Shown: positions 1-41,561 of the stretch, piece by piece | How the letters are laid out: every line of letters starts with the position of its first letter | How positions within the stretch are numbered: the stretch's first letter is position 1 | Assembly (NCBI RefSeq): GCF_000166715.1 | Contig: NZ_AEMI01000037.1 | Span: 1 to 41,561 of the forward strand | Source: Leuconostoc gelidum subsp. gelidum KCTC 3527 | Lineage (GTDB): Bacteria; Bacillota; Bacilli; Lactobacillales; Lactobacillaceae | Direction of reading: 5' to 3' | DNA length: 41,561 nucleotides | The notes under the pieces: generated by a model | Seen by the model: only the letters and a program-made list of their open reading frames with translations | Databases searched by the model: none | Told to the model about the DNA's origin: nothing | Translations under genes and position numbers: made by a program

Positions 1-24
1 AGCTACTTTTAACCTATCATAATT

Positions 25-66
25 AAAAGTTCCGAAAATCTCAGACAGATTTTCGGACTTTTTAAT
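25..66 (-). terminator. Terminator of the infC-rpmI-rplT operon
   Basis: A perfect 10-bp stem (32-41 with 47-56) closes a 5-nt loop, with A-rich sequence on one flank and T-rich on the other. It lies just past the rplT stop codon, so it should end the ribosomal-protein transcript. The T-run on the far side means it could also act on the other strand. Confidence 0.75.
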
Positions 67-77
67 ATGAATAGGTA

Positions 78-497
78 TTAACGATCAACCTTAACAGTCG
101 TTTCCAATGTTGCGGCTACACGTTCTTGTACCAAAACATTATCAGCTGCTAATGCAGATTTTGCTTGGTCTGCTAACTTTGAAAATGTATCAAAATCAGT
201 CACAGCAATATCAGCTAACATTTTACGATTCAATTCAACACCTGCAAGTGTCAAACCATGCATCAACTTAGAATATGACAAACCGTTCATACGGGCTGCT
301 GCATTGATACGAGCAATCCATAACTTACGGAAGTTACGTTTTGTGTTCTTACGATCACGGTATGCATACAAATATGACTTCCATACTTGTTGCTTAGCAA
401 CCTTGAAATTAATACGACGTTGACCACGGTAACCCTTGGCTAACTTAACAATCTTCTTACGACGTGCGCGTGAAACTGTACCACCCTTAACTCGCAT
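78..497 (-). CDS. rplT: Ribosomal protein L20
   Basis: Large-subunit ribosomal protein that binds 23S rRNA early in assembly. In Bacillus-type bacteria it also represses its own operon through the infC leader. The basic N-terminus ([14 protein letters not shown]) and the core stretch [18 protein letters not shown] are diagnostic. The ATG at 497 has GGAGG seven bases upstream. At 139 residues it is about 20 longer than the usual 118 or so. The extra C-terminal part (after roughly residue 118) is not basic and is not part of the conserved fold. It is the last gene of infC-rpmI-rplT and is followed by a terminator. Confidence 0.96.
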
Positions 498-580
498 GGG
501 TAATTCCTCCTAGAATTCTAAAAAATAAATTACTGGATTTTAAATCCAAAATATAGATAGATGAACTATCGCAACGCGAA

Positions 581-778
581 TTAGATGTTTGACAGCATCT
601 TAGCGTATGTTTTAACAGTCGTTGAATCCATCATGCGTGTACCACGCAATTGGCGACGTTGCTTCTTTGTCTTACCATGGAAACGGTGTGAAGTATAAGC
701 TGAGGCTGACTTCAAACCACCGTTGGCTGTCTTCTTAAAGCGCTTTGCTGATGCGCGGTGTGTTTTCATCTTTGGCAT
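581..778 (-). CDS. rpmI: Ribosomal protein L35
   Basis: Small basic protein of the 50S subunit, 65 residues, the family's normal length. It begins with the conserved [15 protein letters not shown] and is rich in Lys and Arg throughout. It has AGGAG upstream of the ATG. It sits between infC and rplT, 83 bases from rplT and 65 from infC, the standard order of this operon, and shares the promoter and leader upstream of infC. Confidence 0.96.
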
Positions 779-843
779 GTGACTAATTCTCCTACTGTGT
801 GATTTTTTTGTTTAAGCATGCAATTAAGCAACTAAACCCTTCA

Positions 844-1365
844 TTACTTGGCATCTCTAGGTGCCAAGACCAAAAACATCTGTCGGCCGTCCATCTTGGC
901 ACGTTGCTCAACCTTAGCAATGTCGTTAAGCTCTGCGGCCATACGGTCTAATACTTGACGTCCGATGTCTTGGTGCGTAATCATACGACCACGAAAGCGT
1001 AAATTCAGCTTAACCTTATTTCCTTGTCCAAGGAATTTGATAGCAGCTTTTTTACGCGTTTCGAAATCGCCCGAATCAATAACCGGCGACATGCGAACTT
1101 CTTTAACTTGAACGATTTTTTGGTTTTTACGCTGTTCTTTTTGTTTCTTTTGTGCTTCGAACTTCGCTTTTCCCCAATCCATGATTTTGGCAACTGGTGG
1201 CTCAGCGTTAGCTTGTACCAATACCAAATCTTGGTTTGAATCGTTTGCAATTTGTTGTGCATCTCGCGTAGACATTTCTGTTTGCTTACCCTCATGGATA
1301 AGTAGTACGCGCGATGCCCGAATATTATCGTTGATTAAATCAACTTGTCTTGGTTGACGTGCTAT
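844..1365 (-). CDS. infC: Translation initiation factor IF-3 with ATA start
   Basis: IF-3 binds the 30S subunit, keeps it apart from 50S and checks the start codon and initiator tRNA. The first ATG in frame (1275) would give only 143 residues and cut off the conserved N-terminal domain. The frame stays open upstream and encodes the expected N-terminus ([16 protein letters not shown]) back to an ATA codon at 1363-1365. That codon has GGAGG nine bases upstream and no ATG, GTG or TTG is available there. The protein is then 173 residues, the normal size. IF-3 discriminates against non-standard starts, so rare codons such as ATT in infC allow autoregulation in other bacteria. The same logic is inferred here. 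Confidence 0.9.
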
Positions 1366-1397
1366 TGTCAGACACCTCCAAATTTATTTTGTGAATC

Positions 1398-1523
1398 AAG
1401 AAGAAAAGTGGATAAAGAACCTAATCTTTACCCACTTCAACACTTGCGATCCATCTCGGATAACTGTATCTGCCAAGCAACTTGGTCACTTGGCGAGAAG
1501 CGGGTGCTCCTACTTGTTCAACA
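1398..1523 (-). ncRNA. infC operon leader with attenuator (L20-leader type)
   Basis: The leader between promoter and infC contains a terminator: a 10-bp stem (1426-1435 with 1408-1417, one G-U pair) followed on the minus strand by TTTTCTTCTT. Its 5' arm also overlaps a segment (1430-1438) that can pair over nine positions with 1497-1505 upstream. The two structures therefore exclude each other, as in an antiterminator and terminator switch. A further GCCAAG/CTTGGC stem lies between. L20 is known to control this operon by premature termination in Bacillus. L20 as the ligand here is inferred from position. Confidence 0.7.
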
Positions 1524-1529
1524 TATACT

Positions 1530-1558
1530 ATTCTACCACATTACTTTTCTACTGACAA
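1530..1558 (-). promoter_or_regulatory. Promoter of infC-rpmI-rplT
   Basis: TTGTCA (1553-1558) and TAGAAT (1530-1535) on the minus strand are separated by 17 bases, close to the sigma-A consensus. It overlaps the end of the DUF1361 gene. Predicted transcription start is near 1523. Confidence 0.75.
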
Positions 1559-2179
1559 GTTTATGTTTATCAATCGCACGCCATAGTGGAAAATGACAAG
1601 TATTGCAAATTGTGCACCCGCAAACAGGATCACAAATGTTACCATGTGATAACCCACAGACGATACAATATTTTGAATGACATCACTAAAGTTAGTGAAC
1701 ATATCCCATGAATTTAATCGCAAATAGCGGCCAAGATAAATACCAATCGCTGATAATAGCGACACAAGTGCCGTAACAATAAAATAAATAATGTGAGCGT
1801 GATTTTTAAATAGGGCTTGTGCTATAATTTCTAAACTTAAGATACCTAAACCAACGCCTATAAAAATTCCTGTTGCTAATATAGCATAATTAAAGTATTG
1901 CGCCGCTTGATTCAAGTCTGTGCCAATGGCATTTAAATGTATAAAATCTGTCATCATATACATTGTATTTGGAAAAAAAAGTAACCATAATACAAGAAAA
2001 ATAGATTTAACACTTTTAAAATGTGTCGTTGCCACAACTAATGCAAAATCAAAAGGCAATAATGATAAGAAAACATTCCAATTTAAAAATGTAAAATGGG
2101 TTGGTGCCACGTAAACAAACAAGAAAAACAAAAAAATCATGACATGAATAATTGTTATATTTAAACCTTTGTCGCGCAT
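1541..2179 (-). CDS. DUF1361 family membrane protein
   Basis: A 212-residue, very hydrophobic protein with about six membrane segments. The stretch LFFPNTMYMMTDFIHL (roughly residues 67-82) matches the FPNxxYMxTDxxHL signature I associate with DUF1361, a family of unknown function common in Firmicutes. Its C-terminal codons overlap the infC promoter. The upstream gene is an amino-acid permease ending in its own terminator, so it is probably transcribed alone. No function can be assigned. Confidence 0.8.
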   Translation of the reverse strand: MRDKGLNITIIHVMIFLFFLFVYVAPTHFTFLNWNVFLSLLPFDFALVVATTHFKSVKSIFLVLWLLFFPNTMYMMTDFIHLNAIGTDLNQAAQYFNYAILATGIFIGVGLGILSLEIIAQALFKNHAHIIYFIVTALVSLLSAIGIYLGRYLRLNSWDMFTNFSDVIQNIVSSVGYHMVTFVILFAGAQFAILVIFHYGVRLININLSVEK

Positions 2180-2217
2180 ATACTATTCCCTTCTGCAATA
2201 TTTCTAGTGTAGCATAC

Positions 2218-2254
2218 CAAATAAAAACTGTTCAACATCTTCAATTGAACAGTT
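2218..2254 (-). terminator. Terminator of the amino-acid permease
   Basis: A 10-bp perfect stem (2226-2235 with 2245-2254) and 9-nt loop, followed on the minus strand by TTTTTATTTGG. It directly follows the permease stop codon. Confidence 0.8.
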
Positions 2255-2261
2255 AATAGTT

Positions 2262-3635
2262 TTACCTGATGGCTTTTTTTGGTTGCCACCATGAAATCAG
2301 GCCAAATATAACTAACCAAATCGTTGAACCAATAGCTGGTATACGTGAATCTGGGTTGAAAAATAGCGTAATAAAGACAAAAATAAAAAATATGATTGCG
2401 AGTGGTACTAATGTTTTAGGTGCAATAACCAAAAAACCATCATGCATGTAATCATTTGATTTACGGTAGTTCATATACGCGATTAACGTTAAGACATAAA
2501 TCATCAAAAACAAATCTGTTGAAGCACTCGTGACAAAACTAAATGCATTTGTAATCGCAGGTATAACAGAAATAACTGCCGAAAAGGCTATCATCAAAGA
2601 TGTAAACAAAACCGCGTTGAGTGGTAATTGTGTTTTAGACATTTTTCTAAATGGCTGTAAGAAACGTGCTTTTGATTGGAATGATAAAGCATAAAAATTA
2701 CGGCTCGCACTAAATAATACGGAATTCAGCGCCGATGCAGCACTTGTAAGAACAACAAAGTTAACTAATGCTGCCGCCCATTTAATCCCAACTAGCTCAA
2801 AAACCATCACAAAAGGGCTTTGATCAGCAGGAATTTTTTGCCAAGGATAGATCGTCATAATAATAAACAATGCCCCTAAGTAGAAAAATAATATCCGCCA
2901 AGGTATTTGATTAATCGCCTTAGGTAAAACTTCGCGTGGATTATCTGTTTCTGCTACGGTCATTCCTATAAATTCCATACCGACAAAGGCAAACATGACC
3001 ATTTGGAAAGCATTAATAAAATTTCCAAAACCATTTGGAAAAAATGAAAAGTGGTGAAAAACATTACTAAATGACACATCCCCTACAGGTGTTTTGAACC
3101 CTGTTAATGCTAAAATAATACCCGTAGCAATTAAAGCTAAAATAGCGACAATTTTAATCATTGAGAACCAGAATTCCGTTTCGCCATATAATGCTACAGC
3201 GACTAAATTGACGCATGTTAGGATAATCAACATGCTAATTTGGATCAACCAACTTGGTAGTCCTGGTAACCAATATTGGACATATTTGGCCACTGCGGTT
3301 AATTCAGCCATACCCATGAATACAACCGTCAACCAATAGGACCATCGTGCAAAAAAACCTGCGCGATTGCCAACATACCTAGTAATAAACGTAATAAATG
3401 TATGCTGCTTTGGATCAGCATACAATAGTTCGCCAATAGCCCGCATCATAACAAACATGAATAATCCAACAATTAAGTATACCAATAAAATAATAGGTCC
3501 AGCATAATGAATTGAATTACCAGCACCCATAAAGAGTCCTGTTCCGATCGTGCCACCAATAGCAATTAATTGCACATGACGATTTTGTAATCCGCGTTTT
3601 GGCGGTTTATTACCATCTTCCGTTGTTTCTACCAT
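2262..3635 (-). CDS. Amino-acid permease, AAT/APC family
   Basis: Secondary transporter that imports amino acids with protons through the cytoplasmic membrane. Its 457 residues form about 12 membrane segments. The first carries the APC signature IGGTIGTGLFMGAG (about residues 26-39), and GELLY near residue 68 and the E-rich segment near residue 230 are also typical. The N-terminus (RGLQNRHVQLIAIGG) resembles the AAT subfamily that includes CycA (D-alanine, D-serine, glycine), but substrate cannot be read from sequence. A purine-rich GGGGGA precedes the ATG. A short ATACA-TGTAT inverted repeat lies in the upstream gap and may be an operator. Confidence 0.88.
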   Translation of the reverse strand: MVETTEDGNKPPKRGLQNRHVQLIAIGGTIGTGLFMGAGNSIHYAGPIILLVYLIVGLFMFVMMRAIGELLYADPKQHTFITFITRYVGNRAGFFARWSYWLTVVFMGMAELTAVAKYVQYWLPGLPSWLIQISMLIILTCVNLVAVALYGETEFWFSMIKIVAILALIATGIILALTGFKTPVGDVSFSNVFHHFSFFPNGFGNFINAFQMVMFAFVGMEFIGMTVAETDNPREVLPKAINQIPWRILFFYLGALFIIMTIYPWQKIPADQSPFVMVFELVGIKWAAALVNFVVLTSAASALNSVLFSASRNFYALSFQSKARFLQPFRKMSKTQLPLNAVLFTSLMIAFSAVISVIPAITNAFSFVTSASTDLFLMIYVLTLIAYMNYRKSNDYMHDGFLVIAPKTLVPLAIIFFIFVFITLFFNPDSRIPAIGSTIWLVIFGLISWWQPKKAIR

Positions 3636-3679
3636 AAAAATATTTATCCCCCTGTTTCAAACATATACAATCTGTATGT

Positions 3680-3708
3680 ACAAAGTCGCTAACATATATT
3701 AGCGACTT
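3680..3708 (-). terminator. Hairpin after thrS, possible terminator
   Basis: A perfect 10-bp stem (3683-3692 with 3699-3708) with a 6-nt loop ten bases past the thrS stop. The following T-run is short (TTTGT), so termination may be incomplete. Confidence 0.5.
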
Positions 3709-3717
3709 CTATTAACT

Positions 3718-5685
3718 TTATTCATGTGTCTCTGTTGTACGTGAATAACGTGCAACATCTGCTAAAATAGCCATTTGAAAATCAATAAATGACATTGTTT
3801 GTGTCTTTTCTTCACCATACTTACGTACTGTCACTGTCTGAGCCTCAACTTCAGAATCACCTAATACTAGTGTGTATGGAATCTTGTTAGTTTGCGCTTC
3901 ACGAATCAAGTAACCCAACTTAGCTTCCTTGGTTTCTACATTAGCCCGCAAGCCCGCAGACTGCAACTTTTTTTGGATACCATCGGCATACTCACCATGC
4001 GCACCAAGATTGACAGGAATGATTTGCACTTGCAATGGTGACAACCAGGTTGGAAAAGCACCTTTATACATTTCGATCAGATATGCCGTAAAACGTTCCA
4101 TTGTGCCTACAATGCCACGATGTAGCATCACTGGCCGATGATTATCTTGCCCATCGGCACCAATATATGTCAAATCAAAACGTTCAGGCAACAAAAAGTC
4201 TAACTGAATTGTCGACATTGTTTCTTCATTACCCAAGGCTGTCTTCGTTTGCACATCCAGCTTTGGACCGTAGAAAGCAGCTTCACCCTCAGCTTCGTAA
4301 TAATCTAATTTAAGATCATCCATTGCACGTTTGAGTTGTGCTTGTGACTTTTCCCACATTTCGTCATCATCAAAATACTTTTCAGTATTTTTAGGATCGC
4401 GGTATGATAATCGAAAGCGATAATCTGTGATGTTAAAATCACGATAAACGGCCATCATCATTGTCAAAATGGACTTAAATTCTTCTTCAATTTTTTCTGG
4501 ATCAACGAATGTGTGGCCATCATTCAACGTCATTTCACGTACACGTGATAGACCAGTTAATGCGCCAGACTTCTCATAACGATGCATCATGCCAAGTTCA
4601 GCAATGCGAATTGGTAATTCACGGTACGAACGTGGCTTGTGCTTGAATACCATAATATGTGATGGGCAATTCATAGGACGCAGCTCTAAAAACTCACCAT
4701 CTCCCATATCCATTGGCGGAAACATATCTTCACGGTAATGATCCCAATGTCCAGAAGTTTTATACAAATTTAAGTTTGATAATACAGGTGTATAGACATG
4801 TTGATAGCCATTGGCTAATTCTTTGTCAGTAATATAACGTTCAACTTGACGCCGAATCGTTGCCCCATTTGGTAGCCAGACTGGCAATCCAGAGCCAACT
4901 TCTTGACTTGTAAAAAACAAGTCTAAATCACGACCAATTGTGCGATGATCGCGTTCTTTAGCTTCTTCACGGCGTGTTACTTCAGCATCAACGTCTGCTT
5001 GCTTCCATTCCGAGATACCATATATGCGTTGCATCATTGGATTAGATGATTTACCACGCCAATAAGCACCAGCAACGGATGTTAATTTAAAATGTTTAAT
5101 CCAACCAGTTGATGGGACTAAGCCACCTTTGTCCAATTCAATATGATCGCCTTGTATAGCAATTGTTAGAATTTCATCTTCGGGTAAATCCGTAATCAAT
5201 GCCATTTTGTATGGATCTGTCGCAAACATTTCCAACGCTTCTGCACGTGTAATTTGACGTGATATTATTGGTAAATCTTCTTTAACAATTTTATGCATCA
5301 TTGCTTCAATTTCAGAAAAATCTTCTACTGAAACCTGATTTCCTGCACCATTGTCTGTATCATAATAAAATCCATTATCGATGAAAGGTCCTACGCCAAA
5401 ATGCATATTGGCAAACTTTGGCATCCGTTTCAAAGCTTGTGCCAAGAGATGTGATGTTGCATGACGTAATAAAGCTAGCGCTTCAGCATCATTTGTGGTA
5501 ATTAACTGAAAATTACCAGATTCTGGGATAATATCATTCATACCAACATATGCATCGTTTAGTTTAGCTGATACTGATTTTTTAGCTAGAGATTTTGAGA
5601 TACTCTGAGCAACCTCAATTGGTTTTGTTCCATCGGGAAAGACTTTCACTGCCCCATCTGGGAATGTAAGATTAAGTGCTGACAT
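3718..5685 (-). CDS. thrS: Threonyl-tRNA synthetase
   Basis: Charges tRNA-Thr in the cytosol. The order is a TGS domain (about 1-60), an editing domain with the HxxxH site HATSHLLAQ (about residue 76), a class II catalytic core with [14 protein letters not shown] carrying the zinc cysteine and LMHRG-type motif 3 ([14 protein letters not shown]), and a C-terminal anticodon-binding domain. The chosen ATG gives 655 residues and starts [11 protein letters not shown], with AAAGGA ten bases upstream. A longer frame to 5715 lacks a ribosome binding site. Expression is controlled by the T-box immediately upstream. The zinc ligands are intact, unlike in IleS of this window. Confidence 0.97.
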
Positions 5686-5744
5686 ATTTATTATTCCTTT
5701 CAAATTTTGTAACAAGTTTTGAATTCAAGTTAACTATGTGATGA

Positions 5745-5986
5745 TAAAAACAAAAACGTCCCTCTAAGTCAATAGACTTAAAGGGACGTTTCACCGTGGT
5801 ACCACCCAAGTTTAACATGTTTAACCATGCTACTTAAATGACAGCTATCGGTGTCACCCGGATGTTTTTCATTACTTACTCAACCACCACTCAAAGGTAG
5901 TCTCTCACGCACAAATCACCCATTTTCACCAAACATGAGCTCTCTTTATCATATGTACACTTGAGTTGTCCTTATCAACGTTACTG
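5745..5986 (-). ncRNA. T-box leader of thrS (Thr)
   Basis: The conserved T-box (minus-strand GGGTGGTACCACGG, about 5795-5808) lies just before a long terminator stem (5754-5770 with 5775-5791) and a T-run. The 5' part holds Stem I with the conserved TTTGGTGAAAA apical segment. An ACC triplet at 5896-5898 sits where the specifier would lie and matches threonine. Uncharged tRNA-Thr should stabilise the antiterminator and let RNA polymerase through to thrS. Confidence 0.9.
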
Positions 5987-5992
5987 AAAATA

Positions 5993-6021
5993 ATTTTAAC
6001 ACTGTTTTTTCGTTTATGCAA
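5993..6021 (-). promoter_or_regulatory. Promoter of the thrS T-box leader
   Basis: TTGCAT (6016-6021) and TAAAAT (5993-5998) on the minus strand with a 17-base spacer. It begins four bases past the stop codon of the small gene upstream. Confidence 0.7.
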
Positions 6022-6024
6022 CAG

Positions 6025-6147
6025 TTACTTTGGCGCTACTGCTAGTAATAAAATCTCAAGCGCATCCTTGGCAAGATCATCATGATCTAAAATACCATTA
6101 TCAAACGCCATTTTTAAAGCATTATATTGTTCCCGTGTCAGTGTCAT
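6025..6147 (-). CDS. Small protein of 40 residues, unknown
   Basis: An ATG at 6147 follows AGAGGA and opens a 40-codon frame. It starts MTLTREQYNALKMAF and ends with the hydrophobic LEILLLAVAPK. The middle is acidic (DHDDLAKDALE). It has its own strong promoter with a perfect TATAAT, and its stop lies just before the thrS promoter. These features argue for a real gene although I do not recognise the family. It is predicted to be largely helical and not clearly membrane-spanning. Read-through into the T-box leader is possible. Confidence 0.6.
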   Translation of the reverse strand: MTLTREQYNALKMAFDNGILDHDDLAKDALEILLLAVAPK

Positions 6148-6177
6148 AATTTTTTCCTCTTTAAAATTGATAATTTT

Positions 6178-6205
6178 ATTATAACTGAACAATTAAAAAT
6201 AACAA
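6178..6205 (-). promoter_or_regulatory. Promoter of the 40-residue gene
   Basis: TTGTTA (6200-6205) and TATAAT (6178-6183), spacer 16, on the minus strand. Start of transcription is expected near 6171, about 24 bases before the ATG. Confidence 0.7.
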
Positions 6206-6233
6206 GTTCGCTTTTAAAACCAAGAACATGTCA

Positions 6234-6953
6234 TTAAAGGCCTAAGTAATATTTTGAAAATAAAGCTGCAACTATTGCACCTACAAAAGGGGCAATGCCT
6301 GGAACAAGTAATCCATATTTAAAATCAGACGATGCGCGATTTTTCCAAGGTAAAATTGTATAGGCTAACCGTGGTCCCATATCTCTTGCTAAATTCATCG
6401 CAAATCCAGTCGTACCACCCATACCCATACCCACAGCCCATACTAAGAAACCAACTGATAACGGCACCATACCAGGTACGTTTCCAGCTCGAGCTGAGAT
6501 AGCCATAATACTCGTTAAAAATACAAAGGTTGCAAACGCTTCAACAAAAAAGTTACGTGGTAAGTTACGAATTGCTGGTGCAGTTGAAAATATATTTCGT
6601 ACGATAACGGGATCAATATCTTTTTCTGATAGTTTAAACTGATCAGCATACATTACGTAAACAATCAAAGAGCCCACGATACCACCAAGTACTTCAACAA
6701 CACTGACTGTTAGAAAATATATCAGATCAATTTTTCCAAGTACAAGCTGTGCCATAGCCATAGCTGGGTTGATAAAAACATCGCCAAAGACAAACAACAC
6801 AATAGAGATACCAAATCCCCAGGTTGTAATGGCAAAAATATGACCCGAACCGTGAAATTTCGTTCGGTTCAAAACCTCATCAGCGTGAACGCCAACGCCA
6901 AAAATAATCATTAGAGCAGTGCCCATAAATTCGGCCAACAACTGGTGTATCAT
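6234..6953 (-). CDS. glpF: Glycerol facilitator / aquaporin (MIP family)
   Basis: Channel for glycerol or other small neutral solutes in the cytoplasmic membrane, with six membrane segments. The first half-helix motif is NPA (VFINPAMAMA). The second reads NLA within FAMNLARDMGPR, and the Asp after Arg marks the glycerol-conducting branch. The start chosen is MIHQLLAEFMG at 6953, with AGGAG seven bases upstream and the usual family N-terminus, giving 239 residues. An in-frame ATG at 7064 would add 37 charged residues but has no ribosome binding site. The gene stands alone, divergent from the flavodoxin gene, with no glycerol kinase nearby. Confidence 0.88.
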   Translation of the reverse strand: MIHQLLAEFMGTALMIIFGVGVHADEVLNRTKFHGSGHIFAITTWGFGISIVLFVFGDVFINPAMAMAQLVLGKIDLIYFLTVSVVEVLGGIVGSLIVYVMYADQFKLSEKDIDPVIVRNIFSTAPAIRNLPRNFFVEAFATFVFLTSIMAISARAGNVPGMVPLSVGFLVWAVGMGMGGTTGFAMNLARDMGPRLAYTILPWKNRASSDFKYGLLVPGIAPFVGAIVAALFSKYYLGL

Positions 6954-7221
6954 TTGTAATCTCCTAAGCGGTCGCAAATCTATCAAGTAGTCGCGGTTTT
7001 TTACATTTAATTTCCAGTCTTTATAGTAAGGCCATAAACGGGTGGTGTAAAGCTCTTTTTTCATTTTGTCAACAAATCGTCATATTCGTGCATTATTTCA
7101 CGAAAACAATGGGTGCAATTATCTGTAAAGTCTTTATAATTATAACTATAAAATATAAATGGAGGAAATATGTCTATTATACGCATAATTTGAAGGTATA
7201 CTAGCATAACTCATATTAATC

Positions 7222-7668
7222 ATGGATGCACACGTCGTATATGCAACAATCACCGGTAATAATGAAGATGTTGCCGATATTATCGTTTCAGCTTTCAAAA
7301 CTGCTGGCATCAACGTAAAAAAAACAGAAATATCACAAACTGAAGTTGATGAACTCGAGCACACGAATATTGCTGTTATCGTACCTTATACGTACGACAA
7401 TGGTTCTTTGCCTGACGAGGGTCTTGATTTTTTTGATGACTTAGCTCAGGCAGATTTAAGTGGTGTCGTTTACGGCGTTGCTGGATCAGGTGATATATAT
7501 TATATGTCTGATTTTGGACTAGCAGTACCAAAATTTGAAGTACAATTTGCCAAAACACATGGTATTAAGGGGGCAGATGGCATTAAAATAAATCTCAGAC
7601 CAGACGATGAAGATACAGTCACATTAAACGCATTTGTAACAAAATTAATTCAAAAAGCTCAAAATTAA
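7222..7668 (+). CDS. Flavodoxin
   Basis: Short-chain flavodoxin of 148 residues that carries electrons on FMN in the cytosol. The phosphate-binding loop YATITGNNEDVAD (about residues 7-19) and the loop YDNGSLPDEGLDFFDDL are typical. The ATG at 7222 has no ribosome binding site, and TATACT (7197-7202) may be a -10 element only 20 bases upstream. A good GGAGGA at 7161-7166 serves a different short frame upstream. Followed by a terminator, so monocistronic. Confidence 0.9.
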   Translation: MDAHVVYATITGNNEDVADIIVSAFKTAGINVKKTEISQTEVDELEHTNIAVIVPYTYDNGSLPDEGLDFFDDLAQADLSGVVYGVAGSGDIYYMSDFGLAVPKFEVQFAKTHGIKGADGIKINLRPDDEDTVTLNAFVTKLIQKAQN

Positions 7669-7671
7669 TTC

Positions 7672-7734
7672 AAAAAAACACATCTCATGAACAAAATGTT
7701 TGTCAATAGACAGTCATTCAGGGATGTGTTTTTG
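7672..7734 (+). terminator. Terminator of the flavodoxin gene
   Basis: Outer stem 7676-7684 with 7723-7731 and a small inner stem-loop in between, followed by TTTT. It sits immediately after the flavodoxin stop. Confidence 0.65.
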
Positions 7735-7748
7735 TATAAATCAATTTA

Positions 7749-8471
7749 TTAGTCAGCTGTTGTATATACAGCTAAGACATCTTCATTTTCTTCTAATTCA
7801 TCTATTAATTGCTCTAACTTTTCACGATCTTCATCAGAAATAATCATGGGATTTTGAGCAATCATAGTCACTTCAGCTTCATCAAAAACATAGCCTGCTT
7901 CACCCAAAGTACCTTCAATAGTTTGAAAGTCATTTGGTGCCGTATAAATTTCAAAAACTGCATCTTGCGTTTGCACATCTTCAGCACCCGCTTCCAGTGC
8001 GGATTCTAGAACAGTGTCCTCATCTAATTCAGGAAACATTTCTCGATCAATAGCCAAATAACCTTTACGATCAAACTGAAAAGCGACTGAACCCGAAGTT
8101 CCTAAAGCACCACCAAAGTGTTTAAACGAATTGCGAATACTTGATACCGTCCGATTAATATTATCCGTTGATGTTTCAACTAACACGGCAACACCAGCCG
8201 TACCGTAGCCTTCGTAAGTTACTTCTTCAAATTTTTGACCACCAGCACCTGAAGCTTTATCCAACGCACGCTGAATATTATCTTTTGGCATATTAGCTGA
8301 CTTAGCTTTTTCAACAACCAGCCGTAGTGATGCATTCATATCTGTATCTGCACCACCAGCCTTAGCTGCAACGTACAAATCATGTGCTAACTTTTGAAAA
8401 ATTTTACCACGCTTAGCATCTTGGGCGTTTTTACGGCCTTGTATGTTATGCCATTTACTATGTCCTGACAT
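7749..8471 (-). CDS. yebC: YebC/PmpR (TACO1) family protein
   Basis: The 240-residue protein begins with the family hallmark MSGHSKWHNIQGRKNAQDAKRG and continues with MPKDNIQRALDKASG and the acidic C-terminal domain. The family was described as DNA-binding regulators. Newer work links members to translation of difficult sequences, as for mitochondrial TACO1. AAGGAG precedes the ATG. It lies alone between the flavodoxin terminator and the pgpA-like gene, from which it is separated by a putative terminator. Confidence 0.94.
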   Translation of the reverse strand: MSGHSKWHNIQGRKNAQDAKRGKIFQKLAHDLYVAAKAGGADTDMNASLRLVVEKAKSANMPKDNIQRALDKASGAGGQKFEEVTYEGYGTAGVAVLVETSTDNINRTVSSIRNSFKHFGGALGTSGSVAFQFDRKGYLAIDREMFPELDEDTVLESALEAGAEDVQTQDAVFEIYTAPNDFQTIEGTLGEAGYVFDEAEVTMIAQNPMIISDEDREKLEQLIDELEENEDVLAVYTTAD

Positions 8472-8510
8472 TTTAACATCTCCTTGAAATTATTACTGTG
8501 CCTTTAATTC

Positions 8511-8561
8511 TATCAAAAAAACGCTTACCTTACCAGTTTTTAAAGTAGTAAGTCACGTTTT
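8511..8561 (-). terminator. Putative terminator of serC-serA-pgpA
   Basis: AAAACG (8518-8523) pairs with CGTTTT (8556-8561) and CTTAC (8529-8533) with GTAAG (8548-8552), with an internal loop. A T-run follows on the minus strand. Confidence 0.5.
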
Positions 8562-8586
8562 TATGCACTCATGGTATTAATATTTT

Positions 8587-9072
8587 TTAATAAGTATTGC
8601 CACCCAATAATTCTAAGTAAAGCATCGCTGAACTGGCAATCAAAGCTGCCAATATATCATCTAAATAAACATTAATACTATCGGTTTTATCATTAATAAT
8701 ACCAATCAAACCTGGCTTGAGATCATCTAGTAAACCATAGTGGACTGTTGCAGCTGCTGAGAACTGTTGTGTAATTGCAATTGCCAATATTTCATCAACA
8801 TTGTGCCCGTTCGCGTCGCGCTGTAAACGTGCTTTGAGTGGCTGCGTGTCAGGCATGTTTTCTGCTTGTTCATCTAAATACAACGCCGTTAATATAATAT
8901 CTGCCACTTCATCTTTGTGTAATACACGTGAAATAGCTGTATTTAATAGCGTCTCATCAACGGCATCATGATATTTTTCTATTAAAAAAGTACGTGCGCC
9001 TTCAGCTATATCGTTGATACTAACACCACGTTGAGATAATTTTGTAATCCCTGATTCCTGTAAATCTTTCAT
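8587..9072 (-). CDS. Phosphatidylglycerophosphatase A-like protein (YutG type)
   Basis: The 161-residue protein resembles the YutG branch of the PgpA family. It has an N-terminal helical half (ITKLSQRGVSINDIAE) and a C-terminal half with VDEILAIAI, LKPG and LDDILAAL, which carry the acidic residues expected to bind metal. PgpA removes phosphate from phosphatidylglycerophosphate to give phosphatidylglycerol at the membrane. Whether the YutG branch does the same is uncertain. AGGAGG precedes the ATG. It starts 15 bases after serA, so it is the third gene of serC-serA. Confidence 0.75.
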   Translation of the reverse strand: MKDLQESGITKLSQRGVSINDIAEGARTFLIEKYHDAVDETLLNTAISRVLHKDEVADIILTALYLDEQAENMPDTQPLKARLQRDANGHNVDEILAIAITQQFSAAATVHYGLLDDLKPGLIGIINDKTDSINVYLDDILAALIASSAMLYLELLGGNTY

Positions 9073-9087
9073 TTATGATTACCCTCC

Positions 9088-10266
9088 TTAGTAGTTTTCA
9101 TTGACGTAGCGACGAGTCAAAATAACATGCGGAATTTCGTCTAATGCCGTTTTAACATATTCTTGCTGGGCATCACTAAAGTTATTTATCGCTACTAACG
9201 TATACGCGTATGCACCTACTGCGCGATTACTCAATTGCTCAATATTAATATCATTATCACCAAAAAACTTTGAAATTTGACTAATCATATTTGGGACATT
9301 CTCATGAATAATACCAACACGGTATTTTGTTGTAAATGGTTCATCGATGTCTGGGTAATTGACTGAATTGATAATATTACCAGTTGTCAAATACTCGTCT
9401 AACTGGCGTGCCGCCATTAAGGCACTTGTATCTTCTGCTTCAACCGTTGAACCACCAATATGTGGTGTGATGATGACTTTTGGATGATCAAATAATGCTT
9501 CATCAGCAAAATCTGTGATATAGACCCGTAGTTTATCATTATCTAACGCTGCTTTTGCTGCCAAGTCATTAACAATGCCATTGCGCGAAAAATTTAATAA
9601 GGCAGCTGTTGGTTTCATAAGTGCAATACTATCACTATCAATAAAAAACTTATTTTTATCAGTTAACGGAATATGCACTGTTATATAATCAGCTTTTTGT
9701 AAGACCTCTTGCACATTTTTAGCGTGCAAAATGTGCCGATCAATTCGCCAGGCTGTGTTAGCATTTAGCCCAGGGTCATAGCCAATAACATCCATATCTA
9801 GTGCTAAAGCAGTATTAGCTACCTTTGAACCGACATTTCCTAAACCAATAACCCCTAGCGTTTTCCCAGCTAACTCAGTGCCACGATAGCCACCCTTGCT
9901 CACCTCTGTACGTAAAGATACGTCACCACCACGTGTTTCATTAGCAAAGCCAATTGCCCCAATAACCGGCCGTGCCGCTAAAATTAATGATGCTAGTGTT
10001 AACTCTTTAACCGCGTTTGCATTGCCGCCAGGTGTGTTAAACACAACCACGCCGCGCTTTGATAAGTCATCTACTGGAATATTATTGAATCCAGCACCTG
10101 CTCGTACAACGGCTCGTACACTGGCGGCAATTTCTTCATTATGCAGATTTTGAGATCTCAAAAGTATCCCTTTTGGATTATCATTTGTATTAATCTCATA
10201 ATCATGTTGCTTTAAATAATCTAATCCTATGGTACTAATCGCATTATAAGTTTTGATCGTTGTCAT
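9088..10266 (-). CDS. serA: D-3-phosphoglycerate dehydrogenase with ACT domain
   Basis: Oxidises 3-phosphoglycerate to 3-phosphohydroxypyruvate, the first step of serine synthesis. Visible features are the NAD fold GVIGLGNVGSKVA (about residue 138), the catalytic arginine region in NFSRNGIV, and the active-site histidine in ITPHIGGSTVEAE. A C-terminal ACT domain (about 315-392, starting YRVGIIHENVPNMI) may sense serine. At 392 residues it is the short form without the intervening domain. The start overlaps the serC stop by four bases (ATGA), which indicates translational coupling. Confidence 0.95.
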   Translation of the reverse strand: MTTIKTYNAISTIGLDYLKQHDYEINTNDNPKGILLRSQNLHNEEIAASVRAVVRAGAGFNNIPVDDLSKRGVVVFNTPGGNANAVKELTLASLILAARPVIGAIGFANETRGGDVSLRTEVSKGGYRGTELAGKTLGVIGLGNVGSKVANTALALDMDVIGYDPGLNANTAWRIDRHILHAKNVQEVLQKADYITVHIPLTDKNKFFIDSDSIALMKPTAALLNFSRNGIVNDLAAKAALDNDKLRVYITDFADEALFDHPKVIITPHIGGSTVEAEDTSALMAARQLDEYLTTGNIINSVNYPDIDEPFTTKYRVGIIHENVPNMISQISKFFGDNDINIEQLSNRAVGAYAYTLVAINNFSDAQQEYVKTALDEIPHVILTRRYVNENY

Positions 10267-11351
10267 GCTTGTTGTTCTACTTTCTGCAAAAATGCAATCA
10301 ACGCATCTACAGCCGACATCGGTTGTGCGTTATATAATGATGCTCTAAAACCACCGACTGAACGATGCCCGCTAAGATTAAACAAACCTTCTTCAGTCGC
10401 TTGCTTAGCAATAACCTTATCTTTTTCAAGATCACCTGTCGTAAAAACAATATTTGTCAGAGAACGCGCACTCGCTTCCACTGGTGCAGTATAGAATTCT
10501 GACTGATCAAGATAAGCATAAAGACGTTTTGATTTTTCCAAATTGCGACGATACATTTCAGTCACGCCACCTTGTTGTATGACCCAATCGAGCACCAAAT
10601 TTAAAGCGTATATTGCAAAAACAGGTGATGTATTATACATTGACTGTTTATCAATATGATTTTGATAACGCATCATCGGACCAACCCCAGTGACATCTTG
10701 TTCTGCCAACCAAGATTTTTTAATGATTGCGACAGTGACGCCTGCTGGGCCCAGATTTTTTTGACCGCCAGCAAAAATTGCATCAAAATCTGATATATTA
10801 TATGGTTCTGCTAATATATTTGAACTCATATCAGCAACGAGACGTCCAGTTGTTTTGGGTAAATTATTTTGGTGGAAAGTTACGCCCTCAATCGTATTGT
10901 TGGTCACAATATGTAAATAATCGTAAGTCATTGGATCAAAATCATCAGGTAAAGGTGGCAGCTTTTGATAATGTATGTTTTTTGTACTATTTAATGTTGT
11001 TACTTTATTACCAAGCTCTCTAGCTGCTTCCGCAGCTTTTTGAGCAAAGTTACCTGAATCTAGTAAGGCAATTTCATGGTGATTTGTTGCGAAATTTAAT
11101 GGGATCATTTCAAATTGAGTGGACCCGCCACCTTGTAAAAAGACAACAGCATACTCATCCGAAATATGCATTAATTGACGCAATTTATTTTCAGCATCAG
11201 TCACAATTGTTTGAAATTGTTTGGAACGATGAGATATTTCAATAATACTCATATGGGTCTGTTCGTTTTTTTCAAACTCCTGTTTAATTTGTGTTATGAC
11301 CTCTTCTGGCATAACACCTGGTCCAGCAGAAAAATTATAAGTTGTCATCAT
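10263..11351 (-). CDS. serC: Phosphoserine aminotransferase
   Basis: PLP enzyme that converts 3-phosphohydroxypyruvate and glutamate to phosphoserine. TTYNFSAGPGVMPEEV is the class V aminotransferase N-terminus, and FAGGQKNLGPAGV holds the PLP lysine (about residue 190). I place the start at one of two adjacent ATGs (11351 or 11348). A longer frame begins at 11378 but has no ribosome binding site, and its ATG overlaps the only good one, GGAGGG at 11371-11376. That element lies 19 bases from the chosen ATG, with a small hairpin between. First gene of serC-serA-pgpA. Confidence 0.93.
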   Translation of the reverse strand: MMTTYNFSAGPGVMPEEVITQIKQEFEKNEQTHMSIIEISHRSKQFQTIVTDAENKLRQLMHISDEYAVVFLQGGGSTQFEMIPLNFATNHHEIALLDSGNFAQKAAEAARELGNKVTTLNSTKNIHYQKLPPLPDDFDPMTYDYLHIVTNNTIEGVTFHQNNLPKTTGRLVADMSSNILAEPYNISDFDAIFAGGQKNLGPAGVTVAIIKKSWLAEQDVTGVGPMMRYQNHIDKQSMYNTSPVFAIYALNLVLDWVIQQGGVTEMYRRNLEKSKRLYAYLDQSEFYTAPVEASARSLTNIVFTTGDLEKDKVIAKQATEEGLFNLSGHRSVGGFRASLYNAQPMSAVDALIAFLQKVEQQA

Positions 11352-11584
11352 GATTTTGTGCGTTTGCACACCCTCCATTTTGTGTTCAACAACAAGATAC
11401 TCATGTATATTTTACGAATACCTCTAATTTGATAAACGTAATTTTTGGTATATAAGCTAACAAATACAGTTTAAAAAGTCTAAAAATACTCAAAAAACTT
11501 AACATTAGTCTTTTTAATCCCATTATTTTATATATTACTATATTGGCATTGAAAGTCAATCTTTTATTTTACAAAAAAATCTAG

Positions 11585-11590
11585 TATAAT
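11585..11590 (+). promoter_or_regulatory. -10 element of the tRNA-Leu gene
   Basis: Perfect TATAAT 13 bases before the tRNA. The -35 region (TTTTAT at 11562-11567, spacer 17) is a weak match. Confidence 0.55.
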
Positions 11591-11602
11591 AAAGCGTATA
11601 TT

Positions 11603-11686
11603 GCCGCTGTGGCGGAACTGGCAGACGCGTACCGTTCAGGTCGATATGAGAGCAATCTCGTGCAGGTTCGATTCCTGTCAGCGGCA
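11603..11686 (+). tRNA. tRNA-Leu (CAG)
   Basis: A full class II cloverleaf of 84 bases. The acceptor stem is GCCGCTG with CAGCGGC and discriminator A at 11686. The D arm contains GGCGGAACTGGCAGAC, a long variable arm has the stem GAGA/TCTC, and the T loop is TTCGATT. The anticodon loop TTCAGGT gives CAG, reading CUG. The anticodon stem has one C-A mismatch in its middle. CCA is not encoded and must be added after transcription. Confidence 0.93.
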
Positions 11687-11691
11687 TATTT

Positions 11692-11728
11692 GCTGTTTTA
11701 TCAACGTTGTTGGTAGGACAGCTTTTTT
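11692..11728 (+). terminator. Terminator of tRNA-Leu
   Basis: A 14-bp stem with several G-U pairs (11692-11705 with 11709-11722) followed by six T. Two further inverted repeats follow at 11736-11755 and 11758-11776. Confidence 0.75.
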
Positions 11729-11983
11729 GTTTGTAAACGTTGGTGTATCAACGTTAGCAGCTTATTTCGTAAGCTGTTTGAAAGCATTGAAAGTGGGTTG
11801 TTTTTTATTTAGTGCTACAAAGGGGCTACAAAACTAACTACCACAGCGTAAATAGTTAATTGTTTTTTGTAAGAATTTATAAAAAAGTGTATCATTTTCT
11901 TAACGTGCTGATATTGTTACATAGTCGTCATATAAATGCGTTATATTAAATTTAAATAATAACGACATGGGGAGGTCCATCAT
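11729..11983 (+). other. Non-coding stretch after tRNA-Leu, attachment-site-like
   Basis: No gene is apparent. It holds the inverted repeats AACGTTG-6-CAACGTT (11736-11755) and CAGCTTA-5-TAAGCTG (11758-11776). It also has two direct copies of GCTACAAA eleven bases apart (11814-11821, 11825-11832). Closely spaced repeats of this type beside a tRNA gene resemble integrase arm sites at phage attachment loci. No integrase gene or duplicated tRNA end is present, so a past insertion is only a guess. Confidence 0.35.
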
Positions 11984-12103
11984 ATGCGGCGTTCTAAACC
12001 TCAACTTCACATTAAATGGTGGCGCATGATTAGTTGGCTCTATTTAATTAGTTTATTACTTTATGGTATTTATACGATTACAACCAATTTACGTCATTGG
12101 TAA
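11984..12103 (+). CDS. Small single-span membrane protein, 39 residues
   Basis: A consensus GGGGAGG (11969-11975) lies eight bases before an ATG that opens a 39-codon frame. The N-terminus is basic (MRRSKPQLHIKWWR) and is followed by one hydrophobic segment (about residues 15-33, ISWLYLISLLLYGIYTI). It ends in TTNLRHW. The positive-inside rule predicts a cytoplasmic N-terminus. I do not recognise the family. It stands before an ABC exporter on the same strand, but the exporter has its own promoter. Confidence 0.7.
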   Translation: MRRSKPQLHIKWWRMISWLYLISLLLYGIYTITTNLRHW

Positions 12104-12132
12104 ATTCATAATTCTGTATATACAATATTTTT

Positions 12133-12161
12133 TTCAGACTTGGCACAATGTAGCGTATAAT
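12133..12161 (+). promoter_or_regulatory. Promoter of the ABC exporter
   Basis: TATAAT (12156-12161), perfect, with TTCAGA (12133-12138) 17 bases upstream. The predicted transcription start, near 12168, nearly coincides with the ATG at 12170. Confidence 0.6.
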
Positions 12162-12169
12162 AAAACATT

Positions 12170-13966
12170 ATGAATAACTCAAATAGCCGTATGAGCCCGT
12201 CCGAAATCAAAGAACAGCTTTCAAAATCAAATTCCACTATCGGTGAAATGATCCGTTTTGTTTTTGGATCTGTTTTAAAGCGCCGTGGCCTTGTCCTATT
12301 AAATGTCTTTTTACTGACTATTATGGCAGGGTTGAATTTTATGGTGCCACAATTCACAAAAAACATTATTGACCATGCGTTACCTCAAAATAATCAATAT
12401 GCACTATACAGTAACATTGTTTGGTTACTCATAACTACTCTGATTCTTGGCACAATCACATTTTTTTCTACCTATATGATGCAAATTTTATCACAACGCG
12501 CCATTACGGATTTACGTATTGAAACGTATAATTACATACTTAAACAAGATTATGCTTTTTTTCAAGATACGAAAACCGGTGATTTAATGGTTCGATTAAC
12601 CAGTGATATCAGTAATCTTCAAATGTTAATTAGTTCCAATACATTTAGTATTATTGGTAATATTTTCACCTTTATTGGTGTTTTAACTTTCTTATTTTTT
12701 CAGAACTGGCACTTAGCCTTGCTTGTCTCAATAACGTTCCCAATTTTATTTGTCACTATTCGATTTTTCCGTAGCCGTATTCGTGAATCTTATTCAAATG
12801 TACGTTATGCACAAAGTAAAATCAATAATCAGCTACAAGCGACGCTTACAGAAATTGAATTAATCAAATCCTATACATCAGAAAATTCAGAAACAGACAA
12901 ATTTAAAGCCATTGCTAACGAATCAAACAATTATTCCTTAACAGCTACCAAATGGCAAGCCATTTTCCAACCTTTAATCACACTAATTAACACAGCTGGT
13001 ACAGCAATTGTGTTATTATTTGGTTCATTATTTGTTATGCGTGGTACCATGACTATCGGTGATTTAGTCGCCTATACTGCTTATGTCGCTATGCTACAAG
13101 ATCCCATTCGATCATTTTCTATGTTAATGAACGTTTTTCAAACCGCACAAGTCTCATACGATCGTATTAAAAATATTTTAAGTTACTATCCAAGCATTCT
13201 TGAAATACAAGACCCGGTAATTTTTCCTAATCCTTTAAAAACAGGTATCAGCTTACAACAGGTGACATTTGAATACGATGTGGAAACTAAACCTGCTTTA
13301 AATCATGTTTCTTTAACCATACCAAGTGGTAAAACAACAGCCTTAGTTGGTCGTTCCGGTTCAGGCAAATCAACTATTACTAAACTACTCACTCGTATGT
13401 ATGATCGTTCAGCCGGTAACATTACATTTGACGGTATAGATATTAAGGATTTCAATCTATCCAACTTACGTCAAAATATTGCCGTAGTTAGTCAAGACGT
13501 TACAATTGTTGACGGCACTATAGCTGATAACATTACATATGGTACCGAAAATGTTACCCAAAATCACATTTGGCAAGCAGCGCAACAGGCTGATATTGCT
13601 GATTTTATCAGACAATTACCACATCAATTAAATACCGAGGTTGGTGAACGCGGTGTCAAACTATCTGGCGGACAAAAACAGCGTCTATCTATTGCACGCG
13701 CCCTATTAAAAAATGCGCCTATCGTGATTCTAGACGAAGCCACTGCTGCATTAGATAATGAATCTGAAAAAGCAATTCAACATGCATTAGATAATTTAAT
13801 GGTCGCAAAAACTGCAGTTGTGATTGCACATCGCCTGAGTACAATCCACAAAGCAGATCAAATTATTGTAATGAATGCGGGGCAAGTCGCAGAAATAGGC
13901 ACACACCAAAGCCTTCTGGCTGATAATGGTATTTATAGGCATCTATATGATGCACAATTTGAATGA
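12170..13966 (+). CDS. ABC exporter half-transporter, MdlB/LmrA type
   Basis: Fused membrane and ATPase domains (598 residues) that act as a dimer to export lipids, drugs or peptides. Six membrane segments span about 40-330. The ATPase domain has Walker A GRSGSGKST (about 394), the Q-loop in VVSQDVT, the signature LSGGQKQR (about 498), Walker B IVILDEA followed by TAALD, and the switch histidine AHRLS. All key residues are present, so it should be active. No ribosome binding site precedes the ATG. An internal ATG at codon 8 has none either. The next gene starts three bases after the stop. Confidence 0.92.
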   Translation: MNNSNSRMSPSEIKEQLSKSNSTIGEMIRFVFGSVLKRRGLVLLNVFLLTIMAGLNFMVPQFTKNIIDHALPQNNQYALYSNIVWLLITTLILGTITFFSTYMMQILSQRAITDLRIETYNYILKQDYAFFQDTKTGDLMVRLTSDISNLQMLISSNTFSIIGNIFTFIGVLTFLFFQNWHLALLVSITFPILFVTIRFFRSRIRESYSNVRYAQSKINNQLQATLTEIELIKSYTSENSETDKFKAIANESNNYSLTATKWQAIFQPLITLINTAGTAIVLLFGSLFVMRGTMTIGDLVAYTAYVAMLQDPIRSFSMLMNVFQTAQVSYDRIKNILSYYPSILEIQDPVIFPNPLKTGISLQQVTFEYDVETKPALNHVSLTIPSGKTTALVGRSGSGKSTITKLLTRMYDRSAGNITFDGIDIKDFNLSNLRQNIAVVSQDVTIVDGTIADNITYGTENVTQNHIWQAAQQADIADFIRQLPHQLNTEVGERGVKLSGGQKQRLSIARALLKNAPIVILDEATAALDNESEKAIQHALDNLMVAKTAVVIAHRLSTIHKADQIIVMNAGQVAEIGTHQSLLADNGIYRHLYDAQFE

Positions 13967-13969
13967 AAA

Positions 13970-14191
13970 ATGACAAAAAAAGAACTTTTTAACTTAATGG
14001 CAACATACAACTCACGGATGGCTTCACTTAAATTTTATGATATGGCTGACCGATATATATTAACAATTGGTGATCATCACTTTGATTTAAATGACCATAC
14101 TGCTGAAAACCTAATAGCTGATTTGAAAGACAACACTTTTGCAACTATTACCGATCATAACCGACATAAGTCTGCTAAAATAACAAAATAA
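13970..14191 (+). CDS. Hypothetical protein, 73 residues, coupled to the ABC exporter
   Basis: It begins three bases after the exporter stop (TGA AAA ATG), so translation is probably coupled. The protein is soluble and polar. It starts MTKKELFNLMATYNSRM, contains RYILTIGDHHFDLNDHTAE and ends in a basic tail with HNRHKSAK. I do not recognise a family. Position suggests a role tied to the exporter or its regulation, but that is inference. Its stop codon is inside the left arm of the terminator shared with pta. Confidence 0.65.
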   Translation: MTKKELFNLMATYNSRMASLKFYDMADRYILTIGDHHFDLNDHTAENLIADLKDNTFATITDHNRHKSAKITK

Positions 14192-14232
14192 GAAGCAGTA
14201 TACAACATATATTGTATACTGCTTCTTATTTT
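14185..14232. terminator. Bidirectional terminator between the ABC operon and pta
   Basis: A perfect 21-bp stem (14185-14205 with 14212-14232) and a 6-nt loop, with A-run on one side and T-run on the other. It serves the plus-strand ABC operon and the minus-strand ung-pta pair. Confidence 0.92.
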
Positions 14233-14253
14233 GTTAGACTGTCATAAGTTTAT

Positions 14254-15240
14254 TTATGATAATGCTTGCGCCGCAGTAATAATGGCTACTTTATAAACAT
14301 CTTCTTCATTAGCACCACGTGATAAATCAGATACGGGCTTAGCTAACCCTTGCAAAATAGGCCCAATTGCCTCATACCCACCTAAGCGCTGAGCGATTTT
14401 ATAACCAATATTACCTGATTCTAAACTTGGAAAAATAAATGTATTAGCATGCCCTGCAACATTTGATTCTGGTGCTTTGGCAATGCCGACACTTGGAACG
14501 AATGCAGCATCAAATTGTAATTCACCGTCAATTTGATTGGCTAATTCTGGTGCCATTTCTTTAGCTAATTTAGTTGCTTCAACTACCTTATCAACCAATG
14601 GTGATTTGGCTGAACCCTTAGTTGAAAATGATAGCATAGCAACTTTGGGTTCAATATCAAATACCTTAGCCGTTTGTGCTGATTGAATCGCAATTTCCGC
14701 CATTGCTGATGCATCAACATTAATATTGATTGCAGCATCCGAAAAAACATACCGTTCATCACCTTTTTGCATGATAAAAGCACCTGAAATACGTGATGAG
14801 CCTGGTGCTGTCTTGATGATTTGCAATGCTGGTCTGACCGTATCACCAGTCGGATGTGTTGCCCCTGAAACCATGCCATCCGCTTTACCAGTATACACCA
14901 ACATTGTGCCAAAATAATTGACATCTTGCAACCATTTTTCGGCTGTTTCAGCATCAGTCTTGCCTTTACGTCGTTCTACTAATGATGCATTTAATTTTGC
15001 TAAAGCATTCACATCATAGTTTAATGGATCAATCACTGATACGTTCGACAAATCATAATGATATTCAGTGGCAGTGGCATTTATGGCATTTTCATTTCCC
15101 AACAAAATTGGCTTAATTAAACCTTCATTAGCTAGTCTGACAGCCGCACCTTGAATGCGCGCATCTTCACCTTCAGGGAAAACGATCACTTTATTTTGTC
15201 CACTTATTTTTTGCTTTAATTGTTCAAATAATTCAACCAA
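14254..15240 (-). CDS. pta: Phosphate acetyltransferase (TTG start)
   Basis: Interconverts acetyl-CoA and acetyl phosphate. In heterofermentative lactic acid bacteria it links the phosphoketolase product to CoA and ethanol metabolism. IVFPEGEDARIQGAA, MVSGATHPTGDTVRPALQ and ESNVAGHANTFIFPSLESGN are typical of the family. The start is TTG at 15240, seven bases after GGAGG, and gives VELFEQLKQKI, the usual N-terminus, with 328 residues. An ATG at 15270 lacks a ribosome binding site. It follows ung on the same strand with a gap of about 110 bases, a pairing common in lactic acid bacteria. Confidence 0.94.
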   Translation of the reverse strand: MVELFEQLKQKISGQNKVIVFPEGEDARIQGAAVRLANEGLIKPILLGNENAINATATEYHYDLSNVSVIDPLNYDVNALAKLNASLVERRKGKTDAETAEKWLQDVNYFGTMLVYTGKADGMVSGATHPTGDTVRPALQIIKTAPGSSRISGAFIMQKGDERYVFSDAAININVDASAMAEIAIQSAQTAKVFDIEPKVAMLSFSTKGSAKSPLVDKVVEATKLAKEMAPELANQIDGELQFDAAFVPSVGIAKAPESNVAGHANTFIFPSLESGNIGYKIAQRLGGYEAIGPILQGLAKPVSDLSRGANEEDVYKVAIITAAQALS

Positions 15241-15353
15241 GATACTTCCTCCAACGTTTTTAACAAACATTTTTTAATTTAATTTACAAGTTCATTGTAA
15301 CAGAACAATTAGTATTTGTCTGTGGTTTCATCATTTTTTGTGATTTATTTCAC

Positions 15354-16013
15354 TCAATTTAACCAATCAACGGGCGCTCGCCCATTTGTCTTTAAAAAGG
15401 CATTCGCTTGCGAGAAAGGTTGGCTACCAAAAAAACCACGATATGCTGATAAGGGACTGGGATGCACTGCCATCAGAACTAAATGTTTTGATTCATCAAT
15501 CAACCGTCGCTTCGACTGTGCATATTTCCCCCACAGAATAAACACTTTCGGTGCATTATCCTCAGATGCAATTTGAATAATAGCATCAGTTAATGGTTCC
15601 CAGACCTGTCCAGCGTGCGCATTTGCACGCCCTTTTGGCACAGTTAGAACAGCGTTTAGTAGAAGTACCCCTTGTGTTGTCCATGAAGTTAAATCATGAG
15701 ATCGACGTTCACCAATGTCTGTAGCCAATTCCTTTAAAATATTACGTAACGATGGTGGTGCCAATATATCGTCAGGAACCGAAAAACTTAAACCTTGTGC
15801 TTGATCAACTTCATGATAAGGATCTTGTCCCATGATAATCACTTTAGTGTTTGTTAATGGCGTCGCAACTAGCGCCGAAAATACCTGATCACGTGGTGGA
15901 AAAATGGTATCAGTTTGATAGATAGTATCCAAAAAGTACTGAATATCTTTGATTTGACCATTTGTTAGCTTTTCTTTAACATATGGGGCCCAGGTTGTAT
16001 GCGATAGTGGCAT
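15354..16013 (-). CDS. ung: Uracil-DNA glycosylase
   Basis: Removes uracil from DNA at the first step of base excision repair. The catalytic motif GQDPYH (with Asp as general base) lies at about residues 63-68 and the DNA-intercalating motif HPSPLSAYRGF at about 185. At 219 residues it has the family's normal length. Only 43 bases separate its start from the divergent LURP-one-like gene, so their promoters must overlap or lie in each other's coding sequence. pta is downstream. Confidence 0.96.
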   Translation of the reverse strand: MPLSHTTWAPYVKEKLTNGQIKDIQYFLDTIYQTDTIFPPRDQVFSALVATPLTNTKVIIMGQDPYHEVDQAQGLSFSVPDDILAPPSLRNILKELATDIGERRSHDLTSWTTQGVLLLNAVLTVPKGRANAHAGQVWEPLTDAIIQIASEDNAPKVFILWGKYAQSKRRLIDESKHLVLMAVHPSPLSAYRGFFGSQPFSQANAFLKTNGRAPVDWLN

Positions 16014-16056
16014 ATTTAATCTTCTTTCGTGGTAAAATTAGTGTCAAGAGGCGATT

Positions 16057-16587
16057 ATGACAAAATACTATCTCCGACAAAGACACAGCATAGACGACGG
16101 CGTAAACATCGTGTTTGACGAAAATTTTCAAGCGAGCTATTTAGTATCTGGTCGAACAGGTAAAAAGCACGACGAATTACAAGTTCAAGATATGTCCGGT
16201 AACGTGCTTGTCCGTATAGAGCAGACATCATTTGGTATATTACCACGTTTTTCGTTAAAATACCGTGGTCATATCGTTGGCTCAATTAGTTTTACACTAG
16301 GCCATTTAGGTGACATTGTCTACATTCGTCATCTCGGCTGGTTAATATCGGGTAATTTTATTGCTGGTCGCTACATCACCACTCATAATACCAAAAAATT
16401 ACTCAGTGTCAAGCCCGAGTTACGCCAAGATGGTATTTATACTCAACTTAAAATCACATTTGATTCTCAAACACCCGTCCACATTGCTATTGCTGCTTTA
16501 CTAGACATTTGGGGGACAAAATCTAATCCATTAACAAAACTAAAATGGCTTCCTGGACAAAATGATCCGTATGAGTTGACGTCATAA
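16057..16587 (+). CDS. LURP-one/tubby C-like domain protein
   Basis: The 176-residue protein starts MTKYYLRQRHSI and alternates hydrophobic and charged residues as in a beta barrel. The stretches VNIVFDENFQASYLV, VQDMSGNVLVRIEQ and FSLKYRGHIVGSI match the pattern of LURP-one-related proteins, which share the tubby C-terminal fold and may bind phospholipid. No enzymatic residues are visible and the bacterial role is unknown. AGAGGCG precedes the ATG. It is transcribed alone and ends at a terminator. Confidence 0.65.
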   Translation: MTKYYLRQRHSIDDGVNIVFDENFQASYLVSGRTGKKHDELQVQDMSGNVLVRIEQTSFGILPRFSLKYRGHIVGSISFTLGHLGDIVYIRHLGWLISGNFIAGRYITTHNTKKLLSVKPELRQDGIYTQLKITFDSQTPVHIAIAALLDIWGTKSNPLTKLKWLPGQNDPYELTS

Positions 16588-16739
16588 CCATCATTTCCAT
16601 ATTGTAACAAGTTGTTAAACTATTTTGCTTTACAGCATCTAAAACCTGTTTAACTTGAATCTTAGAAAACCCAACCTATCAATTATTTATTCTAATAGCA
16701 ATTGATTTTTAGCTGTCTGCTACCAAAAGATACTGTCAC

Positions 16740-16768
16740 ATCATCACTATTACAGTGATGATTTTTTA
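16740..16768 (+). terminator. Terminator after the LURP-one-like gene
   Basis: A 9-bp stem (16740-16748 with 16754-16762), 5-nt loop and a run of six T on the plus strand. The region 16588-16739 before it holds no recognisable gene. Confidence 0.75.
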
Positions 16769-16776
16769 ATTGCTAA

Positions 16777-17691
16777 TTATGCATGATCAATAATTCCATC
16801 TTCAACAAAACATTTGGTTTTGATTTCTTGATTAATAATAGGTAACATGTTTTTCAGTACGCTTGGTTGGTTCATAGCATATAAATGAATACCGTCTACG
16901 CCATGATTTAATAAATCTTGAATTTGTTCGAGCGCATAATCAATGCCTGCTTTTTTTAAATCTTCCGGATTATCTTCATATTTATGAACAATTTTAACCA
17001 ACCGTGCCGGCAATGGTGACCCAATCATATGTGCCATACGTTCAGCCTGTGCTTTACTAATGATTGGCAGCACACCAGCAGACACTGGTACTTTAATATA
17101 ATTATTTTTTAATGCTTCTTGCATATTATAGTAGACATCATTTTCAAAGAAAAATTGAGACATCAAAAAATCAGCCCCACTCGCAATTTTTTCTTTAATG
17201 CCAGCCATACTAATACCGGTAATTGGATTATCAATATGACCTTCTGGGTAAATTGCTGCCCCGACATTAAAACCACTAAATTGTTTAATACCATAAATTA
17301 AGTCTTTAGCATAGGGATAATTGACATTAACATAAGTTTTATCTGCTAAATCACCACGTAAAGCAAGTATGTTTTCAATGCCTGCTTGTTCAATTTTTGA
17401 AAGAATATCTCGCAACCTTTCTGGTGTTTGATTCACACCAGTTAAATGATGCAGTGCAGTAACACCGAAATGCATTTGAATATATTGTGCTAGATCTCGT
17501 GTCCTTGTATTATCACCTGATCCACCGGCACCATATGTCACACTGATATAGTCAACGCCTAATTTTTTTGGGTTAACTTCATCCAATGTTTGATAAAGTA
17601 ATTCAATGTCGGTCTCTTTTTTTGGTGGAAAAATTTCAAATGACAATACTGGTGCTGACTTCGTATGATATATTTTAGATATTTTAGTCAT
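16777..17691 (-). CDS. metF: 5,10-methylenetetrahydrofolate reductase
   Basis: Flavoprotein that reduces methylene-THF to 5-methyl-THF, the methyl source for methionine synthesis. LSFEIFPPKKETDIE (N-terminal Glu acts in catalysis), SVTYGAGGSG, ALRGD and AIYPEGHIDN are family hallmarks. At 304 residues it is normal. AAGGAC precedes the ATG. It is downstream of mmuM but has a promoter of its own, and no T-box is visible before it. No metE or metH is present in the window. Confidence 0.93.
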   Translation of the reverse strand: MTKISKIYHTKSAPVLSFEIFPPKKETDIELLYQTLDEVNPKKLGVDYISVTYGAGGSGDNTRTRDLAQYIQMHFGVTALHHLTGVNQTPERLRDILSKIEQAGIENILALRGDLADKTYVNVNYPYAKDLIYGIKQFSGFNVGAAIYPEGHIDNPITGISMAGIKEKIASGADFLMSQFFFENDVYYNMQEALKNNYIKVPVSAGVLPIISKAQAERMAHMIGSPLPARLVKIVHKYEDNPEDLKKAGIDYALEQIQDLLNHGVDGIHLYAMNQPSVLKNMLPIINQEIKTKCFVEDGIIDHA

Positions 17692-17792
17692 ATTCTCGTC
17701 CTTATTATTATTGTTTTCAAACTGTCAAATTAGAACATAATACCGTCTTCTGTGCCACAATTTTTCAAGAGCATATTTATTGTAATTTTATC

Positions 17793-17821
17793 ACTATATA
17801 CATAATATATTTTTAAATCAA
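17793..17821 (-). promoter_or_regulatory. Promoter of metF
   Basis: TTGATT (17816-17821) and TATAGT (17793-17798) on the minus strand, spacer 17. Confidence 0.6.
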
Positions 17822-17869
17822 TTATCATCATCGCCTCTCTTGACTTCAAAGTAATTTATGTTTGAATTA

Positions 17870-18799
17870 CTATACAAATGATTGTTTCGTGTTTATAATG
17901 GCCAGAGCTATTTCATTAATATCATCAGGACTTGTTCTGCAGCAACCGCCAATTAAACTAGCTCCGGCAGCTAGCCATATTGGTACTAATTCATCCCATT
18001 TAATTGGTCCATGTTGACTAACCCAACGTTTAGTTTCTGGATCATAATCATCGCCAGCATTAGGATAAACAATTATTTTCTTACTCGTATTTGGTGTGAT
18101 GTTTTTTAAAGCTGGTAAAATATTTTGAGGCGATGTGCAGTTGACACCAATAGCTTTAATTTGGCTGATTGATTCAAAATAAGTAACCGCTTCTGATAGT
18201 GGCGTGCCGTCCCACAAATGATCGCCATTTTCTGTGGCAAACGATAGATACGCATCAACAGACGGAAACTCTTGTTGTAGTAAGTGGCCTAAGGCCTTAG
18301 TTTCTTCAAAATTTGGCATCGTCTCCAAGGCAAATACATCTACACCATCAGCAATTAAACGAGCAATACGGGGCCGATGAAATGCTTGGAATTCAGATTC
18401 TGATAAATAATAATTACCGGTGTACTCAGCACCATTTGCCAGATAAGCACCATAAGGTCCAACGGATCCAGCGATTAAACCATCACTTCGATTAGAATTT
18501 TCAAGGCCATGCCTAGCTAAATTGACAGCTGAATCTATGAGTTCATATGCTTTTGTTTCACTTAATCCCTGATCCGTAAAAGATTTTATATGCGCCTGAT
18601 AGGTATCAGTAATCGCTAACGAAGCCCCTGCATTAAAATAGTTTTTATGAATATCACAGATATCTTCTGGCGATTGAATCAATGCCGAGGCTGACCACCA
18701 ACTATTATTCACATCGATCTGTCGTTTTTCAAGTTCACTACCCATACCACCATCTATTACAACTACTCCTGATTCAATATATGATTCAAACTTTGTCAT
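17870..18799 (-). CDS. mmuM: Homocysteine S-methyltransferase
   Basis: Transfers a methyl group from S-methylmethionine (or SAM) to homocysteine to give methionine. The zinc ligands are visible as the Cys of GVNCTSP (about residue 226) and the Cys pair in GGCCRTSP (about 288). DGGMGSELEKR near the N-terminus is also typical. At 309 residues it matches MmuM. It starts 15 bases after an amino-acid permease and shares its Met T-box. Confidence 0.93.
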   Translation of the reverse strand: MTKFESYIESGVVVIDGGMGSELEKRQIDVNNSWWSASALIQSPEDICDIHKNYFNAGASLAITDTYQAHIKSFTDQGLSETKAYELIDSAVNLARHGLENSNRSDGLIAGSVGPYGAYLANGAEYTGNYYLSESEFQAFHRPRIARLIADGVDVFALETMPNFEETKALGHLLQQEFPSVDAYLSFATENGDHLWDGTPLSEAVTYFESISQIKAIGVNCTSPQNILPALKNITPNTSKKIIVYPNAGDDYDPETKRWVSQHGPIKWDELVPIWLAAGASLIGGCCRTSPDDINEIALAIINTKQSFV

Positions 18800-18814
18800 G
18801 CCAGTTCTCCTACT

Positions 18815-20206
18815 TTATTTCTTGGTCATTGTTACTGTTGACAAATGGCGCTTTGGCCACCATTTAAACTTTAAATAATAATAACCATACACTAAAATTA
18901 TAAATGGTACTGACCATAACAGCGCTGCCCGTTGCTGAGGATCAAAAATAACCAAAATAATTGACAACGATGAGCCAATAAATCCAGCTAGTGGTAAAAT
19001 CGGATAGGCCCATTTTGGATAACGTAATTCTTGAGTTCGATTTTCACGTTTTAGTAGTTGGTAATACTTATAGTGCGACCAACTAATCGCTATCCACACG
19101 AATACCACTGCTAATCCTGAAACTTCTACTAATATAAGATATAAGGACCCTGCAGCCATAAAACTAGACCCTAAAGCTAAAATACCACCCACAAGACTTG
19201 CCAAAAGAGCCCTGATTGGAATACCATTTTCATTTACTTTCTCAAACTTGGCAGAAATTAATCCTTCATGACTCAATGACCACAACATACGCGTCGAAGC
19301 ATATAGACCTGAGTTAGCCATTGAAATGATACCGGTTAAAATGACAAAATTCATAATATCTGCGGCATAAGGTATCCCAATCATACTAAATACTGTGACA
19401 AATGGACTTTGAGTAACAGCCGCTTTTTCGTAAGGAATAATTGCTGCCAAAATAGTAATACTACCAATAAAGAAAATAACTTGACGCCACCAAACTGCTT
19501 TTATCGCTTTAGATATGGCACGACTTGGGTCTGCAGCTTCGCCAGCCGTAATGGCCATCAGTTCGGTACCACTAAAGGCGAAATTAACTGCTAACATTGT
19601 TGTAAATACAGCGCCAATACCATTTGGAAAAACGCCATGACTGAAAATGTTTTGAAAGCCAACATTTTGCGTTTTGCTAGAATGTAATACACCCGTTAGG
19701 ATCAATACACCAACAATCAAAAATGCAACTATGGCAACAACCTTAATAGCAGCTAACCAATATTCACTTTCACCAAATATTTTAACTGAAAATATATTAC
19801 TCAATAAAATAATAACAAGAAATACCCCGGAAAACGCCCACACAGGAATATTTGGAAACCATCTTTGCATAATAATACCTGATGCTGTAAATTCAGACCC
19901 TAAGGCAATTGTCCATGTTAACCAGTAGGAAATAGCAACGAAAAATCCAGTGGCTGGCCCTATTAATTTTTGTGCATGATAATGAAATGCACCCGTTTGT
20001 GGCATCGCAATTGATAATTCAGCCACACTTAGCATCACCAAATAGACTAAAATTGCACCCACAGAATACGCTAAAATTGTACCAAAAGCCCCTGCTGTAT
20101 GAATTGTGTAAGCAGATGACAAAAATAATCCTGTGCCAATACCACTGGCTAATCCAATCATTTGTATTTGTCGTGCTGTCATTGCACGTTTTAATTTCCC
20201 TGCCAT
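18815..20206 (-). CDS. Amino-acid permease, probably S-methylmethionine or methionine
   Basis: APC-superfamily transporter with about 12 membrane segments and the signature IGLASGIGTGLFLSS in the first. The ATG at 20206 (MAGKLKRAMTARQ) follows GAGG by five bases. A frame from 20227 adds seven residues but has no ribosome binding site. It precedes mmuM and follows a T-box whose specifier reads AUG, so substrate is inferred to be S-methylmethionine (as for MmuP) or methionine. Sequence alone would not tell. Confidence 0.82.
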   Translation of the reverse strand: MAGKLKRAMTARQIQMIGLASGIGTGLFLSSAYTIHTAGAFGTILAYSVGAILVYLVMLSVAELSIAMPQTGAFHYHAQKLIGPATGFFVAISYWLTWTIALGSEFTASGIIMQRWFPNIPVWAFSGVFLVIILLSNIFSVKIFGESEYWLAAIKVVAIVAFLIVGVLILTGVLHSSKTQNVGFQNIFSHGVFPNGIGAVFTTMLAVNFAFSGTELMAITAGEAADPSRAISKAIKAVWWRQVIFFIGSITILAAIIPYEKAAVTQSPFVTVFSMIGIPYAADIMNFVILTGIISMANSGLYASTRMLWSLSHEGLISAKFEKVNENGIPIRALLASLVGGILALGSSFMAAGSLYLILVEVSGLAVVFVWIAISWSHYKYYQLLKRENRTQELRYPKWAYPILPLAGFIGSSLSIILVIFDPQQRAALLWSVPFIILVYGYYYLKFKWWPKRHLSTVTMTKK

Positions 20207-20257
20207 TTTATCCTCGATCCAGTTCATTTAATTATAACCAACAACTAAATACCGATA

Positions 20258-20552
20258 AAAACAAAAAATCCCGCAGTTTGAACTTAATCAAACTGCGGGA
20301 CGACTTATCGTGTTACCACCCGGTATTTGTATGTTTAAAAACATACCTCATACAATCGCCATGCTTTAAAAAATTTAAAGATAGGAATTGCTGTTGCTAT
20401 AACGGGCACACCCGGTCATTGCTCACAACGCATTAGCGTATGCTCACCATGGCGTATCTCTCCAAGACCATTTTCATATCATCGCGCAATCTACTTTCAC
20501 CAAACATAGATTCTCTTAGTGTGCTCACGATATTACTTATCTCTTCACTGTT
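20258..20552 (-). ncRNA. T-box leader of the permease-mmuM operon (Met)
   Basis: The T-box GGGTGGTAAC (minus strand, 20312-20321) precedes a perfect 13-bp terminator (20269-20281 with 20288-20300) with a T-rich tail. Stem I has the conserved TTTGGTGAAAG apical segment. An AUG triplet followed by A at 20475-20477 lies at the specifier position, opposite an AGTAATATCG strand. Uncharged initiator or elongator tRNA-Met should turn the operon on. Confidence 0.9.
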
Positions 20553-20558
20553 GAGAAT

Positions 20559-20587
20559 ATAATAACAACTTTATCAGACGATGTCAA
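20559..20587 (-). promoter_or_regulatory. Promoter of the Met T-box
   Basis: Consensus TTGACA (20582-20587) and TATTAT (20559-20564) with a 17-base spacer on the minus strand. Confidence 0.8.
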
Positions 20588-20662
20588 ATTTTTTTGTATC
20601 CATGTTACTTATAGAAACAATTTTTTCATAATTTATCTCCAAAAACGTTTTGAAACAATTAA

Positions 20663-21805
20663 TTAAATCATTTCCAAATGCAATTGTTCTGGTTTTGCCC
20701 ACCCCATTTTGCGCATCACACGATAACCCACAAATGACACAACAACTGGTACGACAACACCAACACCCATATAAGCAGCAAACGCAACTGGATTTGATCC
20801 TGCCAAAGCCAAAGGGACAATAAACGAATTAAATCCAATACCCGCCATAGCAAAAGGTGCTGTGACATGAAATACTAATGTAGCAATTGGGGCTGCAATG
20901 GCTGCACCAATCATTGGTGGAATAATCAATGCTGGATTTTTAGTCAAATTTGGAAATTGAATTTTCGGCGTCACAATACCCTGTGCGATCGTTGCACCAA
21001 TTTTATTTTCTTGAAATGACATTGCGGGAAAACCAACAAACACGGCTGTTGTACCGATTAATATTGCACCAGCAGCTTGAGGTGACGTCACCCCTGTTGC
21101 ACCAATGGCCACAGCTAGTGCAGCCGCTGAAGCTGGCGTCATTGTCATAGCACCAAATACCATCGCAACAATTGCTGTACCAATAATGGGATTCACAGCC
21201 ACACTAGAGGCGATAAAATGTCCAACAGCCACCAATGCTGGTGTCGTCACCATCGCTAAGTAATACCCGCTCACTGTACCCACAATTGTTGTAGCAGCTG
21301 GCACAATCACCATATCCAACGGTGTTTTACCACTCAACCATTTTCCAAACAACACTGCAATAATAGCTGCGATGACAGCTGAAATCGGTTGTCCAGTTGT
21401 TATAATCGCTGAACCTGCTGCCTGTGTACCAGCATAGCCTGTTGCCGTAACACCTTGAACCGCTGTATTACTAAAAAAGACAGCGTTAGCACCGACAGTC
21501 GATGCAGCCATAGCACTAAACATGACCATTGTATTTGTTTTCATCTGCGATGCGACCGCTGCACCAAACGCAGCTGGTAACATAATTTTTGTGATTGCAC
21601 CCATCTGCACCATTGGTGCCCAATTGATAAATCCGGCAATAGTTTGCAATAACAATCCCATTCCCAAAGTCACTAAAATAGCATTTGAAACCGCTGCCGA
21701 TGTTTTATACACAATATCGCGAATAGATTCTTCAGCTTCTCCAACTTTTGCTTGGATCGCTTCTTTATTAATTTGTGTTCCTTTATTAATTGCATTTTGT
21801 GCCAT
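20663..21805 (-). CDS. EIIC-like membrane protein (PTS_EIIC_2 family)
   Basis: The 380-residue protein has about eight to ten hydrophobic segments rich in Ala, Gly and Val, with MKTNTMVMFSAMAASTVGAN and GAMTMTPASAAALAVAIGATG. It resembles the stand-alone EIIC-like family usually named PTS sugar transporter subunit IIC. No EIIA, EIIB or sugar gene is near, so phosphotransfer is doubtful. Only the leader tells about function: it encodes a leucine-rich peptide followed by an attenuator, which points to amino-acid control. AAGGAG precedes the ATG. No clear terminator follows before the Met T-box promoter. Confidence 0.8.
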   Translation of the reverse strand: MAQNAINKGTQINKEAIQAKVGEAEESIRDIVYKTSAAVSNAILVTLGMGLLLQTIAGFINWAPMVQMGAITKIMLPAAFGAAVASQMKTNTMVMFSAMAASTVGANAVFFSNTAVQGVTATGYAGTQAAGSAIITTGQPISAVIAAIIAVLFGKWLSGKTPLDMVIVPAATTIVGTVSGYYLAMVTTPALVAVGHFIASSVAVNPIIGTAIVAMVFGAMTMTPASAAALAVAIGATGVTSPQAAGAILIGTTAVFVGFPAMSFQENKIGATIAQGIVTPKIQFPNLTKNPALIIPPMIGAAIAAPIATLVFHVTAPFAMAGIGFNSFIVPLALAGSNPVAFAAYMGVGVVVPVVVSFVGYRVMRKMGWAKPEQLHLEMI

Positions 21806-21854
21806 AATCCTAATCTCCTTTTAACTTACACTTCAATTGAGCATCGCAATCATT

Positions 21855-22089
21855 GGAGAAAAAGAAAAACGCCCCAACGATTGCTCGTTAGGACGTTTTC
21901 ACGTCATATTCCTAACCAGCTACATAAACTTACTTTTAAAGTCCAGTAGTTGATCTTGCTCAAATAACAACCAACTAGACTCAAATGAGAAGAAGGTTGC
22001 GGAGAAGTGCACTATTCACTTGTTTATAAAAAGTTTTAATCATGTTGTCTCTCCTTGTTATTGAGCAATTGCTTGCTTACTTCTTGATG
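21855..22089 (-). ncRNA. Attenuator leader of the EIIC-like gene
   Basis: From a predicted start near 22089 the RNA carries a 20-codon ORF, a hairpin (21972-21980 with 21942-21953, with a small bulge), an antiterminator (21911-21916 with 21887-21892 and an inner ACGT/ACGT stem) and a 15-bp terminator (21866-21880 with 21885-21899, two G-U pairs) followed by a T-run. Antiterminator and terminator share 21887-21896. An extra inverted repeat joins 22055-22068 to 21956-21970. No T-box sequence is present. Confidence 0.8.
21981..22043 (-). CDS. Leader peptide, leucine-rich, 20 residues
   Basis: The ATG at 22043 has AGGAG seven bases upstream. The peptide begins MIKTFYKQV and ends in ALLRNLLLI, with five Leu codons (CTT, CTC) among the last eight, just before the stop and the first hairpin of the attenuator. 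Control codons at this place make the ribosome stall when charged tRNA is scarce. Leucine is the best guess. The single Ile codon before the stop could also count. Confidence 0.75.
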   Translation of the reverse strand: MIKTFYKQVNSALLRNLLLI

Positions 22090-22095
22090 AATAAT

Positions 22096-22124
22096 ACTAT
22101 ACAGATATAAATTTAAAATGTCAA
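22096..22124 (-). promoter_or_regulatory. Promoter of the EIIC-like gene
   Basis: TTGACA (22119-22124) and TATAGT (22096-22101) on the minus strand, spacer 17: the strongest promoter match in the window. Confidence 0.85.
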
Positions 22125-22149
22125 TAGTTTTATTTTTATCATTATAAAT

Positions 22150-22182
22150 ACATAAAAAAGACTGATTCTATCATCAGTCTTT
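22150..22182 (-). terminator. Terminator of upp
   Basis: A 10-bp stem (22157-22166 with 22173-22182) with a 6-nt loop and a T-run on the minus strand, just past the upp stop. Confidence 0.85.
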
Positions 22183-22192
22183 CAATCGTAAA

Positions 22193-22822
22193 TTACATTG
22201 TCCCAAACAATCGATCACCAGCATCACCCAATCCAGGAATAATATAGCCGTTTTTATCCAAGCCGTCATCTAACGATCCTGTATAAATATCAACGTCAGG
22301 ATGGGCTTCCTGAACTGCCTTAACCCCTTCAGGTGCTGAAACTAAAGTAATCAATTTAATATGTTTTGCCCCACGCTTTTTCAAAGCAACAATAGCATCT
22401 TTTGCTGAACCGCCAGTAGCAAGCATCGGATCAACTAATAACACGTCCCGCTGATCAATATCTTCTGGTAATTTAATAAAGTATTCTACCGGTTCCAAAG
22501 TTTCTTCGTCACGATACATACCAATATGTCCAATTTTAGCTGCAGGAATCAACTGTACAATCCCGTCCACCATGCCTAATCCAGCACGCAAAATAGGTAC
22601 AACAGCTAGTTTTTTGCCTGCCAATTGCTTTTTAGTCGTTGTCGCCACTGGTGTTTGCACAACAACATCTTCCAATTGCAAATCACGACTTGCTTCATAT
22701 GTCATAAGCATTGCAATTTCATCAACAAGCGCTCTGAAATCTTTTGTCCCGACATTCTTATTACGAATCATTGTTAGTTTATGTTGAATCAATGGATGAT
22801 CCATTTCGATAAATTTTCCCAT
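22193..22822 (-). CDS. upp: Uracil phosphoribosyltransferase
   Basis: Salvages uracil with PRPP to UMP. The PRPP loop [15 protein letters not shown] (about residues 125-139) and the uracil-binding C-terminal segment [17 protein letters not shown] are intact, and 209 residues is the normal length. No ribosome binding site lies directly before the ATG. A short frame from 22863 ends six bases before it and might couple translation. An extended -10 promoter lies 70 bases upstream. Confidence 0.96.
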
Positions 22823-22891
22823 AATGTTTATATTAAGCGTGTAAAATGTAAATTACGACGCATTTCCTTTCAAATTAATTTATCTACTTCT

Positions 22892-22900
22892 ATTATAGCA
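22892..22900 (-). promoter_or_regulatory. Extended -10 promoter of upp
   Basis: TGCTATAAT on the minus strand, a perfect -10 with TGN extension. The -35 region is poor. Confidence 0.6.
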
Positions 22901-23187
22901 AAAAATCCTCTTGTAAAGTATCAACGCTGACTATCACTTATTCAAATTTTGTTTATTAAACAACAGACATTTTCTTAATTTTTAGATTTTAATCAAATAT
23001 TTAGAATAAAATTTTTATTTCTTAACACCGCATAACAGTACCATAAATAACAAGTCATATGATTTAATAAACTAATTAAAACATACAACTTTAAAATTAA
23101 TCTATAGTCAAAAATACATTCCACCAAAAACTGATGATATGATACATATTAACGCAATTTCTATTTTATTTTTTACTAAAACTAAGG
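22901..23187. other. AT-rich intergenic stretch without visible gene
   Basis: Between the upp promoter and the tRNA-Arg promoter I see no ORF with a ribosome binding site, no strong hairpin and no repeat. It is markedly AT-rich. Confidence 0.6.
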
Positions 23188-23193
23188 TATAAT
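23188..23193 (+). promoter_or_regulatory. -10 element of tRNA-Arg
   Basis: Perfect TATAAT eleven bases before the tRNA, with TTTATT (23165-23170) as a partial -35 at a 17-base spacing. Confidence 0.6.
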
Positions 23194-23203
23194 ATGATAG
23201 TTC

Positions 23204-23276
<73 letters not shown>

Positions 23277-23278
23277 TC

Positions 23279-23308
23279 AAAAAGCACGACTAAAAGTCGT
23301 GCTTTTTC
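23279..23308 (+). terminator. Terminator of tRNA-Arg
   Basis: A perfect 13-bp stem (23279-23291 with 23295-23307), three-base loop and T-run directly after the tRNA. Confidence 0.9.
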
Positions 23309-23336
23309 TATCTCTAATAATGCTTTCCCAGCTATA

Positions 23337-23951
23337 TTAACCCTTAATATTTGCGCGTTCAGCCACTGGTATTAAAACATTACCAACAACAGTAATCAAA
23401 ATAAACCCAACAATCATTTCAAAAATGGCATTAAACGATACAATACCAATTAACCAACTCAACAGATTTTGATCAGGAATACCTGTAAAATTTGTATGCA
23501 TCACAGTGAAACCAATTGTTGTTAAAGTGACAACGCCAACTGTATTAATAAGTGCAGCCACAATTCCAAGAATGCCTAGTCCAATGGTCCTAATTGTTCC
23601 CGATCGTTTACGTAAAAAATAATTAAATAATAATCCAACTAGAAAACCAACCAAAATTCGTGGGATCAATGCTGTAAAAGGATTTTGAAACATTAGTGAA
23701 CCAATTGTTCCTGGGTGAGTTATCGCGTTAATAAATGACATTATTCCCCAAAAGAAACCAACAACAGCACCATATTTAGGTCCCAATAAAATACCAGCTA
23801 ACGCCACTGTAAATTGTATAATTGTCGCGCTGGCACCAATTACGAATGCCCCTAATGGCATCACACCAAGACACGGCACAATCATTTGCAGCAAAACAAT
23901 CGCAACAAACAAAGTTGTAACCACATAATATTTTATTTTTTGATTTGTCAT
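23337..23951 (-). CDS. ECF transporter S component, possibly pantothenate-type
   Basis: Substrate-binding membrane subunit of an energy-coupling-factor vitamin transporter that uses a shared AT module encoded elsewhere. About six membrane segments. GAFVIGASATIIQFTVALAG and GILLGPKYGAVVGFFWGIMSFINA are typical of S components, and the latter resembles PanT-like proteins, but substrate is uncertain. The start MTNQKIKYYV at 23951 gives 204 residues. A frame from 24035 would run through the -35 element and a hairpin. No classical ribosome binding site precedes the ATG. A 7-bp hairpin (23960-23983) ends eight bases before it. Confidence 0.78.
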   Translation of the reverse strand: MTNQKIKYYVVTTLFVAIVLLQMIVPCLGVMPLGAFVIGASATIIQFTVALAGILLGPKYGAVVGFFWGIMSFINAITHPGTIGSLMFQNPFTALIPRILVGFLVGLLFNYFLRKRSGTIRTIGLGILGIVAALINTVGVVTLTTIGFTVMHTNFTGIPDQNLLSWLIGIVSFNAIFEMIVGFILITVVGNVLIPVAERANIKG

Positions 23952-23959
23952 AGTTTTTT

Positions 23960-23983
23960 CGGCTATGTAAAAAGCAATAACCG
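23960..23983 (-). promoter_or_regulatory. Hairpin at the ECF S-component start
   Basis: CGGTTAT pairs with ATAGCCG (one U-G) around a U-rich 10-nt loop and is followed by AAAAAAC and the ATG. U-rich loop plus A-rich tail recalls small H-type pseudoknot riboswitches, but no known consensus fits well. Confidence 0.4.
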
Positions 23984-24005
23984 CCCTTTTTTTATTTATA
24001 TCTAC

Positions 24006-24035
24006 ATTGTATCTTAGAAAGCCACTCAAACACAA
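24006..24035 (-). promoter_or_regulatory. Promoter of the ECF S component
   Basis: TTGTGT (24030-24035) and TACAAT (24006-24011) on the minus strand, spacer 18. Confidence 0.6.
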
Positions 24036-24070
24036 TAAAAATACACTGTTAATTCGAATTAACAGTGTAT
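24033..24070 (-). terminator. Terminator downstream of ileS (perfect 30-bp palindrome)
   Basis: Positions 24041-24070 read the same on both strands, giving a 13-bp stem with a TCGA loop, followed on the minus strand by TTTTATTG. It lies about 180 bases past the ileS stop. The stretch 24071-24249 in between holds no clear gene. Confidence 0.7.
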
Positions 24071-24249
24071 GTTACTGGTTTATACCAGCACGTTCTCGTT
24101 CGTAATCAAACTTTTTGGCATAATTAAAGCCATTAGTTCACTGAAAAGTGCCACATTTACTAACTTTGAGCTAACACTTTAGAATTTTCAAATAACATAG
24201 TTCGTCAACTATTATTGTTTGTTTTCCACATATAAATCTGACGCTGATT

Positions 24250-27042
24250 TTATTCTAATCCTTCAATCAATGCTTCTGGATAGAATTCACGTATGATATC
24301 TGCCTCATGCTTTGACAAATTTGGAAATGATGCGTCTGCACCAATATCCTCATGAAACAGACGATCACGCGGTGATACACCACCAACGGCATGCTTCACC
24401 GAAATGAGAACCCCATCATATGATTTTACGTCAACTGCCGTTTTAGCATCAGCAATGTATAACTGAGAAACCATCAAAAGTAGTCGGACGTCAGCATTTA
24501 AATCAGACAATAGTTGTTGCTGTTCTGTTGTCAAATACAATGTCAAGGCTGCCTCGGCATTTTTACCAATTAATTCGGCCGTTCGTGCTTCTTCAAGCGC
24601 CTTGTTAACTGCATCTCGCATCGACATAAACGTAGACCAATTTTTCAATAATTCACTTGTATCACCAAAATTTTGTACCTCTGGCATGTCAGAAAGATAA
24701 GCAAAATCCTGATTCTCATTTGGCAAATACTCCCAAACTTCTTCAGATGTATGTGGTAATATAGGCAACAATAACTTTGTCAAAGCTATTAATGTTTCAT
24801 AAAATACCGTTTGCATTGAACGGCGTGCATGTCCAGTTGGTGCTTCAACATAGACAACGTCTTTGGCAATATCCAAATAGAATGCCGATAAGTCAACGTT
24901 AACAAAATTAATAACACGTTTAAAAATATCATTAAATTGATAATTATCATATGAATCACGTACATCTTTAATAAAATTATTTAAAACAACTGAGAAATAT
25001 TGGTCATGCCCAGCTCTGTCAGTAAAAGTAATTGCATCTGTTGTATAGTTAAAATCGGCCGTATTAGCCATTAAAAACCTCAAAGTATTACGTAACTTAC
25101 GATAACTTTCAGATACTTGTTTTAAAATTTCATTTGATACTGGCATATCTTGTGATGTGTCAACTGAAATTGTCCATAACCGCAAAATTTCAATGCCCAT
25201 TTTGTCGGCTACATCAAGTGGTGATATTGTGTTACCAAGTGATTTAGACATTTTATTACCCTTACCATCCAAAGTAAATCCTTGAGACAGTACATTTTTG
25301 TAGGGTGCATGCCCTGTAACAGCTACCGAAGTAATCAATGAGGAATTAAACCAACCGCGATACTGATCTGATCCTTCTAAGTATAAGTCTGCGGGATAAT
25401 CTAATTGATCACGTGTATTCATGACACCAGACCAAGAAGAACCTGAATCAAACCAAACATCCATAATATCTTCTTCTTTAGTAAACTCTCCATGAGGCGA
25501 GTGTGCGTTAGTATAACCCTCAGGTAATAGGTCTTTAGCTTCATGCTCAAACCAATAATTCGAACCATGTACTTCAAATAAATCAGCTACATGATTAATA
25601 ATAGTTTGATCTAAAATAGGCGTTTGGTCTTCTGCATAAAAAATGGGTAATGGCACACCCCAAACACGTTGACGTGAAATAACCCAATCGCCACGATCAC
25701 GAATCATATTATACAAACGTTTCTTTCCCCATTCAGGGAAAAAATTGACATTATCTAATTCATCCAAAATATTTTGACGGAACTTACCTACAGATGCAAA
25801 CCATTGTGGTACAGCACGCCAAATAATAGGCTTTTTTGTACGCCAATCAAACGGATAAGAATGCGTAATTTTTTCTTTAGCCAAGAACAAATTAGCTGTG
25901 GTCAATTTGTTGATGACAAGGCCAACAACATCATCGTAAAACTTGCCTTCAAAATCCGGTCCGGCATTTTTAGTCATATACCCTTTTTCATCGACCGTAA
26001 CAACAGCTTCTAGACCGTACTGCTTACCAACATTGAAATCATCCTCACCAAAACCAGGAGCAGTATGAACTAAACCAGTACCCGAATCAAGAGTAACATG
26101 ATCTGCATTCATAACTAATTCTTCGGCATCAAGATCCCATGGATGATACGCTGTAATGCGATCCAATTCTTCGCCTTTATATGTTGCCAAAGTCTTATAT
26201 TCATCCCAACCAAACAATGGCGCAATGACCTCTAAACGCCCTGTAGCAACGACAAATTTGCGAGTTTCTTCTGCTGGTTGGATCACTGAATAATCCATAT
26301 CAGGTCCAAGAGTAATACCCCGTGAGGCTGTCACTGTAAATGGCGTAGTTGTCCAAACAACAAAATAAGTATCAGCATCTAAAATACCATTGCCACCTTT
26401 CACTTGATTAGCATAATACAAAGACGTTGAATTGATGTCGTGATATTCAATTTCCGCTTCCGCTAAAGCAGATTCTGATGACCATGACCAATAAACTGGT
26501 TTTGACCCCTTAAATATATAACCTTTACTAGCCATTTCACCAAAAACACGTAACTGTGCAGCCTCGAATTCTGGTTGCAATGTGATATATGGATTCTGCC
26601 AATCAGCCATAATCCCTAAACGTTTAAAATCATTTTTTTGCTTATCAACTTGTTCCAAGGCAAAATCTTTTGCTAAATTTCGCCATTCAGCCTTAGGCAT
26701 TGTTTTACGATCGTGACCAGCTTTTGTTAACTGCTGTTCAATTGGTAAACCATGTGTATCCCATCCTGGAACATAGGGTGCATAAAAACCAGCCATATTT
26801 TTATAACGCACAATAATGTCTTTTGAAATTTTATTCAAAGCATGACCTAAATGAATATTTCCATTGGCATATGGGGGGCCATCATGTAAATTAAAATGTG
26901 GTTTTTTTTCATTTTGTGATAGACGTTGATTATATAAATCAGAATCATACCATTTTTGTTGACGAATCGGCTCAGTTTTTGGTAATGATCCGCGCATTGG
27001 AAATGCCGTTTTTCCAAGGTTGAGTGTATCTTTATACTTCAT
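24250..27042 (-). CDS. ileS: Isoleucyl-tRNA synthetase
   Basis: Charges tRNA-Ile. Class I motifs are HLGH (residues 64-67) and KMSKSLGN (about 598). The large editing insertion includes [15 protein letters not shown] and [17 protein letters not shown]. The protein has 930 residues, typical of Gram-positive IleS. The C-terminal zinc finger, usually two CxxC pairs, is present only in outline: [19 protein letters not shown] and [10 protein letters not shown] replace the cysteine positions. I find no cysteine in the whole protein. Controlled by a T-box upstream; last gene after the division cluster. Confidence 0.96.
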
Positions 27043-27099
27043 AATGCCATCTCCTATTTATAACTTAACGTTAGTAACAAAATAATAAGGTGCCCTAAA

Positions 27100-27335
27100 A
27101 CAATAAAAAACGTCCCTGTGTTTTACAACACAGGGACGTTTTCACGTGGTACCACCCAATTTTAGTTGTCTACAAGTAAACAACCCTCAAATCAGTATTA
27201 ACGGTCTGCACCGGTTAAACTTACTTAAATTTCAGTCCAACAAATTCATAACTGATTTAAAAGGCTACAGGGACGATCATCTCTAACCACCATGACTCGC
27301 TGCACGTATGTATGCCATTCTTATTGTGTTATGCT
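27100..27335 (-). ncRNA. T-box leader of ileS (Ile)
   Basis: The T-box GGGTGGTACCACGTG (minus strand, about 27144-27158) precedes a perfect 16-bp terminator (27107-27122 with 27127-27142) and T-run. A short Stem I with an ATGGTGG apical segment lies at about 27263-27300. An AUC triplet at 27275-27277 is a plausible isoleucine specifier. A long inner stem AAATCAGT/ACTGATTT follows. The leader begins right at the divIVA stop. I see no convincing separate promoter, so it may be read from the division operon. Confidence 0.88.
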
Positions 27336-27337
27336 TC

Positions 27338-28021
27338 TTATAATTTATTATCTTCGTTTTCACTTGCTTCGGGAAACACAACAATTGGCCCTTGCTCAGG
27401 AGCAGCTTCCTCATTTTCTGTTTCTGTAGAATCGGATTCGCTTGCTACCATTGACATAACAGTCTCATTTTCAATTGTTGCTATTTTATCAATACGATCA
27501 GCCGTTGCTTGTCCAATTGGCAAACGATGAACTGCTTCAGCTAAATCATCATTTTCTAATAGTTTACGCTGAAGTTCCAATAATTTCAAGAATGAATTTT
27601 TAAAATTTTCTACTTCAGTTCTTAATTCATTTTGCTCTTTAATCAGACCTTCATTTTCTTGTGCTAGGCTTGTTGCTTCAGCCTCAGCCTTTGTACGTGC
27701 ATCACTAATAATCTTTGTGGCTGCTTCTTGGGCATGTGTTAATTGCTTTTTTACTTCGCCATCGGCTTCTTGTCTCAAACGATCAGCGGCTTCTTGAGCG
27801 ACAAAAATTGATTGGTTGACTTGCTCACGTTTCGCCTCTAGGCCATCAACTTTAACTTGTAACTGTTCATTATCATTTAAAAGTTTATCACGTTCAGTAA
27901 TAATAGTTTCATAATCACCATTAACTTGATCTAAAAACGAATCAACTTCAGATGCAATATATGCACGTGAACCCTTTTTAGTAAATTCATGCTTCAAAAT
28001 TTCATCAGGTGTTAGTACCAT
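27338..28021 (-). CDS. divIVA: DivIVA family cell-division protein
   Basis: Coiled-coil protein that binds curved membrane at septum and poles and recruits other proteins. The N-terminal lipid-binding domain is present as LTPDEILKHEFTKKGSRAYIASEVDSFL (about residues 3-30; shown in part only as motif), followed by a coiled coil (about 35-165) and an acidic, disordered C-terminal tail. At 227 residues the length is normal for streptococcal and lactobacillar forms. It closes the division cluster after ylmH. Confidence 0.94.
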   Translation of the reverse strand: MVLTPDEILKHEFTKKGSRAYIASEVDSFLDQVNGDYETIITERDKLLNDNEQLQVKVDGLEAKREQVNQSIFVAQEAADRLRQEADGEVKKQLTHAQEAATKIISDARTKAEAEATSLAQENEGLIKEQNELRTEVENFKNSFLKLLELQRKLLENDDLAEAVHRLPIGQATADRIDKIATIENETVMSMVASESDSTETENEEAAPEQGPIVVFPEASENEDNKL

Positions 28022-28059
28022 CTTGGTCTCCTTTTAATTTTGATATAACTCGAGTTAAC

Positions 28060-28851
28060 TTAACGTCGAATAATATTTACAATTGCCTTAATTTTATCTT
28101 TTTTGCTAAACCCATCACACATTTTAAGTTGCAGACGTCCATATTTGCGAACAGATACAATATCTCCTACTGCTACTACATGATCTGGCTTAACAATCGT
28201 TGTCCAATTAACTCGAACTTGTTGCTGTTCAATTAATGATTTTGCTACACTACGTGGTATATTAAAAGCCATTGAAATAGTCGTGTCAATTCGTAAAGAT
28301 GACAATAATAAAAATATTTCGTTCCAATCATCATGAACCGCAATGACATCTTTCACATCACGTGCAATCAATGCAATTTTAATTCGGCCAATTTTTTGAA
28401 CTGTTTGTTGAATATATGTTATCATTTTTGCATCAACAATGACTTGCCATTTTTTATCATTAGATAAAATATCACCGATAACTTCACGTTTTATACCAGC
28501 ACTCATAAATGCACCTAGAATCATTGAATGATGTAATTCAGCGAATTTTACCGGATATTTAATTTCAAGAATTGCTAATTCAAAATCCGATAATGCGACA
28601 GTATAAAAATCTGGTGCTATGACTGCACGCTGATTTTCGGTATTACTAGTTGCACCATTATAATGCACTTGTAAATTTTCTGAACGATTAACTAAAGTTT
28701 GCAAAATATATTGTTCCCGAGGGTTTAAAAAACGTGTTAGAATGCCACGATACTCATCTTCACTTTGACGAATCCAATCAGTTACTTGCTGAATAAATGT
28801 TACTTCTTCTGGTCGGAAGTGTTGTTCAATTGTTGAAAAATTATCTATCAT
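28060..28851 (-). CDS. ylmH: YlmH-type S4-domain RNA-binding protein
   Basis: An N-terminal domain of unknown fold is followed by a C-terminal S4 domain (about residues 185-260, SMAFNIPRSVAKSLIEQQQV), an RNA-binding module. Recent work in Bacillus ties YlmH to rescue of stalled ribosomes. The start MIDNFSTIEQHF at 28851 lies next to the yggT stop. A longer frame from 28896 would overlap yggT by 44 bases. It is part of the sepF-yggT-ylmH-divIVA run. Confidence 0.88.
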   Translation of the reverse strand: MIDNFSTIEQHFRPEEVTFIQQVTDWIRQSEDEYRGILTRFLNPREQYILQTLVNRSENLQVHYNGATSNTENQRAVIAPDFYTVALSDFELAILEIKYPVKFAELHHSMILGAFMSAGIKREVIGDILSNDKKWQVIVDAKMITYIQQTVQKIGRIKIALIARDVKDVIAVHDDWNEIFLLLSSLRIDTTISMAFNIPRSVAKSLIEQQQVRVNWTTIVKPDHVVAVGDIVSVRKYGRLQLKMCDGFSKKDKIKAIVNIIRR

Positions 28852-28852
28852 A

Positions 28853-29116
28853 TTACAGGAAAAGTAGCACCAAATGAGACAAGCCGCTAATGGCAAAATT
28901 CAAAGCCAAAATGGCAACAATTGGTGAAATGTCAATAATACCACCAATTGGTGGTATTATCCGAAATAAGTTTAGATAGGGTGCAACAATTCGTTGAAGC
29001 CACTTGCCAAACACTGATTGTTGCGCGCCAGGTAACCAAGACATTAGGACATAAATGACAATTGCATACTCATAATAATTTGCGATACGTATAATCCAAT
29101 TTAGTATTTCTAGCAT
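28853..29116 (-). CDS. yggT: YggT family membrane protein
   Basis: The 87-residue protein has two membrane segments with the family pattern YVLMSWLPGAQQS and RIVAPYLNLFRIIPPIGGIIDISPIVA. It is found in the division cluster of most Firmicutes (ylmG) and in plastids, where it affects nucleoid and division. It begins three bases after sepF and ends just before the ylmH start. Confidence 0.92.
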   Translation of the reverse strand: MLEILNWIIRIANYYEYAIVIYVLMSWLPGAQQSVFGKWLQRIVAPYLNLFRIIPPIGGIIDISPIVAILALNFAISGLSHLVLLFL

Positions 29117-29119
29117 ATG

Positions 29120-29581
29120 TTAATACCGCGTATTCGGTTCTAAATTATCTGTCAACGTCCCTGAAATTTCAAAAGTTGCAGGTGTTACTAAAAAGATAGA
29201 CTGACCGATACGTTCAATTTCCCCATTGACTGCATATATAGCACCACCTAAGAAATCTAATATTCTTTTAGCTTGTGCTTCATCAATTTGCGTAAAGTTA
29301 ACTATTACTGCCTCTCCGCCTAATATCTGAGAAGCAATGTCTCTAGAATCTGAATATACTTTAGGTTCAAATAATGCAATTTTACTATTAGCATTACCTG
29401 GATCTGTCATTGTTGATTGTGCCGATTGACGACCAAAATAGGTTGCTTGTTGCTGTGATGTTTGTTGCACTGGTTGTTGATATTGTGGTTGCTCTTGATA
29501 GCTGCTATCATCATAGCTATCGTCATATGAATCATCTTCATCATTACTGAAAAGACGTTTAATTGTATCGCCTAATGCCAT
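29120..29581 (-). CDS. sepF: Cell-division protein SepF
   Basis: Membrane-anchored FtsZ partner that forms rings and supports septum assembly. It has an N-terminal amphipathic helix (MALGDTIKRLFSND), a Gln- and Asp-rich linker (about residues 15-65) with repeated DDSYD, and the C-terminal SepF domain beginning KIALFEPKVYSDSRDIA. AAGGAG precedes the ATG. 105 bases separate it from ftsZ. That gap contains TACAAT and TTGATT or TTGTGT elements with poor spacing, so an extra promoter is possible but unproven. Confidence 0.94.
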   Translation of the reverse strand: MALGDTIKRLFSNDEDDSYDDSYDDSSYQEQPQYQQPVQQTSQQQATYFGRQSAQSTMTDPGNANSKIALFEPKVYSDSRDIASQILGGEAVIVNFTQIDEAQAKRILDFLGGAIYAVNGEIERIGQSIFLVTPATFEISGTLTDNLEPNTRY

Positions 29582-29686
29582 GATTTCTCCTTAAACACGC
29601 AGGTTGAAACTCACTGTGTACACGACAATGATTGTATCTCATCGTTATATAACACAATCAAAATATACACAACTCACGTTTTTTTA

Positions 29687-30991
29687 TTAACGTTTTTTAA
29701 AGAATGGTGGTTGTTCAGTATCATCGTCATTGTTTGAAAAGTCTACTGGTGTTTCATTGGATGTCGGTGTATTAAATACATCGAACGCTTGTTTCTGTAC
29801 ACCATCAAACCGTTCATCCTCAGCAAACGCATCTTTTGAAGCACTACTAATATTCCAATCAGCAAATGGATCATTTTGTGGCGTTGGCGTTGTTGATTTA
29901 ACAGGCTCTGTTGCTGGTTTTTCAAATATTGATGTGTTTGGTGTTGCTGGCGTTACATTGTTACTTGTCGTACCAAATACTTTAGCAGCGTTTGCTTTCG
30001 GTGCAGCAGATTTTTTTGCTGCAGAATCTACCGTAACATTCTGAAGACCAGTTGCAATTACCGTCACACGAATTGAATCACCTAGATTTTCATCAATAGA
30101 TGTACCGAAGATAACGTTGACCTCACGCCCTGCTTCTTGAGCAATCACTTCTGAGGCGGTTTGCGCTTCAAACAATGACATATCCAATCCACCGGTAATA
30201 TTAAGCAAAACGTCTTCAGCACCTGACATATCTACCTCAAGCAATGGTGAGGAAATAGCCTGCTTCGTTGCGTCAGCGGCACGTGTTTCGCCACTAGCTT
30301 GGCCAACACCCATTAAGGCAGGTCCGGCATCTTGCATAACAGTTTTCACATCAGCAAAATCAAGATTAATGAATCCTGGGTTTGTGATTAGTTCTGAGAT
30401 ACCTCGAACACCTTGAGCCACAACTTCATCAACAACTTTAAAAGCCTCTGACAGTGGTGTACGTAAATCAATACGATCTTTTAAACGTTCGTTAGTAATC
30501 ACAATCAGCGAATCAACTGATTCGGACAACGCTTGTAATCCTTCAGCGGCGAAGCGACCACGTTTGGGTCCCTCCCACTTGAATGGACGTGTCACAACAG
30601 CAACAGTTAAAGCACCTTGTTCTTTAGCTATACGCGCGACAACTGGTGCTGCACCGTTCCCAGTTCCGCCACCCATACCAGCCGTGATAACAATCATATC
30701 TGCACCTGAAATTGCTGAAGCAATGTCTTCAGATGATTCTTCAGCAGCTTTAGTACCACGTTCAGGATTTGAACCAGCACCTAAACCACCAGTCAATTTT
30801 GGCCCGATTTGAATTTTAATGTCAGCTTTAGACTTATCTAAGGCCTGTACATCAGTGTTAGCAACGATAAACTCGACGCCACTAACACCTTCTTCGATCA
30901 TATGATTGACAGCGTTTGATCCACCACCACCAACACCGATAACTTTAATGATTGCACCGGTTTCTTGGGCGTCATCAATTGAAAAATCCAT
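29687..30991 (-). CDS. ftsZ: Cell-division GTPase FtsZ
   Basis: Tubulin homologue that forms the division ring. [13 protein letters not shown] (about residue 19), the tubulin signature [13 protein letters not shown] (about 104) and the T7 loop [10 protein letters not shown] (about 207) are intact. A Thr- and Pro-rich linker (about 320-415) leads to the C-terminal peptide [10 protein letters not shown] that binds FtsA and SepF. AAGGAG precedes the ATG. It begins 20 bases after ftsA. Confidence 0.98.
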
Positions 30992-31011
30992 AAGTTGTCT
31001 CCTTAATTATA

Positions 31012-32361
31012 CTAATCTTCTCGAAATAAATTCTTAATTGTTTGTATTAAACGGCTAAAAATGCTTTGCCGTGGTTGGTCATCTTGCTTGCCATCATAGT
31101 TGTACAACGTCTGCTCTGTTGACTCAGATGTTTCTTCATATTCATGTGATTGTTTGGATACTGATGGTACAGATTGCACATTATCAGTATCGTCACGATG
31201 TGACATGATAACTTGTTTAATGACCTGTTGCGTCATACTTTCACGCGAAGCAAACATCGCATATGCCATTGCGCGTGTATAAGAAGGATGGCGTAATCCT
31301 ATTTGATCAGGTATAAAAAGTCGTACATTTTCACCCAAAATAGTTTTAGCATAGTCAACCATACGTGGCAAAGCCGCATTTCCACCAGTTAAAACAATAC
31401 CACCTGGCATGTTCAAACCGTTAACCGTGCTCAGCGGATCAAATGCACGCATATATATTTGTTCTAACCTTGCGGCAATGATTTCTGAAAGATAGTGTTC
31501 ATTAACTAATTGAGGTGTATTATCTCCAACAACTTCAACAGAAAACTCTTTGTCGGCACTTGCCTGAGTTGGATCCGCATATCCAAAATCACGTTTGATT
31601 TTTTCAGCATGTGTATAAGAGATACCTAGAACTGTTGAAATATCTTTCGTCACATTATCCCCACCCTCGAGGTCTACATGATTAAACTTCAACTTACGAT
31701 CATGTATGACGGATGTCGTAGTTTGTCCACCACCGAGATCTATTAACACAGTTCCAAAGTCCTGTTCACCATCATTTAAAATGCTAGTGCCAATGGCCAA
31801 TGGCGCCAAAACAAATTCATGTAGTTTCAAACCTGCTTTTTGAATCGCCATACGTGTATTATCTAAAATCTTGCTTGGTCCAACAAAGGCTGTTCCGTGT
31901 AATTCCAGTCGCACACCAATCATTTCATGCGGATCTTTTATACCATCAAAACCATCTACAATGAATTCCTCAGCAATTAAATCAATCACATCATGATCTG
32001 ATGAGACATTATGCGATAAAGCCTGCTTTGCCACATTTTGTACATCAGCGTAAGTAATACGTTTATTTTGATTAGCAATCGAAACGAGGCCTTCGACATG
32101 AACCATTTCAATTTGATTTGCAGGAATTCCTACAATTACTTCATTAATTTGAAAATTTGCTTTTTCTTGTGCTTGTTCAATCGCTTCGCGGATCGCACTG
32201 GCAGTTGCATCAATGTCCACGATCACGCCCTTGCGTAAACCCCGTGAAGGTGCATTTCCTGCACCAATCACGTTGAATTGATTACCAGTTGTTTGCGCAA
32301 TGACTACTTTGATGGATGTGGTACCAATGTCTAAACCCACCGTCACGCCTGAATTATTCAT
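31012..32361 (-). CDS. ftsA: Cell-division protein FtsA
   Basis: Actin-like ATPase that ties FtsZ to the membrane. The phosphate-1 loop GLDIGTTSIKVVIA (about residue 9), phosphate-2 VLIDLGGGQTT (about 206) and adenosine motif GIVLTGGNAALP (about 330) are visible. The C-terminal amphipathic helix SIFSRLIQTIKNLF serves as membrane anchor. AAAGGGG lies eight bases before the ATG. The 88-base gap to divIB is AT-rich and may hold a promoter, but I cannot name one with confidence. Confidence 0.97.
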   Translation of the reverse strand: MNNSGVTVGLDIGTTSIKVVIAQTTGNQFNVIGAGNAPSRGLRKGVIVDIDATASAIREAIEQAQEKANFQINEVIVGIPANQIEMVHVEGLVSIANQNKRITYADVQNVAKQALSHNVSSDHDVIDLIAEEFIVDGFDGIKDPHEMIGVRLELHGTAFVGPSKILDNTRMAIQKAGLKLHEFVLAPLAIGTSILNDGEQDFGTVLIDLGGGQTTTSVIHDRKLKFNHVDLEGGDNVTKDISTVLGISYTHAEKIKRDFGYADPTQASADKEFSVEVVGDNTPQLVNEHYLSEIIAARLEQIYMRAFDPLSTVNGLNMPGGIVLTGGNAALPRMVDYAKTILGENVRLFIPDQIGLRHPSYTRAMAYAMFASRESMTQQVIKQVIMSHRDDTDNVQSVPSVSKQSHEYEETSESTEQTLYNYDGKQDDQPRQSIFSRLIQTIKNLFRED

Positions 32362-32449
32362 GCGTCGTGCCCCTTTACAAAATTATTTTTTAATAAAATA
32401 TACCTAACTATAATAATATCATAAGTTATAGCTATTACGCCACAAATTC

Positions 32450-33208
32450 TCACTTTTGTTTGTCTTTATGGTCGCTTTTTTTATTCGTTGTATTTGCCTG
32501 TGAGGTGCCATAAGCATACGAATAGGCACCGAATTGCAAATCAACAATACCTTTAACAGGCATTTGTGCAGCAATTCCAGGATAATAATTAATTTTTTTT
32601 CCAAATGTATCTAATGTTGCATAAACAGTATTCCCATCATTCATAATAATTATGAGACGGTTAGCATTATCTTTATTGGGCGAAAAAATGATCTGACTAA
32701 TATTTTGACGTAACGTTAATTCTAATGATACAAACGCTTTAGCCAATTTTTTAACATCTTTGTTTGTTTTAAAGTTGGCATATACAGGTGCATTTCCTTC
32801 AGGGGTTTGAACCTTTTTAAACATTCCCTCACGATTAATAATATACCAATTATTTCCTTGTTCAATATAACCCGCAGTTACTTTCTCAACAATGTTAATG
32901 TTAACATTACTCCCCTGCAATGTGACCTGAGCTGAGTCAATTTGATCATCTTGTTTAACAATGTGTTGTGCAATAAACTTTGTCTGGCCCCCTATACGCC
33001 AGTATGGCGTTTGCTGATTGATATTAGCATATGTTGCAATTTTATCGGTTGGTATCATCATTGTATTGATACTAACTGTTTTAATTGTTCGCCATGGTTG
33101 TAATAAGAACACGATACCGATCATAAACACCACAAAAGCCGCTAAACTTATCCAAAGTTGTCGCGGTCGTTTTGTTTTCAGTATCTTTTTGTCTTTTAAA
33201 ACATGCAC
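32450..33208 (-). CDS. divIB: Division protein DivIB/FtsQ (GTG start)
   Basis: Single-pass membrane protein that works with FtsL and DivIC at the septum. A short basic cytoplasmic tail (KDKKILKTKRPRQ), a membrane segment (about residues 19-37) and a POTRA domain beginning IKTVSINTMMIPTDKI are followed by the beta domain. The C-terminal tail is rich in Lys. The start is GTG at 33208, four bases past murG, with only a weak purine-rich element upstream. At 252 residues it is typical. Confidence 0.92.
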   Translation of the reverse strand: MHVLKDKKILKTKRPRQLWISLAAFVVFMIGIVFLLQPWRTIKTVSINTMMIPTDKIATYANINQQTPYWRIGGQTKFIAQHIVKQDDQIDSAQVTLQGSNVNINIVEKVTAGYIEQGNNWYIINREGMFKKVQTPEGNAPVYANFKTNKDVKKLAKAFVSLELTLRQNISQIIFSPNKDNANRLIIIMNDGNTVYATLDTFGKKINYYPGIAAQMPVKGIVDLQFGAYSYAYGTSQANTTNKKSDHKDKQK

Positions 33209-33212
33209 TATT

Positions 33213-34322
33213 TTAATCTTTCTTTTCTAAAATTGCATCTTGTATTAAGTTATACAATCTATCACCGGCATCAGGTATTCCCACTTTTGCAACTTGTGCC
33301 GCCATATTTTCGCTGGCTTTATCATTCAACAATAATGAATCAACAGCTGTTATAAGTGTTTCTCCATTTAAATCTGTTTCTGCTATTACTAGTGCAGCAC
33401 CATCATCGACCAAGCTTTGTGCATTTTTAGTTTGATGATTGCCAGTAACATGAAGGCTTGGCACTAAAATTGATGGAATGCCTAATGCTGTGATTTCAGC
33501 AATTGATGTTGCCCCAGCCCTGGATACAATCGCATTGGTTTTTGCTAGCACTTCTGGCATATTGTCAATATATGGCAGAATGCGAACATTATCAGCGACA
33601 GCAATACCCTGACTATTTAGTTGCGATAACACATTATCATATCGTTTAGGCCCTGTCACTACGACAATTTGATAATTTCTTAAATTAAAAGTATTCATAG
33701 CTTCAATAACTGCTGAATTGATAGCTGGTGCACCCTGTGAGCCGCCAAAAATTAAAAGCGTTGATTTATCGTCTCGCAAACCCAACGTTTGCCAAGAAAA
33801 CGTTGATACAATATGTGCAACTTGCTGCGCACGAGGGTTACCAACAAGTGTCACTTTTCCTGCTGGAAATTGTTGTTTAGCAACATCAAAAGCAACTCCA
33901 ATTTTGCTTGCACCACGCGCTAAAAATTTATTTGTCACACCAGCAACAGAGTTTTGTTCATGAATGACAGTTGGAACATGCATACGTTGTGCAGCATAGA
34001 CCACCGCCCCAGCGACATAACCACCTGTACCAACAACAACGTCTGGTTTAAAATCTTTAATAATTTTTTTAGATTGCTTGACTGCTCTTAAAAATAAATT
34101 AACTGTTTGAACATTATCAAATGATAATGACCGCTTAAATCCTTGGACAGATAACTTATCAAAAGCCATACCAGTAGCTGGTACAATGTCAGATTCCACA
34201 CCACGTTCCGAGCCAACATATAAAAATTCTGAATCTGGTTCATGTTGCTTAATAACTTCAGCCAATGCCAAAGCTGGATAAATATGGCCTCCTGTGCCAC
34301 CACCTGATAAAATTACACGCAT
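33213..34322 (-). CDS. murG: MurG, lipid II synthase
   Basis: Peripheral membrane glycosyltransferase that adds GlcNAc to lipid I to make lipid II. The N-terminal loop SGGGTGGHIYPALALAE and the nucleotide-binding half with LIFGGSQGAPAIN and VSRAGATSIAEI are hallmarks. At 369 residues the length is normal. Starts one base after the murD stop, so coupled. Confidence 0.97.
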   Translation of the reverse strand: MRVILSGGGTGGHIYPALALAEVIKQHEPDSEFLYVGSERGVESDIVPATGMAFDKLSVQGFKRSLSFDNVQTVNLFLRAVKQSKKIIKDFKPDVVVGTGGYVAGAVVYAAQRMHVPTVIHEQNSVAGVTNKFLARGASKIGVAFDVAKQQFPAGKVTLVGNPRAQQVAHIVSTFSWQTLGLRDDKSTLLIFGGSQGAPAINSAVIEAMNTFNLRNYQIVVVTGPKRYDNVLSQLNSQGIAVADNVRILPYIDNMPEVLAKTNAIVSRAGATSIAEITALGIPSILVPSLHVTGNHQTKNAQSLVDDGAALVIAETDLNGETLITAVDSLLLNDKASENMAAQVAKVGIPDAGDRLYNLIQDAILEKKD

Positions 34323-34323
34323 A

Positions 34324-35673
34324 TTATAGCCCCAATACTTTCTTTAACTCAGTGACATAACGTTCGCCGCGCTCTTCAAAACTTTTATACTGATCCCAGC
34401 TAGCAGCTGCCGGTGACAATAACACGACATCCCCAGTGACAGCAAGTTTCACTGCAACTGGTACAGCTTGTTCAACGTCATCCACAGTAATAACTGGTTT
34501 ATTAGCAGCGCGTGCAACAGTGACAATTTTTTGTTGCGTCTCACCAAAGGCAATAACGGCCTTCACATGTAATAAATTTGGTAATAATCTCATTAAATCA
34601 TCACCACGATCTAATCCACCAGCTAACCAAATCGTTGGCTGGTGAAAACTATTTAACGCTGTTTGTGTCGCTTCAATATCTGTCGCTTTAGAATCATTGT
34701 AAAAAGTCACACCGTTATCCGTGAAAACATGTTGTAAACGATGTTTTACACCACCAAATGTTTCAAGTACATGCCGTATTGCCACGTCATGCACACCTGC
34801 TAATTTTGCAACTGTCACCGCAGCCACAATGTTTTCAAGATTATGTGGTCCTACTAATTTAATATCACTTAGCGGCATCAAATGATTACCCGAAATAATG
34901 AGATCAACGCTATCTGTACGTACAGTATATTCATTTTTTATGCGAGAAAACGCAACAACTTTGGCATGTGTTTTTTTGATAAAATCATCTGTATCTTGGC
35001 CATCTGCATTTAGGACTAGTAATTGGTTAGTTGTTTGATTTTTTGTTAGCTGAAACTTGGCCGTCACGTAATTTTCACGTGTCCCATGATAATCTAAATG
35101 ATTGGCAAAAATATTTGTAATTAATGCAATATCTGGCCGTATATCTGGCGTTCCCATTAATTGAAAGCTTGATAATTCTAATAAAAGTGTATCATCTGCT
35201 GTTAAGTTTTTGATAACCTCGCAGACTGGAATACCTATATTACCAGCAGTCGTTACTTTTTGACCATCACTTTTGAGCATATCTCGAATTAATGACGTTG
35301 TTGTTGTTTTGCCATTTGAACCCGTCACAGCAATTAAACGACCTTCAAATGAACTCAAAGCAACTGCTACTTCTGTCAAAATAGGGATGTTTAACTTTTC
35401 TGCTTGTTTAACTAATGCTGTTTCATAATTAATGCCTGGATTTTTAACTAAATAATCAAAAGTAGTATTTAATGACATCGCATCATCATGGTTAATAAAT
35501 TGGACATCTGCTGCCAACAATTGTCGATATACTATGTCATCTTCGAATTCGCCACCATTAACAACAGTGACTTGCGCCCCAAGTTCAAGCAATCGCTGTG
35601 CCGCTGCTTTCCCTGAACGTGCCCAACCAAATACCATCACTTTTTTATTGTTAAAATCTTGTATTTTCATCAT
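34324..35673 (-). CDS. murD: UDP-N-acetylmuramoylalanine-D-glutamate ligase
   Basis: Adds D-glutamate to UDP-MurNAc-Ala in the cytosol with ATP. The ATP loop AVTGSNGKTTTT (about residue 114), IFANHLDYHGT and the C-terminal domain with NDSKATDIEAT are typical of Mur ligases. Length is 449 residues. Two ATGs are adjacent (35673 and 35670) and either could be used. Between mraY and murG as usual. Confidence 0.97.
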   Translation of the reverse strand: MMKIQDFNNKKVMVFGWARSGKAAAQRLLELGAQVTVVNGGEFEDDIVYRQLLAADVQFINHDDAMSLNTTFDYLVKNPGINYETALVKQAEKLNIPILTEVAVALSSFEGRLIAVTGSNGKTTTTSLIRDMLKSDGQKVTTAGNIGIPVCEVIKNLTADDTLLLELSSFQLMGTPDIRPDIALITNIFANHLDYHGTRENYVTAKFQLTKNQTTNQLLVLNADGQDTDDFIKKTHAKVVAFSRIKNEYTVRTDSVDLIISGNHLMPLSDIKLVGPHNLENIVAAVTVAKLAGVHDVAIRHVLETFGGVKHRLQHVFTDNGVTFYNDSKATDIEATQTALNSFHQPTIWLAGGLDRGDDLMRLLPNLLHVKAVIAFGETQQKIVTVARAANKPVITVDDVEQAVPVAVKLAVTGDVVLLSPAAASWDQYKSFEERGERYVTELKKVLGL

Positions 35674-35715
35674 AACCTGATTTCTAAAATTTTATGTACG
35701 CGAGTAAACCCGCCT

Positions 35716-36678
35716 TTAATTCATGTAAAAGATACCAGCAACTGCTAAAATTGCAGATAAAATCCAAAACAAGGTGTCAATTTGCCATTCACTCCAGCCA
35801 AACTTTTCGAATGAATGATGAATTGGCGCCATTGGAAATATACGTTTATGCCAGAAATGATAACCAACTGTTTGAATAATAACTGACAATGTTTCGATAA
35901 CAAACACCAAACCAAACCAAACCAAAGAAAATGGTATACCAAGCAAAATTGATTCAATAGCTAAACCAGCTCCTAAAGCAAGTGAGCCAGTATCACCCAT
36001 GAAAATTTTGGCTTTAGGTTTATTGAAAATCAAAAAACCAATCAAGGAACCAATCACTGAAAAATTGAAAATGACCAATACTTGATTATGCATGTTCATA
36101 GCAACAACACTATAGGCTGCATAAACAATAATACTTATACCCGCCAATAAACCATCTAGACCATCAGTAAGATTGGTCGCATTTGACCATCCAACAAGCC
36201 AAAACCAAAGAAATGCAAAATAGAAAATACCCAAATTGTACGTCCCAAGCAATGGGATATACAATGTGAAAGGAACACCCATAAACCACATAATTAGCAT
36301 AATAACTGCTGCACTAGCCGTTTGTGCTATTAGCTTTGGCTTAAAAGCAAAACCATCGTCAGCGTGGTTAATTAATTTTAATGTATCATCAATGCCACCG
36401 ATAGTTGCATAAGCCAAAAATGCAACGACCGGAATCACCATAGTCATTACGCCATGCCAACCATTATACAGCCCACCGCCTATAAGTGAACTAATCGATG
36501 CAGCGACAACAAAAAGTGCACCACCCATGCTAGGTGTACCGGACTTTGCTTGATGGTCTGGTCCAAGCTTTCGAATAACTGCCTGTTCTTTTGATTGTTT
36601 TAAAAATTTAATCAGGAATGGCATAAATATTACTGTTACGATTAGTGCGCGGGTCAACGCCCATAAATTTTCAGACAT
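35716..36678 (-). CDS. mraY: MraY, phospho-MurNAc-pentapeptide translocase
   Basis: Integral membrane enzyme that moves phospho-MurNAc-pentapeptide to undecaprenyl phosphate, making lipid I. Ten membrane segments are expected. The motifs KSGTPSMGGALF, GGIDDTLKL, NATNLTDGLDGL and the His-rich loop PIHHSFEKFGWSE are all present, so the active site is intact. 320 residues. Lies nine bases after the pbp gene. Confidence 0.97.
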   Translation of the reverse strand: MSENLWALTRALIVTVIFMPFLIKFLKQSKEQAVIRKLGPDHQAKSGTPSMGGALFVVAASISSLIGGGLYNGWHGVMTMVIPVVAFLAYATIGGIDDTLKLINHADDGFAFKPKLIAQTASAAVIMLIMWFMGVPFTLYIPLLGTYNLGIFYFAFLWFWLVGWSNATNLTDGLDGLLAGISIIVYAAYSVVAMNMHNQVLVIFNFSVIGSLIGFLIFNKPKAKIFMGDTGSLALGAGLAIESILLGIPFSLVWFGLVFVIETLSVIIQTVGYHFWHKRIFPMAPIHHSFEKFGWSEWQIDTLFWILSAILAVAGIFYMN

Positions 36679-36687
36679 GTTCTTTCC

Positions 36688-38868
36688 TTACTTCTTTTCT
36701 TTTAACCTAACGGTAACTTGACTAGTATCTACAACTAACTGATTTTTAGCCACCGTTTGGCCTACAACATATCCAGATCCTGACCAAGTGAGTTTAAACC
36801 CTGCTTCTCGGGCAAATGACTGTGCATCCGTCAAACTCCAGCCCGTCATATCTGGTAAATATGTATTACCTTTTGCATGCAAAATCACCAGTTGGTTCGT
36901 TAATGATTTTTGTTCTGGTAGTAAAGACTGACTCTCAATTTGGCCACTATTACCCACAACAGCTGTTCTAAAACCTGCACCAGTTAATGTTTGCGTCGCT
37001 TTAGCAATTGATCGACCAACAACATTAGGTACTGTCTGTTTCGTTGTCTTTGATTTTACAGCACTATCACTATTATTTAAAGCCTGAAGCATCAAGGGTT
37101 GAAATACCTTGTTCATTGTTATTTGAATTGTTGGATCAGGAAAAACCTTAGGTTGTTTCACAGCCATATAGAAAATATACTTTGGGTTTTTTTCTGGTGC
37201 CAAAACCATCACAGAATGAATGGCATTGTTCAATCCCTGTAAATACTGGCCATTTTCAGATATTTGAGCTGTTCCAGTTTTAGCTGCAATTTGATAACCA
37301 AACTTTCGCAAATCAAACTCTTTTGCAGTACCAGTCTCTTGATTAACAACATCAATCATATATTTACGAACCTGTTGTGCTGTGCTGGCTTTAATAGGGT
37401 GTGCGACAGTATCCGTTTTTCCTTGTTGCATAATTGCCCCTGTTGCAGGATTAACCACTTTATCCACGAAGTATGGCTTAACTTCCTTTCCATCATTTGC
37501 AATAGCTGAGTAGGCTTGAATCATTTGTAGTGGTGTCACACTAATTCCTTGACCATAAGCCGTATTAGCTTGATCAATAGGATAATCAAAAGAATAATGC
37601 CCGGATTCTTCACCATTTAAACCCGATTTAGTCGATTGTAGAAACCGAAATTTTTCAAGATAATTACGCCAAGTTGTGGCTCCAAGCTGCTGTTCAGTTC
37701 GTGCAAATGCAACGTTGGAGGAACGCCAAAATCCTTCTCGATATGTGAGCGTACCCTGGTCTTGCCCAAATGCATCAACAACTTTTTTACCATCAATTAA
37801 GAGTGTCCCAGATGGGTAGGTAGCATTAGGTCGCCACTTGCCTGAATCAATGGCTGCAGCAAGCGTAATACCCTTCATAGTAGATCCAGGCTCAAAAGGG
37901 GCCTGGTCCAATAAATTAGCCCATAGGTCTGGATTAATTGTTTTACCATTAGGATTAAAATTTGGGCGTTGCGTTGCAGCAACGATTCGGCCAGTTTTAG
38001 CTTCCATCAAAACGCCAACTGTTGCTTTTGCCTTCGTCGTTTTAAGTAAGTCATCCATACGCGTCTCAAGTGTATTTTGAAGTGAACTATCTAACGTAAG
38101 GTAAACATCATTACCTGGTTTTACTGTCCTACTATCCTGCACATTTTCCACTTGACCATCATATTTTTTAATACCATTTTTTCCGGCAAGTAATGTATTT
38201 TCAGCAGCTTCTATACCCATAAAACCAATTTGTTGAGATTGACCACTCTTTTTATTTTCGTCAGTACTCATCGCACCAATTAAATGTGATGCCATATTGC
38301 CATTAGGATATATTCGTGATGGCCGTGATATGAAATTTATACCTGGTAATTTAAGGGCCTGAATTTTTTTATACTGATCAATATTTAAATTTTTACTCGC
38401 TTGAACTTTTGTAGAGATAAACTCAACTTGATAGACATTTTTTTCTAATCGACTTAATATATCTTTTTGATCCATGTCAATAATTTTACTAAGCTTTTCT
38501 GCAGTAGTTTCTTTATCTACTACATGACCAGACCCATCAACATATTTACCGGTTTTCGTATCTTTAACACGTGCTACTTTTTTATCAAGCACAGCATACA
38601 TATCATAAACTGTTGTATTTTCTGCTAATACTTGACCGTTAGTATCATAAATTTTACCACGACTTGCTGGTACTATCTGGTTCGCCATAAATGCGCGACG
38701 TGTTGCATCGTTTAAGTTATGTCCATCAACCGAACCACTCGCTATAACAAAAAGACGTATACCAAGCCCTAAAGTTACCAGCACAATTGCGCCCAATAAT
38801 ACACCGCCAAATACTTTGGCGTTTTTAGTAACTTTTTTATTTGGTATCCGTCTCATGGTATTTTTCAT
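36688..38868 (-). CDS. Penicillin-binding protein with PASTA domains (PBP2x/FtsI type)
   Basis: Class B transpeptidase that crosslinks septal peptidoglycan. A membrane anchor (about 20-43), the dimerisation domain, and the transpeptidase with STMK (about residue 328), SSN (about 382) and KTGTAQ (about 531) are followed by two PASTA repeats (about 605-726). 726 residues matches PBP2x of streptococci and PbpB of Bacillus. Two ATGs in the first five codons are possible starts and neither has a strong ribosome binding site. The gene starts two bases after ftsL, so coupling is likely. Confidence 0.95.
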   Translation of the reverse strand: MKNTMRRIPNKKVTKNAKVFGGVLLGAIVLVTLGLGIRLFVIASGSVDGHNLNDATRRAFMANQIVPASRGKIYDTNGQVLAENTTVYDMYAVLDKKVARVKDTKTGKYVDGSGHVVDKETTAEKLSKIIDMDQKDILSRLEKNVYQVEFISTKVQASKNLNIDQYKKIQALKLPGINFISRPSRIYPNGNMASHLIGAMSTDENKKSGQSQQIGFMGIEAAENTLLAGKNGIKKYDGQVENVQDSRTVKPGNDVYLTLDSSLQNTLETRMDDLLKTTKAKATVGVLMEAKTGRIVAATQRPNFNPNGKTINPDLWANLLDQAPFEPGSTMKGITLAAAIDSGKWRPNATYPSGTLLIDGKKVVDAFGQDQGTLTYREGFWRSSNVAFARTEQQLGATTWRNYLEKFRFLQSTKSGLNGEESGHYSFDYPIDQANTAYGQGISVTPLQMIQAYSAIANDGKEVKPYFVDKVVNPATGAIMQQGKTDTVAHPIKASTAQQVRKYMIDVVNQETGTAKEFDLRKFGYQIAAKTGTAQISENGQYLQGLNNAIHSVMVLAPEKNPKYIFYMAVKQPKVFPDPTIQITMNKVFQPLMLQALNNSDSAVKSKTTKQTVPNVVGRSIAKATQTLTGAGFRTAVVGNSGQIESQSLLPEQKSLTNQLVILHAKGNTYLPDMTGWSLTDAQSFAREAGFKLTWSGSGYVVGQTVAKNQLVVDTSQVTVRLKEKK

Positions 38869-38870
38869 AA

Positions 38871-39227
38871 TTATTGGTTAATATTTCTGACATTACTATC
38901 GGATAACGTCATATTATATTTCTTAGCAACCTCATCTAAATTTTGCTTACTTGTTTTATTTTGAATATCGCTACGCAAAGCGTTATTAGTTTCTCTTGTG
39001 GTCTCAGTTTCCGTTTGCATGTTTGCTGCATTCGAACGTGCTGCACTCGTTTGCATACTTGAAAAAACAACGCCCACCATCAATATCATAATGACGGCTG
39101 AAACAAAAGCAACCATTAGCCGTTCTTTTCGTGTCCAACGCGCTGCTTTGTACTTTATACGCGTTTTTGGTTGTGCTAAAGGTAGCGCTTCAGCCGCCGT
39201 TGAATATTGATATGCATTCTGTGCCAT
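38871..39227 (-). CDS. ftsL: Division protein FtsL
   Basis: Small bitopic protein, 118 residues. The N-terminal cytoplasmic part is basic (KTRIKYKAARWTRKER), the membrane segment spans about 38-57, and the outer part is a coiled coil (TETETTRETNNALRSDIQNK). FtsL sequences vary, so position between rsmH and pbp is the main argument. AGGAG lies eight bases before the ATG. Confidence 0.92.
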   Translation of the reverse strand: MAQNAYQYSTAAEALPLAQPKTRIKYKAARWTRKERLMVAFVSAVIMILMVGVVFSSMQTSAARSNAANMQTETETTRETNNALRSDIQNKTSKQNLDEVAKKYNMTLSDSNVRNINQ

Positions 39228-39245
39228 GTTTGCAACTCCTAAATA

Positions 39246-40187
39246 TTATTTGCGTTCGATACCACGTAATTTAGCCGATTGTGCTCTGTGATTAGTTTGT
39301 GTTTCATCATCAGTTGGCAAAATAGGTTTACGTGTTAATAAAGTGTAATCCGCTTCGAATTGACCCGGTAAAACTGGTAAACCAACTGGTAATTCTGGGG
39401 TTGATGTCTTTTCGCGAAACATTTGTTTCACTAAACGGTCTTCAAGTGACTGAAATGTGATAGCACTAATACGACCACCTGGTGCAAGCAAATCAAGTGA
39501 TTGAGTCAGAGAATCTTCTAATGCTCCTAGTTCATCATTAACAGCTATTCTCAATGCTTGAAAGGTTCGCTTTGCTGGATGCCCCCCCTTACGCCGAGCA
39601 GGAGCTGGAATTGCTTCTTTGATAATATCAACTAATTCAAATGTTGTATTAATCGCACCATTTTCACGATGACGCTCTATCTTACGTGCAATTTGTTTAG
39701 GAAAGCGATCTTCTCCATATCGACTTAAAATACGTAAAATATCATTAAATGGCCACTCATTAATAATTATTTTAGCGGTTAATGCCTGTCGTTGATCCAT
39801 CCGCATATCCAGATCAGCATCGTAATTATAACTAAAGCCACGTTGCCCATCATCAAACTGTACTGAACTGACGCCTAAATCATAAATCACGCCATCAACT
39901 TGTCTCACGCCAAGTTCAGCTAAAGCTTCAGTCAGCGTACGGAAATTCCGATGGATTAGGATCAATTTACCTGATGCAATTTCAGTGGCATATTGTTCTT
40001 CGTTATACTTAATTGCTGTATCATCTTGATCAAAACTATAAAGTATGCCGTTGTCTAGTTGCTTAAGAATTTCACCAGTATGACCGCCGCCACCTAAAGT
40101 TGCATCAACATAATGACCATCTGGTTTTACATTCAATAATGCAACTGCTTCTTTTAAGAGTACTGTGACATGTTCAAATTCAGTCAT
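39246..40187 (-). CDS. rsmH: 16S rRNA m4C1402 methyltransferase
   Basis: SAM-dependent enzyme (formerly MraW) that methylates C1402 of 16S rRNA in the decoding centre. [15 protein letters not shown] (SAM motif, about residue 27), [19 protein letters not shown] and [17 protein letters not shown] are hallmarks. 313 residues. Second gene of the cluster, 17 bases after mraZ. Confidence 0.97.
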
Positions 40188-40204
40188 TCCATTTATCCTT
40201 TTAA

Positions 40205-40636
40205 CTAGAAGTCGAAGTCAACTAGTCCTTCTGCAATCTCATCAAAATCATCAGCTGTAGCAAGTGTATAATCATGCCAGTTTTCTGAACTCCAAATTTC
40301 AAATGAATCCCCAGATCCTGTTACTGTCACACTTTTTTCAAGTCCAGCATAGTCTTTTAAGTTTGACGGAATTATAATCCGTCCTTGTTTATCAATTTCA
40401 GCTACCATCGCCCCTGCCATCACAAAGCGTTTAAATTGGCGTGCTTCTTTTTTTCCTAATGGTAGCTCGTTAAGTTGCTTTTCTAATTTTTCCCAAACTG
40501 GCATTGGCATGGCGCGTAATGCATGTTCCATCCAACGCGTCACGATGAACTTCTCGCCTAATTGGTTTCGAAATTTTGCTGGAATAATAAGTCGCCCTTT
40601 GATATCGAGCGTATGTGAATATTCGCCCATAAACAT
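40205..40636 (-). CDS. mraZ: Transcriptional regulator MraZ
   Basis: Ring-forming DNA-binding protein with two SpoVT/AbrB-like repeats, each with the motif DxKGRxxx[15 protein letters not shown] and [14 protein letters not shown]. It represses its own operon in several bacteria. The ATG at 40636 ([11 protein letters not shown]) has GGAGG eight bases upstream and gives the normal 143 residues. A frame from 40651 would start in the ribosome binding site. Three GTGG boxes lie just upstream. Confidence 0.96.
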
Positions 40637-40673
40637 CAGGACCACCTCCAATAAAAATTCTATACTACTAATT

Positions 40674-40699
40674 TACCACATTTCACCACTTCCCTCCAC
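40674..40699 (-). promoter_or_regulatory. MraZ operator, three GTGG boxes
   Basis: On the minus strand GTGGAG, GTGGTG and GTGGTA start at 40699, 40689 and 40679, exactly ten bases apart. This is the known MraZ binding pattern (GTGG[A/T]G direct repeats with 4-nt gaps). A TATAGAAT sequence about 20 bases downstream is the likely -10, so the boxes would overlap the -35 region. Confidence 0.85.
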
Positions 40700-40740
40700 C
40701 TAATTACTAATTTGTCATCATTTAGTAAATTTTAACACAC

Positions 40741-40778
40741 ATAAAAACGCTGCTATTCTTGCATAGCAGCGTTTTTAT
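40741..40778. terminator. Terminator between the DUF3397 gene and mraZ
   Basis: A 16-bp perfect stem (41 to 56 and 63 to 78 of 40700) with loop TCTTGC, A-run on one arm and T-run on the other. It ends the DUF3397 transcript and insulates the division cluster. Confidence 0.9.
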
Positions 40779-40790
40779 CGACAAAATATA

Positions 40791-41132
40791 TTAGTGGTGC
40801 CAAAACCCAACAATTGTCACAATTAAAAGTAATAAAGTACCAACCAACCCACTCCACTCCCAATACTTATGCCAAAACAAGCGCCAATGCCATTTGCCTT
40901 GTAATAGAAACCATACCAAAACAGCTCCCACAAAACACCATACTAACAGAAACCATAAAATCAAACTGATACCAAAACAGTATCCCATCGTAACATGTAG
41001 TATCACCCAGACTGGGATGACAATAATATCTAACGTTTTAATTTTAAGATCACCCAATCGTGTCCATCTATTTAACACAAATACAAATAATATGAAACTT
41101 ACCGCACTTAACGGCCAAATCCACCACTGCAT
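40791..41132 (-). CDS. DUF3397 family membrane protein
   Basis: The 113-residue protein has four predicted membrane segments and is very rich in Trp (WWIWPL, GKWHWRLFWHKYWEW). Length, topology and location directly before mraZ match DUF3397, a family of unknown function in lactic acid bacteria. GAGG precedes the ATG. Divergent from the next gene with a 178-base gap that contains a palindrome. Confidence 0.75.
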   Translation of the reverse strand: MQWWIWPLSAVSFILFVFVLNRWTRLGDLKIKTLDIIVIPVWVILHVTMGYCFGISLILWFLLVWCFVGAVLVWFLLQGKWHWRLFWHKYWEWSGLVGTLLLLIVTIVGFWHH

Positions 41133-41201
41133 TACTTTACCTCATAGTTTCTTTGTACTTTAATAACAATACCTAAACCTAAACAAAAAGGCAAGAATTT
41201 C

Positions 41202-41218
41202 TATCATAAATTATGATA
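41202..41218. promoter_or_regulatory. Palindrome in a divergent intergenic region
   Basis: TATCATAA-A-TTATGATA, a perfect 17-base palindrome between two divergent membrane-protein genes. The half-site TTATGATA recurs at 41272-41279 across the -10 region of the right-hand gene, so an operator is plausible. Confidence 0.4.
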
Positions 41219-41253
41219 AATCGTATATAATTCATTGATTTATCATTTTAAAA

Positions 41254-41283
41254 TTGCATATAGATGACTGATTATGATACACT
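41254..41283 (+). promoter_or_regulatory. Promoter of the 68-residue membrane protein
   Basis: TTGCAT (41254-41259) and TACACT (41278-41283), spacer 18. Confidence 0.6.
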
Positions 41284-41310
41284 ATTTTTGAATTATAAAT
41301 GAGGTGAAAT

Positions 41311-41517
41311 ATGACAGATGAACAAAACGCACGGCCTGTTAATGTTAAATTACAAGCAGAAATTGACGCAAAATTAAATCAGCATCGTGTTCCTAAAGCT
41401 GTTCAAAAGCCGCGTACTCGCATCGAAAAAATGACACTTATCATGTCGTGGGTCATGGTTGTATTGATGGTTGGTAGTGTTTTCTATGCTGCAATCAGTG
41501 CATTGGGTTGGTTATAG
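41311..41517 (+). CDS. Small membrane protein, DUF4044-like
   Basis: The 68-residue protein has a polar N-terminal half with a basic stretch (VPKAVQKPRTRIEK) followed by one membrane segment (about residues 42-66, LIMSWVMVVLMVGSVFYAA). The pattern TRIEKMTLIMSWVMVVLMVGS resembles the DUF4044 family often found near mraZ in lactobacilli. No function is known. GAGGTG precedes the ATG, and it has its own promoter. Confidence 0.7.
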   Translation: MTDEQNARPVNVKLQAEIDAKLNQHRVPKAVQKPRTRIEKMTLIMSWVMVVLMVGSVFYAAISALGWL

Positions 41518-41561
41518 CAATTAGTATTTAAAAAACTCTGGCACAATTATTAATTTAGTTA

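Follow-up and report, generated by a model that had tools for sequence, protein, structure and literature searches.

A putative leucine-responsive transcription attenuator upstream of an EIIC-like membrane protein gene in Leuconostoc gelidum, and related leader peptides in its clade

The window analysed here is a stretch of 41,561 nucleotides from Leuconostoc gelidum subsp. gelidum KCTC 3527 (contig NZ_AEMI01000037.1). On its minus strand, upp (22822-22193) and a gene encoding an EIIC-like protein of family PF13303 (21805-20663) flank a leader element. A promoter is followed by the Shine-Dalgarno (SD) sequence and ORF of a short leader, by alternative helices, by a terminator, and then by the SD and start of the EIIC-like gene. 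The parts are listed below.

22124-22096, minus strand: promoter TTGACA-17-TATAGT (-35 TTGACA 22124-22119, -10 TATAGT 22101-22096; 11 of 12 matches)
22061..22068, minus strand: segment 0, UUGCUCAA, 5' of the leader SD, complementary to the loop UUGAGCAA
22056-22051, minus strand: leader ORF SD, AAGGAG
22043-21981, minus strand: leader ORF MIKTFYKQVNSALLRNLLLI, 20 codons, stop UGA at 21983-21981
21987..22007, minus strand: control codons CTT CTC (CGC AAC) CTT CTT CTC
21994..21999, minus strand: segment 1, CAACCU, within the Leu codons, partner segment 2
21968..21981, minus strand: segment 2, AGUCUAGUUGGUUG, starting in the stop codon, partners segments 1 or 3
21956..21963, minus strand: loop UUGAGCAA between segments 2 and 3, partner segment 0
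21940..21954, minus strand: segment 3, AUCAACUACUGGACU, partners segments 2 or 4
21910..21923, minus strand: segment 4, GUAGCUGGUUAGGA, partners segments 3 or 5
21900-21865, minus strand: intrinsic terminator hairpin, 16 pairs, T-rich tail
21883..21895, minus strand: segment 5, terminator 5' arm, partners segments 4 (antiterminator) or 6 (terminator)
21870..21880, minus strand: segment 6, UCGUUGGGGCG, terminator 3' arm
21846..21856, minus strand: segment 7, CCAAUGAUUGC, 3' of the T-run, complementary to segment 6, in read-through RNA only
20663..21805, minus strand: regulated gene, PTS_EIIC_2 (PF13303) membrane protein, 380 aa

The original prediction had placed a consensus promoter here without naming a strand; it was found at that place on the minus strand, and the Leuconostoc and Periweissella relatives carry TTGACA with a TATA-like sequence at the equivalent place. 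Promoter-like sites as such were no more frequent around the element than in shuffled sequence (17 against 17.3 expected). The predicted 20-codon ORF with its SD is present too, and its peptide ends in LLRNLLLI. Five Leu among the final eight residues have a probability of 2.4e-4 in a random peptide at the Leu frequency of the window; one codon of the run in strain KCTC 3527 encodes Arg (CGC), not Leu. The terminator, described earlier as a 15-bp stem with a T-run, has 16 pairs and belongs to the minimum-energy fold of the leader. Between 20000 and 24500 we counted 10 terminator-like sites against 3.0 in shuffles, and a second one (22183-22156) separates upp from the leader promoter. None of 200 dinucleotide shuffles folded as well as the whole leader (z -3.75). 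The predicted antiterminator, GUUAGG (21916-21911) with CCUAAC (21892-21887), extends into the helix GCU-GUUAGGA / UCCUAAC-AGC and is predicted to be itself under the control of two further helices upstream.

These helices can form a relay of six segments, with pairs 1:2, 3:4 and 5:6 in a terminator state and 2:3 and 4:5 in a read-through state. The analysis demonstrates, at the level of sequence, a leader ORF, a terminator and a predicted chain of mutually exclusive helices. We propose that the element is a ribosome-mediated transcription attenuator sensing charged tRNA-Leu, and we put the probability of this reading at about 0.86. RNA polymerase would start near 22089 and a ribosome would translate the 20-codon leader. 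When leucine is ample, the ribosome at the stop codon would cover segment 2, so that 3:4 pairs, 5:6 forms and transcription ends. When leucine is scarce, the ribosome would halt at the first Leu codons and cover segment 1, leaving segment 2 free to pair with segment 3; segment 4 would then pair with segment 5, block the terminator and allow transcription of the EIIC-like gene. The read-through state may be aided by 6:7 pairing.

The leader was compared among 26 loci with an orthologous gene, found by a contig scan in Leuconostoc, Periweissella, Convivina, Fructobacillus and two further records; protein identity to L. inhae was 97%. In all 26 a short ORF with a Leu-run end precedes the gene, three of these ORFs (L054, L058, L059) having been placed by a second pass and not by the automatic one. 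In L052 the ORF is present, and the locus was excluded from the structure tests because its downstream part reads N. A covariance model built from 16 leaders (R1) matched all 19 Leuconostoc genomes directly 5' of the gene, own genome counted; at E <=0.1 it matched 34 of 201 family genomes, a count that includes weak matches and some antisense to the element. The checks proposed with the original prediction turned out largely as it expected, the leader being conserved in Leuconostoc and its neighbours with synonymous changes among the Leu codons. Most Leuconostoc rows have the run LLLNLLLI, encoded by CTC/CTT, whereas Fructobacillus has ALLLSLLC and similar runs encoded mostly by TTG, so that the Leu residue is kept and the codon is switched. 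CTT and CTC make up 14% of the Leu codons in 27 window ORFs, yet all five in the leader run of the window. TTA is the commonest Leu codon in those ORFs (45%); in 30 leaders the last 12 residues have 165 Leu codons between them, and a single one is TTA. In 16 leaders pN/pS was 0.21 in the final nine codons and 0.54 in the preceding ones, although base pairing also restrains the final codons; in 8 Ile leaders the contrast was smaller (0.57 against 0.77). Much of the conserved leader sequence belongs to the helices or to the end of the ORF. At the level of sequence, the suggestion that the gene answers to charged tRNA-Leu is well supported.

Pairing in 16 aligned leaders is consistent with both states. 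For the terminator state 95.7% of cells were paired and 4 pairs had changed on both sides, a count that none of 500 shuffles attained; for the read-through state (2:3, 4:5, 6:7) the figures were 95.3%, 3 such pairs and 10 of 500 shuffles. Controls in which the partners were slid by 1-3 columns gave 19-52%. The compensatory changes looked for in the hairpins thus exist in some number. The number of further pair types did not exceed that of shuffles for the read-through state (500 of 500 shuffles reached it) and barely did so for the terminator state (42 of 500). The most telling row is L. carnosum, in which altered segments 2, 3 and 4 retain both 2:3 and 3:4, and altered segments 6 and 7 retain 6:7. 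In the Fructobacillus alignment the chain is retained with other bases, and an antiterminator AGUAACU pairs with the GUAGUUAC stretch of the terminator arm. Pairing of segment 7 with segment 6 on the read-through RNA is suggestive (95.1% of cells in 16 leaders; 41 of 500 shuffles equalled its 2 doubly changed pairs). The complementary pair UUGCUCAA/UUGAGCAA, counted without a shuffle control, is present in the Leuconostoc leaders except that of L. fallax, where another segment-0/loop pair is possible (-10.0 kcal/mol).

The summed energy of 1:2, 2:3, 3:4 and 4:5 was judged against 200 dinucleotide shuffles of each leader. It outdid 199 or more of them in all 30 Leu leaders and in 16 of 18 Ile/Val leaders (46 of 48 together); the failures were L073 (21/200) and L074 (57/200). 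Helix 1:2 alone was the weakest (median z -1.24 in Leu leaders). Flexible windows were used, since fixed windows matched the Leuconostoc spacing and gave poor values for short leaders. A terminator was placed between leader ORF and gene in 48 of 50 leaders; in the Ile leaders L069 and L070 the scanner misplaced it, another hairpin with a T-run being visible by eye, and both were omitted from the energy test.

The original prediction called the EIIC-like gene an orphan, which undersold it. The same genome has a paralog (EIIC-B; the gene of the window is EIIC-A), 49% identical, whose leader MFTLNSYNFTNLITINVVIII is rich in Ile/Val (NVVIII), and similar leaders precede brnQ and suf genes. Among 21 loci with the paralog or distant homologs (L002 of the own genome and 20 chosen, L060-L079), 20 have a leader with an Ile/Val/Leu run; L077 has none. 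Across nine of these Ile leaders, 97.4% of cells were paired in the terminator state, and none of 500 shuffles attained the 8 doubly changed pairs. Their read-through state was weaker, with 85.3% paired and double changes not above shuffles (130/500).

Model R1 also matched 5' of a NicO permease gene (leader SLLYLLLS/N) and 5' of the Fe-S operon sufCDSUB, where the first gene encodes 287 aa and had no Pfam match over the cut-off. The suf leader of the own genome, MKITIRKSNNFAIVNLLLIC (L136), scored E 4.7e-10. By our criterion 9 of 12 suf loci have the leader, several of them with a poor SD, and sufC lies behind in all 12. Twelve NicO loci were examined: six have a leader (L139-L144), L150 a weaker candidate and L145 a degraded one, no leader was found in L146, L147 and L149 of the own genome, and L148 was left unjudged. 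Direct repeats AAGGACA-TTTTGTTCG lie just 5' of the NicO gene (e.g. L139, L141, L147, L149), present also where the leader peptide is absent, and are possibly a metal-regulator operator.

A second model from the Ile leaders (R2) matched 5' of a brnQ gene (PF05525, E 3.8e-120). As PF05525 is a branched-chain amino acid transport family, the leaders appear anchored to branched-chain supply. The 20 brnQ upstream stretches comprise 9 with Ile/Val-rich leaders, 5 with T-boxes on the gene strand and 6 with neither. Six of these leaders were found by the screen and three by eye (L200, L201, L206), with ends such as IIISIIIP and VVVSVVIR. The T-boxes are those of L196, L198 and L209-L211, three of five scoring below the gathering score. 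Two genomes, G046 (L196/L197) and G006 (L198/L199), have one brnQ behind a T-box and the other behind an Ile-rich leader peptide. With L206 left out, all 23 suf, NicO and brnQ leaders passed the shuffle test at <=1/200. By residue, the predicted family is thus of Leu type before EIIC-A and NicO, of Ile/Val type before EIIC-B and brnQ, and mixed before suf.

The reach of the family was probed at further loci. One low-score R2 match, L160, showed no leader; the ilv stretches L156 and L157 have no T-box at E <=0.01 and no leader peptide recognised before the genes. Among 30 distant Firmicute PF13303 loci, Rfam gave only tRNAs at gathering score in the 18 covered, and when all 30 were screened for ORFs over their whole length, the ORFs were scattered and none was taken for such a leader. 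By eye, no leader peptide was seen in seven Lactobacillus-type homologs (L027-L033), and no leader before the further PF13303 genes of the own genome, L003 and L004. The former share in part a 5' UTR motif near TTCTCATCATATTTTAATCATACATAG (common to L027, L028 and L033, partly alike in L029-L032). L003 (G000:C38:30069-31064) reads through one TAA.

These varied leaders bear on a different reading, in which a nascent LLLNLLLI would arrest its ribosome when a small molecule such as free leucine or an antibiotic is present, and would work through the same RNA relay. Arrest peptides are found in the ErmC and TnaC leaders, and the near invariance of LLLNLLLI in Leuconostoc would suit one here. However, the ends vary widely under one architecture, from ALLLSLLC and SLLYLLLS to NVVIII and IIISIIIP, the feature common to them is a stretch of branched-chain residues, which is what sensing of codon starvation would predict, and in Leuconostoc it is the rarer CTC/CTT codons that predominate. 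We consider an arrest peptide improbable, though it is the best of the alternatives, and favour attenuation by charged tRNA-Leu.

Ribosome positions were also simulated. In a first-switch simulation, for which the transcript was ended at segment 3 and the ribosome footprint masked, 21 of 23 leaders (of 48) had a probable 2:3 helix (about 0.6-0.9) with the A site on early run codons, and its probability dropped nearly to zero once the ribosome was at the stop codon; in Fb_durion 2:3 was 0.22 with the ribosome at the stop codon. In Cv_intes and L078 it was insensitive to ribosome position. In this model the first-switch simulation supports the 2:3 switch. With no ribosome on the RNA, 16 of the 23 had 2:3 at 0.5 or above; the model therefore predicts in many cases that an untranslated leader is read through, in which these leaders differ from the trp attenuator. 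The UUGCUCAA/UUGAGCAA helix may counteract such read-through in Leuconostoc.

When the terminator arm was simulated in 48 leaders, most gave a flat response to ribosome position, the leader of the window among them; the expected shift appeared in a few, e.g. Fb_durion, L1_55_11, L071 and L076. This flatness would agree with a constitutive terminator behind a chance ORF, a hairpin that trims expression and senses nothing, as would the place of the terminator in the minimum-energy fold. Such a hairpin would nevertheless leave unexplained why ORF, Leu residues and alternative helices are conserved over several genera and recur in independent Ile/Val versions, and the site at 22183-22156 already separates upp from the promoter. 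We regard this explanation as very unlikely.

Rfam was searched for 21750-22200 at E <=10 and gave 11 matches, all far below their gathering scores (best E 0.12). Neither a leucine leader, a leu-phe leader nor a T-box was among the 11, the presence of the leu-phe family in the library being unconfirmed; the relation to that leader raised in the original prediction was thus not seen among these matches. T-box RF00230 had no match in 21750-22200, while the three other amino-acid leaders of the window, named earlier as T-boxes, are such (E 3.1e-18 to 8.4e-16). The nearest leader type was PyrG_leader (23.6 bits against a gathering score of 65), and PyrG-type reiterative initiation was rejected. 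No leader family besides T-boxes was found in 16 EIIC loci, and in 20 brnQ stretches there was nothing besides T-boxes and one SAM riboswitch. The latter (L208, 249-341, plus strand) lies 5' of a brnQ gene on the opposite strand and therefore probably serves a divergent gene. That the element is a T-box, riboswitch or protein-binding leader merely containing a small ORF is the least likely explanation of all, for although T-boxes are frequent in the window and precede brnQ in 5 of 20 loci, neither T-box nor riboswitch is among the 11 matches, the relay works without an aptamer, and much of the conserved sequence falls within helices or the end of the ORF.

The EIIC-like product matched PF13303 (PTS_EIIC_2) at E 2.9e-68, with 230.8 bits against a cut-off of 28.9. 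It had no NCBIfam family at E 0.001 and no PDB sequence match at E 1, and its structure model (mean pLDDT 46.7) was too poor for comparison. BrnQ, which 59 of 81 family genomes have, is absent from the own genome at E <=1e-40; ilvC, which 5 of 19 genus genomes have, is absent from it at E <=1e-20. As the leaders form a branched-chain family, the EIIC-like proteins are probably concerned with branched-chain amino acid uptake, and judged by regulation alone the pair are candidate branched-chain amino acid importers. A Leu-switched and an Ile/Val-switched protein in a host without BrnQ and ilvC would fit an importer pair; other transporters are possible too. A protein without NCBIfam or PDB match would in this way gain its first testable function from its own regulators.

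We extend this tentatively, at somewhat less than even odds, to a wider model: the Leuconostoc clade would run a branched-chain regulon through paralogous attenuators, where relatives use T-boxes; EIIC-A (Leu) and EIIC-B (Ile/Val) would be a new PF13303 importer family making good this strain's lack of BrnQ and ilvC; and suf and the metal permease NicO would belong to the same starvation response. A tie between shortage of leucine and the assembly of Fe-S clusters was not expected. Branched-chain synthesis includes Fe-S enzymes, and one thought is that suf and NicO belong through these, though most of the searched genus genomes are without ilvC.

The relay resembles known systems in several respects. 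The his attenuator of E. coli and Salmonella has segments A-F, with A:B, C:D and E:F against B:C and D:E. It is likewise a six-segment relay, for another amino acid and in another host, and the EIIC leader has in addition a possible seventh segment 3' of the T-run. The leu operon leader of Lactococcus lactis and the Rfam leu-phe leader have a leucine-rich leader peptide in Lactobacillales as well; their target is biosynthetic, and no such family is among the 11 Rfam matches. T-boxes bind tRNA directly and need no leader ORF. Those before brnQ share aminoacylation sensing and the target gene with the brnQ leader peptides and differ in the direct binding of tRNA. Since some brnQ loci have a T-box and others have a leader peptide, the swap of one sensing system for another can be studied there.

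In Staphylococcus aureus, one paper describes an attenuator of the ilv-leu operon with a leucine-rich peptide of 26 aa, Leu and Ile codons and a downstream terminator; ribosome stalling is predicted, promoter activity increases on Leu depletion, and attenuator predictions for Lactococcus and Streptococcus are cited (PMC5794164). It resembles the EIIC leader as a Firmicute leucine-rich leader peptide with a terminator. It controls biosynthesis (ilvD operon), whereas the EIIC leader precedes a transporter-like gene, and its antiterminator is proposed to trap the poly-U tail, while that of the EIIC leader takes the 5' arm of the terminator, a comparison made by description (PMC5794164). His leader peptides in Firmicutes are reported in two further papers (PMC2965389, PMC9413887), one of which gives T-boxes for the his genes of Leuconostoc (PMC9413887). 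These leaders show the same classical attenuation in gene families that use T-boxes elsewhere, and differ in concerning histidine, his genes and other groups (PMC2965389, PMC9413887). The available part of PMC8632094 has no mention of Leuconostoc.

The claim of an undescribed regulatory system thus holds for the family and fails for the mechanism, as leader-peptide attenuation in Firmicutes, a leucine-rich case included, has been published (PMC5794164, PMC2965389). A full-text search, with most subscription journals outside its coverage, gave no description of such a leader family with these targets or in this clade, and it returned no paper naming the leu-phe leader and none naming PTS_EIIC_2. 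So far as searched, the family is new and its mechanism an ordinary, known one. With it, a group in which T-boxes are common would also have classical attenuators across a whole clade.

Two minor observations concern other leaders of the window. Its T-boxes at 20293-20557, 5779-5987 and 27129-27345 (minus strand) score 89.1, 85.9 and 79.7 bits against a gathering threshold of 93, so that default Rfam annotation would miss all three. An L20 ribosomal leader at 1394-1521 (minus strand) scores 53.4 bits against a gathering score of 58.7.
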